Source of the DNA: Holophagaceae bacterium
GTDB lineage: Bacteria > Acidobacteriota > Holophagae > Holophagales > Holophagaceae
Assembly (NCBI GenBank): GCA_023257195.1
Contig: JALRCU010000012.1
Location: 62,001 to 126,000 of the forward strand
Direction: 5' to 3'
Length of the DNA: 64,000 nucleotides
Part shown: one piece after another, positions 1 to 64,000 of the stretch
How positions within the stretch are numbered: position 1 is the stretch's first letter
How the letters are laid out: each line of letters starts with the position of its first letter
Made by a program: the position numbers and the translations under genes
Notes under the pieces: model-generated
What the model saw: only the letters and a program-made list of their open reading frames with translations
Told to the model about the DNA's origin: nothing
Databases searched by the model: none

Positions 1-1
1 A

Positions 2-2062
2 CTCGAGATTCACTGTGAAGAAATTCCTGCTAAATTTTTAGCTCCGCTTCATTCGGATCTTCAAGAAAAACTTCTCAACTTACTCGAAGTTAACGGATTG
101 GTTATCCAGGGGGGCCATCTTCGGAGCCCTGATTGGTATTCTCCTCGGAAGATTGCGATTTTCTTGCCGGGGATTTTGGAAATCCAACCCGATATCCAAT
201 CGGTAGAGGTCGGCCCTTCAAAGGCTGTTTGTCTCGATGCGCATGGACAAGTGACAGACGCCGGCACCCGTTTTGCCGAAAAATGGAAATCGAGTTTCCA
301 GGAAGTTGTTTTTGAAGAAGTGAAAGGAAAGAAAGGGGAATATGCCGTCCTTCGAAGGACAGTGAAGGGACTCCCTGCCATTCAGGTCTTATCAGCCGCT
401 CTACCCTCACTCATTGCATCCTTGTCTGTTCCGAAGGCAATGAGGTGGGGTCACTCTTCTTTTGTTTTTGTTCGCCCAATCAGAAATATCTTATGCCTTT
501 TGGGCTCAAGCGTAATTCCATTCGAAATTGACGGAGTACAAAGTTCTTCATCAACCTTGGGCCACCGGCTGGCCAAGGGAGAAATCAAAATTTCTCAACC
601 AAGTGAGTATGAATCTCGCCTCGCTGATCATCAGGTTATCGTTTCCTGCCAAGTTCGGCAGCACCGCCTTCGAAAGGATCTTTCCGATGCGGCTTCTTCG
701 ATCCATGGATCTCTCGTGCCCGATGAAGTCCTGTTGCGTGGAGTTTCTGAAATCGTCGAATATCCTTCCGTTGTTCTAGGAAAGTTCCCCCCTGAATTTC
801 TCAACCTACCTTCATCAATCCTTGCCTGCTCCTTGCGCGAGCACCAAAAATCCTTTTGTGTTCAGGGTGCGGACGGAAAATTGCTACCCTATTTTCTCTC
901 CGTGGCCAATCGTGATTTATCACAAAATATAAAAGCTCGAGACACCATCACCAAGGGGAATGAATGGGTTCTAAACGCCCGACTCTTTGATGCTCAATTC
1001 TTTTTTAGCGAAGACACCAAAACCACCCTTGAAGATAAGCGATCGAACCTTGCGCAACTGACCTTTATTCGCGGTGCGGGAAACTATCTGCAAAAAACCG
1101 AACGCCTCGTTCTGCTGTCAGAATACTTCGCACCTACTTTCCATCTGGATAGTTCTCTATCCCGATCAGCAGCATCTCTATCGAAATTAGACCTCACGAC
1201 CCAGATGGTGGGCGAGTTTCCAGAATTGCAGGGCAAAGTTGGGGCTGAGTATCTTCGCCGAGAGGGGGTATCTGACCTTATAAGCAACGCTATCGACGAG
1301 CACTATGCCCCAATTTCCGCGGACGCACCGCTCCCTTTAACCCCCCTCGGCGCCCTTCTTGCTGTCGTGGACAAACTCGACACCCTAGTGGCTGCATACT
1401 CGGTAGGACAAATTCCTACAGGCTCCAAAGATCCTCTTGGTCTTCGACGAGCAGGCCTAGGTCTCGTTCGTATTTTAAGACACCACAATATTGCTCTTTC
1501 GCCCCGCGAGGCGATTCGGCAATCTCTCACTATTTTTTCTAAACAGTTCCCCGTCCAAGAACCTAATCGAATTGAAGAAGATCTCAGGGTCTTTTGGGAA
1601 GAGCGCATTGCATTTTCTATGTCCCAAGAAAACTTCGATATTCAACTAATTCGAGCAGTCATGGCAGCCCCTTGGCATGATCATTTACAACTCCTCTTGC
1701 GATGCAGCGCTCTTCAGAAGGCAATGAATCAAACTGATTTCACTTTACTGATCGAGAATGCTAAACGTATTAATAATATTTTGGTTGGCCAAGCCGTCGA
1801 AGGAACGCCCTCGGTGGACCTTTTAATTGCGGCGTCAGAAAAAAAACTTATTGAAAAGATCCGAGCTATTGAAACTTTGATGCATCGCAATGAGCTTGAT
1901 TCGTTTTGTTTAGCCCTTTGTGAATTAGCCCAACCTCTCGAAGACTTTTTTAACGAAGTAATGGTTTTAGATGACAATCTTAAGATCCGAAATCAGCGAT
2001 TACAACTTCTTGTGACCTTGAAGTCTCAATTCAATTACATAGCTGATTTCTCGAAATGGTAA
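2..2062 (+). CDS. glyS: Glycyl-tRNA synthetase beta subunit (5' end outside window)
   Basis: Charges tRNA-Gly together with the alpha subunit GlyQ, in the cytoplasm. The frame is open from base 2, and the family's N-terminal motif (LEIHCEEIPAKF) is already present there, so only a few codons lie outside the window; a TTG at 98 would cut this motif off and is rejected as the start. 686 residues are visible, close to the usual ~690. Family signatures in order: SPRKIAIF, the region around REHQKSF, LNARLFDAQFFF, and DKLDTL followed by QIPTGSKDPLGLRRAGLG. The C-terminal part is the helical anticodon-binding domain. glyQ is expected just upstream. The stop overlaps the start region of guaA. Confidence 0.95.
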   Translation, partial: LEIHCEEIPAKFLAPLHSDLQEKLLNLLEVNGLVIQGGHLRSPDWYSPRKIAIFLPGILEIQPDIQSVEVGPSKAVCLDAHGQVTDAGTRFAEKWKSSFQEVVFEEVKGKKGEYAVLRRTVKGLPAIQVLSAALPSLIASLSVPKAMRWGHSSFVFVRPIRNILCLLGSSVIPFEIDGVQSSSSTLGHRLAKGEIKISQPSEYESRLADHQVIVSCQVRQHRLRKDLSDAASSIHGSLVPDEVLLRGVSEIVEYPSVVLGKFPPEFLNLPSSILACSLREHQKSFCVQGADGKLLPYFLSVANRDLSQNIKARDTITKGNEWVLNARLFDAQFFFSEDTKTTLEDKRSNLAQLTFIRGAGNYLQKTERLVLLSEYFAPTFHLDSSLSRSAASLSKLDLTTQMVGEFPELQGKVGAEYLRREGVSDLISNAIDEHYAPISADAPLPLTPLGALLAVVDKLDTLVAAYSVGQIPTGSKDPLGLRRAGLGLVRILRHHNIALSPREAIRQSLTIFSKQFPVQEPNRIEEDLRVFWEERIAFSMSQENFDIQLIRAVMAAPWHDHLQLLLRCSALQKAMNQTDFTLLIENAKRINNILVGQAVEGTPSVDLLIAASEKKLIEKIRAIETLMHRNELDSFCLALCELAQPLEDFFNEVMVLDDNLKIRNQRLQLLVTLKSQFNYIADFSKW

Positions 2063-3612
2063 TCTTAAATATGTCTGAAAGTCTCCACCACGAACGTATT
2101 GCCATTATTGATTTTGGAAGTCAATACACGCGCCTTATTGCGAGGCGACTTCGGGAAGTGGGAGCCTTTGGCCTTGTCTACAACTCGTCCACGTCCTATG
2201 AAGAAATCAAGGGACAGGATCTCAAGGGAATCATTCTCAGTGGGGGACCTAGTTCTGTCTTTGATAAGGGAGCTCCGACCCTTGACTCGAAAATTCTAAA
2301 TGCAGGAGTTCCAATCTTGGGTATTTGCTATGGGCAGCAACTTATTGCTAAGCAATTTGGAGGCAATGTTCATCGTTCAAGTGCTCGAGAATACGGCAAG
2401 GCCTCAATTAATTTACTGGTGAATGATTCCGTGTTATTCCAAGGACTTCAAACTCCTCAGCAGGTCTGGATGAGTCATGGTGATCATGTTGAATCAATCG
2501 GAGATATCTTTCGGGTGGTTGGTCAAACGACCTCTGTACCTGTTGCAGCAATGGAATCCCTAAGTAAAAAAATATTTGCCATCCAGTTTCATCCTGAGGT
2601 CACGCAAACTGAGTTCGGACTAAGCATATTAAAAAACTTTTGTAACTTCTCTGGAATGCACTGTGATTGGAGTCCTCAAAACTTCATTGAAGAAAAGATT
2701 CATCAAATACAATCCGAAGTCGGTAAAAATAAAGCGATCTTAGGCCTAAGCGGTGGAGTCGATTCGAGCGTAGCAGCCCTCTTACTTCATCGTGCTATTG
2801 GTTCGCAATTGCACTGTATGTTTATTGACACGGGCCTTTTACGATTAAACGAGCGTATCCAAGTTCAGGAAAGTTTCAAACCTTTTGATCTTCAAATCCA
2901 TTGGATTGATGCTGCGAATGAATTCTTAGAAGGGTTATCGGGAGTGAGTGACCCCGAACTAAAACGAAAAAAAATTGGCGCTATTTTCATTGAGGTCTTT
3001 GAGCGTGAAGCCAAAAAGTTAAATGCTACTTTTTTAGCCCAAGGAACTACCTACCCAGATGTCATAGAAAGTCAGGGTGTTGGCGGAGCCGTATTGGTTA
3101 AATCTCACCATAATGTGGGAGGACTTCCTGAGCGGTTAAACCTTAAGATTGTGGAACCCCTGAGGGAGCTCTTCAAAGATGAAGTTCGAGCCGTCGGTCG
3201 AACCCTTGGCTTACCCCCGCTCATGGTGGCTAGGCACCCCTTTCCCGGACCTGGCCTTGCAGTCCGTATCCCCGGCTCTGTGGACAGGGAGAAGGTTCGA
3301 ATTCTTCAAGAAGCGGATGCCATCTTTATCCATGAATTGATAGCCTCGGGTTGGTACGAGCGGAGTGATCAGGCTTTTGTCGTATTGCTCCCGGTCAGAA
3401 CCGTAGGCATTATGGGAGATGAGCGGACCTATGAATACATGTGCACCCTTAGGGCAGTAACCAGCGAAGATTTTATGACCGCTGATTGGACCCGATTACC
3501 CTACGATCTCTTGGAAAAAGTTGCCCAACGTATAGTCAATGAGGTTAAGGGTATTAATCGTGTTTCTTTTGACATTACCTCAAAGCCCCCCGCCACAATT
3601 GAGTACGAGTAA
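2056..3612 (+). CDS. guaA: GMP synthase (glutamine-hydrolysing)
   Basis: Converts XMP to GMP using ATP and glutamine, the last step of guanine nucleotide synthesis. The N-terminal class I glutamine amidotransferase has its nucleophile in GICYGQQ (C91) and its partner residues H179 and E181 in FHPEV. The ATP-pyrophosphatase domain follows with the P-loop SGGVDSS (232-238). The C-terminal dimerisation domain ends in the usual SKPPATIEYE. Length 518 is normal. ATG at 2056 overlaps the end of glyS; ATG at 2071 is an equally good start, and neither has a clear ribosome binding site, which suggests coupling to glyS. Confidence 0.97.
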   Translation: MVILNMSESLHHERIAIIDFGSQYTRLIARRLREVGAFGLVYNSSTSYEEIKGQDLKGIILSGGPSSVFDKGAPTLDSKILNAGVPILGICYGQQLIAKQFGGNVHRSSAREYGKASINLLVNDSVLFQGLQTPQQVWMSHGDHVESIGDIFRVVGQTTSVPVAAMESLSKKIFAIQFHPEVTQTEFGLSILKNFCNFSGMHCDWSPQNFIEEKIHQIQSEVGKNKAILGLSGGVDSSVAALLLHRAIGSQLHCMFIDTGLLRLNERIQVQESFKPFDLQIHWIDAANEFLEGLSGVSDPELKRKKIGAIFIEVFEREAKKLNATFLAQGTTYPDVIESQGVGGAVLVKSHHNVGGLPERLNLKIVEPLRELFKDEVRAVGRTLGLPPLMVARHPFPGPGLAVRIPGSVDREKVRILQEADAIFIHELIASGWYERSDQAFVVLLPVRTVGIMGDERTYEYMCTLRAVTSEDFMTADWTRLPYDLLEKVAQRIVNEVKGINRVSFDITSKPPATIEYE

Positions 3613-3675
3613 TGAATCCAAGATGGTTTCATCCTTTAATGATTATTTATTGCTCATCCACCAGGAGACCCTGCA

Positions 3676-5508
3676 ATGCGCTACTTACTCTGTCTCACTT
3701 TGAGTTTTCTTTTATCGGCCACTGATACTTCGATGATCACTCCGATTAAAGTAACTATCTCGCCGATTAATTTGGCCCAGCACCAAATCGAGATTCAGAT
3801 GACTCTTCCATCGGGTTTTCTCCGTGAAGGAGGAACTTTGGCACTTCCCACTTGGACACCTGGAAGTTATTTAGTGCGAGATTATGCCAAGTTCGTGGAT
3901 CAAGTACAAACCCTTAAAGGAGAGTCGCTTGTCAAGGTAGATAAGCAACAGTGGAAAGTTCCTCCCCACCAGGGTGAGATGACGATCCGCTACCGAGTGT
4001 ATGGAAATATCATGAGTGTTCGAGAAAACTATATCGATCAATCGCAAGCCCACCTTGTGGGGGCCAATACCTTTTTGTATGCGCCAAGTGATTTCGATAG
4101 ACCTTACGAAATATCCTTCAAGGGTTTCCCTTCAACTTGGAAGGTTGCTTGTGGGCTCGTCGATAGTGATGGTGTTGTTCGTGCTTCCAACTATGATCTT
4201 CTGGTAGATTCGCCGATCCAGCTCGGCACTTTCCGATCCCACTACTGGGAAAGCCAGGGAACTCGTTTTGAACTAGCAATCACGGGAGATCACAATGGAG
4301 ATGAAAATCGTTTAGTCCGAGACTTCGAAAAAATTGTCAATGAAACTGTTAAAATCTTTGGAAGTTTTCCTTTCAAAAAGTACGTATTCCTTCTCGGGTT
4401 TTCTCCTAATAGTCGCGGAGGGCTTGAGCATCTTCAGAGCACCTCACTCTTGAGCGATCCCTTCCGATTCGATAAAGAGGAAGGTTACTACACGCTTTAT
4501 CAATTAGCGGCGCACGAGTTTTTTCATGCATGGAATGTCAAACGTATTAAAGATGTAGTATTAGGTCCTTTCGATTATTCCAAAGAAAACTACACCAAAC
4601 TATTGTGGTTTCATGAGGGCTTCACTTCTTACATGGAACATCAGATTGTAAACAGAGCCGGCGTTGTGCCTTGGAAATACTCCATCAAGCAGTACGAAAA
4701 CCTCTGGGCTTCGGTTTCGCAGCATCCAGGTCGCTTGAATCAGAGTCTCGAAGAATCAAGTTTCGATTCATGGATCCGGTACTACCAACCGAATGAATGG
4801 ACTGAGGTTACGTCAATTAGTTACTATGACCACGGTGAACTAACGGGTTGGCTGATGGAGGCTGAAATCATTGAGGGGAGTAAGGGTCAAAAAGGCCTTA
4901 AAGATCTCTTCCGTGAGCTTTGGATGAGCCATGGGGCCCAAGGGGTTGGGATTATTGATGCCGATATACAGAAAGCCTTTGAGAAAATCTCAGGTAAACC
5001 CTCCGCTCCATTCTGGGATCAATATATCCGCCGCTCCGGTGTCCCCAGTCCCAAAACTCTAGCATCGGTATTTGGTTTAAAGTTTAAATTCGAAACAACT
5101 ACTGATCGGTTATCGCAAGAGGAAAAGAAGAACCCCCAAATTGTCGAGCGCTCTAAGGTCTACGCTGGCTTAAGATTCCAAGGTGAATCTTCCGGCGGTA
5201 CAAACATTATTAGTTCTGTCGCTCCGGGTGGACCTGCCGATCAAGCTGGACTTTCCGTGGGCTACGAAATTCTTTTTGTCAATGGATGGAGAACCCTCAA
5301 CGCAGGCGACGTTAATAAGCGAATTTCAGACTCCAAGGTGGGAGCCACGGTAAAAATTATCGCCTCCCATCGCGGACGACAGAAAGCTGTGGATCTTACG
5401 ACTACCGAAAACCCCCTGAGGACTCTTAAAATCGAGCTTGATAGAAATACTTCGCCAGAAGCCCAGAAAAATTTTGAAAACTGGTCAGGCCATTCTTTTG
5501 TTCCCTAA
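3676..5508 (+). CDS. M61-family metallopeptidase with PDZ domain, probably exported
   Basis: A zinc aminopeptidase-type enzyme of family M61 (glycyl aminopeptidase-like). A hydrophobic N-terminus (about residues 1-15) looks like a signal peptide. The N-terminal beta domain is followed by the catalytic domain with zinc motif HEFFH (H280, E281, H284) and the third ligand in WFHEGFTSYMEH (E314). A PDZ domain lies at about residues 500-580 (SSVAPGGPADQAGLSVGYEILFVNG region). The whole architecture matches the bacterial M61 family, and length 610 is typical. AGGAG at 3663-3667 sits 8 bases before the ATG. Substrate is unknown; a role in peptide turnover in the periplasm is inference. Confidence 0.9.
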   Translation: MRYLLCLTLSFLLSATDTSMITPIKVTISPINLAQHQIEIQMTLPSGFLREGGTLALPTWTPGSYLVRDYAKFVDQVQTLKGESLVKVDKQQWKVPPHQGEMTIRYRVYGNIMSVRENYIDQSQAHLVGANTFLYAPSDFDRPYEISFKGFPSTWKVACGLVDSDGVVRASNYDLLVDSPIQLGTFRSHYWESQGTRFELAITGDHNGDENRLVRDFEKIVNETVKIFGSFPFKKYVFLLGFSPNSRGGLEHLQSTSLLSDPFRFDKEEGYYTLYQLAAHEFFHAWNVKRIKDVVLGPFDYSKENYTKLLWFHEGFTSYMEHQIVNRAGVVPWKYSIKQYENLWASVSQHPGRLNQSLEESSFDSWIRYYQPNEWTEVTSISYYDHGELTGWLMEAEIIEGSKGQKGLKDLFRELWMSHGAQGVGIIDADIQKAFEKISGKPSAPFWDQYIRRSGVPSPKTLASVFGLKFKFETTTDRLSQEEKKNPQIVERSKVYAGLRFQGESSGGTNIISSVAPGGPADQAGLSVGYEILFVNGWRTLNAGDVNKRISDSKVGATVKIIASHRGRQKAVDLTTTENPLRTLKIELDRNTSPEAQKNFENWSGHSFVP

Positions 5509-5522
5509 GTACAAGGAACGGA

Positions 5523-6329
5523 ATGTCGGATTTGGTTGAATGGGACCTGAGTCACAATTCAGTTTCCCAAACGTGGGCTGGAATTGATGAAGTAGGACGG
5601 GGCTGCCTAGCCGGCCCCGTTGTAGCTTGTTGTATTTTGCTTAATCATCAAGTCGTAGGAACATCCTCCGATATTTTGAATCAGGTTCGGGATAGTAAAA
5701 AAATATCGCCCAAGAAACGGGAAAGTCTAGCTAGAACTTTAGAAGACATCCTACCTTATATTGGCTACGGGGTCGTAGACTGTATTGGGATTGATCGCGA
5801 TAATATTCTTCAAGCTTCATTAAGTGCCATGCGCGAATCGACCCAAGAGATCTCTTGCTTGGTGAATACGTTTTATATTGATGGGATAACTTCTCCCAAT
5901 CTAAATCGTCCTGAAGTCTTGGTTCCACAGGGTGACGGCACGAGTTGTGCCATTGCTGCAGCCAGTATTTTAGCCAAGGTTTTCAGGGACAAACTCATGG
6001 ACGAGTTGGGGCATCAGTACCCTAGGTACGGCTTTGATCAACACAAAGGGTATGGAACCCCTGCTCATCTTAGAGCACTCGATGCTTACGGTGCCTCTCC
6101 GATTCATCGAATAACTTTTGAGCCTGTCCGAAAACGCATACAAGAAGATTTGGAAATCTTTAAAGTTGTCCAAGATAGGCTTTATGCTACTAAAAATGCG
6201 GTTGATCTTACATCTTGGTTTCAAGACGTCTTTCGGGTCCACTACGGCAAAATGAAGATGGAACGCGTGGAAACTCTCAGAAATATCTACCTTGGACGAT
6301 TGGTCTCATTTCAGGAAGAAGCATTATGA
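5523..6329 (+). CDS. rnhB: Ribonuclease HII with C-terminal extension
   Basis: Removes ribonucleotides from RNA/DNA hybrids. Catalytic acidic residues are visible: D22 and E23 in IDEVGRG, D120 in FYIDG and D138 in QGDGTSCAIAAASILAKVFRD. The core ends near residue 206 (FEPVRKRI). About 60 further residues follow that ordinary ~200-residue enzymes lack; they are rich in aromatic and charged residues. AAGGAA precedes the ATG. The stop overlaps the next gene's ATG in ATGA, so the two are probably translated together. Confidence 0.93.
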   Translation: MSDLVEWDLSHNSVSQTWAGIDEVGRGCLAGPVVACCILLNHQVVGTSSDILNQVRDSKKISPKKRESLARTLEDILPYIGYGVVDCIGIDRDNILQASLSAMRESTQEISCLVNTFYIDGITSPNLNRPEVLVPQGDGTSCAIAAASILAKVFRDKLMDELGHQYPRYGFDQHKGYGTPAHLRALDAYGASPIHRITFEPVRKRIQEDLEIFKVVQDRLYATKNAVDLTSWFQDVFRVHYGKMKMERVETLRNIYLGRLVSFQEEAL

Positions 6330-6709
6330 TAACTCAAGCCGAAATCGTAGTTGCCTTGATCGACAATGGTAAAGGGCGTTTCTTATTCCAAAAGCGGCAT
6401 GCGGATAATCCCGTGATGCCTAATCTTTGGGAACTTCCAGGTGGAAAAAAAGAAAAGAACGAAACTTATCTTGGAGGTCTCGAAAGGGAGATTTTTGAAG
6501 AACTAGGAATTTCGGGATTAAATTGGAAGTTCTTACCCACCTTATCCAAATCAAACAGCGAAGAGGGAATATCCCTTCATCTTTACGGAGCACAGTGCAA
6601 AAGAGGGTTGGCCACCTCTTTGTCTTACGGTTGGTTCTCGACGAAGGAGGCTCTCCGTCTCCCGCTTCCAAACCTCACCCGCGAACTCATTTCAAACCTT
6701 CAGTTCTAA
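6326..6709 (+). CDS. Nudix hydrolase, MutT-like
   Basis: A 127-residue Nudix protein. The full Nudix box GX5EX7REUXEEXGU is present: it starts at GKKEKNE and runs to REIFEELGI. Sanitising oxidised nucleotides such as 8-oxo-dGTP is the usual role for this length and box context, but the substrate cannot be read from sequence. The ATG at 6326 overlaps the rnhB stop (ATGA); an earlier in-frame start inside rnhB was rejected. It follows a ribonucleotide-repair enzyme, which fits nucleic acid quality control. Confidence 0.85.
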   Translation: MITQAEIVVALIDNGKGRFLFQKRHADNPVMPNLWELPGGKKEKNETYLGGLEREIFEELGISGLNWKFLPTLSKSNSEEGISLHLYGAQCKRGLATSLSYGWFSTKEALRLPLPNLTRELISNLQF

Positions 6710-6754
6710 CTCTAATTTTGCTTAATGGGTCGCAAATGAGTAACATCATTCTAT

Positions 6755-8020
6755 ATGCGCCTTGCTCTTTTCTGTGCACTTATCTCGTTAAACCTTCTCC
6801 TTGATGCCCAGGTTCCGACTGAAGTTAGTCTTCAGGCTAGTGCAACCACAAAAGTTGTATTGCATATTGATGCACCGCAATTTACAAACTCAGGAATCGA
6901 CCGAGTGGTAGACGACTTTTCTGCCACGCTCAGAAAAAATCTACAAAATTCAGGAGTATTTCTTCTTTCCTCTTCAACAGTGGTCGATAAAAAGAAAATG
7001 AAAGAGCAGGGGATTGATTGGTCTCTCACTTACGCCATTGCTGAAACAAAAACTGGATATGAAATGAAGGCTCAGGTGACGGATGCTGGAAGTATGAATG
7101 TGGTTCATGAAGTCGTCTATCAATTCGGTGTATTAGCTATTCACAACTATGCCCATATTCTTGCTGATGATATGGTCATGTGGCTTACGGGTGAGCGAGG
7201 AAGCGCCTTTTCTAGGATTACATTTTCCAGACAGATAAGACCCGGAGTGAAAGAGCTTTTCCAAATGGACTCAGATGGAGAAAACATTACTCAATTGACC
7301 AAGTGGGGCAGCCTCTCTATTGCTCCTTCAGTCGCAAAAGATGGACGACTACTCTATGTAACCTATAAGAGCGGAGGTCCTGAAATTTGGGGACAGAAAT
7401 TGGTGGGAGGAGCGCATGAAAAGATCTTCCCCTCTGATCTCAGAGAACGACCCTCTTTCTGCTCTTCTCCAGTCTGGTCACCGGATGGGAAACGCTTTGC
7501 ATTTGTCCTTGGAGATACCCAAGGAAGAAGTGATATTGCTCTTTACGACCTCACTACGCTTAAGGTAAGAAAGTTAACCTTCAACGAAGGTATCAATACG
7601 GAACCCTCTTGGAATCCAAGTGGAACTCAGATTGCATTTACCTCCAATCGGGGCGGGGGTCCTCAGATCTTTCTCATGGAAGACGATGGAACAAATGTCA
7701 GGCAATTAACTTTTGACGGGACCTATAATGCTTCACCAAGCTGGAGTCCACTAGGGGATATGATTGCTTTTGTGTCACGCTTCGAAGGAAAATTTGATCT
7801 TTTTATTTTCAAACTTTCGGACGGAAAATCCTATCAAATCACTACAGCGGTTAGTTCAAACGAGTCACCCTCTTGGTCACCCGACGGAAGAAGCCTCGTC
7901 TTTATAGGCGCAAGAACATCCGGAGGAACTATTTATCGATCTGATATTTCAGGGGCCTCGGTCCAGCCGATTAGCAACTTAGGCCTCTGCCAAAGTCCGG
8001 TCTGGTCTCCAAAAAATTAG
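6755..8020 (+). CDS. tolB: Tol-Pal system beta-propeller protein TolB
   Basis: Periplasmic part of the Tol-Pal system, which links outer membrane, peptidoglycan and inner membrane and acts in envelope constriction at division. A signal peptide (about residues 1-19, MRLALFCALISLNLLLDAQ) is followed by the N-terminal alpha/beta domain. A six-bladed propeller begins near residue 160, with repeated SPVWSPDG, EPSWNPSG, SPSWSPLG, SPSWSPDG blades. Length 421 is normal. It sits upstream of pal and ybgF in the classic order. tolQ, tolR and tolA are not in the window and must lie elsewhere or be missing. Confidence 0.93.
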   Translation: MRLALFCALISLNLLLDAQVPTEVSLQASATTKVVLHIDAPQFTNSGIDRVVDDFSATLRKNLQNSGVFLLSSSTVVDKKKMKEQGIDWSLTYAIAETKTGYEMKAQVTDAGSMNVVHEVVYQFGVLAIHNYAHILADDMVMWLTGERGSAFSRITFSRQIRPGVKELFQMDSDGENITQLTKWGSLSIAPSVAKDGRLLYVTYKSGGPEIWGQKLVGGAHEKIFPSDLRERPSFCSSPVWSPDGKRFAFVLGDTQGRSDIALYDLTTLKVRKLTFNEGINTEPSWNPSGTQIAFTSNRGGGPQIFLMEDDGTNVRQLTFDGTYNASPSWSPLGDMIAFVSRFEGKFDLFIFKLSDGKSYQITTAVSSNESPSWSPDGRSLVFIGARTSGGTIYRSDISGASVQPISNLGLCQSPVWSPKN

Positions 8021-8099
8021 GACGAACCCACTGATTTCATACACTAAAGTGAATGGTAATTAGTAAATTATGGAGTATCATATTTCAAAGGAGATTATT

Positions 8100-8642
8100 A
8101 TGTCCATCAATCGCGTAGCCCTAAGTGCATTGCTTTGCTCACTTCTCATTCAAGTAGCCTGCAAAAAGCCTGTTCCGGTAGCGGTTGAAGCCAAGGTCTC
8201 TGAGACACCCGTGGTGGACTTAAAGGCGGCTCAAGAAGCGGAATTGAAATTGAAATTAGCCGATGAGGCTCGTCAAAAAGCGGAACAAGAGTTTCAAGTT
8301 GCCAAAGAAAAAGCTATGGCCAATATCTATTTTGAATTAGACCGAGCCACGATCCGGGAAGAAGATAAGTCATCCCTTCAGTTGCTTGCAAATTTCTTGA
8401 GAGCCTATCCTCAAATTAAGGTACAAATCAGTGGCCATGCTGATGAACGTGGAACCAATGAATACAATCTTGCCCTTGGTAACAAGCGCGCCTCGTCAAC
8501 GGTATCCTACCTGAAAGGCTTGGGAATCGATGAATCGCGTCTTCAGTCCATCAGTTTTGGCAAAGAGAAGCCCCTTTGTAATGAAAGCAATGAGGCTTGT
8601 TGGTCCCGAAACCGACGGGCTGAATTCACCCCAATCAACTAA
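8100..8642 (+). CDS. pal: Peptidoglycan-associated lipoprotein Pal
   Basis: Outer membrane lipoprotein that binds peptidoglycan and TolB. ATG at 8100 has AAGGAG at 8088-8093; an in-frame ATG at 8070 has no such signal. The N-terminus is a lipoprotein-type leader with cysteine at residue 21 (IQVAC, followed by KK). The -3 residue is Gln, so the lipobox is not canonical, and C13 is a less likely alternative. A short charged linker leads to the OmpA-like domain (about 75-180), including the peptidoglycan-binding stretch GHADERGTNEYNLALG. 180 residues in total. Confidence 0.93.
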   Translation: MSINRVALSALLCSLLIQVACKKPVPVAVEAKVSETPVVDLKAAQEAELKLKLADEARQKAEQEFQVAKEKAMANIYFELDRATIREEDKSSLQLLANFLRAYPQIKVQISGHADERGTNEYNLALGNKRASSTVSYLKGLGIDESRLQSISFGKEKPLCNESNEACWSRNRRAEFTPIN

Positions 8643-8672
8643 AATCATTGGGTTTGATTCTGAGGAATAGCT

Positions 8673-9458
8673 ATGCATAAAATTTCTATTCCCCTTCTTA
8701 TTGTTGGAATTCTAAGTCTCGGATGCGACTCAACCGAGCAATTGAGTCGAGTCGAACGCGAGATCGGCGACCTAAAAATAGAGGTCTTCAAACTTCGACG
8801 ACAAATCGAAGATACTCAGGAAATTGCTCGAAATGAGCAAAAGTCTGATCAAGACTTTCGTACCCAAGGAAGAAGATTTCAAGCGGATCTTCAGTCGTCT
8901 TTAACTGAACTTACCGAAGCCACAAAGGCACTCAATGCCAGACTCGCAGTACCTGCTAAGAATAATTCTCTCGTGACCTCAGATGATAAATCCTCAGGCG
9001 ACTCCATCGTTACCCAGGCAGATCAGACCCAGTCCTCAATTCAAAACATACCCAATACAAACCCTAGCAACGTCTCCAAGACTGATGAGAGTAGTTTTAA
9101 TGCCGCCGTCCTCGATTACAATCGAGGAAATTACTCGGTAGCATCCACAGCGCTGAAGAACTACATTGAAGCTTATCCAACCAGTTCTAATAAGCCTTCA
9201 GCCTTATTTTTTCTAGGGTTATGTTTTTATAATACTAAGACGTTCGATAGTGCTCAGGTTGTCTTTGAACAAATCATTCGAGAAGTACCTTCCTCATCTC
9301 AGTTTTTACCCGCCAAACTCAAGAGAGCTCAATGTTTGCTTCGTCAAAATCTGAAACCAGCAGCCATCAAAGCATTTCGAGAACTGACCGAAGGCTTTGC
9401 GGGCACCCAAGAAGCCAAGATTGCACAACAAGAACTCGATGATCTAGGTGTTTCTTAA
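8673..9458 (+). CDS. ybgF: YbgF/CpoB-like protein, predicted lipoprotein with coiled coil and TPR
   Basis: Third gene of the tolB-pal-ybgF group; CpoB coordinates Tol-Pal with peptidoglycan synthesis in enterobacteria. Here the leader ends in a good lipobox, LSLGC (C18), so the protein is probably lipid-anchored instead of soluble. A heptad-like coiled-coil segment follows (about 20-90), then a Ser/Thr/Asn-rich linker, then TPR repeats (about 140-261) with the FNAAVLDYNRGNYSVA start typical of the family. GAGGAA at 8662-8667 precedes the ATG. 261 residues. Confidence 0.87.
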   Translation: MHKISIPLLIVGILSLGCDSTEQLSRVEREIGDLKIEVFKLRRQIEDTQEIARNEQKSDQDFRTQGRRFQADLQSSLTELTEATKALNARLAVPAKNNSLVTSDDKSSGDSIVTQADQTQSSIQNIPNTNPSNVSKTDESSFNAAVLDYNRGNYSVASTALKNYIEAYPTSSNKPSALFFLGLCFYNTKTFDSAQVVFEQIIREVPSSSQFLPAKLKRAQCLLRQNLKPAAIKAFRELTEGFAGTQEAKIAQQELDDLGVS

Positions 9459-9471
9459 AAGTAATGCAAAC

Positions 9472-10569
9472 TTAAATTGGCCTAAACGAAATGGGTTGCT
9501 TGAAAATCGTTTTATTCATTTTCGAGGTTAGACTCCTTGCTATATTTTTCTTCTCTTGAAGTGATGCAATAATCTTAAGCATTGATTTGTCTCGATTACC
9601 CAATGGAAAATGGGATAATTCTTTTTGTCTCACCCAACAATAAGACGAAGAGACATTAACGTTGCTGACCCGAATAAGTAATGGATAAATATGTTCTGTT
9701 AGATGGGAATAGTGGTGAATATAGGGAGTCCCGAAACGCTCATTTGCCCCAAGGGTACTTGTTGGAAAGCAATAAAGGTTCCCCAAGAGTCTTTTGGGGC
9801 TCGGTTTTTCAAGCAGAACCTGATCTCCCCTTACGATGATCAAGAGCGCGTGATGTTTAACTTTACGCGTACCCTTTCTTTTCGTCTTTGGGAAACGATG
9901 AATAAGATCTAATTGATAGGCTTGACAATTCGTGCTTAGAGGACAGGATATGCATTGAGGCTGACTTTTCTTGCATACGAGGCTGCCGAACTCCATAAGA
10001 GCTTGAGTGAGCCGCGAGGGCCCTAAACTATCGAGGGCAGGTTGAAGCCATACTTCCATAGCTTGCATCTGTTTCTTATTCTTTAGATCCTTTGCATGAA
10101 GACGAGATAAGAGTCTGATGACGTTGCCATCAAGGGCGGGAGTTGGCCATTGAAAGGCAATCGAGCCGATGGCTGCTGAAGTATAAGTCCCGATGCCCGG
10201 TAAAGCCAGCATCTCGTCTCGCGTTTTAGGCCAACCATTTTTCGCAATCCATTGACAGCTGTTGTGAAGATTACGACATCTTTGATAATAGCCCAGGCCT
10301 TCCCAATATTTCATCACTGTATCGGGAGAGCTATTCGCCAATTTCTTCAAATTTGGAAAACGTTTCATCCAGCGTTCAAAATATGGAACTACGGTATTTA
10401 CTTGGGTTTGCTGAAGCATGAATTCTGAGACTAAAACGGCATAAGGGTCCCGATGCTTGCTTTTGAGATTTGTAGCTCTCCAAGGGAGCGATCGCTTATT
10501 TCGATCAAACCAACTTGCTAATGGAGTCAGGATCCTTGAGGCCCTACTAGGTTCCAAGAATGAGATCAT
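9472..10569 (-). CDS. mutY: A/G-specific adenine glycosylase
   Basis: Removes adenine mispaired with 8-oxoguanine. The HhH-GPD fold shows catalytic E49 (SEFMLQQTQV), the helix-hairpin-helix LPGIGTYTSAAI (about 123-134) and D147 (ALDGNVIRL). The iron-sulfur loop has C199, C206, C209 and C215 in CX6CX2CX5C spacing. The C-terminal Nudix-like 8-oxoG-recognition domain is present from about residue 235. Length 365 is normal. It converges with ybgF with a 13-base gap, and it lies 27 bases downstream of tRNA-Leu on the same strand, so readthrough from the tRNA promoter is possible. Confidence 0.95.
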   Translation of the reverse strand: MISFLEPSRASRILTPLASWFDRNKRSLPWRATNLKSKHRDPYAVLVSEFMLQQTQVNTVVPYFERWMKRFPNLKKLANSSPDTVMKYWEGLGYYQRCRNLHNSCQWIAKNGWPKTRDEMLALPGIGTYTSAAIGSIAFQWPTPALDGNVIRLLSRLHAKDLKNKKQMQAMEVWLQPALDSLGPSRLTQALMEFGSLVCKKSQPQCISCPLSTNCQAYQLDLIHRFPKTKRKGTRKVKHHALLIIVRGDQVLLEKPSPKRLLGNLYCFPTSTLGANERFGTPYIHHYSHLTEHIYPLLIRVSNVNVSSSYCWVRQKELSHFPLGNRDKSMLKIIASLQEKKNIARSLTSKMNKTIFKQPISFRPI

Positions 10570-10596
10570 GACGCGGCTCGTTTGGGACTATAAAAG

Positions 10597-10682
10597 TGGT
10601 GCCCGCGAGCAGACTCGAACTGCTAAGGCTTGTGGCCACCACCACCTCAAGATGGCGTGTCTACCAATTTCACCACGCGGGC
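10597..10682 (-). tRNA. tRNA-Leu (GAG), CCA encoded
   Basis: Reading the minus strand gives a 7-bp acceptor stem (GCCCGCG with CGCGGGC), a D arm, an anticodon stem CCAUC/GGUGG enclosing the loop UUGAGGU (anticodon GAG), a long type II variable arm typical of leucine tRNA, and a T arm with GUUCGAG. The discriminator A and CCA are encoded. 86 nucleotides including CCA. Confidence 0.96.
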
Positions 10683-10693
10683 TTTGTCATTCA

Positions 10694-10721
10694 ATATTAC
10701 CGCCCCAAAGAACGGTGTCAA
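10694..10721 (-). promoter_or_regulatory. Sigma70-type promoter of tRNA-Leu
   Basis: On the minus strand a perfect -35 TTGACA (10716-10721) is followed after 16 bases by the -10 TAATAT (10694-10699), 11 bases before the tRNA 5' end. It lies between the secG stop and the tRNA, so the tRNA has its own promoter. Confidence 0.7.
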
Positions 10722-10728
10722 CGTCAGA

Positions 10729-11043
10729 TTAGGGAGAAGGGGTGTTTTTGGGTGCATCCGTTGGAGCTGGGATACTGATTGCGGGTTTGGCATCCAGCAC
10801 TGATTTATTCGACTTCACAATTAAGAGCTCAATAATAAAAGAAGTTGCAAGAAACCCCCCGGCAAGCCAATAGGTTGCTTTTGCTAGGAAAGGAGTTGCA
10901 CCTTGAGGACCAAAAGCCCCACTAGAGCCTCCCCCGTATGCAGACCCTAAGCCTCCCCGTCCCTTGGAGCCCGGTTGTAGAAGAATCGCAGCGACTAAAA
11001 GAACACTAACTAAAATATGAAAAGTTAAAACCAGACCTGACAT
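10729..11043 (-). CDS. secG: Preprotein translocase subunit SecG
   Basis: Small integral membrane subunit of the SecYEG channel. Two transmembrane segments (about residues 4-23 and 56-76) flank the conserved Gly-rich loop with QPGSKGRGGLG and GGGSSGAFG. A Pro/Ala-rich C-terminal tail ends the protein. 104 residues, normal for the family. It sits upstream of tRNA-Leu, a common arrangement in bacteria. Confidence 0.93.
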   Translation of the reverse strand: MSGLVLTFHILVSVLLVAAILLQPGSKGRGGLGSAYGGGSSGAFGPQGATPFLAKATYWLAGGFLATSFIIELLIVKSNKSVLDAKPAISIPAPTDAPKNTPSP

Positions 11044-11099
11044 TTATTCTCCAATCCCTAGAATAACCTAGGCCGGAAGGCAAGGAAACCAAATACCCC

Positions 11100-12131
11100 T
11101 TAGAAGCCCAAGTGGAGGGCAGTTTTAGCCTGAAGAAGTTTATGGATTTCTCTGCATTGATCTACGAGATCTAGGTAGTCAGACTGCAAGAGTGCCTGGG
11201 GACCATCACTTAAGGCTTGCTCTGGTTGACAATGGGTTTCTATCAGCAAACCATCGGCACCGACAGCAACGGAGGCACGTGCGCAAGGCAGAACGCTGTC
11301 ACGACGACCTACCGCATGACTGGGATCAACAAAAATTGGTAAGTGAGTGAGCCTTCTTGCAGCAGGTATGACTGATAAATCAAGGGTATTTCGGGAATGA
11401 TCAGACCACGTTCGAATCCCGCGCTCACACAAGATCACTCGAGAGTTACCCTCACTCAGAATATATTCAGCTGCCAAGAGCCACTCGTCTAGTGAAGCTG
11501 AGTTACCGCGCTTGAGGAGAATTGGCTTGAGAGAGCGGCCAGCGCGCTTGAGTAGGCTGAAATTTTGCATATTTCGAGCCCCAATTTGAACAATATCGGC
11601 TACTGCCTCGACCTCATCAAAAGTCATATTATCCAAACATTCAGTGACGATCCCAAGCGAAAATTCTTTTTTGACCTCGGCAAGAAGCGCAAGGCCCTCA
11701 ATCCCAAGACCCTGAAATGCGTAGGGACTTGTTCGGGGCTTGAAGGCTCCGGCGCGAAATAATTTGACACCGGATTCTGCTACATATCGTGCGATCCCAA
11801 AGAGTTGGTCTCGCGACTCCACGGCACAGGGTCCCCCGACTAAAGACAGAGAGCCATCACCGATCTTCAGACCGGCAACCTCAATAACGGTAGGCGCATT
11901 GACCCCCTGAATCGATGCATATTTATAGGGGCTTGTAATTGGAACCGCTCGCACCACGTCCTCAAAAGCCTCTAATTGACGGACCGTGAGTTTCTTGGAA
12001 GCATTAGGAGCAACGATCGTTTGTGAAAGTGGGTCAGAGTGTGCCTGACTATCGATGCCATGATCTTTAAGAAAGGCCTGTACGCGTCGAATGGATTCAA
12101 CCGAGGCTTTGACGTCTAAAACGATCAGCAT
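11100..12131 (-). CDS. aroF: 3-deoxy-7-phosphoheptulonate synthase (DAHP synthase, type I-beta)
   Basis: First step of the shikimate pathway: condenses phosphoenolpyruvate and erythrose 4-phosphate. An N-terminal ferredoxin-like regulatory domain (about 1-75) precedes the TIM barrel, as in the Thermotoga-type enzyme; this domain is usually the site of feedback control by aromatic amino acids. Conserved motifs are GPCAVES (100-106) and RAGAFKPRTSPYAFQG (about 126-141). 343 residues. AGGA lies 7 bases before the ATG. The gene is followed by tRNA/secG in one minus-strand run with tpiA and pgk upstream. Confidence 0.93.
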   Translation of the reverse strand: MLIVLDVKASVESIRRVQAFLKDHGIDSQAHSDPLSQTIVAPNASKKLTVRQLEAFEDVVRAVPITSPYKYASIQGVNAPTVIEVAGLKIGDGSLSLVGGPCAVESRDQLFGIARYVAESGVKLFRAGAFKPRTSPYAFQGLGIEGLALLAEVKKEFSLGIVTECLDNMTFDEVEAVADIVQIGARNMQNFSLLKRAGRSLKPILLKRGNSASLDEWLLAAEYILSEGNSRVILCERGIRTWSDHSRNTLDLSVIPAARRLTHLPIFVDPSHAVGRRDSVLPCARASVAVGADGLLIETHCQPEQALSDGPQALLQSDYLDLVDQCREIHKLLQAKTALHLGF

Positions 12132-12159
12132 AGAGATCCTAAAAAATTTTGATCCAGGC

Positions 12160-12933
12160 TTATAGGTTAGCGTCGATAAATAGTTCGATCAAAGTATTAA
12201 AATGATCGAATTCTAGACTTGCAGATCCTACTAGCGCCCCACTGATATGATCGAGATCGAGAATAGAAGAAAGATTCCGAGCATTCACGCTCCCACCATA
12301 GAGAATCGGTATACCAGCGGCTTCGACGGAGCCAAAGGCGGTATCTAAATGCTGTCGGATATAGGTCGATACTTTATGAATATGTTGGGGCGCCGCGTCG
12401 CGACCCGTACCAATGGCCCATTGGGGTTCGTAGGCCACAATCAACTGCGTCGGAGGAAAATCTTTCAAAATTTTTACTTGGTCTTTCAGGAGATAGTCGA
12501 GATCCCGATCAGACAGATCGGACGTCTCTTCTCCTAAGCAATAGATGGCCCGCATCTTTAGATGCTTTAAAATATTGATTTTTTTAACCAAAGTCTCTGG
12601 GGTCTCATGATAGATGCTTCGTCTTTCGCTATGCCCAATAATCGATCCCCGAGCACCACAGTCCAGGATTTGTTGCGCACTCACTTCTCCCGTGTGAGCT
12701 CCTTGAGATGCCTCGGATATATTCTGTGCATATAAATCGAGGGGAGCTAAAGTATGGGTAAGTTGATCCCGACAACTCTGAAGATATGGAAAAGAAGGAG
12801 CAAATCCAATATGCAGGTGGTCCGGGCGCTTTTTTCTGAGAACACTCGATTGACTGAGTTTAGAGATATAACTACGAATTTCCGAATCTAAAAGATTCAT
12901 TTTGAAATTTGCAATGAGATGATGATGCATCAT
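12160..12933 (-). CDS. tpiA: Triosephosphate isomerase
   Basis: Interconverts dihydroxyacetone phosphate and glyceraldehyde 3-phosphate. Catalytic residues are visible: K11 in NFKMN, H101 in IGHSERR and E169 in AYEPQWAIGTG. The phosphate-binding ILYGGSVN is near the C-terminus. 257 residues. Two ATGs are adjacent at 12933 and 12930; the first is taken. It lies 23 bases downstream of pgk, so the two glycolytic genes are probably cotranscribed. No glyceraldehyde-phosphate dehydrogenase gene is in the window. Confidence 0.96.
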   Translation of the reverse strand: MMHHHLIANFKMNLLDSEIRSYISKLSQSSVLRKKRPDHLHIGFAPSFPYLQSCRDQLTHTLAPLDLYAQNISEASQGAHTGEVSAQQILDCGARGSIIGHSERRSIYHETPETLVKKINILKHLKMRAIYCLGEETSDLSDRDLDYLLKDQVKILKDFPPTQLIVAYEPQWAIGTGRDAAPQHIHKVSTYIRQHLDTAFGSVEAAGIPILYGGSVNARNLSSILDLDHISGALVGSASLEFDHFNTLIELFIDANL

Positions 12934-12956
12934 ATGCTTTCAGTCTATCTAAAGTC

Positions 12957-14150
12957 CTAACATTTAATGAGATTGACAAGCCCCGGGAGTTTCATCCCAC
13001 TTAAATACTCGAGACTAGCGCCTCCCCCGGTGCTCATATGCGAAATTTGATTTGCCACCCCTGCGAGATTAATAGCCGCTAAACTATCGCCTCCTCCTAC
13101 TGCTGCATACGCCCCACTCTCACACTGCAAAGCAATCTGCTCCGCGATAGCCAATGTCCCGGTTGAATAAGTAGGTTCCTCAAACCAACCCATGGGGCCG
13201 TTCCACAGTATGGTGGCTGCTTTCTGAATTTCTTCACTATACGACGCAATCGTTTCGGGACCAATATCTAATGCTTTACTATCGGCGGGGACTTCCACGT
13301 CTTCCGTGATACTAGCCAGTACTTCACTCCCTTTTGGAGGAGAGGTAATATGGTCGATTGGAAGATGGAGGTGAGTAGAGCTCGATTCAAGAAGCCCCAA
13401 AATCTCTTCAGCTTGTTCCATGCTGCCTTCGTGGATCAAGCTCGATCCAATAGACACTCCTTTCGCCTTTAAAAAAGCATAAGCCATGGCTCCACCAATG
13501 AGAATATGATCTGCTTGATTGATGAAATGTTTAATAAGCGAGATTTTGTCTCCAATCTTTGAGCCACCAAAAATACAAATTAGAGGTTTTCGTGGATGAA
13601 GAATACGATTGAGTCCTTTAATTTCCTTTTCTATCAAAAAACCTGCGGCAGTATGATCAGATTTGAAATAGCGAAGGGCAGAAACCACGGAGGCATGGGC
13701 CCGATGTACGGCGCCAAAAGCGTCGTTGATATAAAAGGGGGCTAAGGAGGCATAAAATTGACCTAAGGATTCATCATTCTTGGTTTCCCCCGGATAAAAG
13801 CGCACATTTTCTAACAACAGAATTTGACCCGGATTTAGTTTCTGCGATCTTGCGTGGGTTGCATCTCGATCGTGAAAAGCGTCCAGATGAACGTCGTATC
13901 CTCTTTTTTTTAGATCCTTTTCAATGGGGTCAAGTGAAAATGGAGACTCAAATCCGGATTTAGGTCGACCAAGATGAGAGGCTAAAACAATGGAGCACCC
14001 TTGATGGAGAAGGAAGTCGATTGTGGGGATAGCTGCGTCGATTCGGCTAAAATCTTGGATTACCCCATCTTTTAGTGGGACATTAAAATCGCACCTCAAA
14101 AAAATACGCTGATGAGCGAGGGCTAAATCCTGTGGGAGTCTTAGATCCAT
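12957..14150 (-). CDS. pgk: Phosphoglycerate kinase
   Basis: Makes ATP from 1,3-bisphosphoglycerate in glycolysis. Substrate-binding motifs RCDFNVP (19-25) and SHLGRPK (about 59-65) are in the N-lobe. GGSKIGDKI is in the hinge/nucleotide region, and GGGDS and STGGGASLEYL are at the C-terminal end of the nucleotide lobe. Length 397 is normal. GAGG lies just before the ATG. It runs into tpiA. Confidence 0.97.
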   Translation of the reverse strand: MDLRLPQDLALAHQRIFLRCDFNVPLKDGVIQDFSRIDAAIPTIDFLLHQGCSIVLASHLGRPKSGFESPFSLDPIEKDLKKRGYDVHLDAFHDRDATHARSQKLNPGQILLLENVRFYPGETKNDESLGQFYASLAPFYINDAFGAVHRAHASVVSALRYFKSDHTAAGFLIEKEIKGLNRILHPRKPLICIFGGSKIGDKISLIKHFINQADHILIGGAMAYAFLKAKGVSIGSSLIHEGSMEQAEEILGLLESSSTHLHLPIDHITSPPKGSEVLASITEDVEVPADSKALDIGPETIASYSEEIQKAATILWNGPMGWFEEPTYSTGTLAIAEQIALQCESGAYAAVGGGDSLAAINLAGVANQISHMSTGGGASLEYLSGMKLPGLVNLIKC

Positions 14151-14168
14151 GGAGGCCTCAATTCTAGT

Positions 14169-14891
14169 TTATAAGTGTTGATAAATTCCAATCCACCTAG
14201 GCGCTGCGGGGTGAAAGCCGATGCCGTCATATCCCCCTAGGCTTAATTTTAATCTCAGATCAGAGGCTTCCATTAAGTGGTTCATCTCATCGGGATGGTA
14301 GAGCCGAATCCGCTCCTGGATACGCCTTTTAGCCCCGGTTGACTTTCGAGTGATCAAAATATCTTTGGTGAGTAACGAGCCCTCCAGGCGTCGCTGATTT
14401 GAGACATGATAATGCTCTGTTTCTTGAGTATCTTCGGCCACTAAGGATTGGCGAACAAGAGTTTCATTAAGCAAGTCCACTAAGAAATAGCCCCCAGGCT
14501 TCAGAATCTTGCCAACCTTTTCGATGAGTAACTTATTGTTGGAGTCATCGAAGTATCCAAACGAAGTAAACCACATGAAGACAGCAGACAGGGAAGACGG
14601 TTTTAGGGGAAGGTTGAGCATATTTGCACAGAACACTTGGGATCGAACGGATGACGGAGCTTTCTTTAATAAAGTCAAAGATAAGTCCATGCCAAATGCC
14701 TCCGAGTGTAGTTCCGATAAAAACGCGAGATGTCGTCCTTGTCCACAAGCCAAGTCAAGTAGAGGCCCGTTTGGCAGAGAAGACATGAGGGGAAAAATAG
14801 AGGCGATCGCTTCCCGCGCTTCTGCTTGATTGCGATGCGGATAGAGCTCGAGATAGACTTCATCGAACCAATTTTCATACCATTCGGCCAT
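14169..14891 (-). CDS. Class I SAM-dependent methyltransferase, substrate unknown
   Basis: A Rossmann-type methyltransferase. Motif I is LLDLACGQG (44-52), the acidic end of beta 2 is in GMDLSLTLL, and the post-motif segment LKPGGYFLVDLLNE follows. The C-terminal part resembles small-molecule methyltransferases more than RNA enzymes, but no substrate can be named. ATG at 14891 is preferred over TTG two codons earlier; neither has a strong ribosome binding site. It lies 18 bases upstream of pgk and is divergent from rbfA. Confidence 0.75.
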   Translation of the reverse strand: MAEWYENWFDEVYLELYPHRNQAEAREAIASIFPLMSSLPNGPLLDLACGQGRHLAFLSELHSEAFGMDLSLTLLKKAPSSVRSQVFCANMLNLPLKPSSLSAVFMWFTSFGYFDDSNNKLLIEKVGKILKPGGYFLVDLLNETLVRQSLVAEDTQETEHYHVSNQRRLEGSLLTKDILITRKSTGAKRRIQERIRLYHPDEMNHLMEASDLRLKLSLGGYDGIGFHPAAPRWIGIYQHL

Positions 14892-14923
14892 GTCCAATTC
14901 TAACGCGATACAATGAGGACATT

Positions 14924-15307
14924 ATGAACCGCCCTGAGCGTCTTGAGGACCAAATACAGTTTCTTATCTCTAATTTAATTCAGAGGGAAATTCGAGATCC
15001 AGATCTAGGGTTTTTAACGGTCACTGCGGTACGTCTTTCTCCCGACAAAAGTCAGGCAAAAGTCTACTTCACTGTTCTCCCGATGAATGGCCAACCCCAT
15101 GAACAACAGGTGATCGCGACGCTTTCTATTCTTAATAAATCCAAGGGATTTCTTAGAAGTCGAGTAGCGGCTCGTCTAACGATACGCAGAGTCCCCGAAC
15201 TTCACTTTATCTTCGATGAAAGTATTAATGAAGGTAATAAGATCGAGAATATTTTTTCTGAGATTGAGAAAGAGCGCAGTGCGCGATCTTCACTTGAGGG
15301 CGAATGA
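14924..15307 (+). CDS. rbfA: Ribosome-binding factor A
   Basis: Helps mature the 30S subunit (16S rRNA 5' end). The short KH-like fold is recognisable from RPERLEDQIQFLISNLIQREI, RDPDLGFLTVTAVRLSPD, AKVYFTV and RVPELHFIFDES. 127 residues. GAGG precedes the ATG by 5 bases. Its stop overlaps the truB start as ATGA; rbfA-truB is a widespread pairing. Confidence 0.95.
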   Translation: MNRPERLEDQIQFLISNLIQREIRDPDLGFLTVTAVRLSPDKSQAKVYFTVLPMNGQPHEQQVIATLSILNKSKGFLRSRVAARLTIRRVPELHFIFDESINEGNKIENIFSEIEKERSARSSLEGE

Positions 15308-16185
15308 AATCAGGTCTCTATCTTGTCCATAAGCCTGTGGGACCCAGTAGCGCTTCTTTAGTTCGAACTTTTCAAAAAAGACTTAAAGATGCGGGACTTG
15401 AACTTGCTGTTGGCCACGGCGGAACACTCGACCCCTTTGCAAGCGGACTTTTAATAATCATGGTCGGCCAGGCTACACGTCTCATGGAACTTTTTCATGG
15501 ACTACCCAAGGGGTACAGTGCGGAGGTCTCCTGGGGAACTGAAACGGATACCGGCGATCATCACGGCACGGTTATACGAAGCTCAGAATTTATACCATCT
15601 CCTCAGGAAGTACAAAAATACCTATTATCCTCGTCCGGATGGATTAATCAAATTCCTCCCGCGACCAGCGCAAAAAAAATCAAAGGTGTTTCCGCTTATA
15701 AACTAGCCCACCGCGGAGAAAAGGTTGTTTTACCGGCCTCTTCTGTCTACCTTCATGAAGCAAAATTAACTCATCCTCAATCGAGCCATCAAATTTCTTT
15801 AGTCTGCAAGGGTGGCTTTTATGTTCGTAGTTTTGTACGCGACTTGGGAATTGAACTAGGATCTGCTGCACATCTATCTTCGCTTCATCGAACTTTCATT
15901 GGACCCTGGGAGTGCCCTTCCGAGGGAACTGAAATTTTCCTTGAGGGCTCCCAGTTGATTCCTTGGTACCCAAGACTTCAATTGACCGAAGAAGAATTTA
16001 GAGCACTTTCCTTTGGACAAAGAATTATGAGCAGACCTTGCACACCTCCCGACTACCCACTTCCTAATGGGTTCCCGAGTCTGCCTCCGGTGATTCGGGG
16101 AATATTTCAAAATCGCTTAGTCGCTCTCATACACCCAGAAGGCGATCAGTTTAAAGCCTTCGCAAATTTGAGAGGGGGTCTCTAG
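15304..16185 (+). CDS. truB: tRNA pseudouridine-55 synthase
   Basis: Makes pseudouridine 55 in the tRNA T loop. Motifs: LVHKPVGPSS near the N-terminus, VGHGGTLDPFASGLL with catalytic D43, YSAEVSWGTETDTGD, and the KIKGVSAYKLAHRG region. The C-terminal part is PUA-like. 293 residues. It is coupled to rbfA by ATGA. Its stop shares the palindrome CTAG (16182-16185) with the stop of the convergent nadK. Confidence 0.95.
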   Translation: MKSGLYLVHKPVGPSSASLVRTFQKRLKDAGLELAVGHGGTLDPFASGLLIIMVGQATRLMELFHGLPKGYSAEVSWGTETDTGDHHGTVIRSSEFIPSPQEVQKYLLSSSGWINQIPPATSAKKIKGVSAYKLAHRGEKVVLPASSVYLHEAKLTHPQSSHQISLVCKGGFYVRSFVRDLGIELGSAAHLSSLHRTFIGPWECPSEGTEIFLEGSQLIPWYPRLQLTEEEFRALSFGQRIMSRPCTPPDYPLPNGFPSLPPVIRGIFQNRLVALIHPEGDQFKAFANLRGGL

Positions 16186-17051
16186 CGTGAAGCCCAGTTT
16201 AATTTTTCCCTTAGCAGGGTGAAATAATTCAGGTTGGGTTCCTGGAGAAGGGTGATTTTAAGCTCACTTTTTTCTACAATCACAAAATCAGAAGTTAGCA
16301 GGGGGTAACCCACTTGACCGTCTAAAGTCAAAAAGGCCTCATCTGAGGATTGGAGTCCGACCTTAACCATCGTTTCACCCTTTAAGACGATGGGACGCCA
16401 AGAGGGAGAATGAGGGCAAATAGGGGCGAGGAGGCAGGCATCCAATTCGGGTTGGACTATCGGCCCTCCGGTCGAAAATGAATACGCGGTAGATCCCGTC
16501 GGGGTCGAGATGACTAGACCGTCAGCTCGGAGGGTACCGATTTCCGACCCCTGAACACTTAGATCCATCTCGATCATCCGAGCGAGGGAGCCTTTGGATA
16601 TGACAACATCGTTCAGAACTATTCCTTCTGCTATCAAATTTTGAGATCGGAAAAGTTTAACCCCGAGTGTATGTCGATTATCAGAAACCAATTTTTTTTC
16701 AAAATAGTGGTCGATTAATAAACGAGCTTGCGGCGCTGCGTTTGAAGCGATAAACCCCAATGAACCCAAATTGATGCTGACGATAGGAACCCCTCGCGAT
16801 CCGAATTCTCTGGCAGCGGATAATAATGTCCCGTCCCCACCTAAGCACAAGCATAATGTGGGCACCTCGCTCCGAGATGAGTGAGTCTCTAGGGTGCTGT
16901 GTATCTCGGCCTTTTGCCACGGCTCAAGCAGGGCAGGGTCGGAGGTGAACTTCCAGCCCTTAGACTCAAAAGGTGGAATCACCTGGGAGAGAACCTGAGG
17001 CAAAAGGTCTGATTTTATTTTAGCAACGATGGCTAGTAATGGCTTTGACAT
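16182..17051 (-). CDS. nadK: NAD kinase
   Basis: Phosphorylates NAD to NADP. It contains GGDGT (71-75), NLGSLGF (94-100), and TGSTAYSFSTGGPIV with the downstream APICPHS equivalent. 289 residues, normal. The start at 17051 is the only ATG that keeps the beta 1 strand MSKPLLAIVAK. It converges with truB and is divergent from the PBP gene. Confidence 0.94.
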   Translation of the reverse strand: MSKPLLAIVAKIKSDLLPQVLSQVIPPFESKGWKFTSDPALLEPWQKAEIHSTLETHSSRSEVPTLCLCLGGDGTLLSAAREFGSRGVPIVSINLGSLGFIASNAAPQARLLIDHYFEKKLVSDNRHTLGVKLFRSQNLIAEGIVLNDVVISKGSLARMIEMDLSVQGSEIGTLRADGLVISTPTGSTAYSFSTGGPIVQPELDACLLAPICPHSPSWRPIVLKGETMVKVGLQSSDEAFLTLDGQVGYPLLTSDFVIVEKSELKITLLQEPNLNYFTLLREKLNWASR

Positions 17052-17130
17052 CTCCTCTAGTTTAGCAAGAGCTTATCTATCTATGAGGTATCATAAAAAG
17101 ATCGCTCAATTAAATAGGAAAAAGATTCAA

Positions 17131-19530
17131 ATGCGTGTCAAACGTTACTTTGCCCCCGTTTTGTTGTTGTGCTCCTTTGGCTTGACTCCCCCTCTTCACA
17201 TCGGTCTCTCGGGTGTCGATGATACCCAAGAGTTCCTAAAGCTCTTCGCCCTTCGAACTCCCAAGACAATTACCAAGGTTTTAGATCGGACAGGCAATAC
17301 TCTAGGAATTTTTTCAGAAGAAAATCGAATTATTATCCCCTATGGAGATATCCCCAAGGGATTCGTGGATGCCCTTGTTGCAACGGAAGACGCTGCTTTC
17401 TGGACTCATAATGGGGTCTCCGTGAAAGGCCTTTTTCGGGCAGGTAAAAATTTTATTCTGTCTCTTGGTACAAAAAAACAGGGCGGGTCGACTATCACGA
17501 TGCAATTAGTGAGAAATGTAACCCGTAAACGACAGAAGAAAATAACTCGTAAGCTCCAAGAGATTAATCTTGCTCTTGCGCTCGAAAAGAAATATTCGAA
17601 ACAGCAGATACTGGAACAATATGCTAACGAAGTGTATTTCGGTGGCGGTCGTTACGGTGTTGAGTCAGCAGCTCAATTCTATTTTGGTAAAAGCGCCTCG
17701 CAAATGAGCCTCGAACAATGCGCTCTTTTGGTTGGGCTTGTCCAGTCTCCTGAGCGCTATTCCAAAATGCTCTTGGGTAAAAGTAGCAAGGATCGTCAAT
17801 TTGTAATAGATCGACGAAATTATGTGCTCGATCGGATGGTCATCGAAGGTTACATCAAGGAAGCCCAAGCCGCTATCCTAAAGAAGCGTCCCATTGTGAC
17901 CGCTCGAGAGAACTCAGCCGGAGAGACCATTGGGGCTTATGCCATCGAAGAGGTTCGCAAATATCTTTACGCAAAGTATGGAAAAGACATGGTGATGAAC
18001 GGCGGCTTAGAAGTCACTACTACCATTGATTCGCTCTGGCAACTTGCTGCCCAAGAGGCTGTACAAAATGGAATTCGTTCTGTGGATCGTCGCTTAGGTT
18101 ATCGGGGACAAAATTTAAAGCAAGTTAAAAATATTATGCAAAGTCACTTTATAAGTTGGGACCAATACATCTCTAAGGGAACTCAAGTTGATGGTGTAAT
18201 TTTGGGGTGGGAAGGGGATCAATTAAAGGTCAGAATCGATAAAACTCAAGTGGCTGTCAGCCGTGCATCTATGGATTGGGCAGGCGCTAAAGTGGATAAA
18301 GTCTTAACGCGAGGAACGGTGGCTAAATTCATCGTCACTGAAGCCGATGGTGGTGTTCCACTTCAAATCGAATTAGACCAAGAACCCTCCATACAAGCGG
18401 CTCTTTTAGCGGTAGATCCTCTTACGGGTGAAATCCGGGCAATGGTGGGAGGCTACGACTTTAATCGATCCAAATTTAACAGAACCACTCAAGCTAAACG
18501 CCAAGCCGGATCAATGCTGAAACCATTTATTTATGGTGCAGCTTTTGAAAACGGGTTGGCCCCCAATTCTATCGTCCTCGATGTACCTACTCGTTTTGTT
18601 AGTTCCCAAGAGTTTGCTATTGGTCCAGTAAAATCCGATGGAACCTTCGATTACAAACCCCTTTACGGAATATCTAAAGTTTATGAACCCAAAAATTATA
18701 AATTTGACTACGCTGGTCCCCTGACCATATGGGAATCGCTGGCAGAATCGAGAAATATACCGGCAATGCGAACTTATACTCAAGTAGGTCCACAAAAAGT
18801 AATTGATTTTGCGCAACGCTGTGGGATCGAGAGTAATTTACCTCTACTCCCTAGTTTGGCTTTAGGGAGCCCCGAGGTATCCTTAGCAGAATTAGTCCGA
18901 AGTTATTCAACGATTGCCAATCGCGGTCTTCGATCTCCTAAGCCTTTCCTGATCCTTAAAGTGAAGGACCGAGAAGGGAAAATTCTTGAGGAGGTTTTGC
19001 CTCCCACCTCGGAAAGCGTAGTGGACTCTCAAACAGCCTTTCAGGTCATCCAATGCATGCAAGGGGTAGCTCGAAGAGGAACGGCGGCAAAAACAAACGA
19101 ACTAGGCTGGCCGGTAGCCGGAAAAACGGGCACTACGGATAACTATACCGATGGTTGGTTCGTCGGATTTTCCACTAAGGTTGCCTTCGGAGCCTGGGTT
19201 GGCTTTGATGAAAAGAAGACTATTTTTCCAGGAGCCGATGGCGCCACGGTTGCTCTTCCGATTTGGATAGAGTTTGCCAAATCCATTTTGCCGACTACAC
19301 TCCGAGAGGATTTCATCGCTCCCGAAGGAATGCTCACGGTCGATATTGACCAGACTACAGGCAACCTGGCCTCGGGGCTTAATGAAAAAACGATCAATGG
19401 CCTCGCTTTCAAGCCCGGCCAGCAACCTACTATTAAAGCAGATGCCAGTTCTATTCAAAGTGTGAAGCGGAGCATAGCAAAAGCGGGTTCTCAAAAGCCA
19501 GAAACAATCCTTTGGACACCTAATAAATAA
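17131..19530 (+). CDS. Class A penicillin-binding protein (PBP1A type)
   Basis: Bifunctional peptidoglycan synthase anchored by one N-terminal membrane segment. Numbered from ATG 17131 (799 residues): the glycosyltransferase domain has the catalytic Glu in ATEDAAFWTHNGV and the KQGGSTITMQLVRN motif. The transpeptidase domain has S461 in SMLKPF (SXXK), SRN (SXN) within LAESRNIPA, and K665 in GKTGTTDNYTDGW. ATG 17083 is an alternative start; the still earlier ATG at 17029 overlaps nadK's start and is rejected. It converges with the helicase gene, with a 6-base gap. Confidence 0.93.
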   Translation: MRVKRYFAPVLLLCSFGLTPPLHIGLSGVDDTQEFLKLFALRTPKTITKVLDRTGNTLGIFSEENRIIIPYGDIPKGFVDALVATEDAAFWTHNGVSVKGLFRAGKNFILSLGTKKQGGSTITMQLVRNVTRKRQKKITRKLQEINLALALEKKYSKQQILEQYANEVYFGGGRYGVESAAQFYFGKSASQMSLEQCALLVGLVQSPERYSKMLLGKSSKDRQFVIDRRNYVLDRMVIEGYIKEAQAAILKKRPIVTARENSAGETIGAYAIEEVRKYLYAKYGKDMVMNGGLEVTTTIDSLWQLAAQEAVQNGIRSVDRRLGYRGQNLKQVKNIMQSHFISWDQYISKGTQVDGVILGWEGDQLKVRIDKTQVAVSRASMDWAGAKVDKVLTRGTVAKFIVTEADGGVPLQIELDQEPSIQAALLAVDPLTGEIRAMVGGYDFNRSKFNRTTQAKRQAGSMLKPFIYGAAFENGLAPNSIVLDVPTRFVSSQEFAIGPVKSDGTFDYKPLYGISKVYEPKNYKFDYAGPLTIWESLAESRNIPAMRTYTQVGPQKVIDFAQRCGIESNLPLLPSLALGSPEVSLAELVRSYSTIANRGLRSPKPFLILKVKDREGKILEEVLPPTSESVVDSQTAFQVIQCMQGVARRGTAAKTNELGWPVAGKTGTTDNYTDGWFVGFSTKVAFGAWVGFDEKKTIFPGADGATVALPIWIEFAKSILPTTLREDFIAPEGMLTVDIDQTTGNLASGLNEKTINGLAFKPGQQPTIKADASSIQSVKRSIAKAGSQKPETILWTPNK

Positions 19531-19536
19531 ACTAAA

Positions 19537-20958
19537 TTAGGACGCGCTGAATTTTTTCTTAAAGCGTGATGGTTTTCCACCAAACTTCTTTTTTCGATCA
19601 AATTTTTTATCGTGCGGACGAAAGGGACGCTTTCGGTCAGGTTTATAGTCAGATTCTGAGGGTCTTTCGATCGACGGCAGGGCGGTTACCCCACTCATTT
19701 CTGTCATTCCCAGGAGTCCTGCAATCAGGTTTTCAGGTGTATCGGATTCAAGCAGAGTTCGTGCGCTTTCAAGCATAGAGGGAGTGATTTTAGCTTGAAT
19801 TCTATCCAGGAGGCCAATGGATTTTGATTTCATGACTTCAACTGGGTCGGGGACATTTCTCCATTGAAGTTGAAAGCCTAATCGTTTCGACCAAGATCGT
19901 AAGAGTTGAGACTCTTTTCTATTTACTAACGCAACGCTGACGCCCTTAGCACCAGCACGCCCCGTTCGTCCGCTTCGGTGTATGTAATTCTCCATTTGAT
20001 TGGGAACGCCAACATGAATCACCATGGGTAAACCACTAATATCCAAACCCCTCGCAGCAACATCAGTAGCCACAAGGTATTTTAATTTACGATGTTTAAA
20101 CTTATCCAAGACTCGAGTTCGAGAGTTCTGCTTAAGATCTCCGTGAAGAAAAGCAGCGCTGAGACCTAACGCATTCAATTCATCAGAAACTTGTTCACAT
20201 TTGTGCTTGGTCTTACAAAATATTAGCGCTGCATGAGGTTGATCATGGGCGACCAAATTAACAATGGCATGAACTTGCTGCCGATCTTCAACTTGTATGG
20301 GGGTATGTTCAATATCAATATGGCTTCCGGTACCCGACTCCGTAGCTTGGTTAAAGAGAAAAGGGTCTTTCAGGAATCGGTTTGAGAGTTTTTTGATAGG
20401 AAGAGGAAGAGTCGCTGAAAAAAGAAGAATTTGAGGCTTGCCTTTAATTTTAGTTAAAATTTTCTCAACATCTCCCAGGAAGCCAACGTTAAGCATTTCA
20501 TCACACTCATCTAAAACAATGTGCTTGATGTCAGCCAATTTTAGGGTACCTCTCTCAACATGATCAAGAACACGGCCCGGGGTTCCCACAATAAACGATG
20601 CTCCCGTCGAAAGTGCTTTAAGTTGGGGCACATAGGAAACTCCTCCAACTAGAAGCGCAATCGGGATATTTGGTTGTAGAATCCGCACTTCTGCATGAAC
20701 CTGTTGCGCTAGTTCTCGCGTAGGGGTGAGGACAATGGTTTGGGGCTTGGAGGCTGGATGTCCCCGATGAAGGAGGGGAAGGGCATAGGCTAAAGTTTTC
20801 CCTGAGCCTGTCTGACTTTGTACAAGTACATCGCGACCCAAGAGTGCCATCTCAAAGGTGGATGCCTGAACGGGTAAGGGATTCGTAAATCCACGTCGTT
20901 TTAATATCGTTAAAAAAGGCTCTTTGCAACCTAGCTCGATAAACGTCATAGTGCTCAA
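19537..20958 (-). CDS. DEAD-box-family RNA helicase with DECD in motif II
   Basis: ATP-dependent RNA helicase. The Q-motif region (FTNPLPVQAS), motif I SQTGSGKT (48-55), Ia PTRELAQQ, Ib TPGRVLDH, motif II DECD (150-153), motif III SATLP, and motifs V/VI VATDVAARGLD and HRSGRTGRAG are all present. Motif II has Cys where Ala is usual. The C-terminal tail is strongly basic (Lys/Arg/Phe/Gly-rich), fitting nonspecific RNA binding. The start is probably TTG at 20958, which has GGAG 5 bases upstream; ATG at 20949 lacks one. A role in ribosome assembly or RNA decay is inference. Confidence 0.92.
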   Translation of the reverse strand: MSTMTFIELGCKEPFLTILKRRGFTNPLPVQASTFEMALLGRDVLVQSQTGSGKTLAYALPLLHRGHPASKPQTIVLTPTRELAQQVHAEVRILQPNIPIALLVGGVSYVPQLKALSTGASFIVGTPGRVLDHVERGTLKLADIKHIVLDECDEMLNVGFLGDVEKILTKIKGKPQILLFSATLPLPIKKLSNRFLKDPFLFNQATESGTGSHIDIEHTPIQVEDRQQVHAIVNLVAHDQPHAALIFCKTKHKCEQVSDELNALGLSAAFLHGDLKQNSRTRVLDKFKHRKLKYLVATDVAARGLDISGLPMVIHVGVPNQMENYIHRSGRTGRAGAKGVSVALVNRKESQLLRSWSKRLGFQLQWRNVPDPVEVMKSKSIGLLDRIQAKITPSMLESARTLLESDTPENLIAGLLGMTEMSGVTALPSIERPSESDYKPDRKRPFRPHDKKFDRKKKFGGKPSRFKKKFSAS

Positions 20959-21112
20959 TGGAACTCCAACCCATCCAAGTTGCCATGAACATTAGTGTTA
21001 GGCATTATGCTTGGCTGCTTACCTTTAGTCTCTCATGTATTGTTGGATATTGAGTTAAAGACCCAAGGTACTATTCCGGAGTCATTGTGAAAAGTTGTCA
21101 TGCTCTGCAACA

Positions 21113-22147
21113 ATGATCTTTATAATCTCTCGGTGTTATGTGGCCTTTCCATTCGATTCCTTTAAGATCGCGACAACTTCCCTGTCTCCTCAACTGGTGA
21201 TGGCACCGCTGCATGAAATAACCGATCAGCCCTTTCGGCGCTTCATGCGAGAGATCGGTGGCCCCAGCCTGGTCGTGAGTGAAATGATCAGTTCAGAAGC
21301 CTTGATCCGTAAAGCCCGAAAAGCTGAACGAATGATGGCAGGCTCGGAAGATCGGCCGCTCTCGATGCAAATTGCAGGCAGCTCCCCCGAAGTGCTAGAG
21401 ACTGCATCTCAAATATGCGAATCCTCGGGTGCAAATTTTGTGGATTTAAATATGGGGTGTCCTGCAAGTAATGTGACGAGCGGAGGGGCTGGATCGGCGC
21501 TTCTAAAAGATATTAAATTAGCTGAGCAATGTTTGAGAGCCATGGTGCGATCCGTATCTGTCCCGGTCACGGTGAAGATGCGAGCAGGTTGGGACCAGTC
21601 CCAAAAAGATCGATCTGAATTTGTTGACTTCCTTAAAATGTTTGAGGCAGTTGGTGTTCAAGCCGTCGCCATTCATCCCAGAACTAAAGCCCAACAATAC
21701 GAGGGTTCCGCTGACTGGTCGATTATCCGCACGGCAGTCGAATCACAGATGTCTTTCCCGATTATCGGCAACGGAGATGTAATTACACCTGAAGATGCTT
21801 ATCGAATGCATCGAGAAACAGGTTGTCAGGCTGTCATGATTGGTCGAGGGGCTCTATATAATCCGTTTATTTTTCAACAGATCCTTGACCCCTCTCTTAG
21901 AATCACATCTGAAATGAGAATTCAAGCCATGACTCGCTTTCTTAACATTCTTATGGAATTGTTGGAGCCTCGCGAAGCTCTGCATAAAATTAAAAAGATT
22001 GGCTCGTGGTTTACGAAGGGCTTACCTGGAGGGGTCAAGTTTAGACAAAAGCTAAATAGTTGCCATGATGCAGGGGAATTGATCCACGCCATAGAAGAAT
22101 TAAAGCACGCCCCAGTACTTCAAGAATCATTATTACCTAAGTCCTAA
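21113..22147 (+). CDS. dus: tRNA-dihydrouridine synthase
   Basis: FMN-dependent reduction of uridines in tRNA. It contains the FMN-binding MAPLHEITDQPFR start of the barrel, catalytic Cys in DLNMGCPASNVTSGGAGSALL, VKMRAGW, AIHPRTKAQ and GNGDVITPEDA. It resembles the DusB branch. The start is uncertain: TTG 21095, ATG 21113 and GTG 21140 are all in frame without a clear ribosome binding site; GTG 21140 would give the most typical N-terminal length. It overlaps the convergent thiD by 15 bases at the 3' end. Confidence 0.9.
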   Translation: MIFIISRCYVAFPFDSFKIATTSLSPQLVMAPLHEITDQPFRRFMREIGGPSLVVSEMISSEALIRKARKAERMMAGSEDRPLSMQIAGSSPEVLETASQICESSGANFVDLNMGCPASNVTSGGAGSALLKDIKLAEQCLRAMVRSVSVPVTVKMRAGWDQSQKDRSEFVDFLKMFEAVGVQAVAIHPRTKAQQYEGSADWSIIRTAVESQMSFPIIGNGDVITPEDAYRMHRETGCQAVMIGRGALYNPFIFQQILDPSLRITSEMRIQAMTRFLNILMELLEPREALHKIKKIGSWFTKGLPGGVKFRQKLNSCHDAGELIHAIEELKHAPVLQESLLPKS

Positions 22148-22942
22148 AATAGGTCGGGTGCCTCCGGGGAGTACGTCCGAAGTTGACCATAACTTCTGAA
22201 GATCGTCTGTCGCTTGGCGAGCAGATTCGAGTCCATTCAGCCCCTGTAGCCGATAGGCGAGCCACGAGGAAGATAAGAAACACCCCGTCCCCCTTGGTTT
22301 CACAGGATTTCGTTCATGGGTAGCAATCGCAACACAGTCGTTATTGGTGATCCAATAATCCCTGATCGACTCACCCATTCCGTGACCTCCTTTAAGCCAC
22401 AGACACGAAAAGCCAAGATTAAAAATTGATCTCGACGCATTTATAAGATCCTTAGGTTCCATCGAATCTGTCGCTGAGGTAAGGGCTTTAAACTCAATCC
22501 AATTTGGACTGATTACCCAATCACAGTCTGATCGTCGAGCTGAACCGATCTGTTTTGCCATATCCAATAGGGATCCGTTGGAATGAAGTCCGACGCCTTG
22601 TGAGGGATTGAGAATCGGGTCCCAAATCAAATATCGAGGCGGTAAATGAGCGAGCTCTCCCATTAATCGGGAAAGCTCATCTGCAGAAATAGCGAGAAGG
22701 CCCAGTTTCGCCCCCCAGGTACCCGGAAGTATAGGGGCCAGTTTGGAAAAGGTAGTTGCAGGGGCACAGGCAGGGCTTTTAATTTCAAAACATTCATCAC
22801 TGCTTTGAACCGTCTCGGAGGTTAGAACGGCCATCACGTGGAGCGGATGGTCGTAGAGAGTACTGAGATCCCTTAGAAGCCCAGCACCTCCGGAGGGGTC
22901 TAGACCGCTAAAGCAGACGGCTGTGGGTTTATGAGTAACCAT
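22133..22942 (-). CDS. thiD: Hydroxymethylpyrimidine phosphate kinase ThiD-like
   Basis: Ribokinase-fold kinase of thiamine pyrimidine synthesis. FSGLDPSGGAG (11-21) forms the substrate pocket, WDPIL is at 107-111, and GTGCFLSS holds the anion hole with C221. 269 residues. The overall sequence is more divergent than in common ThiD, so pyridoxal-type kinase activity cannot be excluded. thiL on the same strand at 24.4 kb supports thiamine work. No TPP riboswitch was seen upstream. Confidence 0.8.
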   Translation of the reverse strand: MVTHKPTAVCFSGLDPSGGAGLLRDLSTLYDHPLHVMAVLTSETVQSSDECFEIKSPACAPATTFSKLAPILPGTWGAKLGLLAISADELSRLMGELAHLPPRYLIWDPILNPSQGVGLHSNGSLLDMAKQIGSARRSDCDWVISPNWIEFKALTSATDSMEPKDLINASRSIFNLGFSCLWLKGGHGMGESIRDYWITNNDCVAIATHERNPVKPRGTGCFLSSSWLAYRLQGLNGLESARQATDDLQKLWSTSDVLPGGTRPILGLR

Positions 22943-22983
22943 AGATATATAGTATTGTGACTGCTTCTTTGTAAACTTCTTTA

Positions 22984-23772
22984 ATGAGCTTTCCCTACCT
23001 AGCCTCTATATCTTATGTTGGAACTCAATACTCTGGCTTTCAAATACAGCCGGCTCTACCGACTATTCAGGGAATGCTTTGGGGCTCTCTTAAAAATTTA
23101 GAATCCACTATCGCACTTCCGTATGGAGCAAGTCGAACAGACGCTGGTGTCCACGCCCAAGATCAAAAAATATTTTTTAAAACAGAGAAGTCATGGGATT
23201 CCGCGGTATTAAGAAAAGCCATTCAGGCCTATCTTCCTGAGGATATTCAAATCAATACCGTTCACTCCGTCCCCGAGGATTTCGCCTTTCGAAAAGCCAT
23301 TGTAGCCAAGCGCTACTGCTATCGCCTTTCTCTTGGAGGGCGACGAAATCCCATGGAAAATTTTCACCGTTGGCATATTCCCGGTTCATTTCAACTCGAC
23401 CTTCTTCGAATAAACGAGGTGCTCAAGTGTTTATGCGGGACCCATGATTTTAGTTCTTTTCGCGCCTCCGAATGTGTCGCTCCGTCACCCATCAAGACCC
23501 TTTATCGTTTTGAGGCCCTTGAAGATGATCAGGGGTTAAGTATCCGCTTTGATGGAAATCAATTCTTGATGCATCAAGTCAGAATTCTGACCGGTACGCT
23601 CATTGAATTTATAAAAAACAAACTTAGTGCCAATGATCTTCGATCAATTCTTGCTGAAAGGGATCGAACTCGGTCAGGACCTACGGCACCCCCCCATGGT
23701 TTGACTCTCGAAAAGATTTGGTTAGATCCAAAGACGGGCTTAAGTGAACCGTTCGAGATTCCTAAAGCTTAG
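22984..23772 (+). CDS. truA: tRNA pseudouridine-38/39/40 synthase
   Basis: Modifies the anticodon stem of tRNAs. ISYVGTQYSGFQIQP opens the fold and catalytic D53 lies in SRTDAGVHA. KRYCYRL, HDFSSFRAS and FLMHQVRILTGTL are characteristic. 262 residues. The gene is divergent from thiD (41-base gap) and overlaps the 3' end of the convergent recR by 11 bases. Confidence 0.95.
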   Translation: MSFPYLASISYVGTQYSGFQIQPALPTIQGMLWGSLKNLESTIALPYGASRTDAGVHAQDQKIFFKTEKSWDSAVLRKAIQAYLPEDIQINTVHSVPEDFAFRKAIVAKRYCYRLSLGGRRNPMENFHRWHIPGSFQLDLLRINEVLKCLCGTHDFSSFRASECVAPSPIKTLYRFEALEDDQGLSIRFDGNQFLMHQVRILTGTLIEFIKNKLSANDLRSILAERDRTRSGPTAPPHGLTLEKIWLDPKTGLSEPFEIPKA

Positions 23773-24358
23773 TTCGGCCTTGAAGTGACTGCCCCAGGGT
23801 TAATTCGTCGGCGTATTCAATGTCGCTTCCAAAGGGAAGGCCCAGAGCAATGCGACTCACAGCGCAACCTGATGATTTAAGTGTTTTGGCAAGCCAAGAA
23901 GCGGTCGCCTCACCGTCCACTGTAGGATTTGTTGCAATGATAACTTCTTGATAGGGATGATTGAGGAGGCGCGCCTCTAATTCTTTGATCCTTAAGTGCT
24001 GAGGCCCGACTCCTTTCAAAGGTGAAATAAGCCCTCCTAAGGCATGATAGTGTCCTCTGTACTTTTCAGATTTCTCAATGGTTAAAATATTGGACGCCTC
24101 AGCTACGATCAGGAGTAAAGAAGCGTCTCGTTTGTCATCGGTACAGATAGCACAGGTCTTTTGGTCTGCAAAGCCACCACACAGACTGCAAAAGCATAAT
24201 TTTTGAGAGGCATCGCTGAGCACGGAGCCAAGGCGACTCATGGAAGCAGCGCCGTCTTTGAGAAGGGAAATCACCATTCGTTGAGCCGATTTACGACCAA
24301 CTCCCGGCAGGGACTGAAGAGCTTCAACAACGGACTCTAGCGCTTGGGGAAGTTTCAT
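23762..24358 (-). CDS. recR: Recombination protein RecR
   Basis: Works with RecF/RecO to load RecA at gaps. A helix-hairpin-helix (LPGVGRKSAQRM, 17-28) is followed by the zinc finger (C57, C60, C69, C72), the Toprim domain (LLIVAEASNILTIEKS), HALGGLISPLKGVGP, and the C-terminal Walker-B-like region. Length 198 is normal. Confidence 0.95.
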   Translation of the reverse strand: MKLPQALESVVEALQSLPGVGRKSAQRMVISLLKDGAASMSRLGSVLSDASQKLCFCSLCGGFADQKTCAICTDDKRDASLLLIVAEASNILTIEKSEKYRGHYHALGGLISPLKGVGPQHLRIKELEARLLNHPYQEVIIATNPTVDGEATASWLAKTLKSSGCAVSRIALGLPFGSDIEYADELTLGQSLQGRTKL

Positions 24359-24415
24359 AAACGGATAGGACCTTTGGTAGGAGGTGAATCTGATTCAAAG
24401 TTTATAGTGCATGAA

Positions 24416-25321
24416 TCAGTTTTGAAAATGTTTAAAAGTACAGTCCACGACCTTCTGACCGGTCGAATCTAGTAAATAGGCATTCTGATAAGCTTCCACT
24501 TGTCCAATTTGTTGAAATGGATAAGAAAAACGTTGATTTAATTCTTCTAATGACAGTGAAGAAGTAAACAATCGGAGATAGTCCTCGCCTCCATGAAGTT
24601 CCGATTCATTAAAGGATCGAGTAAGGCGTACCGTCTTCTGATTGATCTCCGCGAGTACCCCTAAATCCTTAGAGAGCCCATCCGATATATCGATACAAGC
24701 GTGAATCTGAGGGATCTTTGCCAATCCTACCCCAAGTCCCAAATTGATCTGAGGATCAAGATGGTGAGATAAGCCCGGACTGCACGATTCTCTTGTCCAG
24801 CGCTCTCCTGATCGCAATGCGCGTAAGCCTTGATCACTCAGTCCTAGGGGTCCATCGATGAAGACCCCGTCACCCACTTCAAGACCAAATCGAGTCAGAT
24901 GTCGATCGGCGTAGCCCCAAACCGTTGCTGTTAAATGAAGTCCTCGAGGACTTCCAAAGGTATCTCCGCCAATCACCTTAATCGAATATTCGCGCGCGCA
25001 GGCACCCAGGCTTTTCAGAAAAGTATCAATCCAAGTTTCTTCAAAATGGGGAGGTAAGCCCAAGTTAAAAGTAAAGGCGAAGGGCGTCCCACCGGATGCA
25101 TCAATGTCGGAGAGGTTCATTTTTAGGAATTTTCTAGCTAGAAGATGCGGCGGGTGCCAATCCAGACAAAAATGGGTATCTTCTTGCATAGAGTCCGTGG
25201 AAACCACGATCTTTTGTCCAGATTCTACTCGAAGAATACCGCAATCGTCTTCTAAAAATTCCCCTCCAGGGAGAAGCCCTCTCACCTTCTGAATGATTGA
25301 GTTTTCTGTCCACTTTGCCAT
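24416..25321 (-). CDS. thiL: Thiamine-monophosphate kinase
   Basis: Phosphorylates thiamine monophosphate to the active diphosphate. The PurM-like fold shows EDDCGIL (24-30), STDSMQEDTHF (41-51), MNLSDIDASGG (68-78), VIGGDTFGS and CIDISDGLSKDLGVLAE. 301 residues. It lies upstream of recR on the same strand with a 57-base gap, and is divergent from the ferredoxin gene. Confidence 0.92.
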   Translation of the reverse strand: MAKWTENSIIQKVRGLLPGGEFLEDDCGILRVESGQKIVVSTDSMQEDTHFCLDWHPPHLLARKFLKMNLSDIDASGGTPFAFTFNLGLPPHFEETWIDTFLKSLGACAREYSIKVIGGDTFGSPRGLHLTATVWGYADRHLTRFGLEVGDGVFIDGPLGLSDQGLRALRSGERWTRESCSPGLSHHLDPQINLGLGVGLAKIPQIHACIDISDGLSKDLGVLAEINQKTVRLTRSFNESELHGGEDYLRLFTSSLSLEELNQRFSYPFQQIGQVEAYQNAYLLDSTGQKVVDCTFKHFQN

Positions 25322-25404
25322 GTTGTTATCTTGACTTCCTTTTAAAAAAACTAATGAGAAAAAAACTCAAAATTCGATAAAATGATAATGTCCCAGGAGC
25401 AAAC

Positions 25405-25659
25405 ATGGCAATTACCTCAGTTTGGATTGAAGAAGGCTGTATTGTTTGCAATGCATGCGAAGCCGAATGCCCCGATGTGTTTCATGTGACCGATACTACT
25501 TGTACCATCCGCGATGGTGTTCGCCAAGATGGTGTGGAATCAGAAAATCGTGATGAAAAAGCTGAGCTCAATACTGACCTACAAACCTCACTTGAAGACA
25601 GTATTATTGCTGCGGCAGCGGGGTGCCCCGTTGAAGTGATTAAATACAACAAAATCTAA
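25405..25659 (+). CDS. 4Fe-4S ferredoxin, single cluster
   Basis: An 84-residue acidic electron carrier. CIVCNACEAEC (C12, C15, C18, C22) with a distant GCP (C74) fits one 4Fe-4S cluster bound by three cysteines of the first motif plus the distal one. A charged insert separates the two halves. AGGAG lies 5 bases before the ATG. The partner oxidoreductase is not apparent from the neighbours. Confidence 0.85.
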   Translation: MAITSVWIEEGCIVCNACEAECPDVFHVTDTTCTIRDGVRQDGVESENRDEKAELNTDLQTSLEDSIIAAAAGCPVEVIKYNKI

Positions 25660-25739
25660 GTTTCTGGCTTATTTGGAAACTTATTAAGATCCTTGGGATA
25701 ACCTAAGAGAGCGGGATCTTTGTTGCGTGAAGGAAGTCT

Positions 25740-26192
25740 ATGTTAAATCAAATTCAAGCTGATTTGAAAAAAGCGATGCTTGAAAAAAATAGCCTGCACG
25801 TACAAGTGCTACGCATGGTCCTATCAGCCCTCAGAAATGAAAGCATTGCAAAGGGGCTTGGTCCCCAAGGTGAGTTAACGTCTGCAGACTGTATGAGTGT
25901 CATTAAAAGACTTGTCAAGTCTCGTCAGGACAGTATTGACCAATTCAAAAGTGTCGGACAGCAAGAGAGAGCAGCCACTGAGCAACAAGAAATCAATATA
26001 CTTCAAGTCTATTTACCCAAGCAGATGACTGAAGTCGAGTTGCGCCTTGCGATCGAGGTAGCTATCAAAACGACCCAAGCTCAAAATGTCAAGGATCTCG
26101 GAAAAGTTATGAAATTTCTGCAGTCCGAATATGCAGGAAACTATGATGGAAAATTAGCCAGCACTCTTGTTACACAACTTCTAGTTTCATAA
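25740..26192 (+). CDS. GatB/YqeY-domain protein
   Basis: A 150-residue all-helical protein of the YqeY family, related to the C-terminal tRNA-binding tail of GatB. Recognised by LKKAMLEKNSLHVQVLRMVL, VKSRQDSIDQF, EIEIL-type INILQVYLPKQM and VKDLGKVMKFL. Function in bacteria is not firmly established; a tRNA-related role is inferred. GAAGGAA precedes the ATG. The proS gene starts 6 bases after its stop, so the two are likely cotranscribed. Confidence 0.88.
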   Translation: MLNQIQADLKKAMLEKNSLHVQVLRMVLSALRNESIAKGLGPQGELTSADCMSVIKRLVKSRQDSIDQFKSVGQQERAATEQQEINILQVYLPKQMTEVELRLAIEVAIKTTQAQNVKDLGKVMKFLQSEYAGNYDGKLASTLVTQLLVS

Positions 26193-26197
26193 CCCCT

Positions 26198-27952
26198 ATG
26201 CGCCAATCCAAATTTTTATTTCAAACTCACCGAGAAATTCCCAAAGATGCTGAGGTCATTAGTCATCAACTAATGATGCGGTCAGGCATGCTTTTAAAAC
26301 TGGCTTCAGGAGTCTACAGCTACTTCCCTTTACTTTTTAGAGCGATTCAGAAATTTGAATCTATCGTTAGAGAAGAATTAGAAAAATCAGGTTGCCAAGA
26401 AATTCTGATGCCCTTTGTTCAACCGTCTGACCTTTGGACTGAAAGCGGACGATGGGGAGCCTACGGAAAGGAATTACTTCGGTTTCAGGATCGAAAAAAT
26501 AATGACTTTTGCTTGGGTCCCACCCATGAAGAAGTTGTCACGGACATGGTTCGGAAGACCATTAAAAGTTACAAACAGCTTCCCATTAATGTATTCCAGA
26601 TTCAGACGAAATTTAGGGATGAAATACGTCCGCGTTTTGGCCTTCTTCGGGGGCGAGAATTTATCATGAAGGATGGCTATTCCTTCCATACCGATGACGC
26701 GGATTGCGACAAAGAATATTGGAATATGTTTGAGACGTATAAGCGTATATTTACCAGAGTAGGGTTAACGTTTAGAGCTGTAGAAGCGGACAGTGGTGCC
26801 ATCGGAGGATCATTTACCCATGAATTCCATGTCTTAGCTGAAAGCGGAGAAGACTCTATCCTCAGTTGTAATCACTGCGACTACACGTCCAATATTGAAA
26901 AAACAGAATGCCGCCTTCTCTCGAAAACCCCCGCTAATCCCGTACCTTTAAAACCGAATCATTTTTATACGCCCGGTGTCCTGGGGCAAGTCGAGCAAGC
27001 CCGCCACATGGTGGACAGCGCCCATCCGCAAGGGATGCCCTTAGCTCAAACCACTAAACTCTATCTAATGAAAGTTATTGACCTAGCCAATCAAGAATCC
27101 GTTTGGGGAGCCGTGATTGCGGGATCTCATGAGCTTAATTTAGTTAAAATGAAAAATACAATAAAAGCCCAATCAATAGAGCCTTTAGATCTAACAGTTG
27201 CAGAAACATTGACGCAATGTAAGTCAGGATTTATGGGTCCCGTTGGCTTAGATCAAATCAACTTCATTGTAGATCAGGAGTTAAAAGGGCAAACGAGTCT
27301 TACGTGTGGTGCTAATAAAACCGATTATCATCATTTTGGCTTTACCCCGGAGCGCGACATCAAAAATCTTCATTGGGGTGATATTCGCAATGCAGAGGCT
27401 GGAGATCGATGTGGACGATGCGAGCAAGGAACGTATTTAGCCTTTCGGGGAATTGAAGTGGGCCAAGTTTTTAAATTAGGCCTCAAGTATTCTCTTCCTA
27501 TGAAATGTAATTTCTTGGATATGAACGGAAAAGATAAGCCCATGGTGATGGGTTGTTATGGAATCGGAATTACTCGAACAGTCGCGGCAGCCATCGAGCA
27601 AAATCACGATGCCGATGGTATTGTTTGGCCGACTTCGATTGCTCCCTATCATTTCCACATACTAAATCTAGATTCGGATAGTCCCGAAACTTCTAGGGTA
27701 GTCAACAGTTTGGAGACCTTCCTTAAAAATGAAGGGATCGAATTTTTGATTGATGATCGATCGGCCCTAAGCCCAGGGGCTAAATTTAAAGACGCTGATC
27801 TTTTAGGACTTCCCTATCGAGTTACCGTGGGTTCCAAGGGCCTGAACGAGGGGATCGTTGAAATAAGAAATCGAAAAACGAAAGAAGTCCAAAAAATCTC
27901 AATTGACCTTCTTCATGCAAAGATTCTTGAGATTAATCAAAATCTGAATTAA
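26198..27952 (+). CDS. proS: Prolyl-tRNA synthetase, bacterial type
   Basis: Class II aminoacyl-tRNA synthetase. It has GPTHEEVVTD (about 108-117), motif 2 in FRDEIRPRFGLLRGREFIMKD (139-159), and motif 3 in CYGIGITRTVAAAIEQ. The YbaK-like editing insertion (about 230-395) is present, so Ala-tRNA-Pro hydrolysis is expected. The C-terminal anticodon-binding domain follows. 584 residues. The stop shares TTAA with that of the convergent ndk. Confidence 0.96.
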   Translation: MRQSKFLFQTHREIPKDAEVISHQLMMRSGMLLKLASGVYSYFPLLFRAIQKFESIVREELEKSGCQEILMPFVQPSDLWTESGRWGAYGKELLRFQDRKNNDFCLGPTHEEVVTDMVRKTIKSYKQLPINVFQIQTKFRDEIRPRFGLLRGREFIMKDGYSFHTDDADCDKEYWNMFETYKRIFTRVGLTFRAVEADSGAIGGSFTHEFHVLAESGEDSILSCNHCDYTSNIEKTECRLLSKTPANPVPLKPNHFYTPGVLGQVEQARHMVDSAHPQGMPLAQTTKLYLMKVIDLANQESVWGAVIAGSHELNLVKMKNTIKAQSIEPLDLTVAETLTQCKSGFMGPVGLDQINFIVDQELKGQTSLTCGANKTDYHHFGFTPERDIKNLHWGDIRNAEAGDRCGRCEQGTYLAFRGIEVGQVFKLGLKYSLPMKCNFLDMNGKDKPMVMGCYGIGITRTVAAAIEQNHDADGIVWPTSIAPYHFHILNLDSDSPETSRVVNSLETFLKNEGIEFLIDDRSALSPGAKFKDADLLGLPYRVTVGSKGLNEGIVEIRNRKTKEVQKISIDLLHAKILEINQNLN

Positions 27953-28368
27953 TTAAGTTCAAAAGCATTGAAGAAGTATGAAACTTCAAAGGCTGCACTG
28001 GCAGGCGAATCCGATCCATGGGTGGCATTGCGTCCAATGGAAGTACCAAAGCGTTTTCTCATGGATCCTTCAGCGGCATTGGAGGGATTTGTTGAGCCCA
28101 TGAGATCTCTCCATCGCTTAATTGCATCATCTCCCGAAAGACACATTAAAATTACAGGCCCCTCGATCATGAATGCTTCTAATTCGGGATAAAACCCTTT
28201 ACTTACGTGCTCGTGATAAAAACCCCGGCAGATTGCTGGGGTTAAGCGCGTTCTTTTAAGGCCGATAATCTGGAGTCCAGAATCCTCGATGGCTTGAAGA
28301 ATCTGCCCAGAGACTCCTGCAATCACGGCATCGGGCTTGATGATGGCGAATGTTCTTTCTAGAGCCAT
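27949..28368 (-). CDS. ndk: Nucleoside diphosphate kinase
   Basis: Balances nucleoside triphosphate pools by phosphohistidine transfer. ERTFAIIKPDAV opens the fold, and the catalytic histidine is H117 in NATHGSDS. 139 residues. AAGGAG precedes the ATG. Converges with proS, sharing TTAA (27949-27952) for both stops. Confidence 0.97.
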   Translation of the reverse strand: MALERTFAIIKPDAVIAGVSGQILQAIEDSGLQIIGLKRTRLTPAICRGFYHEHVSKGFYPELEAFMIEGPVILMCLSGDDAIKRWRDLMGSTNPSNAAEGSMRKRFGTSIGRNATHGSDSPASAAFEVSYFFNAFELN

Positions 28369-28490
28369 TTAAATTCTCCTTTTGATTCAAATTAATTTTC
28401 GCAGATTTTGATTGCCATGGGAAGTTGTACTAGGCCTAGACCCCAAGATTGAAGGCTTATCTGTCACTTTCCATCGATCTGAAAGATGAA

Positions 28491-28519
28491 TTTAGCGATA
28501 CACTTAAGGATCCTAATAT
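28491..28519 (+). promoter_or_regulatory. Possible secA promoter
   Basis: TAATAT at 28514-28519 could be a -10 element, with the poor -35 TTTAGC (28491-28496) 17 bases upstream. The 172-base gap between divergent ndk and secA must contain promoters for both, but this assignment rests on one weak match. Confidence 0.3.
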
Positions 28520-28540
28520 TAGCTGAAAGTTCACTGAGCG

Positions 28541-31162
28541 ATGATTGATAACTTAATTAAAAAAATTGTTGGGTCTAAAAATGACCGAGAATTGAAAAGA
28601 CTTTGGAAAAATGTCCAAGTCGTCAATCAGTTTGAGCCGATCCTTCAATCTTTGTCAGACCAAGATCTTCGGGCTAAAACCCCCTATTTTAAAGAATTAC
28701 TGCGTCAAGGCAAAACCCTTGATGAGATCCTTCCTGAAGCTTTTGCCGTCGTCAGAGAAGCCTCCCGACGTGTTTTACGTATGCGCCACTTTGATGTCCA
28801 ACTCATCGGCGGCATGGTTCTTCATGAAGGAAAAATATCAGAAATGCGAACCGGGGAGGGTAAAACGCTTACCGCAACATTACCCCTCTATTTGAATGCA
28901 CTAGCAGGTAAGGGTGCCCACTTAGTTACCGTTAATGATTACCTTGCTCGACGGGATGCCGATTGGATGGGTCGCCTCTATACGTGGTTAGGTTTGACTG
29001 TGGGAGTCATTCAACACGGACTGAGCGACGATGAAAGACGAGAGGCGTATGCCAAAGATATTACCTACGCTACGAATAACGAAATAGGCTTTGATTATCT
29101 TCGCGATAACATGAAATGGGATCTTGCTGATTTTTGCCAGCGTGGCTTCCATTTCGCTATTGTCGATGAAGTGGACAGTATCCTGATCGACGAAGCGAGA
29201 ACTCCTCTGATCATCGCTGGCTCAAGCGAGGAAGATACCTCTAAATACTATAAGATTGATGCCATTATTCCGAAATTAAGTCGAGATACAGATTTTAAAA
29301 TCGAAGAAAAAGATCGACAAGTTGTCTTGACCGATGCCGGAATCAGACGTGCTGAAGAACTGCTGAAAGTTGGCAATCTTTATGATCCAACTAACATTGA
29401 GCATCTTCACGGGCTTTCTCAAGCCCTATTAGCGCACCACATGTATTTCCGAGATAAAGAATATATGGTGTCGAATAAAACCGAAGGCAAAGGCAAAGAG
29501 GTGGTTATTGTTGACGAATTTACCGGCCGCCTGATGCCCGGTCGACGCTGGTCTAATGGTCTTCACCAAGCCATTGAAGCCAAAGAAGGCGTTGAAGTTA
29601 ATGCTGAAAACCAGACGTTAGCAACGGTTACTTTTCAGAATTTTTTCCGTATGTACAAACGTCTATCGGGCATGACTGGAACAGCAGAGACTGAAGCAAA
29701 AGAATTTTATCAAATCTATAACCTTGAAGTCGTTGTGATTCCCACGAATCAGCCCATGATTCGAAAGGACTATTCCGATATGGTCTTCGCAACAGCCGGT
29801 TCAAAGATTAAGGCGATTGTTGCCGAAGTCCAGAAACTCAATGAGATGGGACAACCTATTCTTATTGGTACTGCCAGTATTGAAAGTAGTGAAATGCTCT
29901 CGAAAGAATTAAAGAAAGCGGGCATTAAGCACGTAGTTCTCAATGCAAAACATCACGAAAAAGAAGCTGACATTATTGCACAAGCGGGTCGTAAGAATGC
30001 CGTTACTATTGCAACCAATATGGCGGGCCGAGGAACCGATATTCTTCTTGGTGGTAATCCTGAGGCGTTAGCTAAACGTGAACATCTTCAGTCCGGAATA
30101 AATATTTATGATCAGGATAATCAAGAAACCCCTGAGTATCGTCAGACTCTTGCGCGTCTTCAGGTCGAAACCGAAAAAGAGAAACAAGAGGTGATTGCGA
30201 TTGGTGGTCTGCACATCCTAGGTACCGAGCGCCATGAAAGTCGACGAATCGATAACCAACTTCGTGGCCGAGCAGGGCGACAAGGCGACCCTGGTTCATC
30301 TCGCTTCTTCTTAAGCCTAGAAGATGATCTGATGCGAATCTTTGGCGGTGAGAGAATCAAGACTCTAATGAGTGCTTTTGGCCTTAATGATGATGAGCCT
30401 ATCGAAAGCCGGATGGTCAGTTCCTCGATAGAGAAAAGCCAAAAAAGAGTGGAGACCCATCACTTTGAAATTCGAAAGCATCTCCTCGAATATGATGATG
30501 TGATGAACAAGCAACGTATTTTTTTCTACAATCTTAGAAATGACGTCCTTAAGGGAAATACTAAAGAATATATTCATCAAATAACCTTTGAAATCATCGA
30601 GGGCCTGCATCATCAATTCTGTGCCACAGCAGCCACGCGAAATCTACAGCATTTCTCTGATCGTTTAACGCAACTCTTCGGGACCCCGGTGATTGATCTG
30701 ACAACCCTGCCAATCAATTCTCCGCAATCAGTGACTCTGATAAGCCAAGCGATGAAAGAAAAATATGATCAGAAAGAACGCCGTTTTCCATCGGCAGAAA
30801 TGTTGAGATGGCATGAAAAGGTATCGATAATTCAGATCATCGATGCTGCATGGAAGCGCCATCTTCTAGTCATGGACCACCTCAAAGAGGCCATCGGATT
30901 TAGAGGGTACGGTCAAAAGGATCCTCTCGTTGAATACAAACGCGAAAGCTTCGATTACTTTCAAGAAATGCGATATGGTTTTGAGGATGAAATCATCGCG
31001 TATCTCTATCGTATTGAGCCCCAAGAAGAACAGCCCCAAGAAGAACTCCCTAAACTTACCGCTCCTAAGCGTCGTACTAATGAACTCTCGTCAGAACAAT
31101 TACAAAATGAAGTTAAGCGCATCCTGAGATTCAACGCAGGCGGCCTTGATACTGAAAACTAG
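28541..31162 (+). CDS. secA: Preprotein translocase ATPase SecA, without C-terminal zinc motif
   Basis: Motor of the Sec pathway. Walker A is MRTGEGKT (102-109) and Walker B is in IVDEVDSILIDEARTPLI. The preprotein-crosslinking domain, the second motor half (TNMAGRGTDILLGG) and the helical scaffold domain are all recognisable. 873 residues. The C-terminus ends in a charged, Glu/Pro-rich linker and has no CXCX8CH-type SecB-binding zinc motif. The start at ATG 28541 has no strong ribosome binding site. Its stop shares CTAG with the convergent permease gene. Confidence 0.97.
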   Translation: MIDNLIKKIVGSKNDRELKRLWKNVQVVNQFEPILQSLSDQDLRAKTPYFKELLRQGKTLDEILPEAFAVVREASRRVLRMRHFDVQLIGGMVLHEGKISEMRTGEGKTLTATLPLYLNALAGKGAHLVTVNDYLARRDADWMGRLYTWLGLTVGVIQHGLSDDERREAYAKDITYATNNEIGFDYLRDNMKWDLADFCQRGFHFAIVDEVDSILIDEARTPLIIAGSSEEDTSKYYKIDAIIPKLSRDTDFKIEEKDRQVVLTDAGIRRAEELLKVGNLYDPTNIEHLHGLSQALLAHHMYFRDKEYMVSNKTEGKGKEVVIVDEFTGRLMPGRRWSNGLHQAIEAKEGVEVNAENQTLATVTFQNFFRMYKRLSGMTGTAETEAKEFYQIYNLEVVVIPTNQPMIRKDYSDMVFATAGSKIKAIVAEVQKLNEMGQPILIGTASIESSEMLSKELKKAGIKHVVLNAKHHEKEADIIAQAGRKNAVTIATNMAGRGTDILLGGNPEALAKREHLQSGINIYDQDNQETPEYRQTLARLQVETEKEKQEVIAIGGLHILGTERHESRRIDNQLRGRAGRQGDPGSSRFFLSLEDDLMRIFGGERIKTLMSAFGLNDDEPIESRMVSSSIEKSQKRVETHHFEIRKHLLEYDDVMNKQRIFFYNLRNDVLKGNTKEYIHQITFEIIEGLHHQFCATAATRNLQHFSDRLTQLFGTPVIDLTTLPINSPQSVTLISQAMKEKYDQKERRFPSAEMLRWHEKVSIIQIIDAAWKRHLLVMDHLKEAIGFRGYGQKDPLVEYKRESFDYFQEMRYGFEDEIIAYLYRIEPQEEQPQEELPKLTAPKRRTNELSSEQLQNEVKRILRFNAGGLDTEN

Positions 31163-32589
31163 ATTTGTTCTTTTTTGGGCCGAAGAAAATATATCGGAAT
31201 ACCCATTAAGACAATCATTAAGCCTGGCCAAGTGTAGCTGGGCCTAAAAATGAGCAAGGCAATCATCACCGAACCCGCTAAAAAGAGATATAAAAGGGGT
31301 GTCAAGGGGTAAGCAATCACTTTAATGGGTCGATCTAGGTCTGGCTTGCGAATTCGAAGAATAATGACCCCTAAAACCGTAAGGAAGAAAAATAAAATGG
31401 CCGCAAACATAACAAAATCAAGAAGTTGTCCATACGTCCCGGTAAGCGTGAGGATACAACTCCAAATTGCTTGATAGGCTAACCCATAGGCTGGAACCCC
31501 GTTACTATTTAGGGCTTTTACGCCCTTGAAGAAAAGCCCGTCTTCAGCCATTGATTGGTACACTCGAGCGCCAGATAGGACGATTCCATTTACACAGCCA
31601 AACATGCTGATCAAAATTCCACCCGCCATGAGGTAAGCACCCGAAGAGCCCATCATTGCCTGAAGAGCCAAACTGCCAACTCGATCATTGGGGGCCGTGG
31701 CAATACCTACGGGTCCTAGAAACTTAATATAGATCAAATTGACGATGAAATAGATTCCACAAACTAGGGTTGTCCCAATAAAAAGAGACAAGGGGATCAC
31801 GCGTTTTGGGTCCTTGACTTCCGATGCAACAAACGTAAGTGATTCCCATGCCGTTGCGCTAAAAAGACTGCCTGTCTGCATAATGAGTAAACTCACTAAA
31901 AAACCGTAGTACACAGAGTCTTGAGTAAAGGGGAGGGGACTTGCATCGGGCACTGTTTGGGGGCTGAGGTAAAGCCCAAAGAAAATTAGGACCGCTAAAC
32001 TTGCAATCTTAATCACAGTCAGGATGTTCTGTATCCAAGATCCGGCTTTGACTCCTAAAAGATTGATAGCGGTCAGTAGTCCGATGATAGCAATGCCTGA
32101 CAGTCTAGACGGGGTGAGGCCCATATCGTAGGGGCCAAGGGTAATAATGAATTGGTCCTTGATATTTAATAAAGTAAATTGATCGATATGAATTTTTGAA
32201 CCCAACCATACGGTATCGGATATGCCGGGAAAGAATGTTCCTAAATATTTTCCAAAACCTACCGCAACAGCGGCAATCGTTCCGCATTCGATGACCGTAA
32301 AGAAAGTCCATCCGAAAGTAAAAGCGGTCATGGGACCATAAATTTCTTTGATATAGGAATATTGTCCTCCTGCTCTCGGGAACATTCCTGCAAGTTCGCC
32401 AAATGATAGGGCACATAAAATCGTGATGATACCGGTGAGGAGCCATCCAAGTAGTAATGAGGTTCCGGTGTGTCCAATACGAACCATATCAGCAGCCACG
32501 ATGAAGACACCCGAGCCAATCATAGACCCTGCGATCAACATGACCGAAGAAAATAGCCCCATATGTCTTTGATAAGTATTGTTTGTCAT
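31159..32589 (-). CDS. APC-superfamily amino acid permease
   Basis: A 476-residue carrier with about 12 hydrophobic segments. The helix 1 signature GSMIGSGVF (21-29) is the broken substrate-binding helix of APC transporters; FGELAGMFPRAGGQYSYIKE in helix 2-3 is typical of the LAT/APC branch. The substrate is probably an amino acid, but which one cannot be read. ATG 32589 is preferred, with AAGGGG upstream; an in-frame ATG 36 codons earlier would overlap the divergent mltG. Confidence 0.88.
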   Translation of the reverse strand: MTNNTYQRHMGLFSSVMLIAGSMIGSGVFIVAADMVRIGHTGTSLLLGWLLTGIITILCALSFGELAGMFPRAGGQYSYIKEIYGPMTAFTFGWTFFTVIECGTIAAVAVGFGKYLGTFFPGISDTVWLGSKIHIDQFTLLNIKDQFIITLGPYDMGLTPSRLSGIAIIGLLTAINLLGVKAGSWIQNILTVIKIASLAVLIFFGLYLSPQTVPDASPLPFTQDSVYYGFLVSLLIMQTGSLFSATAWESLTFVASEVKDPKRVIPLSLFIGTTLVCGIYFIVNLIYIKFLGPVGIATAPNDRVGSLALQAMMGSSGAYLMAGGILISMFGCVNGIVLSGARVYQSMAEDGLFFKGVKALNSNGVPAYGLAYQAIWSCILTLTGTYGQLLDFVMFAAILFFFLTVLGVIILRIRKPDLDRPIKVIAYPLTPLLYLFLAGSVMIALLIFRPSYTWPGLMIVLMGIPIYFLRPKKEQI

Positions 32590-32641
32590 CGACTGCCCCT
32601 TGTCTCGCCCCTGAGATCCATCTAAGGGATAATAAATCATT

Positions 32642-33658
32642 ATGTCTCTAAACACCTCTAATTTGATGAAAGCTCTGCTCGTCGGCCTAGCCGTCACGGT
32701 ATCAGCGGGTGCACTTTTATTGAGTCAAAGAAACGATCTAAATGAGCCCCAGGTGGTTCTGGTCAAAAAAGGAATGTCCGTCTCTCAAGTCATTCTCCAA
32801 CTTAAGTCATCGAGTATTATCCGATCTGATCTTCCGATTCGAATCTGGGCAAAGTTAGATTTTAGAAAGATTCGTGAGGGTGAATACCTAATCCCCGCTC
32901 GCGCAACTCTATTCGAAATCGTCAATATTATCTGGGGAGGGCATAGCACGTTTATTGAGCTTGTCATTCCAGAGGGATCCAATAGTTGGCAGATCGAAAA
33001 ACTTCTCAAAGATTATGTACCAGCGGAGCAATTCTGGTCGCTATGGACAGACCCTGAACTGATTCTTTTGACGGGTGAGCCCAAAGCTAGGACCCTAGAG
33101 GGCTTCATGGCCCCCAATACTTATTTCATCAATCGCGCCATGGAGCCAATAGACATAATTAAGATGCTCGTGAAGAACTCAAAAAAATATTATCCATCTA
33201 GTCAGATCAAAAATGGCCTCTCCAACTATGAAACACTTATCCTTGCGAGCTTAATCGAATCAGAAGCGACAGTGAATTCTGAGCGCGATCGTATTGCAAG
33301 TGTATTTCTCAACCGACTCAAAAAAGGGATGCCGCTTCAATGCGATCCGACAGTTCAATATAGTAAATACAAATTAGGATTGCCCAACCCTCTTCGTCTT
33401 GGAGGAACTGATCTGAGACGATTTCATCCCTATAACACCTATAGAATTCCAGGGCTCCCCCCGGGACCCATATGTTCCCCAAGCCTACCTTCGATGCAGG
33501 CCGCAGTTAAACCTTCAACAACTGAGGAGCTTTATTTTGTTGCTGACGGGAATGGGACTCATGTTTTTTCCTCGACTCTCGAGGAACACAGCAAGGCCGT
33601 TCAGGCCTACCGTAAGATTCAAGCTGAAAAGAAATTGAGGAATCAGGAAAATCTATGA
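32642..33658 (+). CDS. mltG: Endolytic transglycosylase MltG
   Basis: Membrane-anchored enzyme that cleaves nascent glycan strands. One membrane segment lies at about residues 9-27. The LysM-like part is followed by the catalytic domain with LEGFMAPNTYF, catalytic E206 in LASLIESEA, SVFLNRLKKGMPLQCDPTVQY and YNTYRIPGLPPGPICSPS. 338 residues. Its stop overlaps tlyA as ATGA. Confidence 0.94.
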   Translation: MSLNTSNLMKALLVGLAVTVSAGALLLSQRNDLNEPQVVLVKKGMSVSQVILQLKSSSIIRSDLPIRIWAKLDFRKIREGEYLIPARATLFEIVNIIWGGHSTFIELVIPEGSNSWQIEKLLKDYVPAEQFWSLWTDPELILLTGEPKARTLEGFMAPNTYFINRAMEPIDIIKMLVKNSKKYYPSSQIKNGLSNYETLILASLIESEATVNSERDRIASVFLNRLKKGMPLQCDPTVQYSKYKLGLPNPLRLGGTDLRRFHPYNTYRIPGLPPGPICSPSLPSMQAAVKPSTTEELYFVADGNGTHVFSSTLEEHSKAVQAYRKIQAEKKLRNQENL

Positions 33659-34389
33659 CATCCATGAGGCTCGATCAATCTTTGCTCTCTCTTGGGTTAG
33701 CAAAAGATATTAGCCACGCTCACGGCCTAATCCTAGCGGGAGAAATTTTGGTTAATAATACAGTCCAAGATAAGGTGGGAGTTTCGGTTTCGATGGATGC
33801 CGAGATTCGCCTTAAACAAGAAAAAATACCTTTTGTGAGCCGTGGGGGCTTCAAGTTAGATAGTGCTTTTAGGCATTGGAATCTTTCGGTCGATGAAAGG
33901 ATTTGTTTGGACTTAGGTTCAAGCACCGGAGGCTTTACTGACTGCCTGATTCAGCGGGGTGCCCTTAAAGTGTATGCAGTTGATGTAGGCACCAATCAAC
34001 TTGATTGGAAACTAAGAACTCACCCCAAAGTAGTTGCAATGGAAAATACGAATGCTCGTTTTTGGGATCCGAACTGCATACCGGACCGGATTCATTTTCT
34101 CTGCGCCGATTTAAGTTTCATTTCCCTTAAAAAAATTATCCCCTCGGTCCTGGGATCGCTTGAAAAAAAATCGAAAGCCGTGTTACTTATCAAACCTCAG
34201 TTTGAAGCCAAAAAGGAAGACGTCGGTGCTGGAGGTATTATTTCTGACACTCGAACCCACCAAAAAATTTGTGACGATCTTTTTTTATTCTTCAGTGCAA
34301 CCGATCTGAAGCCCAAAGAGATCATCCCCTCTCCTATTTTGGGTCAAAAAGGGAATCAAGAATTCTTAATGCTTCTTCAGTATGATTAA
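33655..34389 (+). CDS. tlyA: TlyA-family RNA methyltransferase
   Basis: An N-terminal S4 RNA-binding domain (about 4-60) is joined to an FtsJ-type SAM fold. SRGGFKL (62-68) and motif I LDLGSSTGGFTD (85-96) are followed by YAVDVGTNQLDWKL, LIKPQFEA and GNQEFL. In mycobacteria TlyA makes 2'-O-methylcytidines in both rRNAs; a similar rRNA role is likely here, and haemolysin names for this family are misleading. 244 residues. Coupled to mltG through ATGA. Confidence 0.9.
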   Translation: MTSMRLDQSLLSLGLAKDISHAHGLILAGEILVNNTVQDKVGVSVSMDAEIRLKQEKIPFVSRGGFKLDSAFRHWNLSVDERICLDLGSSTGGFTDCLIQRGALKVYAVDVGTNQLDWKLRTHPKVVAMENTNARFWDPNCIPDRIHFLCADLSFISLKKIIPSVLGSLEKKSKAVLLIKPQFEAKKEDVGAGGIISDTRTHQKICDDLFLFFSATDLKPKEIIPSPILGQKGNQEFLMLLQYD

Positions 34390-34397
34390 ATCTAACG

Positions 34398-35645
34398 ATG
34401 CGTAAATTTGATCTTATTGTGGTGGGTGCCGGTATTAGCTCCGGATCCCTTATCTATAACCTCTTAAAGTTAGGCTTTAAGGGAAGTATTCTTGTTTTGG
34501 ATCGTGGGGATAAGATTGCCAGTGGACCGACAGCTTTTAGCGCCGGTGGGTTTAGGAATCTTTGGACTACCGATATCAATCAGAAGCTCTGCTCCTATTC
34601 GATTGGGCTCTTAAAAAACTTTGCGCAAGAAATGGGTGTAGGATGTGCCTATCAAGGATCTGGATACCTCTTTACCTATTATCAAAAAGCATGGGATAAA
34701 ATTCCTGCTGCTTTTGAGCAGTGGAATGCCAATGCTGTGAATTTTGAAGTACTAAAGCCCCATGAAATTGAAAATAAAATCCCCGGACTTCTGTGCGGTA
34801 TCGATCATATGGATCCCGAAATAGTTGAGGCGCTTGAATTTGAGCCTATCGTGGGGGGAATTTTCGGTAAAGATTGTGGAAGCTTTGACCCTAGCCAAGC
34901 TGCAGTAGGCTATTTTGAGAGAGCGCTAAACGATTACCCGAATCCTCCTGTTATCGAGCTCAATACGGAAGTAATAAGTGTTTCTATTGTGAACGGAGTG
35001 GCGACGGGCGTGACCCTTAAAACTGCGGAAGGGGTTGAGGAATCCGTTACTGCGGGGATCGTAGCCTTGTGCACCGGTCCATGGATTAATCAAATTCTAA
35101 AGCGGTCGGGCATGGGTCAAGAGGACCTGACCCCGGTGATTGCCCAAAAAAGGATGATGTTTATTACCGAATTTCCTGGATTCCCCAACGTGGACTCTCG
35201 GTGGAAAGATATTCCACTCACAATTATTGACCAAGGTATTTACTTCAAATATGAAAGTGGAAATTTGATGATTGGTAAGGCTAGAAAAAATGAACCGGAT
35301 AATTTTGATACCACTTTTGAACAGGACTACTATATTAACGAAGTTAATCTCCCCATGCAGGAAAGAATCCCTTCTGCATCCTCCTGTAAGTTGAAGTCAG
35401 GATGGGGAGGCCTTTATGATACGAATGTCCTCGACCATAATGCAATTGTGGGATGGCATGACAACTATAAGAATCTCTTGTTGCAGGTCGGTTATAGCGG
35501 CCATGGGGCAATGGAGTCCCCTGCAGTGGGGCTATGTTTAGCAGAGCTTATTTTGTTTGGCGCTTACCGAACGATAGATTGCTCTCCACTCCGATGGAGT
35601 CGGTTCAGAGAAGGTAAACTAGTTAAGGAGACCATCGTTATCTAA
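34398..35645 (+). CDS. DAO-family FAD-dependent oxidoreductase
   Basis: A 415-residue flavoenzyme. The dinucleotide fold starts at FDLIVVGAGISSGS (4-17), with Ser at the third glycine position and Gly next to it. SAGGFRNLW and the C-terminal VGYSGHGAMESPAVGLCLAELI fit the D-amino-acid oxidase/sarcosine oxidase superfamily. The substrate is unknown; an amine or amino acid is likely. No ribosome binding site is evident, and the gene begins 8 bases after tlyA and overlaps the following M50 gene by one base (TAATG). Confidence 0.82.
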   Translation: MRKFDLIVVGAGISSGSLIYNLLKLGFKGSILVLDRGDKIASGPTAFSAGGFRNLWTTDINQKLCSYSIGLLKNFAQEMGVGCAYQGSGYLFTYYQKAWDKIPAAFEQWNANAVNFEVLKPHEIENKIPGLLCGIDHMDPEIVEALEFEPIVGGIFGKDCGSFDPSQAAVGYFERALNDYPNPPVIELNTEVISVSIVNGVATGVTLKTAEGVEESVTAGIVALCTGPWINQILKRSGMGQEDLTPVIAQKRMMFITEFPGFPNVDSRWKDIPLTIIDQGIYFKYESGNLMIGKARKNEPDNFDTTFEQDYYINEVNLPMQERIPSASSCKLKSGWGGLYDTNVLDHNAIVGWHDNYKNLLLQVGYSGHGAMESPAVGLCLAELILFGAYRTIDCSPLRWSRFREGKLVKETIVI

Positions 35646-36385
35646 TGTTTGATAATTTTTCACTTCCCGCCATCCTGATTTCTTATGTCGCACTCCTTTT
35701 TTCATTGAGTGTTCACGAAGCCAGTCATGCGACCGCTGCTTTTCTACTCGAGGATCGAACAGCACAAAGGTTAGGTCGTATGACGCTTAATCCCATAGCC
35801 CACATGGACCCCATTGGAACTTTTCTCTTTCCGATCATTGGTATGTCTACCGGCATACCGTTCATTGGTTGGGCTAAGCCCGTTCCGGTGAATCCCGTCA
35901 ATTTAACTCGCCGTTTAAGAATGAAAACATCCTACGCCATGGTGGCTTTTGCGGGTCCTGCATCTAATTTAGTTTTAAGTCTTCTCTTCTTTTTCATCAC
36001 AGTTTTTTTAATTAAGGCGTCTGTGCCAGACCTCAAAGAACAAAATATTCTCTTTGAATCCGCTCTTTCGGGTTACGCAGGGATTGAGCGATTAGGAACG
36101 ATCTCAAGCCAGACGGTTCTCATTGCCCTCTCTGGCCAATGTATTTTGATAAATATGGGGCTCGCTATTTTTAATATGCTCCCGCTGGGTCCTTTGGACG
36201 GTGCTTCAGTCCTCAGAGCGTTTATCCCTGATCCTTGGCTACCCAGGTACGATCGTCTCCAACCCTATATGCAAATTGCCCTATTGATTCTTGTCTTTAC
36301 GGGTTTATTTCGAATTATTCTGTACCCAATTTTTATGTTTCTAATTGGTATACTCGGTCTATTGCAAACCGTTTTCTTGGGGTAA
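35645..36385 (+). CDS. Site-2-protease-type M50 metalloprotease
   Basis: An integral-membrane zinc protease of about 246 residues. SVHEASHA carries the HEXXH motif (H24, E25, H28) in the first helix. NPIAHMDPIGT follows, and the third ligand D185 is in LGPLDGASVL. No PDZ domain is present, so this is the small S2P type (YwhC/SREBP-like), not full RseP. The target protein is unknown. The start overlaps the previous stop (TAATG) and trpS follows 5 bases after its stop. Confidence 0.9.
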   Translation: MFDNFSLPAILISYVALLFSLSVHEASHATAAFLLEDRTAQRLGRMTLNPIAHMDPIGTFLFPIIGMSTGIPFIGWAKPVPVNPVNLTRRLRMKTSYAMVAFAGPASNLVLSLLFFFITVFLIKASVPDLKEQNILFESALSGYAGIERLGTISSQTVLIALSGQCILINMGLAIFNMLPLGPLDGASVLRAFIPDPWLPRYDRLQPYMQIALLILVFTGLFRIILYPIFMFLIGILGLLQTVFLG

Positions 36386-36390
36386 GAATC

Positions 36391-37380
36391 ATGGCGGTTG
36401 TTCTATCGGGTATCCAACCGAGTGGGTCCTTACATATCGGTCACCTCGTGGGTGCCCTTGAGAATTTTGTTGCCCTCCAAAAGGGAAACACAGTCTTTTA
36501 TATGATTGCCGATTGGCATGCGCTTACTTCTAAATATAATCAGGCCGAGGTCATTCAGCCTTCCGTTTATGAGTTAGCCGCTACCTTTCTAGCCGTAGGT
36601 ATCAACCCTGCTTCATCGTCTATTTTTGTCCAGAGTGCCGTCAAAGAGCATTCAGAGCTGCAGTTGCTTTTGAGCATGACTACGCCCTTATCTTGGCTAG
36701 AACGAGTTCCCACGTATAAAGAAAAACAAGCAAATTCCAACGCGGATCTAAATAGTTTTGGATTCCTAGGGTATCCCCTCCTTCAAGCTGCTGATATTTT
36801 GATGTATCAAGCTGATAAGGTTCCCGTTGGGGAAGATCAATTATTTCATCTCGAACTCACAAGGGAAGTTGCCCGAAGATTTAACCATATCTTTAAGACG
36901 AACTTCTTCAAGGAACCTCAAGCCGTTTTAACCCCTACGGCGAAAGTGCTAGGACTCGATGGACGAAAGATGTCTAAGACCTATAACAATTGTATTTACC
37001 TTTCGGATGAAGATAGTGCCATCAAAGAAAAATGTACTCGGCAAATGATCTCAGATCCAAAGAGGGTAAAAAAATCAGACCCCGGTAATCCGGAGGAGTG
37101 TCCTGTCTTTGGGTACCATAAAATCTTCTCATCCCAAGTTGATCAAGAAGAGATTAGTCAGGGTTGTCGCACGGCCTCAATTGGTTGTTTTGATTGCAAG
37201 ATGAAGGTTGCTGAAAACCTTATCGTTAAGATCGCTCCGGTCCGAGAACGTGCCCAATCCAGCCTCAGGAATCCAAAGTCCCTAGACGATATTTTGATGG
37301 ATGGAAATGGCCAGGCTCGCAAAGTTGCTCAAGGGACCATGGATAAAGTTCGAGAAATCATAAAATTACCAAAATTCTAA
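36391..37380 (+). CDS. trpS: Tryptophanyl-tRNA synthetase
   Basis: Class I aminoacyl-tRNA synthetase. ATG 36391 gives MAVVLSGIQPSG with HIGH at 15-18 and KMSKT at 193-197, and 329 residues, the normal length. A longer in-frame ORF inside the preceding gene was rejected. The sequences GFLGYPLLQAADILMY and VPVGEDQ are characteristic. GGGG lies upstream of the ATG. tRNA-Lys follows. Confidence 0.97.
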   Translation: MAVVLSGIQPSGSLHIGHLVGALENFVALQKGNTVFYMIADWHALTSKYNQAEVIQPSVYELAATFLAVGINPASSSIFVQSAVKEHSELQLLLSMTTPLSWLERVPTYKEKQANSNADLNSFGFLGYPLLQAADILMYQADKVPVGEDQLFHLELTREVARRFNHIFKTNFFKEPQAVLTPTAKVLGLDGRKMSKTYNNCIYLSDEDSAIKEKCTRQMISDPKRVKKSDPGNPEECPVFGYHKIFSSQVDQEEISQGCRTASIGCFDCKMKVAENLIVKIAPVRERAQSSLRNPKSLDDILMDGNGQARKVAQGTMDKVREIIKLPKF

Positions 37381-37431
37381 CCCCCTCTCTTTTTCACTTG
37401 AGAATTGATCAAAAACTGAGAAACTAGAGGG

Positions 37432-37508
37432 GCTTCCGTAGCTCAGTTGGTTAGAGCAGCTGACTCTTAATCAGCGGGTCACCGGTTCGAGTCCGGTCGG
37501 GAGCACCA
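37432..37508 (+). tRNA. tRNA-Lys (CTT), CCA encoded
   Basis: A 77-nucleotide cloverleaf: acceptor GCTTCCG/CGGGAGC (one G-T pair), D arm GCTC...GAGC, anticodon stem GCTGA/TCAGC around the loop CTCTTAA (anticodon CTT), T arm with GGTTCGAGTCC, discriminator A and encoded CCA. It follows trpS by 51 bases. Confidence 0.96.
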
Positions 37509-37550
37509 ATTCACAGTATGTAGGCCGTTGGTCTTCGAAATCTGTAGACC

Positions 37551-37979
37551 CTAATCCCAATTTTTTGCCGATCTGCCCTTCTTGATTTCAGATCGCAACT
37601 TTTTGGCTTGAATGCGGCGATGAGAAGCATTGGCTGAGACTGAGGTGGGGATTCTTATTTTAGTGGAAGCGATGGATTTAGTGATTAGTGTTATCACTTT
37701 TTCTTTTGCATCTTCAATATTCTTTAATTGACTTCGGGTTCGTTGACTCACAATGAGTACCTCTCCTTTAAGCGAGATCTTTCCCGATAGTCGCTTGAAC
37801 AATCGTGTCGACTCCTCTTTTGTTAAACCAAGAATCGAAGCAAGATGAATGTAAATCTTGACCTTGGTAGAGAGTTTATTTACATTCTGTCCTCCTGGCC
37901 CAGAAGAGCGTGTCGTCTCGATACGAATCGCTTGTGGGGGGACGAGTACCCTAGTGTTGATTCGGACGATATGTTGCAT
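37551..37979 (-). CDS. arfB: Peptidyl-tRNA hydrolase ArfB (YaeJ-like ribosome rescue)
   Basis: Rescues stalled ribosomes by hydrolysing peptidyl-tRNA in the empty A site. SSGPGGQNVNK carries the GGQ at 29-31 and there is no codon-recognition domain. A basic C-terminal tail with KKLRSEIKKGRSAKNWD is the mRNA-channel probe of ArfB. ATG 37979 gives 142 residues, the normal length; an earlier in-frame start would overlap the divergent acetyltransferase gene and is rejected. Confidence 0.9.
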   Translation of the reverse strand: MQHIVRINTRVLVPPQAIRIETTRSSGPGGQNVNKLSTKVKIYIHLASILGLTKEESTRLFKRLSGKISLKGEVLIVSQRTRSQLKNIEDAKEKVITLITKSIASTKIRIPTSVSANASHRRIQAKKLRSEIKKGRSAKNWD

Positions 37980-38014
37980 GGGGCCTCGACGAAACTTGGA
38001 GATAGAATAGATTA

Positions 38015-38509
38015 ATGCTAATTTTACGCTCAATGACCCCGGAAGACGCTCCCTTGGTCGTTTCTTATATTAAAGAACTAGCCGATTACGAACGGGACCC
38101 CGATGCTGCGGTAGTCACTCCGGAGGATATTCTACATTTTGCCTTTAGCGATCATCCCTTAATCCATGTTGTGATGGCCGAATGGGGGGGCAACCCTGCA
38201 GGGTTTGCCCTTTGGTTCTTCAACTTTAGTACCTGGGAAGGGAAGGCGGGTATTTATCTCGAGGATCTCTATATCCGCCCTGAATATCGGCGAAAGGGGA
38301 TAGGTAAAGCGCTTCTGATTCATTTAGCTCGCATCGCGGTTCAAAATAATTGCACCCGATTTGTTTGGCAAGTTCTTGATTGGAATGAGCCTAGTATTAA
38401 TTTCTATCGTCAAATGGGCGCCAAAACTATGGATGCATGGTTAACGTGCCGAGTCGATCATGAGTCTCTCTTTCAATTGGCAAATCAACACAGTGAGCAT
38501 TTGTCTTGA
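38015..38509 (+). CDS. GNAT-family N-acetyltransferase, SSAT-like
   Basis: A 164-residue acetyltransferase. The acetyl-CoA loop is RRKGIGKA (92-99). GIYLEDLYIRPEYR and WNEPSINFYRQMGAK match the diamine (spermidine/spermine) acetyltransferase branch, so a polyamine or similar amine is the likely acceptor, but that is inference. GGAGA lies upstream of the ATG. Its stop overlaps the next gene's start as TTGA. Confidence 0.82.
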   Translation: MLILRSMTPEDAPLVVSYIKELADYERDPDAAVVTPEDILHFAFSDHPLIHVVMAEWGGNPAGFALWFFNFSTWEGKAGIYLEDLYIRPEYRRKGIGKALLIHLARIAVQNNCTRFVWQVLDWNEPSINFYRQMGAKTMDAWLTCRVDHESLFQLANQHSEHLS

Positions 38510-39807
38510 GTGCGCTAGAGAAGTTGATATCAATACTTACTCCTACCCTTAAAGAGCAACTTTATGGAGTAGGAGGGGCTATTCGTGACCATATTTTAAA
38601 AGGGCATGGAGCAGCGACGGCAACAGGAGATATAGACCTGGCCTGCTCGATGCCTCCAAAGGCCATGCGAGAGGCCTTTGAGCAGATCGGATTAAAAGTG
38701 ATTCCAACCGGTTGGAAGCATGGAACTATTACTGTCCTCAGTGGTGACCAAAAATATGAAATTACTAGCTTTCGATCTGAAAAAGGCTATAGCGATTTTC
38801 GGCATCCCGATGAAGTCGTCTTCAATGTCACCCTCGAAGAAGATTTATCGCGGAGAGATTTCACCATGAATGCCCTTGCCATTCCGCTTGCTCGCATGTT
38901 GGATGAGTCTTGGGATTCTTTTTTAGTTGATCCTTTTGGGGGCCGGAAGGATATCCATCAAAATCTGATTCGGTGTGTGGGTAATCCAAATGAGCGATTC
39001 ACGGAGGATCCCTTAAGAATGCTTCGTGCTTGTCGCTTCGCATCACAATTAGATTTTCAAATTCATCCCCTCACCCTCGAGGCGATGGCCATCAAGGCTA
39101 ATCTCATCCGACACGTATCGCGAGAACGCATTGTCGATGAAATCAATAAACTCCTAGTCACCAATAATCCTAAGGGTTTTCAAGTTGCCATCAAAACAGG
39201 GCTTCTCGATGAAATATTTGAAACCAAGACTCTCTGTCGGACCTACTCTAAAAATCAACCTCTCAGGATCAAGGAATCTTGTAGCCTTGGCGAGCGATGG
39301 TTTTTACTCCTTGATTGGGTCACGAAAGCTCATGATATGAATTCACAAAAAACTCATTTTGATCAGTTTCTGAATAAATTTCCTTTGGCAAATCGCGAAA
39401 GTGACCTGATTCGCTCTTTATTTGAATCGCAATCGATCATCTCAACCATTGATCAACATGCGTCATTCCAAACTGAAGAAGAAATATACAAACTTCGTCT
39501 CGTCTTATCCCAAATCAAACAACAAGGTTTAGATCCTCTCTGTTTTTTAAGAGTCCATAGCGTTGCTGTCCCACTTTTGAATGATTTAGAATCTAGTTGG
39601 GTCAAAGTATTATCAACAAATCCTCCTCTTTTGATTGATGATCTCTCCCTAAAGCCAGCTAAAATTATCGAGTTCTACCAACTTACACCGGGAAGTTGGA
39701 TTCGATCCGTTCAGGATTTCCTGTTAGACCATGTTCTGAGGAAGCCCCATGACAATAACGAGGTAACTCTCATGAATCTTCTTCATCACTTCAAAATCAC
39801 GGCCTAG
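38506..39807 (+). CDS. cca: tRNA nucleotidyltransferase (CCA-adding type)
   Basis: Class II nucleotidyltransferase that adds or repairs the tRNA 3' CCA. GGAIRD (23-28) and GDIDLA with metal-binding D42 and D44 form the head; RRDFTMNALA (116-125) and EDPLRMLRACRFASQLDF follow. 433 residues. The start is TTG 38506, overlapping the previous stop as TTGA; there is no in-frame ATG nearby. Both tRNAs in this window encode CCA, so repair may be its main use here. CCA-adding versus A-adding activity cannot be decided by eye. Confidence 0.92.
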   Translation: MSALEKLISILTPTLKEQLYGVGGAIRDHILKGHGAATATGDIDLACSMPPKAMREAFEQIGLKVIPTGWKHGTITVLSGDQKYEITSFRSEKGYSDFRHPDEVVFNVTLEEDLSRRDFTMNALAIPLARMLDESWDSFLVDPFGGRKDIHQNLIRCVGNPNERFTEDPLRMLRACRFASQLDFQIHPLTLEAMAIKANLIRHVSRERIVDEINKLLVTNNPKGFQVAIKTGLLDEIFETKTLCRTYSKNQPLRIKESCSLGERWFLLLDWVTKAHDMNSQKTHFDQFLNKFPLANRESDLIRSLFESQSIISTIDQHASFQTEEEIYKLRLVLSQIKQQGLDPLCFLRVHSVAVPLLNDLESSWVKVLSTNPPLLIDDLSLKPAKIIEFYQLTPGSWIRSVQDFLLDHVLRKPHDNNEVTLMNLLHHFKITA

Positions 39808-39882
39808 GTTAAGGACCGATAGAAACTCCCCTTCTTCTATATACTCGAGAACAATTAACCCTATATTATTTAATAATTGCTT

Positions 39883-40524
39883 ATGAAAAATGAGGAATTC
39901 ACAACTTCGCACATTGATGAAGCGTTTATAGATCTTCATCAATTGTCAACAACCTATGATCCTCATTTTTTGAGCGAGCGTGATGCCGATCATTCATTTA
40001 AACTTCTCGAAAATGATCCTTACCTCAAACAAGATCGAATCCGCATGATGGGTCAATGGATTCAGGAACCCCGGTTGACCGCCTGGTATGGCGACCCTGA
40101 CAAATCCTATAAATATTCAGGAAAAATAATGGTGCCCAAGCCTTGGACTCCAATTTTGCTGGAATTGAAACATAAGATTGAGCATAGAATTATCGAGATG
40201 GGTTTCAATGTCGAATTCAATAGCGTTTTAATCAATAAATATCGCAACGGTCTTGATTCGCAGGGATGGCATAGCGATGACGAAAAAGAACTCGGGCCTG
40301 ATCCTGTCATTGCGTCTCTGAGTTTAGGCGCGACGCGAACTTTCCAGATTCGCCTCAAGGACGACCATAGTAAGAAAATATCCGCCTCGCTCCTCCATGG
40401 ATCGTTATTGGTAATGAGCGGTCGGTCGCAGTCGCTCTCTCAGCATCGCGTCCCCAAAATCAACCCTAAGAACGCAGCAATGACACCTAGCCGAATTAAT
40501 CTGACTTTCAGAACTATTCGCTAG
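39883..40524 (+). CDS. AlkB-like 2-oxoglutarate/Fe(II) dioxygenase (ALKBH2/3 type)
   Basis: Oxidative demethylase that repairs alkylated DNA or RNA bases. Iron ligands H130 and D132 in GWHSDDEKELG and H188 in QHRVPK; R204 and R210 in SRINLTFR bind 2-oxoglutarate. The substrate-lid motif RLTAWYGDPDKSYKYSG resembles the ALKBH2/3-like bacterial branch and not E. coli AlkB. ATG 39883 (213 residues) is preferred over TTG two codons earlier. An AT-rich tract just upstream (CTATATTATTTAAT) may hold its promoter. It overlaps the convergent ispF by 11 bases. Confidence 0.9.
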   Translation: MKNEEFTTSHIDEAFIDLHQLSTTYDPHFLSERDADHSFKLLENDPYLKQDRIRMMGQWIQEPRLTAWYGDPDKSYKYSGKIMVPKPWTPILLELKHKIEHRIIEMGFNVEFNSVLINKYRNGLDSQGWHSDDEKELGPDPVIASLSLGATRTFQIRLKDDHSKKISASLLHGSLLVMSGRSQSLSQHRVPKINPKNAAMTPSRINLTFRTIR

Positions 40525-41035
40525 ATAACGTTGCGACGGCTTGGGCGGCTAACCCTTCGCCTCTTCCCGTGAATCCCATGTTGTCCGTAGTAGTGGCCTT
40601 AATATTAATTTGATCGGTTGAGATTTTGAGGACGGCTGAGGCAGAAGTCTTCATCTCTGTGACACGGGGACCAATTTTGGGACTCTCACCGATAAGACAG
40701 ACATCGACGTTATGAACCTTGAATCCTTTTTCAGCCAAGAGTTCAACGACTTTGGCTAAAAGATGCATGGAGTTAGACCCCTTATACTCCTTAGAATTAC
40801 TAGGAAAATAATGGCCGATATCGCCTAGCCCTGCTGCACCTAAAAGGGCATCCATTAAGGCATGACACATGACGTCTGCATCACTGTGGCCTGCTAATCG
40901 CGGTGAGTCAGGAAAACTGACCCCCATCAGCACAAGGGGCTCGCGCGCTGCCCCATCGGAAGCATAGTGAGTATTGAAGCCTAAGTGACTCTCTATAAAA
41001 CGATGGGCATCAAACCCTATCCCCACTCGTAGCAT
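40514..41035 (-). CDS. ispF: 2-C-methyl-D-erythritol 2,4-cyclodiphosphate synthase
   Basis: MEP-pathway enzyme for isoprenoid precursors. Zinc ligands D9, H11 (GFDAHRF) and H58 (SDADVMCHALMDALLGA). TTTDNMGFTGRGEGLAA is the C-terminal signature. The ATG at 41035 has AGGAG 6 bases upstream (the AGGAG sits directly against the earlier ATG 41041, which would be too close), so the protein starts MLRVGIGFDAHRF, 173 residues. The loop after AHRF is about 14 residues longer than in common IspF. The window contains no other MEP genes. Confidence 0.94.
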   Translation of the reverse strand: MLRVGIGFDAHRFIESHLGFNTHYASDGAAREPLVLMGVSFPDSPRLAGHSDADVMCHALMDALLGAAGLGDIGHYFPSNSKEYKGSNSMHLLAKVVELLAEKGFKVHNVDVCLIGESPKIGPRVTEMKTSASAVLKISTDQINIKATTTDNMGFTGRGEGLAAQAVATLSSE

Positions 41036-41127
41036 GTCCATCTCCTAAGGTGAACCTCTGGTAAGTTCTTATTCCAAGATTAACGCGAGTTAAACTAGAA
41101 TGACACCTTGCCTTGGCTGATTGGTTT

Positions 41128-42123
41128 ATGACAACTTCCCGACATCCTGATTTAGACCCCAGTCATAGCGAGACGGATGCGGTTGAGTTTAGCCTAAGAC
41201 CCCAGAAACTCAATGAGTACATTGGTCAAACAAAAACTAAAGCTAAAATCGATATTGCTCTCGATGCGGCAAGAAAGCGATCAGAAGTCCTCGAGCATGT
41301 TCTTTTGTTTGGTCCTCCCGGACTCGGTAAAACAACGCTTGCGAATGTATTGGCCAACGAGATGGGAGCGCATTGCCGAGTGATCCAAGCACCCGCTTTA
41401 GAAAAGAAAGGGGATCTGGCGGCCATTCTGACAAATCTAGAAGAGGGTGATTTTCTATTTATTGATGAAATCCATCGCCTTGCGCCACCCATCGAGGAGA
41501 TGCTTTACTCGGCTATGGAAGACCGCCATTTGAATATTCTTATTGGGCAAGGTCCAAGTGCCCAGACCCTCCAGGTGGATTTGAAGCCGTTCACCCTGGT
41601 AGGAGCCACAACAAGGGCCGGGTTAATTAGCAAACCTCTTCGTGATCGTTTCGGGATGACTTTTCGTCTTGATTTCTATTCAGTGGAAGATCTAAGCCAT
41701 ATCTTGATTCGTAATGCTCAACTCCTTAAACTCCCGATGGATGCTGCGGCCTGCTCGGCAATTGCTAAGCGTAGCCGGGGAACTCCTCGGATCTGCAATC
41801 GACTCTTGCGTCGCTGCCGTGACTTTGCGCAAGTCAAAGGATCAGGGAATCTGACGTCATCTCTTGCTGAGGACTGTCTTTCCCTGCACGAAGTCGACGA
41901 GCGAGGTCTGGACGCCCTTGATCGTCTTTATCTAGAAACGCTAGTTTCCAAGTTTAATGGGGGACCCGTGGGGCTCAAGACCTTATCCTCGGCTTTAGGG
42001 GAGGATGAAGGAGCGCTCGAGGATTTGGTAGAACCCTATTTGATGCAAGTAGGACTGTTGGATCGGACTCAGCAGGGGCGAAAGGCTACAGAAGAAACCT
42101 ATCGATTTTTAGGTTTGCGGTAA
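41128..42123 (+). CDS. ruvB: Holliday junction branch migration ATPase RuvB
   Basis: Motor of the RuvABC resolvasome. Walker A GPPGLGKT (62-69), Walker B in FLFIDEIHRL, sensor motif TLVGATTRAG, the arginine finger in RDRFGMTFRL, and the C-terminal winged helix. From ATG 41128 the protein has 331 residues; an in-frame TTG five codons earlier is less likely. RuvA and RuvC are not in the window. Confidence 0.96.
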   Translation: MTTSRHPDLDPSHSETDAVEFSLRPQKLNEYIGQTKTKAKIDIALDAARKRSEVLEHVLLFGPPGLGKTTLANVLANEMGAHCRVIQAPALEKKGDLAAILTNLEEGDFLFIDEIHRLAPPIEEMLYSAMEDRHLNILIGQGPSAQTLQVDLKPFTLVGATTRAGLISKPLRDRFGMTFRLDFYSVEDLSHILIRNAQLLKLPMDAAACSAIAKRSRGTPRICNRLLRRCRDFAQVKGSGNLTSSLAEDCLSLHEVDERGLDALDRLYLETLVSKFNGGPVGLKTLSSALGEDEGALEDLVEPYLMQVGLLDRTQQGRKATEETYRFLGLR

Positions 42124-42219
42124 TTCTGCTTAAATCCAGCCTAACAAGCCATCATCTAGCGCCCAGCTGATTGGCCTAAATGTTGAAATATCTAGAGGTA
42201 GAATTTATGTAATTATTCT

Positions 42220-42225
42220 TTGACA
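42220..42225 (+). promoter_or_regulatory. Probable -35 element for the first small membrane protein gene
   Basis: A perfect TTGACA lies 69 bases upstream of the 42294 ATG, inside an AT-rich 170-base gap. The -10 is unclear: CAAAAT (42245-42250) gives a 19-base spacer. A separate promoter is expected because ruvB ends well upstream. Confidence 0.4.
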
Positions 42226-42293
42226 ATAACGCTACAACTTTAAACAAAATCTGCCTAATATTAGTGGCATAACTCATCCCTTAAGGAGGGCTC

Positions 42294-42512
42294 ATGCAAT
42301 TACTCGATACGATGACTGATGTAATCAAACGATTCACTGGTTTTATCTGGGTTGTTTTAACCATCGCCATCCTGCTCGAGGTCTTGGGTTTGCCTATGGC
42401 CAACCTGACTCCTGTAAAAAACCTTTTAACGTTATCTCAGGGTTTTAATACCGGCCTGGTCGGAATCTTGGCAGCTTTTATTGCCTGGAACATGGCCACA
42501 AGAAATAATTAA
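42294..42512 (+). CDS. Small membrane protein, paralogue 1, function unknown
   Basis: A 72-residue hydrophobic protein not recognised as a known family. A short N-terminal amphipathic stretch (MQLLDTMTDVIKR) leads to a first membrane segment (about 16-34) and a second (about 52-67) ending in AFIAWNMA. It has a very strong ribosome binding site (AAGGAGGG, 6 bases before the ATG) and a perfect terminator 21 bases after the stop, so it is probably an independent, well expressed unit. The gene at 42711 is a paralogue, about half identical, sharing the MQ-LD---D-IKR start, the TP--NL centre and the AFIAW end, and even the upstream leader CATAACT-ATCCCT-AGGAGGG. Confidence 0.8.
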   Translation: MQLLDTMTDVIKRFTGFIWVVLTIAILLEVLGLPMANLTPVKNLLTLSQGFNTGLVGILAAFIAWNMATRNN

Positions 42513-42533
42513 ATATCTCTTTAATAAACGGTT

Positions 42534-42568
42534 AAAAGCCCTCCACTAGTCCATTTTGGAGGGCTTTT
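42534..42568 (+). terminator. Intrinsic terminator after first small membrane protein gene
   Basis: AAAAGCCCTCCA (42534-42545) and TGGAGGGCTTTT (42557-42568) form a perfect 12-bp stem with an 11-base loop, ending in a T run. Confidence 0.92.
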
Positions 42569-42628
42569 GATATTTTGGTCGTTTCTGGGATTAATATAAC
42601 TATAATTAAATCAATAATTATATTTGAT

Positions 42629-42644
42629 GTCATAATTTTATGAC
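42629..42644. promoter_or_regulatory. Palindrome GTCATAA-TT-TTATGAC, possible operator
   Basis: Perfect 7-base arms with a 2-base centre, lying 66 bases upstream of the second small membrane protein gene, within an AT-rich tract. The first copy's upstream region has no equivalent, so the two genes may be controlled differently. Confidence 0.4.
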
Positions 42645-42710
42645 CTTTTGCTTTATTTTATGGGCACTCAGGGGTATCGTAGGCACATAACTATCCCTGA
42701 GGAGGGAACC

Positions 42711-42926
42711 ATGCAAATACTCGATATGATCGTGGATGCCATCAAGAGACTCACCTCTCTTGTTTGGGTACTCTTGACCATCTCAGTACTTCTTCAAGTT
42801 CTAGGTGCCGGCATGTTTGGCTGGACACCCATCACAAACCTCTCAACCATTGCTGCTAGTTTAGCCGGCCAAGGTTTTGTAGGCCTTGTGGTCGCTTTCA
42901 TCGCTTGGCATATTGCCAACCGATAA
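42711..42926 (+). CDS. Small membrane protein, paralogue 2, function unknown
   Basis: A 71-residue protein, tandem paralogue of the gene at 42294. N-terminal MQILDMIVDAIKR, first membrane segment about 16-34, centre WTPITNL, second segment about 53-67 ending AFIAWHIANR. GAGGAGGG at 42699-42706 precedes the ATG; a longer in-frame ORF from 42648 lacks such a signal. The stop is followed 12 bases later by a strong terminator. Holin-like and stress-membrane-peptide roles are possible but nothing in the sequence decides. Confidence 0.8.
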   Translation: MQILDMIVDAIKRLTSLVWVLLTISVLLQVLGAGMFGWTPITNLSTIAASLAGQGFVGLVVAFIAWHIANR

Positions 42927-42938
42927 GCGCTGCTCTTA

Positions 42939-42972
42939 AAAAAAGCCAAGACCTTTGGGTCTTGGCTTTTTT
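42939..42972. terminator. Bidirectional intrinsic terminator between paralogue 2 and ubiA
   Basis: AAAAAAGCCAAGACC (42939-42953) pairs perfectly with GGTCTTGGCTTTTTT (42958-42972) around a TTTG loop. T runs are present on both strands, so it can serve the small gene and the convergent prenyltransferase gene. Confidence 0.93.
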
Positions 42973-42974
42973 AT

Positions 42975-43835
42975 TTACAGGAAAAGATAGGGGAGAGAGA
43001 AAGAGAGAAAAAAGATGGGTCCTACCCAAGCATTCAGTTGAAAGAAAGCTTCATCAAGTCTTGAGAGATCCCCTTTTCTTAATATCCATTGCTCGCGTAT
43101 TAAAATCCCCCCAATGCAGGTCAATCCGACCCATGCAAAAGAATTCGAATGCACAAAGGCGGCCCAGGCCCACAGTAGCCAGGCGATGCAGTGAAAAAAC
43201 CTTGAATAATAAAGCCCCTTTTGAGTCCCCCATTTGGCGGGGATGGAGTGGAGGCCCTGGGCTCGATCAAAATCTTGGTCTTGGAGGGCATAGAGAATAT
43301 CAAAACCTGCAGTCCAAAAACAAACCCCCCCAGCAATTAGGATAGGTAAGATATCCAAGCCTCCCGTTACGGCGACATAAGCTCCTAAGGGGGCACAACT
43401 GAGTGAAAGTCCAAGAATCAGGTGGCAAAAAGTCGTGAAGCGCTTAGTGTAGGAGTACCCTAGCAAGATCACCAAGACTCCCGGAGCCAGCTTAAGGCAT
43501 AAGGGGTTGAGGGCCCCTGCGGCCCCAAAGAAGGCGGCGACTGCGAGTATTACCATAATCCATGCCGACGCTCGGCTGAGCCTTTGTGCAGGAAGAGAAC
43601 GGATTTTGGTTCGAGGATTGAGGGCGTCAATTTCTTGATCTACAAGTCGGTTAAAGCCCATGGCTGCGGTTCTCGCACTCACGGCGGCGACCAGAATCCA
43701 ACCCAAGACCATAGGATGGGGCCTGCTACCGGATCCTATCACTAAGCCTACTAAAGCGAAGGGAAGGGCAAAAATTGTATGCTCAAACTTGATCATACGA
43801 CCAAACTCTAAGACCCTGCTGGCGAGTGAGTTCAT
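42975..43835 (-). CDS. UbiA-family prenyltransferase
   Basis: Membrane aromatic prenyltransferase of about 286 residues with eight or so membrane segments. The first Asp motif is NRLVDQEID (N62, D66, D70) and the second DILYALQDQDFDRAQG; both resemble the 4-hydroxybenzoate octaprenyltransferase group. In organisms using futalosine-type menaquinone synthesis the equivalent step is MqnP, and this protein could be either. ATG 43835 follows the upstream stop by 4 bases; an earlier in-frame start lies inside the acyl-CoA synthetase gene and is rejected. Confidence 0.87.
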   Translation of the reverse strand: MNSLASRVLEFGRMIKFEHTIFALPFALVGLVIGSGSRPHPMVLGWILVAAVSARTAAMGFNRLVDQEIDALNPRTKIRSLPAQRLSRASAWIMVILAVAAFFGAAGALNPLCLKLAPGVLVILLGYSYTKRFTTFCHLILGLSLSCAPLGAYVAVTGGLDILPILIAGGVCFWTAGFDILYALQDQDFDRAQGLHSIPAKWGTQKGLYYSRFFHCIAWLLWAWAAFVHSNSFAWVGLTCIGGILIREQWILRKGDLSRLDEAFFQLNAWVGPIFFLSFSLPYLFL

Positions 43836-43839
43836 GGGA

Positions 43840-45648
43840 TCAACTATAAATTTCAGCAATTTGCTTTTGGTATTTTTCGTTAACGACACGACGTTTTACT
43901 TTCATCGTAGGCGTTAATTCACCCGTCTCTTGGGTCATCTCATGCCCGAGAAGCACAATTTTCTTTACTTGCTCGTAATTTGAAAATTGAGTATTAATTT
44001 TGTTGACTTGATTCATGACTTTCTGCACGACACGCGGGTTTGAAATCAGGTCTTCTCGGGATTGAAAGGATATTTTTTGACGTTTAGCCCAAGGCTCTAG
44101 GACTTCAAAGTCTGGAACAATCAGGGCGGATATAAAATTCTGTGTATCCCCTAAGACCACGGCTTGGGAGATATATTTGTTAGTCTTGAGAGCGTTTTCA
44201 ATGGGCTGCGGAGCAACGTTTTTTCCGCCCGAAGTAATGATGAGATCCTTCTTTCGATCGGTGATATAAAGATTTCCATCTTTCAAATAACCAATATCGC
44301 CCGTATGGAAATAGCCATCGGGACCAATGGCCTCACGGGTATCTTTTTCATTTTTCCAGTACCCCTTCATGATATTGGGGCCTTGGCATAAGATCTCCCC
44401 ATCCTCTGCAATTTTGACGAAGGGACGCCCTTCCCAGGTGTCATAAAGTGGTCTACCGACCGAACCCGGTACGATATGGCCAAATCGATTAAAGGAGATG
44501 ACGGGGCTGGTCTCACTGAGGCCGTAGCCTTCGAGAATATCCAGACCAATAGCCCAAAAGAACTCAAGAACTTTCGGCGCGAGCGGTGCTCCCCCTGAAG
44601 CAGCCATTCGAAGGTTGCCTCCCAGTCTTGCAAGAATCTTCTCAAAGACTAATTTACTCGCCACTCGGTGAAGGTATTTTAAATAAAAGGGCAGGGGACG
44701 CCCCGCATAACGATAAGGCAGTGACCCTCGCCCAATACTCATGGCTAGCGAAAAAACTAATCGTCGAAGCAGTGGCGCTTGCGCTGCGGTGAATAAGGTT
44801 CGGTTAAACACTTTTTCATAAATCCTTGGGACGGCAAGGAGAACGGTGGGCCGGACTTCTAGGAGATTGTCAGGAACTTTTGCAACACCTTCAGAGTAAT
44901 AAATAGATACACCCACATGCATCATAGTGAAGTGCCCGACCATGCGTTCAAAAATATGGTTTAAAGGTAAGAAACTAAGCGATCGATCGCCCGCGGAAAG
45001 ATTGAGTAATTTGGCCGAGTCAAGAATATTCGTTATTAGGTTGCGGTGAGTTAACATAGCGCCCTTAGGCTCACCCGTGGTCCCACTGGTATAGATGATA
45101 GTCAATAAGTCTTCGGGTTTAACCGCCGAGGCCCACTGTTTCACTTCCGCTTGATGTTCAGAGAGGGCTCGGCCCCAGGAAACTAATTGATCCCAGGTAT
45201 AGATATTTTTATGAGGGACGATGGGAACTTCGCCCTCCATTACAACGACAGTATGAAGATGGGGCAATTCAGACCAAGACTCCATAATTTTATTCAGTTG
45301 ATTGGAGTCAGAGCAAATAACCCAACTGACTTCACTGTGTTGCAAGATAAAGGCAGCTTGGCTGGAGACCAGGGTGGGGTATAGAACGACGGTGGGGAGC
45401 CCCAAAATCGCACATGCAAAATCAGCGATGGCCCATTCGGGTCGATTTTCTGAAATGATGGCTACGCGATCGTGGGTTTTAAGCCCCTTTTCTCGAAGCG
45501 CAAGGGCTACCCATTCAACGAGGTCTTTGTATTCGCGGTGAGAGATCGGATGATATGACCCATTATGCTTGTAGGCCAATGCGTCAGAGATATCTCTCTT
45601 AAGGGCTTCATAAAATAAATCGGGAATAGTCTTTATTTCACTCGACAC
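43840..45648 (-). CDS. Long-chain acyl-CoA synthetase (FadD15-like)
   Basis: AMP-forming enzyme activating fatty acids with CoA. The ATP motif TIIYTSGTTGEPKGAMLTH, the A5 region EGYGLSETSPV, the A7 GYFHTGDIG, the hinge ITDRKKDLIITSGGKNV, and the C-terminal lid are all present. 602 residues, as in the long-chain AMP-binding family. The start is GTG 45648, preceded by GAGGGA. The ubiA-type gene follows 4 bases after its stop, so both are likely cotranscribed. Confidence 0.92.
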   Translation of the reverse strand: MSSEIKTIPDLFYEALKRDISDALAYKHNGSYHPISHREYKDLVEWVALALREKGLKTHDRVAIISENRPEWAIADFACAILGLPTVVLYPTLVSSQAAFILQHSEVSWVICSDSNQLNKIMESWSELPHLHTVVVMEGEVPIVPHKNIYTWDQLVSWGRALSEHQAEVKQWASAVKPEDLLTIIYTSGTTGEPKGAMLTHRNLITNILDSAKLLNLSAGDRSLSFLPLNHIFERMVGHFTMMHVGVSIYYSEGVAKVPDNLLEVRPTVLLAVPRIYEKVFNRTLFTAAQAPLLRRLVFSLAMSIGRGSLPYRYAGRPLPFYLKYLHRVASKLVFEKILARLGGNLRMAASGGAPLAPKVLEFFWAIGLDILEGYGLSETSPVISFNRFGHIVPGSVGRPLYDTWEGRPFVKIAEDGEILCQGPNIMKGYWKNEKDTREAIGPDGYFHTGDIGYLKDGNLYITDRKKDLIITSGGKNVAPQPIENALKTNKYISQAVVLGDTQNFISALIVPDFEVLEPWAKRQKISFQSREDLISNPRVVQKVMNQVNKINTQFSNYEQVKKIVLLGHEMTQETGELTPTMKVKRRVVNEKYQKQIAEIYS

Positions 45649-45688
45649 AAAAATCCCTCATAATGATGCATACCTTGGGGCTGATTTC

Positions 45689-46600
45689 ATGAAAAAAGGG
45701 TTACTAAAGACTTTAACTCTTTTTGCCTCTGAACAGAAGAGCCGAGGGCTATCACCCCACACTCTTCGAGCCCAAGAGCTCGATTTAAAAAAGCTTTTAG
45801 CCTTTGCCCATGAGGGTAACTGGGCATCTTGGGATGTCTCGGTCAGGCATATTAGGTCGTTCGTAGCAGCTTTGACTCAAATGGGCCTCGATCCGACAAG
45901 CCAATCAAGAATTCTTTCAACGACTCGAACTTTCTTTCAATGGATGTGGGACCATGGCCATATTTCTAGGAATCCCACTACTGGAATTAGGAATCCTAAA
46001 GAAGCAAAAAAACTACCTAATTTTTTATCCGAAAAAGATGCCCATACTCTTTTGGAAGCTCCAGTCCCCTTGAATTTTCAGGAAGCAAGAACCCTTTGTC
46101 TCGTGGAGACTCTTTATGCAACCGGCTTGAGAGTAAGTGAGATTGCCAACCTGAATCTCCAGGATATTCAGAAACGAGATCAGATCCTATTGGTACATGG
46201 GAAGGGGGGTAAAGAGCGGATGGTGCCCTTCCACAATCAGGCCTTACGTGCTTTGATGGCTTATCTTTCATTTAGAGGAGAGATATTGAAAGAAATCAAA
46301 GGTACGCCGACCAATGCGGTCTTTGTTAACACCCATGGAACTCGTTTAAGTACCACCTCCATACGTAAATTACTGTCCAAATTAATTACGGCTAAGGGTG
46401 TTGAGAATCAAATATCCCCGCACGGCCTACGACACAGCTTTGCTACCCATCTTCTCAACAAAGGAATGGATCTCCGGGTCATCCAAGAATTATTGGGGCA
46501 TGCTAGCCTAAGTACCACTCAGCGGTATACTCATTTAGGCATTGAGGATTTATCCAAAACCTATATCAAGTCCCATCCTCGCGCACGGAAAAAATCGTAA
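45689..46600 (+). CDS. xerC: Tyrosine recombinase XerC/XerD type
   Basis: Site-specific recombinase for chromosome dimer resolution. Catalytic residues: R148 (TGLRVSE), K172 (GKGGKE), H245 and R248 (HGLRHSF), H271 (LGHASL) and Y280 (QRYTH). The N-terminal SAM-like core-binding domain covers about 1-110. Length 303 is typical of housekeeping Xer proteins, and no mobile-element genes flank it. XerC versus XerD is not settled by eye. Divergent from the acyl-CoA synthetase gene. Confidence 0.92.
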   Translation: MKKGLLKTLTLFASEQKSRGLSPHTLRAQELDLKKLLAFAHEGNWASWDVSVRHIRSFVAALTQMGLDPTSQSRILSTTRTFFQWMWDHGHISRNPTTGIRNPKEAKKLPNFLSEKDAHTLLEAPVPLNFQEARTLCLVETLYATGLRVSEIANLNLQDIQKRDQILLVHGKGGKERMVPFHNQALRALMAYLSFRGEILKEIKGTPTNAVFVNTHGTRLSTTSIRKLLSKLITAKGVENQISPHGLRHSFATHLLNKGMDLRVIQELLGHASLSTTQRYTHLGIEDLSKTYIKSHPRARKKS

Positions 46601-46615
46601 CGTTGGAGAACACCC

Positions 46616-47230
46616 ATGTCCGTTAAGACCCTCTTATCCATCATTTTAGTAGGAGCCAATCTGATGGCCACCGAAGAGCCTAAATATAAAGTTGTCGAAA
46701 AAGTCGGTCGTGTTGAAATTCGGCAGTATGAACCCTATCTTGTGGCTCAAACCAAAGTGAATGGGTCCTTCGATCAAGCGGGTAATCTAGCTTTTAGGGT
46801 TCTATTTCAATACATCTCAGGGGCGAATAAAACCCAGACCTCTATCGCCATGACCGCTCCTGTGGCTCAAACTAAAAATACCGGTACGTCTATCGCCATG
46901 ACCGCTCCTGTGGCTCAAACTAAAGAGTCCGATGGAAGCTGGAACGTTTCCTTTATGGTTCCTTCTGAATTTACCGCCGAGACCGTTCCTCAACCCACCG
47001 ATCCAAGAGTGACCATTGTGTCAATTCCTGGGTCCTTAGTCGCAGCCATTAACACTTCAGGATTTTGGTCGGAAAGTAAAGTTATGGAGGCTGAAATTGA
47101 GTTGGAGCGCTTCATCCAATCCTCAGCTTATATTCGCAAAGGGCCCTTTACCTATGGCCGCTACAATGCCCCTTTCGTTCCGTTCTTTATGCGCCGAAAT
47201 GAATTAATGTGTCCGATCGCTAAAAAATAG
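46616..47230 (+). CDS. SOUL-family haem-binding protein, exported
   Basis: A 204-residue protein with an N-terminal signal-like stretch (about 1-18) and the SOUL fold: YKVVEKVGRVEIRQYEPYLVAQT, IAMTAPV, VSFMVPSEF, GPFTYGRYNAPFVPFFMRRNE. The IAMTAPV strand occurs twice in tandem (TSIAMTAPVAQTK, 16-residue period). Such proteins bind tetrapyrroles in some organisms; function in bacteria is not established. GGAGA upstream of the ATG. It starts 16 bases after the recombinase gene. Confidence 0.85.
   Translation: MSVKTLLSIILVGANLMATEEPKYKVVEKVGRVEIRQYEPYLVAQTKVNGSFDQAGNLAFRVLFQYISGANKTQTSIAMTAPVAQTKNTGTSIAMTAPVAQTKESDGSWNVSFMVPSEFTAETVPQPTDPRVTIVSIPGSLVAAINTSGFWSESKVMEAEIELERFIQSSAYIRKGPFTYGRYNAPFVPFFMRRNELMCPIAKK
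46841..46924 (+). repeat. Tandem direct repeat inside the SOUL gene
   Basis: Two identical 36-base copies (46841-46876 and 46889-46924) separated by 12 bases, giving a 48-base (16-codon) period. The frame is kept, so the encoded motif is simply doubled. Confidence 0.95.
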
Positions 47231-47236
47231 TTCCCT

Positions 47237-47950
47237 CTACTTTAAGTAGGTAAGTATTTCTCTCACGGCTTTTTGCAAACCGACGTAGAGTGATCTTGCT
47301 ACGATGGAATGGCCAATATTGAGTTCGTCCAGGACTGAAATTTTCGAAATAGCTTCAACGTTGTTTCGATTCAAGCCATGACCGGCTAAGACTCTAACCC
47401 CATGATTATGAATGAGTTGGCTGCATTCCTTAATTTTCTCCAAGGCCTCTAAATAACTAGGAGAATCCAGCGGTTGGAGGGAATAGTGGTTGGTATTGAT
47501 CTCAATGGCGTCAGGGTGTAGCAATAGCGCTTGACGGATTACGGTAGGGTCCGGATCGACAAAGAGGCTGCTTTGAATCCCTTCTTTTTTTAAAGTCTTT
47601 AAGGCGACTCCAAGTGCGGCAGGATCAAAATTAACTTGAAGACCCCCTTCGGTAGTCACTTCATGGGGATGTTCTGGGACTAAAGTAACGGTCGAAGGTA
47701 TTACGTGTTGAAATAATGCATCTAAGTTAGCATGCACCGCAAGTTCAACATTGAGAGGGGTTTGAAAGGTCGATCGAATCATTTTGAGATCGTCGGGTTG
47801 TATATGACGTAAGTCTTGCCTCAAGTGAACCGTGATTCCGTCTGCCCCGGCTTTTAAAACTTCAGCAATGGCTTCTTTTAAATTGGGCTCACTACCTCCG
47901 CGAACCTGTCGCAAGGTCGCCACATGGTCAATGTTAACGCTAAGTTTCAA
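47237..47950 (-). CDS. pdxJ: Pyridoxine 5'-phosphate synthase
   Basis: Last step of the deoxyxylulose-dependent vitamin B6 pathway: closes the pyridoxine ring from 1-deoxy-D-xylulose 5-phosphate and aminoacetone phosphate. NIDHVATLRQVRGG (6-19), GITVHLRQDLRHI (38-50), EINTNHYSL, GHGLN and ELNIGHSIVARSLYVGL are characteristic. 237 residues. The start is TTG 47950 (AGGA 6 bases upstream), giving the canonical N-terminus MKLSVNIDHVA; no ATG is available. glmM ends 8 bases upstream. Confidence 0.95.
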   Translation of the reverse strand: MKLSVNIDHVATLRQVRGGSEPNLKEAIAEVLKAGADGITVHLRQDLRHIQPDDLKMIRSTFQTPLNVELAVHANLDALFQHVIPSTVTLVPEHPHEVTTEGGLQVNFDPAALGVALKTLKKEGIQSSLFVDPDPTVIRQALLLHPDAIEINTNHYSLQPLDSPSYLEALEKIKECSQLIHNHGVRVLAGHGLNRNNVEAISKISVLDELNIGHSIVARSLYVGLQKAVREILTYLK

Positions 47951-47958
47951 GGGAGGTC

Positions 47959-49260
47959 CTAACTGAGATCAGAGAGCGCGGCCTGCTGAAGGCGATCTAA
48001 GGCTATATTAACCGAGGGGAGATCGGTTGCTTCAGCCATGAGTCGTAATTTATTTTCAGTACCCGACCATCGAATAACCGTGCGAAGGCTCGGATATTCT
48101 TTTGATAGATCCTGAAGTACCTCGTTGAGGGAGGCACATGCATCGATAGGTTTTTTTATGCGGGTACTAAAACTCACTAATCGATGGGGATAGGGATTGA
48201 AGCGAGCCTTGAAGACCTCTTCTACACCCATATTTTTGAGGATCCTACAGACCGATAAAGCCGTGGCCATGCCATCTCCAGTTGGACCTAAGTATTTCTG
48301 AATGACATGGCCAGAGGCTTCAGCGCCGATGGGGTAACCGTAGCGAGCCATGGCTCTCAGAATGAATTTATCGCCGACGGGCGTCCGGAGGAAGGGGATA
48401 CCAGCGTTACAAATCAATTGCTCCAGGGCTCCGTTGGTCATTACGGTTCCCACGACCCCTGCAGGAGGTTTTCCTCGATTAATACAGTCTTTTACCAGCA
48501 GCCATAAGATTTGATCACCATCGAAAACCTCGCCCGAAGAGTCTACAAAAAGGCATCGGTCAGCATCGCCATCAAAAGCAAACCCAAAGTCAAGATGGTG
48601 CTCAAGAATAACTTTTCGAAGAGTCTCCAGATGAGTACACCCTACTTGATGGTTGATTTGAGTGCCGTCAGGTGGAGTCCCGATCCAGTAAATAGTCTCT
48701 CCGAGGAATATTTTTTGAGCCAAGAGGCCCGCAGCACCATAAGCACAATCGATAGCAATACGCCATGGATCAGGGAACGTGAAAGGCTCGAGAGTATTCA
48801 AGTACTCGTTCGGCTGAACCGCGGGAAGATCACAATGAGTAATTTTATTGGGGACCGAGGTGGAGTCAAAATACCTCTCGATTTCCATCTCTATGGGTGC
48901 TTCCAACTTTTCTCCAGAGGAAGAGAAACTTTTGATCCCATTATCCTGGGGGGGATTATGGCTTGCAGAGAACATCACACCCCATGCTCCTGGAGTTCGG
49001 GAAGTCTCATATGCGAGAACAGGTGTGGGTACCATCCCCAAATACACAAGACGAACCGAGGGATCTATGCCAGATACAAAAGCTTTAATCAGGGGCTCTG
49101 AACTGACTCGAGGATCATGACCAAGAATAAGGGTGTGCACTTTATGATGAAGGGCAGCCTGACTCCACGATAAACCCCATCGTTCAACTTCTGAAATCGT
49201 AAGGGGAGTGTCGAAAGCCTTTCCCCTAATTCCATCCGTCCCAAAATACTTCAGCGGCAT
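47959..49260 (-). CDS. glmM: Phosphoglucosamine mutase
   Basis: Converts glucosamine-6-P to glucosamine-1-P for UDP-GlcNAc, feeding peptidoglycan and LPS. The phosphoserine is S100 in FSASHNPP. The metal loop DGDADRCLFVD, the sugar-binding region EASGHVI, and the phosphate-binding RWSGTENKLRLM are all present. 433 residues. GAAGGAA lies before the ATG at 49260. It sits in a minus-strand run folP-glmM-pdxJ. Confidence 0.95.
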   Translation of the reverse strand: MPLKYFGTDGIRGKAFDTPLTISEVERWGLSWSQAALHHKVHTLILGHDPRVSSEPLIKAFVSGIDPSVRLVYLGMVPTPVLAYETSRTPGAWGVMFSASHNPPQDNGIKSFSSSGEKLEAPIEMEIERYFDSTSVPNKITHCDLPAVQPNEYLNTLEPFTFPDPWRIAIDCAYGAAGLLAQKIFLGETIYWIGTPPDGTQINHQVGCTHLETLRKVILEHHLDFGFAFDGDADRCLFVDSSGEVFDGDQILWLLVKDCINRGKPPAGVVGTVMTNGALEQLICNAGIPFLRTPVGDKFILRAMARYGYPIGAEASGHVIQKYLGPTGDGMATALSVCRILKNMGVEEVFKARFNPYPHRLVSFSTRIKKPIDACASLNEVLQDLSKEYPSLRTVIRWSGTENKLRLMAEATDLPSVNIALDRLQQAALSDLS

Positions 49261-49274
49261 AGGATTCCTTCAGT

Positions 49275-50090
49275 CTAAGAATATCTTGGCACGGTATGGA
49301 CCCTAAAAAATTGATAGCCTTTACCGATGAGTGTTGAGACAGCCTCACGAGTGAGAAGATCTCTCTGTTGGGAGGGCAAGTTGGGTTGTTGGAATCTCCA
49401 CGCCAAGAAGCGTTTACGGGAAATACCGACGCATAATCGCTCATAAGGCCAGGGAAGGTCCATCTGGCGATGAATCAAGTACTCCCATAGCGCGGCATCT
49501 TCTAAATAAGTCGTCCCGAAGCCAAAGCCGATATCCATAAGGCACTGCTGCGAAGTGACTGAAGCCGCCTTTAATCTAAGCGTAAGATTCAAAAACTCCT
49601 CTATCTTCTTTGAACCCTCCGACCTTGGATCTGAATAGGGCGGCATAGAAAGCGTGTTGTCAATCATAGTGCTACGCATTGCGATGGCACCGATTGATTT
49701 ATCTCTGAGTAGAGATAGCATTTTAGGATCAGAAAAACCTGTGACATCGTTAAGAATGTGAACTCCGAGATCTATGGCCCGCTGAGCAGTCATCACGTGT
49801 CGAGTATCAATGCTTAGGAGGGTATCGGGAGGGAGTTCTTGACGAAGGAGCGGTAAGATTTTTTTTAATCGTTCCCATTCCTCTGGCTCATCAATAGGCT
49901 GTGCCCCAGGACGAGTACTTTCTGCGCCCACATCGATAACCTTTGCCCCATCTAGAAGTAAGCGATGAGCGTGTTCAAAAGCTAAAGCAGGTTCTACGAA
50001 TCGCCCACCATCGCTGAAACTATCCGGAGTGCAGTTGAGAACCCCGATAAAGCAAGGACCTGGCTTTAGAAGTGAGCCCCAATCAAACAA
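49275..50090 (-). CDS. folP: Dihydropteroate synthase
   Basis: Folate synthesis; the target of sulfonamides. GVLNCTPDSFSDGG (16-29), VGAESTRPGA, LSIDTRHV, ILNDVTGF, MDIGFGFG and the C-terminal H-V-R cluster (FFRVHTV) are present. 271 residues. The start is TTG 50090, immediately after the ftsH stop; no ATG or clear ribosome binding site is available, so translation is probably coupled to ftsH. Confidence 0.93.
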   Translation of the reverse strand: MFDWGSLLKPGPCFIGVLNCTPDSFSDGGRFVEPALAFEHAHRLLLDGAKVIDVGAESTRPGAQPIDEPEEWERLKKILPLLRQELPPDTLLSIDTRHVMTAQRAIDLGVHILNDVTGFSDPKMLSLLRDKSIGAIAMRSTMIDNTLSMPPYSDPRSEGSKKIEEFLNLTLRLKAASVTSQQCLMDIGFGFGTTYLEDAALWEYLIHRQMDLPWPYERLCVGISRKRFLAWRFQQPNLPSQQRDLLTREAVSTLIGKGYQFFRVHTVPRYS

Positions 50091-50091
50091 A

Positions 50092-52029
50092 TTAGATGGG
50101 CTTCAAAGCCTGACCCAGGTTCCCCTGACCGAGAGCGAGATTATCAGGTTGAGTAGGATCTGAGGGCGGAGTGTTGGTTGAGGCTTTTCTCGGAGGCAAC
50201 GTCCCACCCATCATCAAAAGTTTGATGTCTTCACCCGTGAGCGTTTCATGAATCAAGAGAGATTCCGCAATAGCGATTAATTGGGTTTTCTTTTCGAGAA
50301 TAATATTTTTGGCCTTTTCGTAATTACGATGAACGATATCGCGCACCTCCGCATCAATCAAGCGGGCAGTGTCTTCGGAAATATCACGTCGCTGACCATA
50401 GTCGCGTCCGATGAAGACCTCTCCTTGATCTCCACCGTAGTTAAGAGGCCCAAGACGCTCACTCATGCCGTACTTAGTGACCATGGACTTAGCCAGGGAA
50501 GTGGCCTGCTGTATATCATTGGATGCACCGGTCGAGAATTGGTTAAAGAAAACCTCTTCTGCAATCCGACCACCCATTGAAATAGCAATGCGAGCTTCCA
50601 TGTAGGATTTTGTTGTATTGAATCGATCGCGTTCAGGTAACTGCCAAGTGACGCCTAGAGCTTGGCCCCGAGGAATAATGGTGACTTTGTGAAGAGGATC
50701 CGTTTCTTCAATAACAGCAGCCAGAACGGTATGGCCGGCTTCGTGGTAAGCCGTAATTTTTTTATCTTCATCAGTCATCACTAAACTTCTTCGTTCAGCA
50801 CCCATATAAACTTTGTCTTTTGCATTTTCAAAATCAATCATTTCAACCCATGCTTTGTTTGAGCGAGCTGCATTGAGGGCAGCTTCATTGCAAAGATTGG
50901 CAAGGTCGGCACCAGCAAAACCGGGAGTACCTCGGGCTAAGGTTTCAAGATCAACATCCGGGGCTAGGGGAATTTTGTTGGCCGTATGTACGGTGAGAAT
51001 AGCGACACGTCCACGGATATCCGGTCGATCAACCACCACTCGACGATCGAATCGACCTGGCCTTAGAAGAGCGGGATCAAGGACATCGGGTCGATTAGTC
51101 GCAGCAATAAGAATGACTCCTTCAGTTCCCTCAAACCCATCCATTTCCACCAATAATTGATTCAAGGTTTGCTCCCGTTCATCATGACCACCCCCGAGAC
51201 CTGCACCCCGATGGCGACCCACCGCATCTATTTCATCGATGAAAATAATACAAGGAGCACTTTTTTTCCCTTGTTCAAAAAGATCTCGCACACGACTAGC
51301 GCCAACTCCCACGAACATTTCAACAAAATCGGATCCCGAGATGCTAAAAAACTGAACTTTGGCTTCACCAGCAACTGCCCGAGCAAGTAAGGTTTTTCCT
51401 GTACCGGGAGGCCCTACAAGCAGTACGCCCTTAGGAATACGACCTCCCAGTTTTACAAATTTAGAGGGCTCCTTGAGAAACTCCACGATTTCCTTTAGAT
51501 CGTCCTTGGCTTCATCACAACCCGCCACATCGTTAAAGGTAATTTTCTTGGCCGTACTCGATAAGCCCTTAGCTTGAGCCTTTCCAAAACTCATGGCTTT
51601 GTTGCCACCGTTTTGAGCTTGGCGCATAAAGACAAACCAGAGCACGACGAAAACAATGAGTGGGCCCCAGAAAAGAAGGTACATTGACCAACTGCTATTG
51701 TCGTTGGGCTTCGATGCTTTGAATTCTTCGACTTGGCCATCTTGCTTCCAAGCCATGATCTTTGCACCTAAGTCCTGCATAGGAGGTGTGACCGTCTTGA
51801 AACGCTCAATCGTCTCACCTTTACTGTTTTTAAAAGGTGTTTTATAGGTCCCCTCAACTTCAAATCCTGAGAGCGAAACTGAGCGATATTTTCCCGTTTG
51901 GCCTTCAGTATAGAAAGTTGAAAATGGAATTTCTTGCGTGCGCGCTCCTGAGGGAACATTCTGCACAATTAGTAAGAGCAAGAGGACTATTCCTACCCAC
52001 ACCAAAACACTTTTCATCATCGAATTCAA
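50092..52029 (-). CDS. ftsH: ATP-dependent zinc metalloprotease FtsH
   Basis: Membrane-bound AAA protease. Numbered from TTG 52029 (645 residues): first membrane segment about 6-24, periplasmic domain, second segment about 115-135, Walker A GPPGTGKT (206-213), Walker B DEID (265-268), second region of homology RPGRFDRRV, and the zinc motif HEAGH (429-433). TTG 52029 has AAGGAG 5 bases upstream; ATGs at 52020 and 52017 are further from it, and a GTG at 52086 overlapping the tilS stop has its AAGGA directly adjacent. The start is therefore uncertain by up to 23 codons. Ends in a Pro/Thr-rich tail. Confidence 0.95.
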
Positions 52030-52082
52030 AAAAACTCCTTTGAGAGCCCCCGCACTCACCCAATAGCGGGGAGGCACTAGGC

Positions 52083-53045
52083 TCACTCCTTATATAATCT
52101 CATGCCTTCAGAATCGGGCAATAGACTCAAAATATAGCCACCGTTTGAGGCTTCTAATTGAGAGCGTAATCCGCGGCAAACCCAAAGGCTCAGGTTTTGA
52201 AGATGTCTAGATTCTCTAAGATACCCCCACTCCCTAAAAGCAAGGTTCATAATCATGGCTAGCTCGGTTTCATTCCATTCGCGTGGCTTAAACAGAATCG
52301 ATTTTGTCGAAAGATCTAGATCCCATGATTGGGGTCTCAAGGAGGCAACAAAGGCTTCTGCTAGAGCTAAGGTCGACTCGCTCTGTCGGTGAGTATCCCA
52401 AACATGTTCATCGAATGATGGACATTCTTCTCGAATAGATTTAAGAATCATCCTCCAACGATTTCGGGAGGTAAAAGGCAATGCATTGGTGGGGTCTTCC
52501 CGCCATGGGGTCTTATTTTCTAAAAGATATGATCTTAGAGTAGAGCGAGTGAGTTGGATCAAGGGAGACCATCGAGGGGATTGACATGCCGAGAGGGGAG
52601 TGAGGGCACGTAACCCTGAACCTCGAGCCATTCGCATAAGTACCGTCTCCGTGTGATCGTCCAGGGTATGCCCTGTCGCAATCCATCGAGCCCCTTGCTG
52701 ATCAGCAATTTCTTTTAAACATGACCATCGGGCCTCGCGGGCTTGCATTTCCACCCCTCCCGGATAACCATCGAGGCATGATAGCTCTCTAGCATGTAGT
52801 GAAAGATTTAATCGAGATGCTTCTTCTTCGACGAACCCTCGATCTTCACCACTATCTGGGCGGATCCGGTGATCAATATGGGCCACTTCTAAAATTAAAT
52901 TCAGACTTGCTCGCAGTGCTACGAGGAGATGAAGTAAAGCCATAGAATCACCGCCACCACTACAGGCCACGAGGATTTTAGTACCTTTAACTTGATCCCC
53001 TCGGTCCTTAATTTGACCCAGCAGGAGTGATTCAAGACGGTTCAC
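52083..53045 (-). CDS. tilS: tRNA(Ile)-lysidine synthase
   Basis: Makes lysidine in the CAU anticodon of tRNA-Ile. The PP-loop [13 protein letters not shown] starts at residue 29, [14 protein letters not shown] follows, and [20 protein letters not shown] is the second signature. The start is GTG 53045, overlapping the bshB1 stop as GTGA; a longer in-frame start would overlap bshB1 by about 100 bases and is rejected. 320 residues, on the short side because the C-terminal domain is reduced. Confidence 0.92.
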
Positions 53046-53752
53046 CTGAGTGAATCCAAAAAGCGAATCAAGATAGGCTGCAAAGGCTTGTCGATCCAAA
53101 AGGCTTCCGCATAGTTTGATTGAATTAATGAACCCCAATGCATGGAACGACCCTCAATTCCTCGCAAAAAGGTGGGGTGCGAAATACGGGTCTGATTCTC
53201 GTCAAAATTAGGATCAAATTGGCTTCGATAAGCGCCAAGGGCCTTCATTTTATTTAACCAGACGGTTGAGATATCAACGACTACATCAGGGACCGAAGGA
53301 TTTTCTCCTCCCACCCAGAGGATGGCCTCAGGTCTCCAGGGTTTTTCTTTACTCAAAAATTGAGACAGGCCAGACATAAAGAGAGCCTTCTTAAGAAGTG
53401 AATGAGCATTCCGATGATCGGGATGGCGATCCGCAGGCGATGGAATGACACAGATTCTTGGGCGTCGAGAACGAATAAAAGTAACAACCTGATCTAAAAA
53501 GATTGGGTTATCTCCAATACCTCCATCGGGAAGCTGAAGATTAAAACGTTCGGATCCTAGTATTTTTGCTGCCTCGAGAGATTCTTGTTTCCGGATGTTG
53601 CAATCACCACGAGTTCCTAATTCTCCCTCGGTTAAATCGAGAATAGCCGTCTTGAGACCCTTTGATGAAGCTAGGGCGAGAAGCCCCCCCGCATGAATTT
53701 CAGCATCGTCGGGGTGAGCACCAATAACAAGAAGGTCGCTGGAATGGTTCAT
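53042..53752 (-). CDS. bshB1: Bacillithiol biosynthesis deacetylase BshB1
   Basis: LmbE/PIG-L-fold zinc enzyme removing acetate from N-acetylglucosaminyl-malate in bacillithiol synthesis. GAHPDDAE (11-18) and RHPDH (109-113) carry the zinc and catalytic residues. TEGELGTRG (41-49) and the YRSQF segment are the BshB1 hallmarks that separate it from other LmbE proteins. 236 residues. It overlaps bshC by ATGA and tilS by GTGA. bshA, the glycosyltransferase for the first step, is not in the window. Confidence 0.92.
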   Translation of the reverse strand: MNHSSDLLVIGAHPDDAEIHAGGLLALASSKGLKTAILDLTEGELGTRGDCNIRKQESLEAAKILGSERFNLQLPDGGIGDNPIFLDQVVTFIRSRRPRICVIPSPADRHPDHRNAHSLLKKALFMSGLSQFLSKEKPWRPEAILWVGGENPSVPDVVVDISTVWLNKMKALGAYRSQFDPNFDENQTRISHPTFLRGIEGRSMHWGSLIQSNYAEAFWIDKPLQPILIRFLDSLR

Positions 53753-54924
53753 GATTCTTTCATTATGACAACAGGGGAGCCCTCCGAGAGGGATTCGGTC
53801 AAACGGGTAAGCGTCTTTGGATCTAAAAGCCAGGGAGCTCCCGATAGGATACGCTCCTGATCTCTGCCCAAAGGAAAAAGATATTGGTGAAGAGTTTCAG
53901 GATCTTCGCCGAGTGACTGATAAAGTAGGGCGCGCTGAATTTTACGATCGATTTTTTCTAATCGTTCATAGGTTCTTTTTAACTCTTGATCAATTCTTGA
54001 TTGAGTATCTGAATCCCAATCTGGATTGGAGATAAACGAGAGAGAGTTTGATGGTAGAGCTATATTTTTAGGTAATAAGGCTTGCCAATCTCCTTCTCGA
54101 AGATGACCAATTTGATCCGCCTTTAACGAGCAATGAGAAGGGATACTCCATAGCGATGGCCTCAGCTTAAGTATGGGTTTTTTGATGCGAAGCATGTCCC
54201 ATAGGGGATCAATAAGTTGCCAATAAGACATTTCCGAGGGACCTAAGATGACCGTGTGCACATTAAGTACGTACGACTGCAAGAGGGGGCGTAGGGCGGC
54301 ACCGGGACTCAGCCAAAGATGAGATCCGAGGGACGATGAAGGCTCGAGTCGAAGACGCTGTCCGTTTTGGGGATCGAGAGAAAACCACGTGGACTGCTTT
54401 GTGGGATCAATGGAGCATTTGATTCCTTGACGGGCTAGATCTTGGTACATCGTAGTCAATCTTGTTTCTAAATTTAATTCTCTCCAATCCTTAAGCAGAT
54501 CGTTGAGTTTATACCGATCGATGTCACGCGTGGGGGAAAAGAATGAAAGCCCCCGCACTTTAAGGGGCTCACCCATAGCTTCGAAATGGCCTCTTAGGGT
54601 CGGCTCTTGTGGGGTAGGGGTCGACGGGCCCCACAACTCAACGGCCTGTTTTTGGTGGCTTTCATCGAAGGGAAACCACCCGGTAGAAGTTTGTGACTTC
54701 TGATTAAATTCGAACTGGACTTTAAGAATCTTTCCATCTTTTCGAAGGACACTTCTAGAAACTTCCGAAGCATCATGATCTTCATCGGCCATCCAAAAAA
54801 TAGCTTTCCCCGATATACGCTTAGCCTCATCGAGGGCTACGAGTGCTTTAATTACACTCAAAGCAGGAGACCACCCGACCCCAATCTGTTGTCCCGTTAA
54901 AACTAAGGGAATGTTTTTTTCCAT
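53749..54924 (-). CDS. bshC: BshC-like cysteine-adding enzyme, short form
   Basis: BshC is thought to add cysteine to glucosaminyl-malate, the last bacillithiol step. LTGQQIGVGWSPALSVIKALVALDEAK and FWMADEDHDASEV match the core. The usual protein is around 530 residues with roughly 80 before the GQQ motif; here GQQ is at residues 11-13 and the total is 391. An in-frame TAA lies two codons upstream of the ATG, so the short N-terminus is real, not a start miscall. The C-terminal coiled coil is recognisable (SRIDQELKRTYERLEKIDRKI). Its stop overlaps bshB1's ATG. Confidence 0.85.
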   Translation of the reverse strand: MEKNIPLVLTGQQIGVGWSPALSVIKALVALDEAKRISGKAIFWMADEDHDASEVSRSVLRKDGKILKVQFEFNQKSQTSTGWFPFDESHQKQAVELWGPSTPTPQEPTLRGHFEAMGEPLKVRGLSFFSPTRDIDRYKLNDLLKDWRELNLETRLTTMYQDLARQGIKCSIDPTKQSTWFSLDPQNGQRLRLEPSSSLGSHLWLSPGAALRPLLQSYVLNVHTVILGPSEMSYWQLIDPLWDMLRIKKPILKLRPSLWSIPSHCSLKADQIGHLREGDWQALLPKNIALPSNSLSFISNPDWDSDTQSRIDQELKRTYERLEKIDRKIQRALLYQSLGEDPETLHQYLFPLGRDQERILSGAPWLLDPKTLTRLTESLSEGSPVVIMKES

Positions 54925-55015
54925 TTTTTAAGTTTACCCTTCAAAGATGACCCTAAGGGCAGCATACTCATCATGGGCCACATTCCTTGCTAGGGCCTAC
55001 TTTTAGGGAGTTGTT

Positions 55016-55504
55016 TTGGTTCTCAACCCAGAGTCCGAGCCTTGGATTGTACCCTTTGCGCCACCGCTTGAGCGTCTCGCAATGGAGTTAGCTGACTCGA
55101 CAGGCTTAACGATGACACCATTGCCTTCTGCTGATAAAGGAGGAATAGTTTTAGGCCATCTCCCCCCCTTTTTAATTTGGAAACACATTACTTCAAAAAA
55201 GATATTGCATTTATTATTTTTTCAGCCGAGAGAAATCGGCGCTTTGGTTGAGGGAGCCTCAAGTCCCGATATAGGACCTTGGATTACTCGATTCCCTTTA
55301 TTAGAAATGAGCCAGTTGCTTGCACTCCATCCAGATATCAACGAGCCCACCGAGGTGACCCTCATAAACGTGGAGCAGGGACCGGTAGCTAATGTGAGGT
55401 CAACGGTGAATGAGGTCCCACTGGTAGCGATCTTGACAATTCTTAACCGTATTTCGGCCAAGCCCCTTTGGACCCAAGATCACATCAGAATAATGCAATC
55501 TTAA
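55016..55504 (+). CDS. Hypothetical protein
   Basis: A 162-residue protein that is not recognised. The start is TTG 55016 with AGGGAG 5 bases upstream, which supports a real gene. It is acidic to neutral and mixed alpha/beta in look, with no signal peptide, membrane segment or cysteine motif; the segment FPLLEMSQLLALHPDINEP is followed by a strand-rich stretch. It lies divergent to bshC and convergent with the small Fis-type gene, sharing TTAA (55501-55504) as both stops. Confidence 0.6.
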   Translation: MVLNPESEPWIVPFAPPLERLAMELADSTGLTMTPLPSADKGGIVLGHLPPFLIWKHITSKKILHLLFFQPREIGALVEGASSPDIGPWITRFPLLEMSQLLALHPDINEPTEVTLINVEQGPVANVRSTVNEVPLVAILTILNRISAKPLWTQDHIRIMQS

Positions 55505-55749
55505 TTGTGGTTATGGGCGCCTAGACGATTAATGGTGGGTTGATGGCGCAGCTTTGACTGCGTGGCCAACAACTTCTTGGATAGGGTGTTTCGGTGGATT
55601 CCTAACTCGCGAGCTGCAGCGCTCTGGTTACCGTCATTTGCAGCCAATACTTCTTCCAAATAGAGTTTCTCAAATTCTTTTTTTGCCATATCGAGGGAAA
55701 TCCCACCCCTCATCATTTCTGCAACTAGTTCGCGTAGTTGTTCTCTCAT
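55501..55749 (-). CDS. Small Fis-family helix-turn-helix protein
   Basis: An 82-residue protein with a C-terminal Fis-type helix-turn-helix: NQSAAARELGIHRNTLSKKL (about 41-60). The N-terminal helices have MAKKEFEKLYLEEVL, also found in the tail of NtrC-family activators. It may act as a stand-alone DNA-binding protein. AGGAG precedes the ATG. Its upstream region contains the DnaA-box pair. Confidence 0.82.
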   Translation of the reverse strand: MREQLRELVAEMMRGGISLDMAKKEFEKLYLEEVLAANDGNQSAAARELGIHRNTLSKKLLATQSKLRHQPTINRLGAHNHN

Positions 55750-55839
55750 GGCTTCGCTCCTAAAAGACTTTGGAATAGAAAAATTACCACTCTGCGAATA
55801 AAAAACATATAAATTTTTTATTATGTTGACCTTGTTAAT

Positions 55840-55860
55840 TGTGGAAAAGTCTGTGGATAA
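55840..55860 (-). promoter_or_regulatory. Two tandem DnaA boxes
   Basis: On the minus strand: a perfect TTATCCACA (55852-55860) and TTTTCCACA (55840-55848), which fits the TTWTNCACA consensus, in the same orientation 12 bases apart. An AT-rich tract (about 55790-55825) lies beside the weaker box. The gap between the Fis-type and DinB genes is 190 bases. Confidence 0.6.
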
Positions 55861-55939
55861 GTCAGCGTAAAAAAAAGAAACGTTGCACGTAATCCCCGAA
55901 AGATAGAGACTTTAGCCATACAACCTAATAGGGACTTTT

Positions 55940-56458
55940 ATGGAGTTATTTGAATTTCCTGATCCTGAAAAATTATCTACATATCACCGCAACTATCTCC
56001 AGCTTCTACCCCCTCATGTTCCACTTTTAACCACCCTCGAGGTGCAGCGACTTGAATTGGCCCATCTTTCTCGGACCATTCATGAAAAAAGAGGCAACTT
56101 TAGGTACGAAAAAGGGAAATGGTCTCTTTTTGAAGTGTTAGTCCATATCGTTGATTGGGAAAGGATCATGTTATTCCGTATCATGTCTATTGCTCGAGAC
56201 TTAGGTCATCCACTCCCCTCGCTCGATCAAGATCAGGTGATGGTTACATCGCATGCCGATTCAAGGTCCCTTGAAGCTTTGATAGAAGATTGGGATGCTT
56301 CAAGAAGATCAACTATCTACTTCCTCTCAAGCCTTAACGCCTTTGATCTCTCGAGAAAAGCTGAAGTCTCTTCCCATGTGATATCTGCAAATGATCTAGC
56401 TTACGTCAATGCAGGGCATGTCGCCCACCATAAAAAGATCCTAGTTGAGCGATATTGA
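55940..56458 (+). CDS. DinB-family protein
   Basis: A 172-residue four-helix-bundle protein of the DinB/YfiT type, which bind a metal and include thiol-dependent transferases. Candidate ligands are H69 (LVHIVDWER), H160 and H164 (NAGHVAHHKKIL). In bacillithiol-making bacteria some DinB proteins are thiol transferases (BstA), and bshB1/bshC lie about 2 kb away, so a bacillithiol transferase is an attractive inference. No clear ribosome binding site. Confidence 0.82.
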   Translation: MELFEFPDPEKLSTYHRNYLQLLPPHVPLLTTLEVQRLELAHLSRTIHEKRGNFRYEKGKWSLFEVLVHIVDWERIMLFRIMSIARDLGHPLPSLDQDQVMVTSHADSRSLEALIEDWDASRRSTIYFLSSLNAFDLSRKAEVSSHVISANDLAYVNAGHVAHHKKILVERY

Positions 56459-56462
56459 GCTC

Positions 56463-56699
56463 TTAAATTGAAGAGTGGGAACCGTCACAAAGGACGCCTT
56501 TTTTCGAATGCTTACATCCACAAAAATGAACCGTCTTCGTTTCGGTCGCCTGATAAGGTGTAGGTTTAAATTCAGTTCCCTGATGCCCCCCGTCACAAAA
56601 AGGTTGTTTTTTACTTAATCCACAGGAGCACCAATAATAAGTCTGCCCCTCGATTACAGGAACAGCAAAAGGACATTTCTGAGCAATCGTGGGTTTCAT
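56463..56699 (-). CDS. Double CDGSH-type iron-sulfur protein
   Basis: A 78-residue protein with two CDGSH motifs, each for a 2Fe-2S cluster with 3 Cys/1 His ligation: C24, C26, C35, H39 and C60, C62, C71, H75. Related to mitoNEET; electron or cluster transfer is presumed. The last sequence, CDGSH, is canonical; the first has Gly in place of Ser (CDGGH). Converges with the DinB gene with a 4-base gap. Confidence 0.92.
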   Translation of the reverse strand: MKPTIAQKCPFAVPVIEGQTYYWCSCGLSKKQPFCDGGHQGTEFKPTPYQATETKTVHFCGCKHSKKGVLCDGSHSSI

Positions 56700-56748
56700 A
56701 AGACCTCCGTTAGAACTATTTGTACATCAGAAAACATATTTGCAACAA

Positions 56749-57036
56749 CTAGTCTTCATACTTTGATAGGTCTTCAAGCAGGGCTTGTAGAGCCTTCATT
56801 TGATTTTCATGAGTAAGATGCACTTTAGCCATCAATTTCCAACCCCCCTGTATTTTCTGGTAGCGGTGAACCCAGAGAAGAGGTTTATCCCAAGAAGATT
56901 CGGAGTCTCGTTTCGTCCGTATTAAAAAAAAGGCGGTGCACCATCCACCTGCGTAAATAAAATCTCGTCCGAGTTCTTCGATTAACCCTTCGCTATCATC
57001 ACCTATAATCAAATCATCAAGACTTGGGATAATCAT
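56749..57036 (-). CDS. Hypothetical protein
   Basis: A 95-residue acidic protein, not recognised. GGGAG lies 6 bases before the ATG at 57036, and the reading frame is compact between well placed neighbours, so it is likely real. Central segments GGWCTAFFLIRT and PLLWVHRYQKIQGGWKLMAKVHL look like beta strands, suggesting a small beta-rich fold. Divergent from cinA by 35 bases. Confidence 0.6.
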   Translation of the reverse strand: MIIPSLDDLIIGDDSEGLIEELGRDFIYAGGWCTAFFLIRTKRDSESSWDKPLLWVHRYQKIQGGWKLMAKVHLTHENQMKALQALLEDLSKYED

Positions 57037-57071
57037 GAAACTCCCTCTGTGGTGTAGGATAAACTCAATTT

Positions 57072-58319
57072 ATGAAAGCCATTGAATTTATTGCCATAGG
57101 AAGCGAACTTCTCAATCATCGTCGCCAAGATTCGAACTCGACTTGGGTTGCAGAGAAGTTGAGAATTTTAGGTTTATCCCTAACTCGGAAAAGCATCGTA
57201 GGGGATGTTCAGGAAGAGATTGTAAGGGTCCTTCGAGAAAGCCGTGATCGAAGCGATATCGTTATTGTGTGTGGGGGTCTAGGCCCCACCTTTGATGACC
57301 TCACTCGAGAAGCGATCGCCGAAGCCTTCGAGGTACCCCTTGAGTACCAAGCATCCATCGCTCAAGAAATTTCACAATTCTTTCGTTCAAGAGGCCGAGA
57401 AATTTCTCCAAGTAATTTAAGGCAGGCATATTTGCCTAAGGGCGCAATCGCCCTATCTAACTCAGTTGGAACGGCACCGGGTATCTTTCTCACATTGAGA
57501 AAAAATGAAGAAAAAAAATTATTTTTTTTCTTACCGGGTGTACCGAAGGAACTTCATTCGATTTGGGATACTTTTGTGCAACCTGAGTTAGAAATTCCTT
57601 CCGCTGGGCTAAAAAAAGTGCATACGCGAAGATTTGTAACTACAGGGGTCCCGGAGAGCACTTTGAATGACCGAACAGAGCCTTTCCGGGCTAAGTACGC
57701 CGAAGCCGAATGGACGGTTCTCGCTAACCTATCCCAAGTTGAGTTTTTGGTATCCCATGTTTCAAACGAGTATTTAGACACACTCTCAAATGAGTTTGTG
57801 CGGTTTTTGTCGGACGATCTTGTCGGGCTTGGCGAGATTTCACTCGAATCCGCCCTACTGAGTCTCTTAAGAGATCGATCGGAAACGCTCTCTCTTGCGG
57901 AGAGCATGACCGGAGGTTTGATCGCATCGCGTCTTTGCTCAATTCCCGGCGCCTCCTCAGTGTTGGTTGGCGGCGTGGTTGCCTATTCCCCCAGATTTAA
58001 AAAAGATCTCTTAGATATTTCTGAAGAAATACTCCATTTGAATGGACCCACTGGAGAAGCGATTGCCAGGGAGTTGGCAGAATCGCTTCGAGTAAAATCG
58101 GGGAGCACCTACAGCATTGGAATCACGGGGAATGCGGGTCCTGAGTTGGATCCCTATTCGAAAGAATCCCTTGGCGAGGGTTATATTGCGATCACCGGAA
58201 AGAGTTGGAGCATCGCAAAGAAGTTTCATTTACACGGCAGTCGATTGGATATCCAAATACGATCATCTGCCTTAGCTCTAGACTTCTTACGTAGAGAAAT
58301 CTTGAATCGGAACCCCTAA
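57072..58319 (+). CDS. cinA: CinA-family protein (competence/damage-inducible, NMN deamidase type)
   Basis: Two-domain CinA. The N-terminal MoaB/MogA-like domain (about 1-170) includes GSELLNHRRQDSNS, VCGGLGPTFDDLTREA and FLPGVPKEL. The C-terminal domain (about 255-415) has SLAESMTGGLIASRLCSIPGAS and GITGNAGP; this domain deamidates NMN in several bacteria. 415 residues. It starts a plus-strand run with plsY and gpsA. Confidence 0.93.
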   Translation: MKAIEFIAIGSELLNHRRQDSNSTWVAEKLRILGLSLTRKSIVGDVQEEIVRVLRESRDRSDIVIVCGGLGPTFDDLTREAIAEAFEVPLEYQASIAQEISQFFRSRGREISPSNLRQAYLPKGAIALSNSVGTAPGIFLTLRKNEEKKLFFFLPGVPKELHSIWDTFVQPELEIPSAGLKKVHTRRFVTTGVPESTLNDRTEPFRAKYAEAEWTVLANLSQVEFLVSHVSNEYLDTLSNEFVRFLSDDLVGLGEISLESALLSLLRDRSETLSLAESMTGGLIASRLCSIPGASSVLVGGVVAYSPRFKKDLLDISEEILHLNGPTGEAIARELAESLRVKSGSTYSIGITGNAGPELDPYSKESLGEGYIAITGKSWSIAKKFHLHGSRLDIQIRSSALALDFLRREILNRNP

Positions 58320-58345
58320 GACCCTATAGCAAGTAAACTAATAAA

Positions 58346-58939
58346 ATGCATTCTTCCCCTTTTTTCCTATGGATGATTTTGGCGTTTTTACTAGGGTCCA
58401 TTCCCTTTGGATATCTATTGGTCTACCTGAAGGGCAAGGGAGATATCCGTAATTTTGGAAGCGGCAACATTGGGGCGACGAACGTAGCGCGGGCTGGGGG
58501 ATCTTTGCTCGGGATCCTCACGCTGGGATGTGATCTATCTAAAGGGGTGCTAGCGGTTCTTCTCGTTAAAACCTGGGGACACCCAGATTGGGTTTTTTGG
58601 GCGACGCTTAGTTGTGTTTTGGGACATATCTTCACTCCTTGGCTTAAATTTAAGGGAGGGAAAGGTGTCGCTACTCTCTGTGGGGCATTAGTTATTGCTT
58701 CATCAAATCTTCTCTTAGCGGCTCTTTTTGTGTTTTTTGTTTTTTTCTTTATCACACGTATCGTGAGCCTCTCAAGCATTGCAGCAGCGTTCTCTCTACC
58801 TTTATTTACTGCATATTTATTTGACTCCTTGGGCACTGACTTTTGGTTAATTGTCCTCCTTAGCCTGCTCATTATTGTGAAACATCGAAGTAATATCGAC
58901 AGGCTACTCAAAAAGGAAGAGCCCACCTTTCATTTCTAA
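58346..58939 (+). CDS. plsY: Glycerol-3-phosphate acyltransferase PlsY
   Basis: Membrane enzyme making lysophosphatidate from acyl-phosphate. About five membrane segments. Motifs: LLGSIPFGYLL, GSGNIGATN (38-46) and KFKGGKGVAT, the three conserved PlsY loops. 197 residues. It forms a natural pair with gpsA, which supplies glycerol-3-phosphate. Confidence 0.95.
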   Translation: MHSSPFFLWMILAFLLGSIPFGYLLVYLKGKGDIRNFGSGNIGATNVARAGGSLLGILTLGCDLSKGVLAVLLVKTWGHPDWVFWATLSCVLGHIFTPWLKFKGGKGVATLCGALVIASSNLLLAALFVFFVFFFITRIVSLSSIAAAFSLPLFTAYLFDSLGTDFWLIVLLSLLIIVKHRSNIDRLLKKEEPTFHF

Positions 58940-58957
58940 GCCTTGCGGGATAAGCGT

Positions 58958-59950
58958 ATGCATTCTCAAAAAATTGGCATTGTTGGCTCAGGAAACTGGG
59001 GGATCGGTCTTGGCATTGCTTTTGCGCTCAGTGGTCACCAAGTGATCATATGGACACGCTCGGAAGAGAAGGTAAAACTCTTGAACGATTCGCGGTCGCA
59101 CCCCCTCATTTCTCCCCAGGCCTTTCCCAAGACGTTGAGCTTCTCGGCCTCCCCCGACGAAATTATGGATTCCTCGGTAATTGTCTCTGCTCTTCCTTCA
59201 CAGGTCACACTTTCGGTCTGGGAAAAGAGTTTTGTGGGTCTGGTAGCTAATCAGACCCTTATCCACTCCACTAAAGGATTACTTTCCGACGGATCTCCCT
59301 ACATCTCAGAGCGATTAAGTAAGTTAACCCAAAAGCCATGGTCGTTTTTAACGGGCCCTACGTTCGCGGACGAGGTGGCGCGTCAGTTACCGTCCGCAAT
59401 GGTTTTAGCCGTACCCCAATTGACCGAAGACTACGCAAATCTTCGAACGATATTGAGTTCTAAATTCTTGCGGATTTATCTTACTGATGATTTAATCGGA
59501 ACCCAAATCTGCTCGGCACTTAAGAACATTCTTGCCATAGCCTCGGGAGTCCTCGATGGGCTTGAGTTAGGCCATAATACAAGGGCTGCACTGATGACCC
59601 GTGGTCTTGCGGAGATGACTCGTCTGGTGAGGTCTGCAGGAGGGAAGTCTGAAACGGCATACGGCTTAGCCGGCATGGGGGATTTACTTTTGACCTCCAC
59701 GGGTCCTCAGAGCCGTAACCGAAAATTGGGAAGGGAACTGGTAAGAACAGGTAACCTCCATGATGCTCAGAAGACTCTAAATGGAGAAGTTGCGGAAGGA
59801 CAGTACGCTACAGAAATTGCATTAAAGTTAGCGCTCACTCACAATCTCGAAATGCCTATTACAGAGGCTGTTCATCATCTTCTGTCCGGTCGAAAGCCTG
59901 ATGACGTTATGAAAATTCTTTTGGCTAGACCTGCAGGTTTGGAGTCATAA
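58958..59950 (+). CDS. gpsA: Glycerol-3-phosphate dehydrogenase (NAD(P)+)
   Basis: Reduces dihydroxyacetone phosphate to glycerol-3-phosphate for phospholipids. GSGNWGIGL (10-18), STKGL, SGPTFADEVA-type LTGPTFADEVA, ALKNILAIASGVLDGLELG with the catalytic Lys, and VAEGQYATEIA. ATG 58958 gives 330 residues, the usual length; an in-frame TTG five codons earlier was not chosen. It follows plsY by 18 bases. Confidence 0.95.
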   Translation: MHSQKIGIVGSGNWGIGLGIAFALSGHQVIIWTRSEEKVKLLNDSRSHPLISPQAFPKTLSFSASPDEIMDSSVIVSALPSQVTLSVWEKSFVGLVANQTLIHSTKGLLSDGSPYISERLSKLTQKPWSFLTGPTFADEVARQLPSAMVLAVPQLTEDYANLRTILSSKFLRIYLTDDLIGTQICSALKNILAIASGVLDGLELGHNTRAALMTRGLAEMTRLVRSAGGKSETAYGLAGMGDLLLTSTGPQSRNRKLGRELVRTGNLHDAQKTLNGEVAEGQYATEIALKLALTHNLEMPITEAVHHLLSGRKPDDVMKILLARPAGLES

Positions 59951-59953
59951 AAA

Positions 59954-61030
59954 ATGAACCGAAGTGCATGGGTGATCAAAGAACACGGAGCGGTCGGTTC
60001 GCCCCGGCTCGAAGAGTTAGCTCTCGAAGCTCTTCAGGAAGGTTTTGTTCGTATAACCTTGAAGTGCATGGCCTTGAATCATCTAGATTTATGGACAACG
60101 CGTGGGTTACCAGGGATACGGCTCCCTCTTCCAGTAATTCCCGGATCTGATGGATCCGGAGTAATTGTAGAAATAGGCTCCCATCACCCATTGCCTTTTG
60201 GATTAGGCCTCGGCTCTGGTGTCATGATTGCTCCGGGTTTAAGCTGTGGTTTTTGTTTTGAGTGTCAATCCGGTAATGACATGCTGTGTAAGTCTTACAA
60301 AGTAATGGGACATCACACAAATGGAACAGCCTCCACCACCATAGATGTCCCAATTCAGAATGTGCTACCAATCCCTTCGGGGTGGACTTTTGAAGAAGCC
60401 GCAGCGTTTCCTCTTGTTTACCTGACTGCCTGGGAAATGCTTATGGAAAAGGCTCACTTGGGTTTCGGTGAAACAGTTCTTATTTGGGGTGGGAGCAGTG
60501 GCGTTAGCACGGCTGCCATTCAACTAGTCAAAATGGTGGGTGCGAAGTCGATTGTCGTGGTTGGTGACGATCAAAAAGCAGTGAAATGCTGGGATCTCGG
60601 CGCCACACATGTCCTCAATCGTAATCGCGAAAATATCTTAGAGAGAGTTAAAGAAATTACTGCTAATAAAGGAGTGGATATTGTCTTTGAGCATACTGGG
60701 CCAGCCACTTGGACAACAAGCATGATGGCATGTCGAAGAGGTGGTCGTATTGTCACGTGTGGGAGTACAACAGGACCCGATGTATCGTTAAATTTGAGGT
60801 CTTTATTTGCTCGTCAAATTTCCATTTTAGGTTCTTACATGGGAAAGCGTTCCAATTTCGCTAAGTTATTGGCATGTGTAGAATCGGGTAGTATCAATGC
60901 CCCGTTCAGGCCCACTATTGATAAAGTTTTCGATTTTAAGGATTATCCGGCAGCACAACAATATCTTGAAGCGGGTCAACACTTCGGCAAGGTTATTTGT
61001 AGGGTATCCAATTCCTCTGTGATTAACTAA
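59954..61030 (+). CDS. MDR-family zinc-type alcohol dehydrogenase-like oxidoreductase
   Basis: A 358-residue medium-chain dehydrogenase. The structural zinc site is intact (C98, C101, C104, C112). The first catalytic zinc ligand, normally Cys, is Asn here (N42 in ALNHLDLW), as in the quinone oxidoreductase-like branch, so catalysis may not use zinc. The NAD(P) fold has WGGSSGVSTAAIQL. The substrate is unknown. It starts 3 bases after gpsA and precedes the ArnA-like gene. Confidence 0.85.
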   Translation: MNRSAWVIKEHGAVGSPRLEELALEALQEGFVRITLKCMALNHLDLWTTRGLPGIRLPLPVIPGSDGSGVIVEIGSHHPLPFGLGLGSGVMIAPGLSCGFCFECQSGNDMLCKSYKVMGHHTNGTASTTIDVPIQNVLPIPSGWTFEEAAAFPLVYLTAWEMLMEKAHLGFGETVLIWGGSSGVSTAAIQLVKMVGAKSIVVVGDDQKAVKCWDLGATHVLNRNRENILERVKEITANKGVDIVFEHTGPATWTTSMMACRRGGRIVTCGSTTGPDVSLNLRSLFARQISILGSYMGKRSNFAKLLACVESGSINAPFRPTIDKVFDFKDYPAAQQYLEAGQHFGKVICRVSNSSVIN

Positions 61031-61056
61031 TAACAATCGATGACAACAAGGTGACT

Positions 61057-62103
61057 ATGAAAATTTTGATCTTAGGAGTCAATGGTTTTATCGGATCTCA
61101 TATAACTCATCGCATTCTAAATACGACCGATTGGGAAGTATATGGAATGGATCTCGGGACCAGTAAAGTGACCGAGTACTTAGGTCATCCTCGTTTCCAT
61201 TTTTCTCAAGGGGATATCACGATTTCTAGAGAGTGGATCGAACTTCATGTGAAGAAATGCGATGTCATCCTCCCCCTAGTGGCTATTGCAACGCCCGCGA
61301 CTTATGTAAAAAATCCTCTTCGCGTCTTTGAGTTAGACTTCGAGGAAAACCTGAAAGTCATTCGGCACTGTGTCAAATACAAAAAAAGAATTGTTTTTCC
61401 ATCGACGAGCGAAGTTTATGGCATGTGTCCTGACGATGAGTTTGATGAGGATAAGAGCCCCTTGGTCACTGGGCCTATCGCAATGGATCGTTGGATTTAC
61501 AGCACGTCTAAGCAACTTTTAGATCGAATCATATGGGCTTACGGGTGGCAGCAGAATCTTAGATTTACTCTTTTTAGACCCTTTAATTTTATGGGGCCAA
61601 AACTCGATAGTCTCCATGCTGCGAAAGAAGGAAGTTCTAGGCTCGTCACTCAGTTCATTTGGAACCTAATTAACGGTGAACCTCTTAAATTAGTGGATGG
61701 AGGATCTCAACGTCGATGCTTCATTGATGTGGATGATGCCATGAATGGCTTAATGATGATTCTTGAAAATAAGGATCATAAAGCGGACGGACAAATATTC
61801 AATATCGGTAATCCTCAAAATGACTATAGCGTTAAAGAGATTGCGGAAAAACTGAGAAGTATTTGGGCAGATCATCCGAAGCGAAAAGAACTTAATGTAC
61901 CACTTAGCCAAATTGAAATTTCAAGCAGCGGCGATTTTTACGGGAAAGGTTATCAGGACGTGCTCACTCGAACACCTAGTATTAATAAAATTCAACAAAC
62001 CTTTGGGTTCAAGCCCACCATTGGAATTGACGAAAGCCTGAAAAAGAGCCTCGAACATTTCCTCTTGGAGTATGCCACGATGGGACGTGACGTTGATAAC
62101 TAA
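61057..62103 (+). CDS. ArnA-dehydrogenase-like SDR (UDP-glucuronate decarboxylase type)
   Basis: A 348-residue extended SDR. GVNGFIG (7-13) binds NAD; PSTSEVYG (115-122) and Y148XXXK152 form the active site. GSQRRCFIDVDDAMNGLMMIL corresponds to the ArnA region holding the decarboxylation Arg. ArnA makes the UDP-4-keto-pentose used for 4-amino-4-deoxy-L-arabinose; here the formyltransferase half is absent. UDP-xylose synthesis is an alternative. ATG 61057 has AAGG 6 bases upstream. Overlaps the glycosyltransferase gene by 32 bases if that starts at 62072. Confidence 0.87.
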   Translation: MKILILGVNGFIGSHITHRILNTTDWEVYGMDLGTSKVTEYLGHPRFHFSQGDITISREWIELHVKKCDVILPLVAIATPATYVKNPLRVFELDFEENLKVIRHCVKYKKRIVFPSTSEVYGMCPDDEFDEDKSPLVTGPIAMDRWIYSTSKQLLDRIIWAYGWQQNLRFTLFRPFNFMGPKLDSLHAAKEGSSRLVTQFIWNLINGEPLKLVDGGSQRRCFIDVDDAMNGLMMILENKDHKADGQIFNIGNPQNDYSVKEIAEKLRSIWADHPKRKELNVPLSQIEISSSGDFYGKGYQDVLTRTPSINKIQQTFGFKPTIGIDESLKKSLEHFLLEYATMGRDVDN

Positions 62104-63808
62104 GAAACTAAAGTCAAGTTCATCCCGCTTCCTAGACATTCTTCTATGGGTATGCACTTCGATCTTAGCTCTGAGTCTAAGACCTCTATGGGAACCCGAC
62201 GAAGCTAGATATGCCGAAATAGCAAGGGAAATGGTGGCGACGGGCGATTGGCTTACGCCTCACCTCAATGGCGTCCTTTATTTTGAAAAGCCACCTCTTC
62301 AATACTGGATTTCAGCGCTATCGATTCAATGTTTTGGTGCTAATGATTGGGCTCCTAGAGCCCCTCTCGTTATTGCGGTTGGTCTTTGTATTTGGGCAAG
62401 TCGCAAAATTACCCGATTGATCAATCCTTCTTCGATCGGTTGGCCATCCCTTGCGCTCTTAAGTTCTCTGATGGGTTTCACGATGAGCCAGATCCTTACT
62501 TTAGACGCTCTTTTCACCTCGTTCCTAATGATGTCACTTGCATTCTTCCTTCAATCCGAAGTTGCAGGCGAAGCGAGACCCCGACTCTCCATAATGGCCG
62601 TTTGGACTTTCTTGGGTTTAGCTTTCTTAACGAAAGGCCCAGTGGCCCTGGTCTTGTTCGTAGGATCACTCTTTATCTATGGCTTGATTTACCAAGGAGG
62701 CTTCAGTTCTTTTCAATTACTTAGAAGAGTAGTTCGATGGGAAGGAATCTTACTTTTCACCGCCATAGTTCTCCCTTGGTTTTGGAGGGTTAATCAAGTC
62801 CACCCGGGTCATTCCTATTTCTTTTTTATTTATGAGAACTTTATTCGATACACCACCAATGAGCACGCACGGCAAGGTAGTGATATTTGGATCATCGATA
62901 AATCCTATTTTATTCTTTTTCTTTTAGCTGGCCTAATTCCTTGGACACGTTTTACTCTTGTGGGTTTATGGGAAATGAAGCCTATTCTAATGTCAAGAAA
63001 ACCCTTAGCGGCTAATAGCCCTGATCACTTGAGGCGTCTTCTTTTTATATTTTCGATCTGGGTTCTCGCTTTCTTCTCCCTCAGCGGCTCCAAGCTTCCA
63101 CCCTACATTTATCCAGTGCTATTGCCCCTTTTGCTGCTAGTCACTACTCATGAATCTTCCGAGTCTGCCCCGCTTAAACAAACTTTTATAGGCTTTGAAC
63201 TTATACTCCTTGGTGCTTTACTGTTGGGCTACCTCTGCTTAAAACTTTCTGACGCCCCATCTTTTTATTTAGCTTTTGCGCTTCTTTCAATCTTTATAGT
63301 GGCGGGCGTATTTCTTCGAATTACCTATAGACCGTCAACAAAGATATTAGCTACTGTATTGTTTTTACCTATGGTTGGGCTCTTACTCACTTTCCACATA
63401 CTTTCGGATTATATTGCACCTCAATCGGTAAAAAAATGGGTTATTCAATCTCCAGCCAATACAGAATGGGTATCCTTCGGAACCTATTTTCAAGGGATTA
63501 CTTATTATTCAAAAAAGCCTTGCCGAGTTGTCGCAGGAACTGGTGAACTTCGTTTCGGCAAGGAGCGACTGTCTTCGGAGGAGGCAGCTCTTCGTTTTTA
63601 TGAAAAACCAACTCAGATAGAACAGGCGTTAGCGGATACGCAGCGGCTATTTCCAGAAGCCCCTATAAGAATGATTGCAAAAGTTAAAATATGGAAGCTT
63701 ATCCCTCAAGGGATACAAGATCAATGGATTATTTTGGATCAAAATCAAGATTTAAACTTATTACTTGCCCCTCGTAACGCATCACAACCTCCTCCTAACA
63801 CTCGGTAA
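62072..63808 (+). CDS. ArnT-like GT-C glycosyltransferase (GT39/83 family)
   Basis: A polytopic membrane transferase of about 578 residues using polyprenyl-phosphate sugars. The first periplasmic loop has EPDEARYAEIAREM with the catalytic acidic pair, followed by GDWLTPHLNGVLYFEKPPLQYW. About 12 hydrophobic segments, then a soluble C-terminal domain. With the ArnA-like gene upstream, transfer of an aminoarabinose-type sugar to lipid A is plausible but not proven. The exact start is unclear: ATG 62072, GTG 62087 and TTG 62093 are all in frame. Confidence 0.85.
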   Translation: MPRWDVTLITKKLKSSSSRFLDILLWVCTSILALSLRPLWEPDEARYAEIAREMVATGDWLTPHLNGVLYFEKPPLQYWISALSIQCFGANDWAPRAPLVIAVGLCIWASRKITRLINPSSIGWPSLALLSSLMGFTMSQILTLDALFTSFLMMSLAFFLQSEVAGEARPRLSIMAVWTFLGLAFLTKGPVALVLFVGSLFIYGLIYQGGFSSFQLLRRVVRWEGILLFTAIVLPWFWRVNQVHPGHSYFFFIYENFIRYTTNEHARQGSDIWIIDKSYFILFLLAGLIPWTRFTLVGLWEMKPILMSRKPLAANSPDHLRRLLFIFSIWVLAFFSLSGSKLPPYIYPVLLPLLLLVTTHESSESAPLKQTFIGFELILLGALLLGYLCLKLSDAPSFYLAFALLSIFIVAGVFLRITYRPSTKILATVLFLPMVGLLLTFHILSDYIAPQSVKKWVIQSPANTEWVSFGTYFQGITYYSKKPCRVVAGTGELRFGKERLSSEEAALRFYEKPTQIEQALADTQRLFPEAPIRMIAKVKIWKLIPQGIQDQWIILDQNQDLNLLLAPRNASQPPPNTR

Positions 63809-63813
63809 ATCCT

Positions 63814-64000
63814 ATGGAGACTCAAATTAAAAATCATTCGTTCGATTCCAACCGATTTAAGTACCTGAATACTCTTATTCATGTCTATGTGGTTATTTTA
63901 ATGGTTTCAAATTTAGTGGGCCAAAAGATTACCAATTTTGGCTCCTTCAACATCATGGACTCCACTTTTGAGATTCAATTTAGTGGAGCCCAACTTCTTT
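63814..64000 (+). CDS. YhhQ/VUT-family transporter, N-terminal part (truncated by window)
   Basis: 62 codons are visible. The start of a membrane protein with LIHVYVVILMVSNLVGQKI, which is the opening of the VUT family (YhhQ imports queuosine precursors in E. coli). The gene follows the glycosyltransferase by 5 bases; the rest lies outside the window. Confidence 0.75.
   Translation, partial: METQIKNHSFDSNRFKYLNTLIHVYVVILMVSNLVGQKITNFGSFNIMDSTFEIQFSGAQLL

Follow-up and report, generated by a model that had tools for sequence, protein, structure and literature searches.

The small membrane proteins p1 and p2, encoded in tandem within a 64,000-nt stretch of Holophagaceae DNA (hereafter, the window), are a genuine orphan family that is ordinary in kind; what is unusual about them is how strongly a streamlined genus retains and equips them. 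The genes are real, they stem from an old duplication present in every species examined, their proteins are under selection, their terminators are strong, and a region of 5′ mRNA is conserved. The host genome (G000) is a 1.2 Mb assembly of 56 contigs from the phylum Acidobacteriota. We infer that its genus is almost certainly the Holophagaceae genus UBA12189 (“Acidiparvus”), which is freshwater, free-living, genome-streamlined and proteorhodopsin-bearing (PMC11561045). Two other genomes of the same genus (G001 and G002) have been made public, one under the name “Acidobacteria bacterium isolate F1-20-MAGs096”, the other as “Acidobacteriota bacterium LBMAG_Acidobacteria_hypo.bin1”.

Distribution and conservation of the two genes

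The coding sequences of p1 (72 aa, positions 42294–42512) and p2 (71 aa, positions 42711–42926) both lie on the + strand, and their products are identical at 35 of 71 positions (49%) and 69% similar, so that the two paralogues described in the preliminary description as about half identical are indeed there. The coding starts are alike, ATGCAA(T/A)TACTCGATA, and each ATG is preceded, 4–5 nt upstream, by AGGAGG (in full, AAGGAGGG-CTC-ATG for p1 and GAGGAGGGAACC-ATG for p2), in keeping with the claim of near-perfect ribosome-binding sites. ATG 42711 is taken as the start of p2 because it is marked both by a Shine–Dalgarno sequence and by the paralogy with p1. A 92-aa reading frame starting at TTG 42648 was rejected as the p2 protein: its extra residues vary freely among species, and the corresponding stretch of p1 is interrupted by an in-frame stop.

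The neighbours, identified by Pfam, are ruvB, which stops at position 42123, and a convergent ubiA, and the order ruvB, p1, p2, ubiA is kept in all three genomes of the genus that were searched. Within ruvB itself, a stretch at 41221–41370 is one where G001 is nearer to G002 (0.92–0.97) than to G000 (0.83–0.93), with flanks that favour G000, which looks like recombination between species. Elsewhere in the window, at 46616–47227, there is a reading frame that appears by eye to be SOUL-like and heme-binding, with an internal direct repeat, TSIAMTAPVAQTK, present twice.

A profile of all six proteins was run against the family (77 genomes), the class (93) and a sample of the phylum (396) in search of relatives. 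The 74 family genomes outside the genus yielded none, and neither did the class genomes and the phylum sample beyond the genus; the sub-threshold profile matches in other Acidobacteriota were rejected by eye as pieces of larger membrane proteins (ammonium-transporter-like or ABC-permease-like) or as unrelated frames. The viral contigs, phages and plasmids searched gave no credible relative, and Pfam, PHROGs, NCBIfam, PADLOC and the PDB gave no significant match. Downstream of ruvB in other Holophagaceae, other genes are found and no small hydrophobic reading frame of the p1/p2 type; this survey drew on six genera with full information, one with a flank of around 480 nt and one with around 130 nt. 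The statement that no known family is recognized therefore stands for the databases searched, at their cut-offs. The preliminary description had also named a lack of homologues beyond close strains as grounds for doubt: orthologues do exist in two other species, but all of them are within the genus.

The orthologues of p1 in those species are 97% and 92% identical to it, and those of p2 90% and 82%. Since p1 and p2 each resemble their own orthologues more than they resemble one another, the duplication predates the split of the three species. Between G000 and G002, dN is 0.06 for p1 with dS saturated, and 0.11 for p2 with a dS of 0.49 (dN/dS for p2 being around 0.15–0.22); between p1 and p2 within G000, dN is 0.38 and dS is again saturated. 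That dN lies far below dS, whether orthologues or the two copies are compared, indicates that p1 and p2 are protein-coding genes under constraint, and the purifying selection between the copies that had been set as a test is thus present.

Across the six proteins, 29 of 73 alignment columns are invariant. Residues 1–15 are amphipathic (muH 0.67–0.72), with D5, D9, K12 and R13 invariant on that face, and two hydrophobic segments follow, at residues ~16–34 and ~50–68. The first contains the invariant W19 and T23, the turn the invariant P40..N43-L44, and the second the invariant G54, G57, A61-F62-I63 and W65. Hydropathy and hydrophobic moment hence agree with the amphipathic helix plus two spans proposed earlier, although the second span of p1 is only moderately hydrophobic (a 17-residue Kyte–Doolittle peak of 1.37, as against 1.88 in p2). 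AlphaFold2 gives a two-helix hairpin (helices 2–30 and 39–70) at low confidence, with a pLDDT of 63–66 and a pTM of 0.35–0.36, and a Foldseek search with one such low-confidence model found no matching fold in the PDB. The charges at K12, R13 and R70 suggest that both ends are cytoplasmic, and the GxxGxxxAFIxW pattern of the second span would form a small-residue face of the helix-packing kind.

Leaders and terminators

The two leaders can be aligned back to around −90, and they have in common an extended −10-like element, TGT(A/C)AT(A/T/G)AT, and, some 4 nt further on, TGAC, so the matching upstream leaders noticed at the outset were confirmed. The elements, which are aligned with one another, are TGTAATTAT at 42208–42216 for p1, where it is kept in the three species, and TGTCATAAT at 42628–42636 for p2 (both + strand). 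TGAC probably marks the start of the transcript, around 70 nt 5′ of the ATG, which would give leaders of 42222–42293 for p1 (ribosome-binding site AAGGAGG) and 42642–42710 for p2 (GAGGAGG), again on the + strand. The −10-like motif is a loose one, with 33 matches in 64 kb, and, because no −35 element is evident, the promoters are regarded here as putative. The invariant bases of the leader also include CATAACT..TCCCT..AGGAGG. A sequence model of the leader finds only two sites per genome in the three genomes, those of p1 and p2, and no third copy.

On the + strand, p1 is followed by an intrinsic terminator at 42531–42571 (−21.7 kcal/mol) and p2 by a symmetric one at 42939–42972 (−21.2 kcal/mol). 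These hairpins with U-tracts are the two strongest terminators of the 64 kb, as befits their earlier description as among the clearest in the window; the third, at −16.2 kcal/mol, lies inside a coding sequence. None of 40 Markov-1 sequences of 64 kb each with equal dinucleotide content contained a terminator at or below −20 kcal/mol. In the scanned stretches of the host contig, ~174 kb in all, just two further terminators reach −18 kcal/mol or lower, one after the gene for RNase P RNA and one after an unnamed reading frame at the contig end; this scarcity fits the reading that p1 and p2 give short, abundant transcripts. The RNase P RNA itself (class A; L072 6990–7365, G000:C6:26990–27365) ends in a terminator-like hairpin of −22.7 kcal/mol. 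In 80 kb of G002, the p1 and p2 terminators are again the two strongest, that of p1 having a changed sequence and a stem that is still strong; the p2 terminator is kept in both G001 and G002.

The uniqueness of the leader, together with the strength of the terminators, makes strong, short and insulated units likely, and the terminator ranks and the null sequences support the prediction, made from sequence, of high, insulated expression. The idea that each gene is an independent expression unit is supported for the boundary separating p1 from p2 and for the 3′ ends. Upstream, no terminator was found in the interval between ruvB and p1, so read-through into p1 is possible. At the other end of the locus, the A-run/T-run symmetry of the p2 terminator means that it could serve the convergent ubiA too.

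The frozen 5′ region of p2

In p2, the leader and the first 32 codons (42642–42806, + strand) form a block that is frozen at the nucleotide level, with 10 differences in 165 nt between G000 and G002. Over these 32 codons, 0.94 of third positions are kept in all three species pairs, as against 58–73% in the rest of p2 and a mean of 53% for 32-codon windows between G000 and G002 (17,404 windows in 65 ORFs). No other 32-codon window of the 65 ORFs is as high, which suggests that the 5′ mRNA probably serves a separate function. The next two windows are in an ORF over tRNA-Leu and at the 3′ end of ispF, where G000 and G002 agree at 97% of third positions in the segment 40517–40630 (minus strand), near the junction with an AlkB-like ORF. 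The block occurs nowhere else in the host genome.

One explanation is that the locus is controlled, or in part works, as RNA: the p2 mRNA would open with a 165-nt cis-regulatory element, or share this stretch with a small RNA, that sets the translation of p2, with a weaker counterpart in p1; this is possible, if somewhat less than plausible as the main account of the locus. The conservation has the extent to be expected of it, beginning near the putative transcript start and fading past codon ~32. When G002 is compared with the other two genomes, codons 2–32 that specify the same residue are unchanged in 24 of 27 and 25 of 26 cases, versus 3 of 10 and 4 of 10 in the next 18 codons, and p1 has the same trend more weakly (15/27 unchanged versus 2/16 further on). 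The Shine–Dalgarno sequence of p2 adjoins a self-complementary TCCCT/AGGGA, the region of the start codon is common to p1 and p2 despite synonymous sites that are otherwise saturated, and the 5′ ends of the three p2 coding sequences fold alike, since the changes among them either leave the pairs untouched or create an extra one. Against this, the folding energy of p2 is not unusual (z of −1.0 versus dinucleotide shuffles and −0.9 to −1.2 versus codon-preserving nulls), a candidate leader stem, CUCAGGG/CCCUGAG, was rejected as two of its three changes in G002 break pairs, and Rfam gave no match at the gathering score. Only three species can be compared, and a short segment may instead have passed from one species to another, albeit with less likelihood because the three pairs are equally similar and the start-codon region is common to p1 and p2. 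Overlapping ORFs were rejected as the cause of the freeze: four other frames have stops inside the block, and the one reverse frame that stays open merely shadows the coding one and lacks a methionine. A constraint on the mRNA would thus be the simplest cause of the frozen block, with RNA structure only a candidate. A purely protein-level role does not explain the block, and control at the RNA level is compatible with a role for the proteins as membrane hairpins.

Possible roles of the pair

Small bacterial membrane proteins with two spans form a general class, which includes PspG and PMP3/YqaE. The p1 and p2 proteins resemble this class in length and in their two hydrophobic spans; they differ from it in matching no Pfam or NCBIfam family at cut-off, in being restricted to a genus and in being arranged in tandem with matching leaders. 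They may also resemble further two-span small proteins from plankton bacteria. The reading that we prefer, tentatively and at somewhat less than an even chance, is that p1 and p2 are abundant helical hairpins of the inner membrane, acting as structural or accessory subunits; we infer the topology, oligomers, abundance and role. The amphipathic helix of residues 1–15 would be continuous with the first span, a short loop carrying the conserved P..NL would lead to the second span with its small-residue face, and both ends would probably be in the cytoplasm. With each gene transcribed strongly as a short unit by itself, p1 and p2 are probably both abundant. They would most likely pack via the second span into homo- or hetero-oligomers and serve the inner membrane, or a membrane complex of the genus, and p2 is probably controlled additionally through its 5′ mRNA. 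The retention of the locus in a genus undergoing genome streamlining (PMC11561045) counts for hairpin subunits, while the absence of a homologue of known function, the lack of a fold match and the moderate second span of p1 count against them.

Other known systems might account for the pair. A type I toxin–antitoxin locus is called to mind by small hydrophobic proteins that are encoded in tandem, each in a single-gene unit, and by a 5′ region conserved at the nucleotide level over which an antisense RNA could lie and repress them. Typical type I toxins, however, are single-span peptides, smaller than proteins of 71–72 aa with two spans; no minus-strand promoter-like site was seen at the locus (the promoters of this lineage may differ), no family matched, PADLOC included, and a pair that a streamlined genus keeps without exception is more in line with housekeeping, all of which makes such a locus improbable. 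Similarly, p1 and p2 are like the Small Multidrug Resistance family (PF00893) in being small, hydrophobic and in the membrane, and the p1-type proteins match Multi_Drug_Res weakly (E 0.015). This match reaches 16.2 bits versus a cut-off of 23.7 and involves only the p1-type proteins, three of the six members; moreover, E29 in the first span of p1 is Q in p2, and where that family has four transmembrane helices in ~100–120 aa, p1 and p2 have two hydrophobic segments in 71–72 aa. A transport hairpin of this or another type is thus very improbable. The chance that they are holin-like proteins derived from a phage or mobile element, which their size and two spans would allow, is slighter still: no PHROG scores below E 0.08, no credible relative was found in phages, plasmids or viral contigs, all three species have the genes at one chromosomal position, flanked by ruvB and ubiA, and no phage genes lie next to the pair. 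A locus that combines protein and RNA functions, in which the 5′ half of the mRNA of a genus-specific family would be a functional RNA element and tandem, abundant hairpins would be balanced post-transcriptionally, is rather unlikely as a whole.

For the proteins as hairpin subunits, it is pertinent that streamlined genomes shed most dispensable genes, yet this pair is kept, which points to an abundant, lineage-specific component of the membrane. Every species of the genus examined keeps both copies of a protein found nowhere else searched, and the terminator behind each is similar in strength to the one behind RNase P RNA. Thanks to the frozen 5′ mRNA, post-transcriptional control can be tested directly, and p1 and p2 would be a membrane component in a bacterium widespread in lakes.
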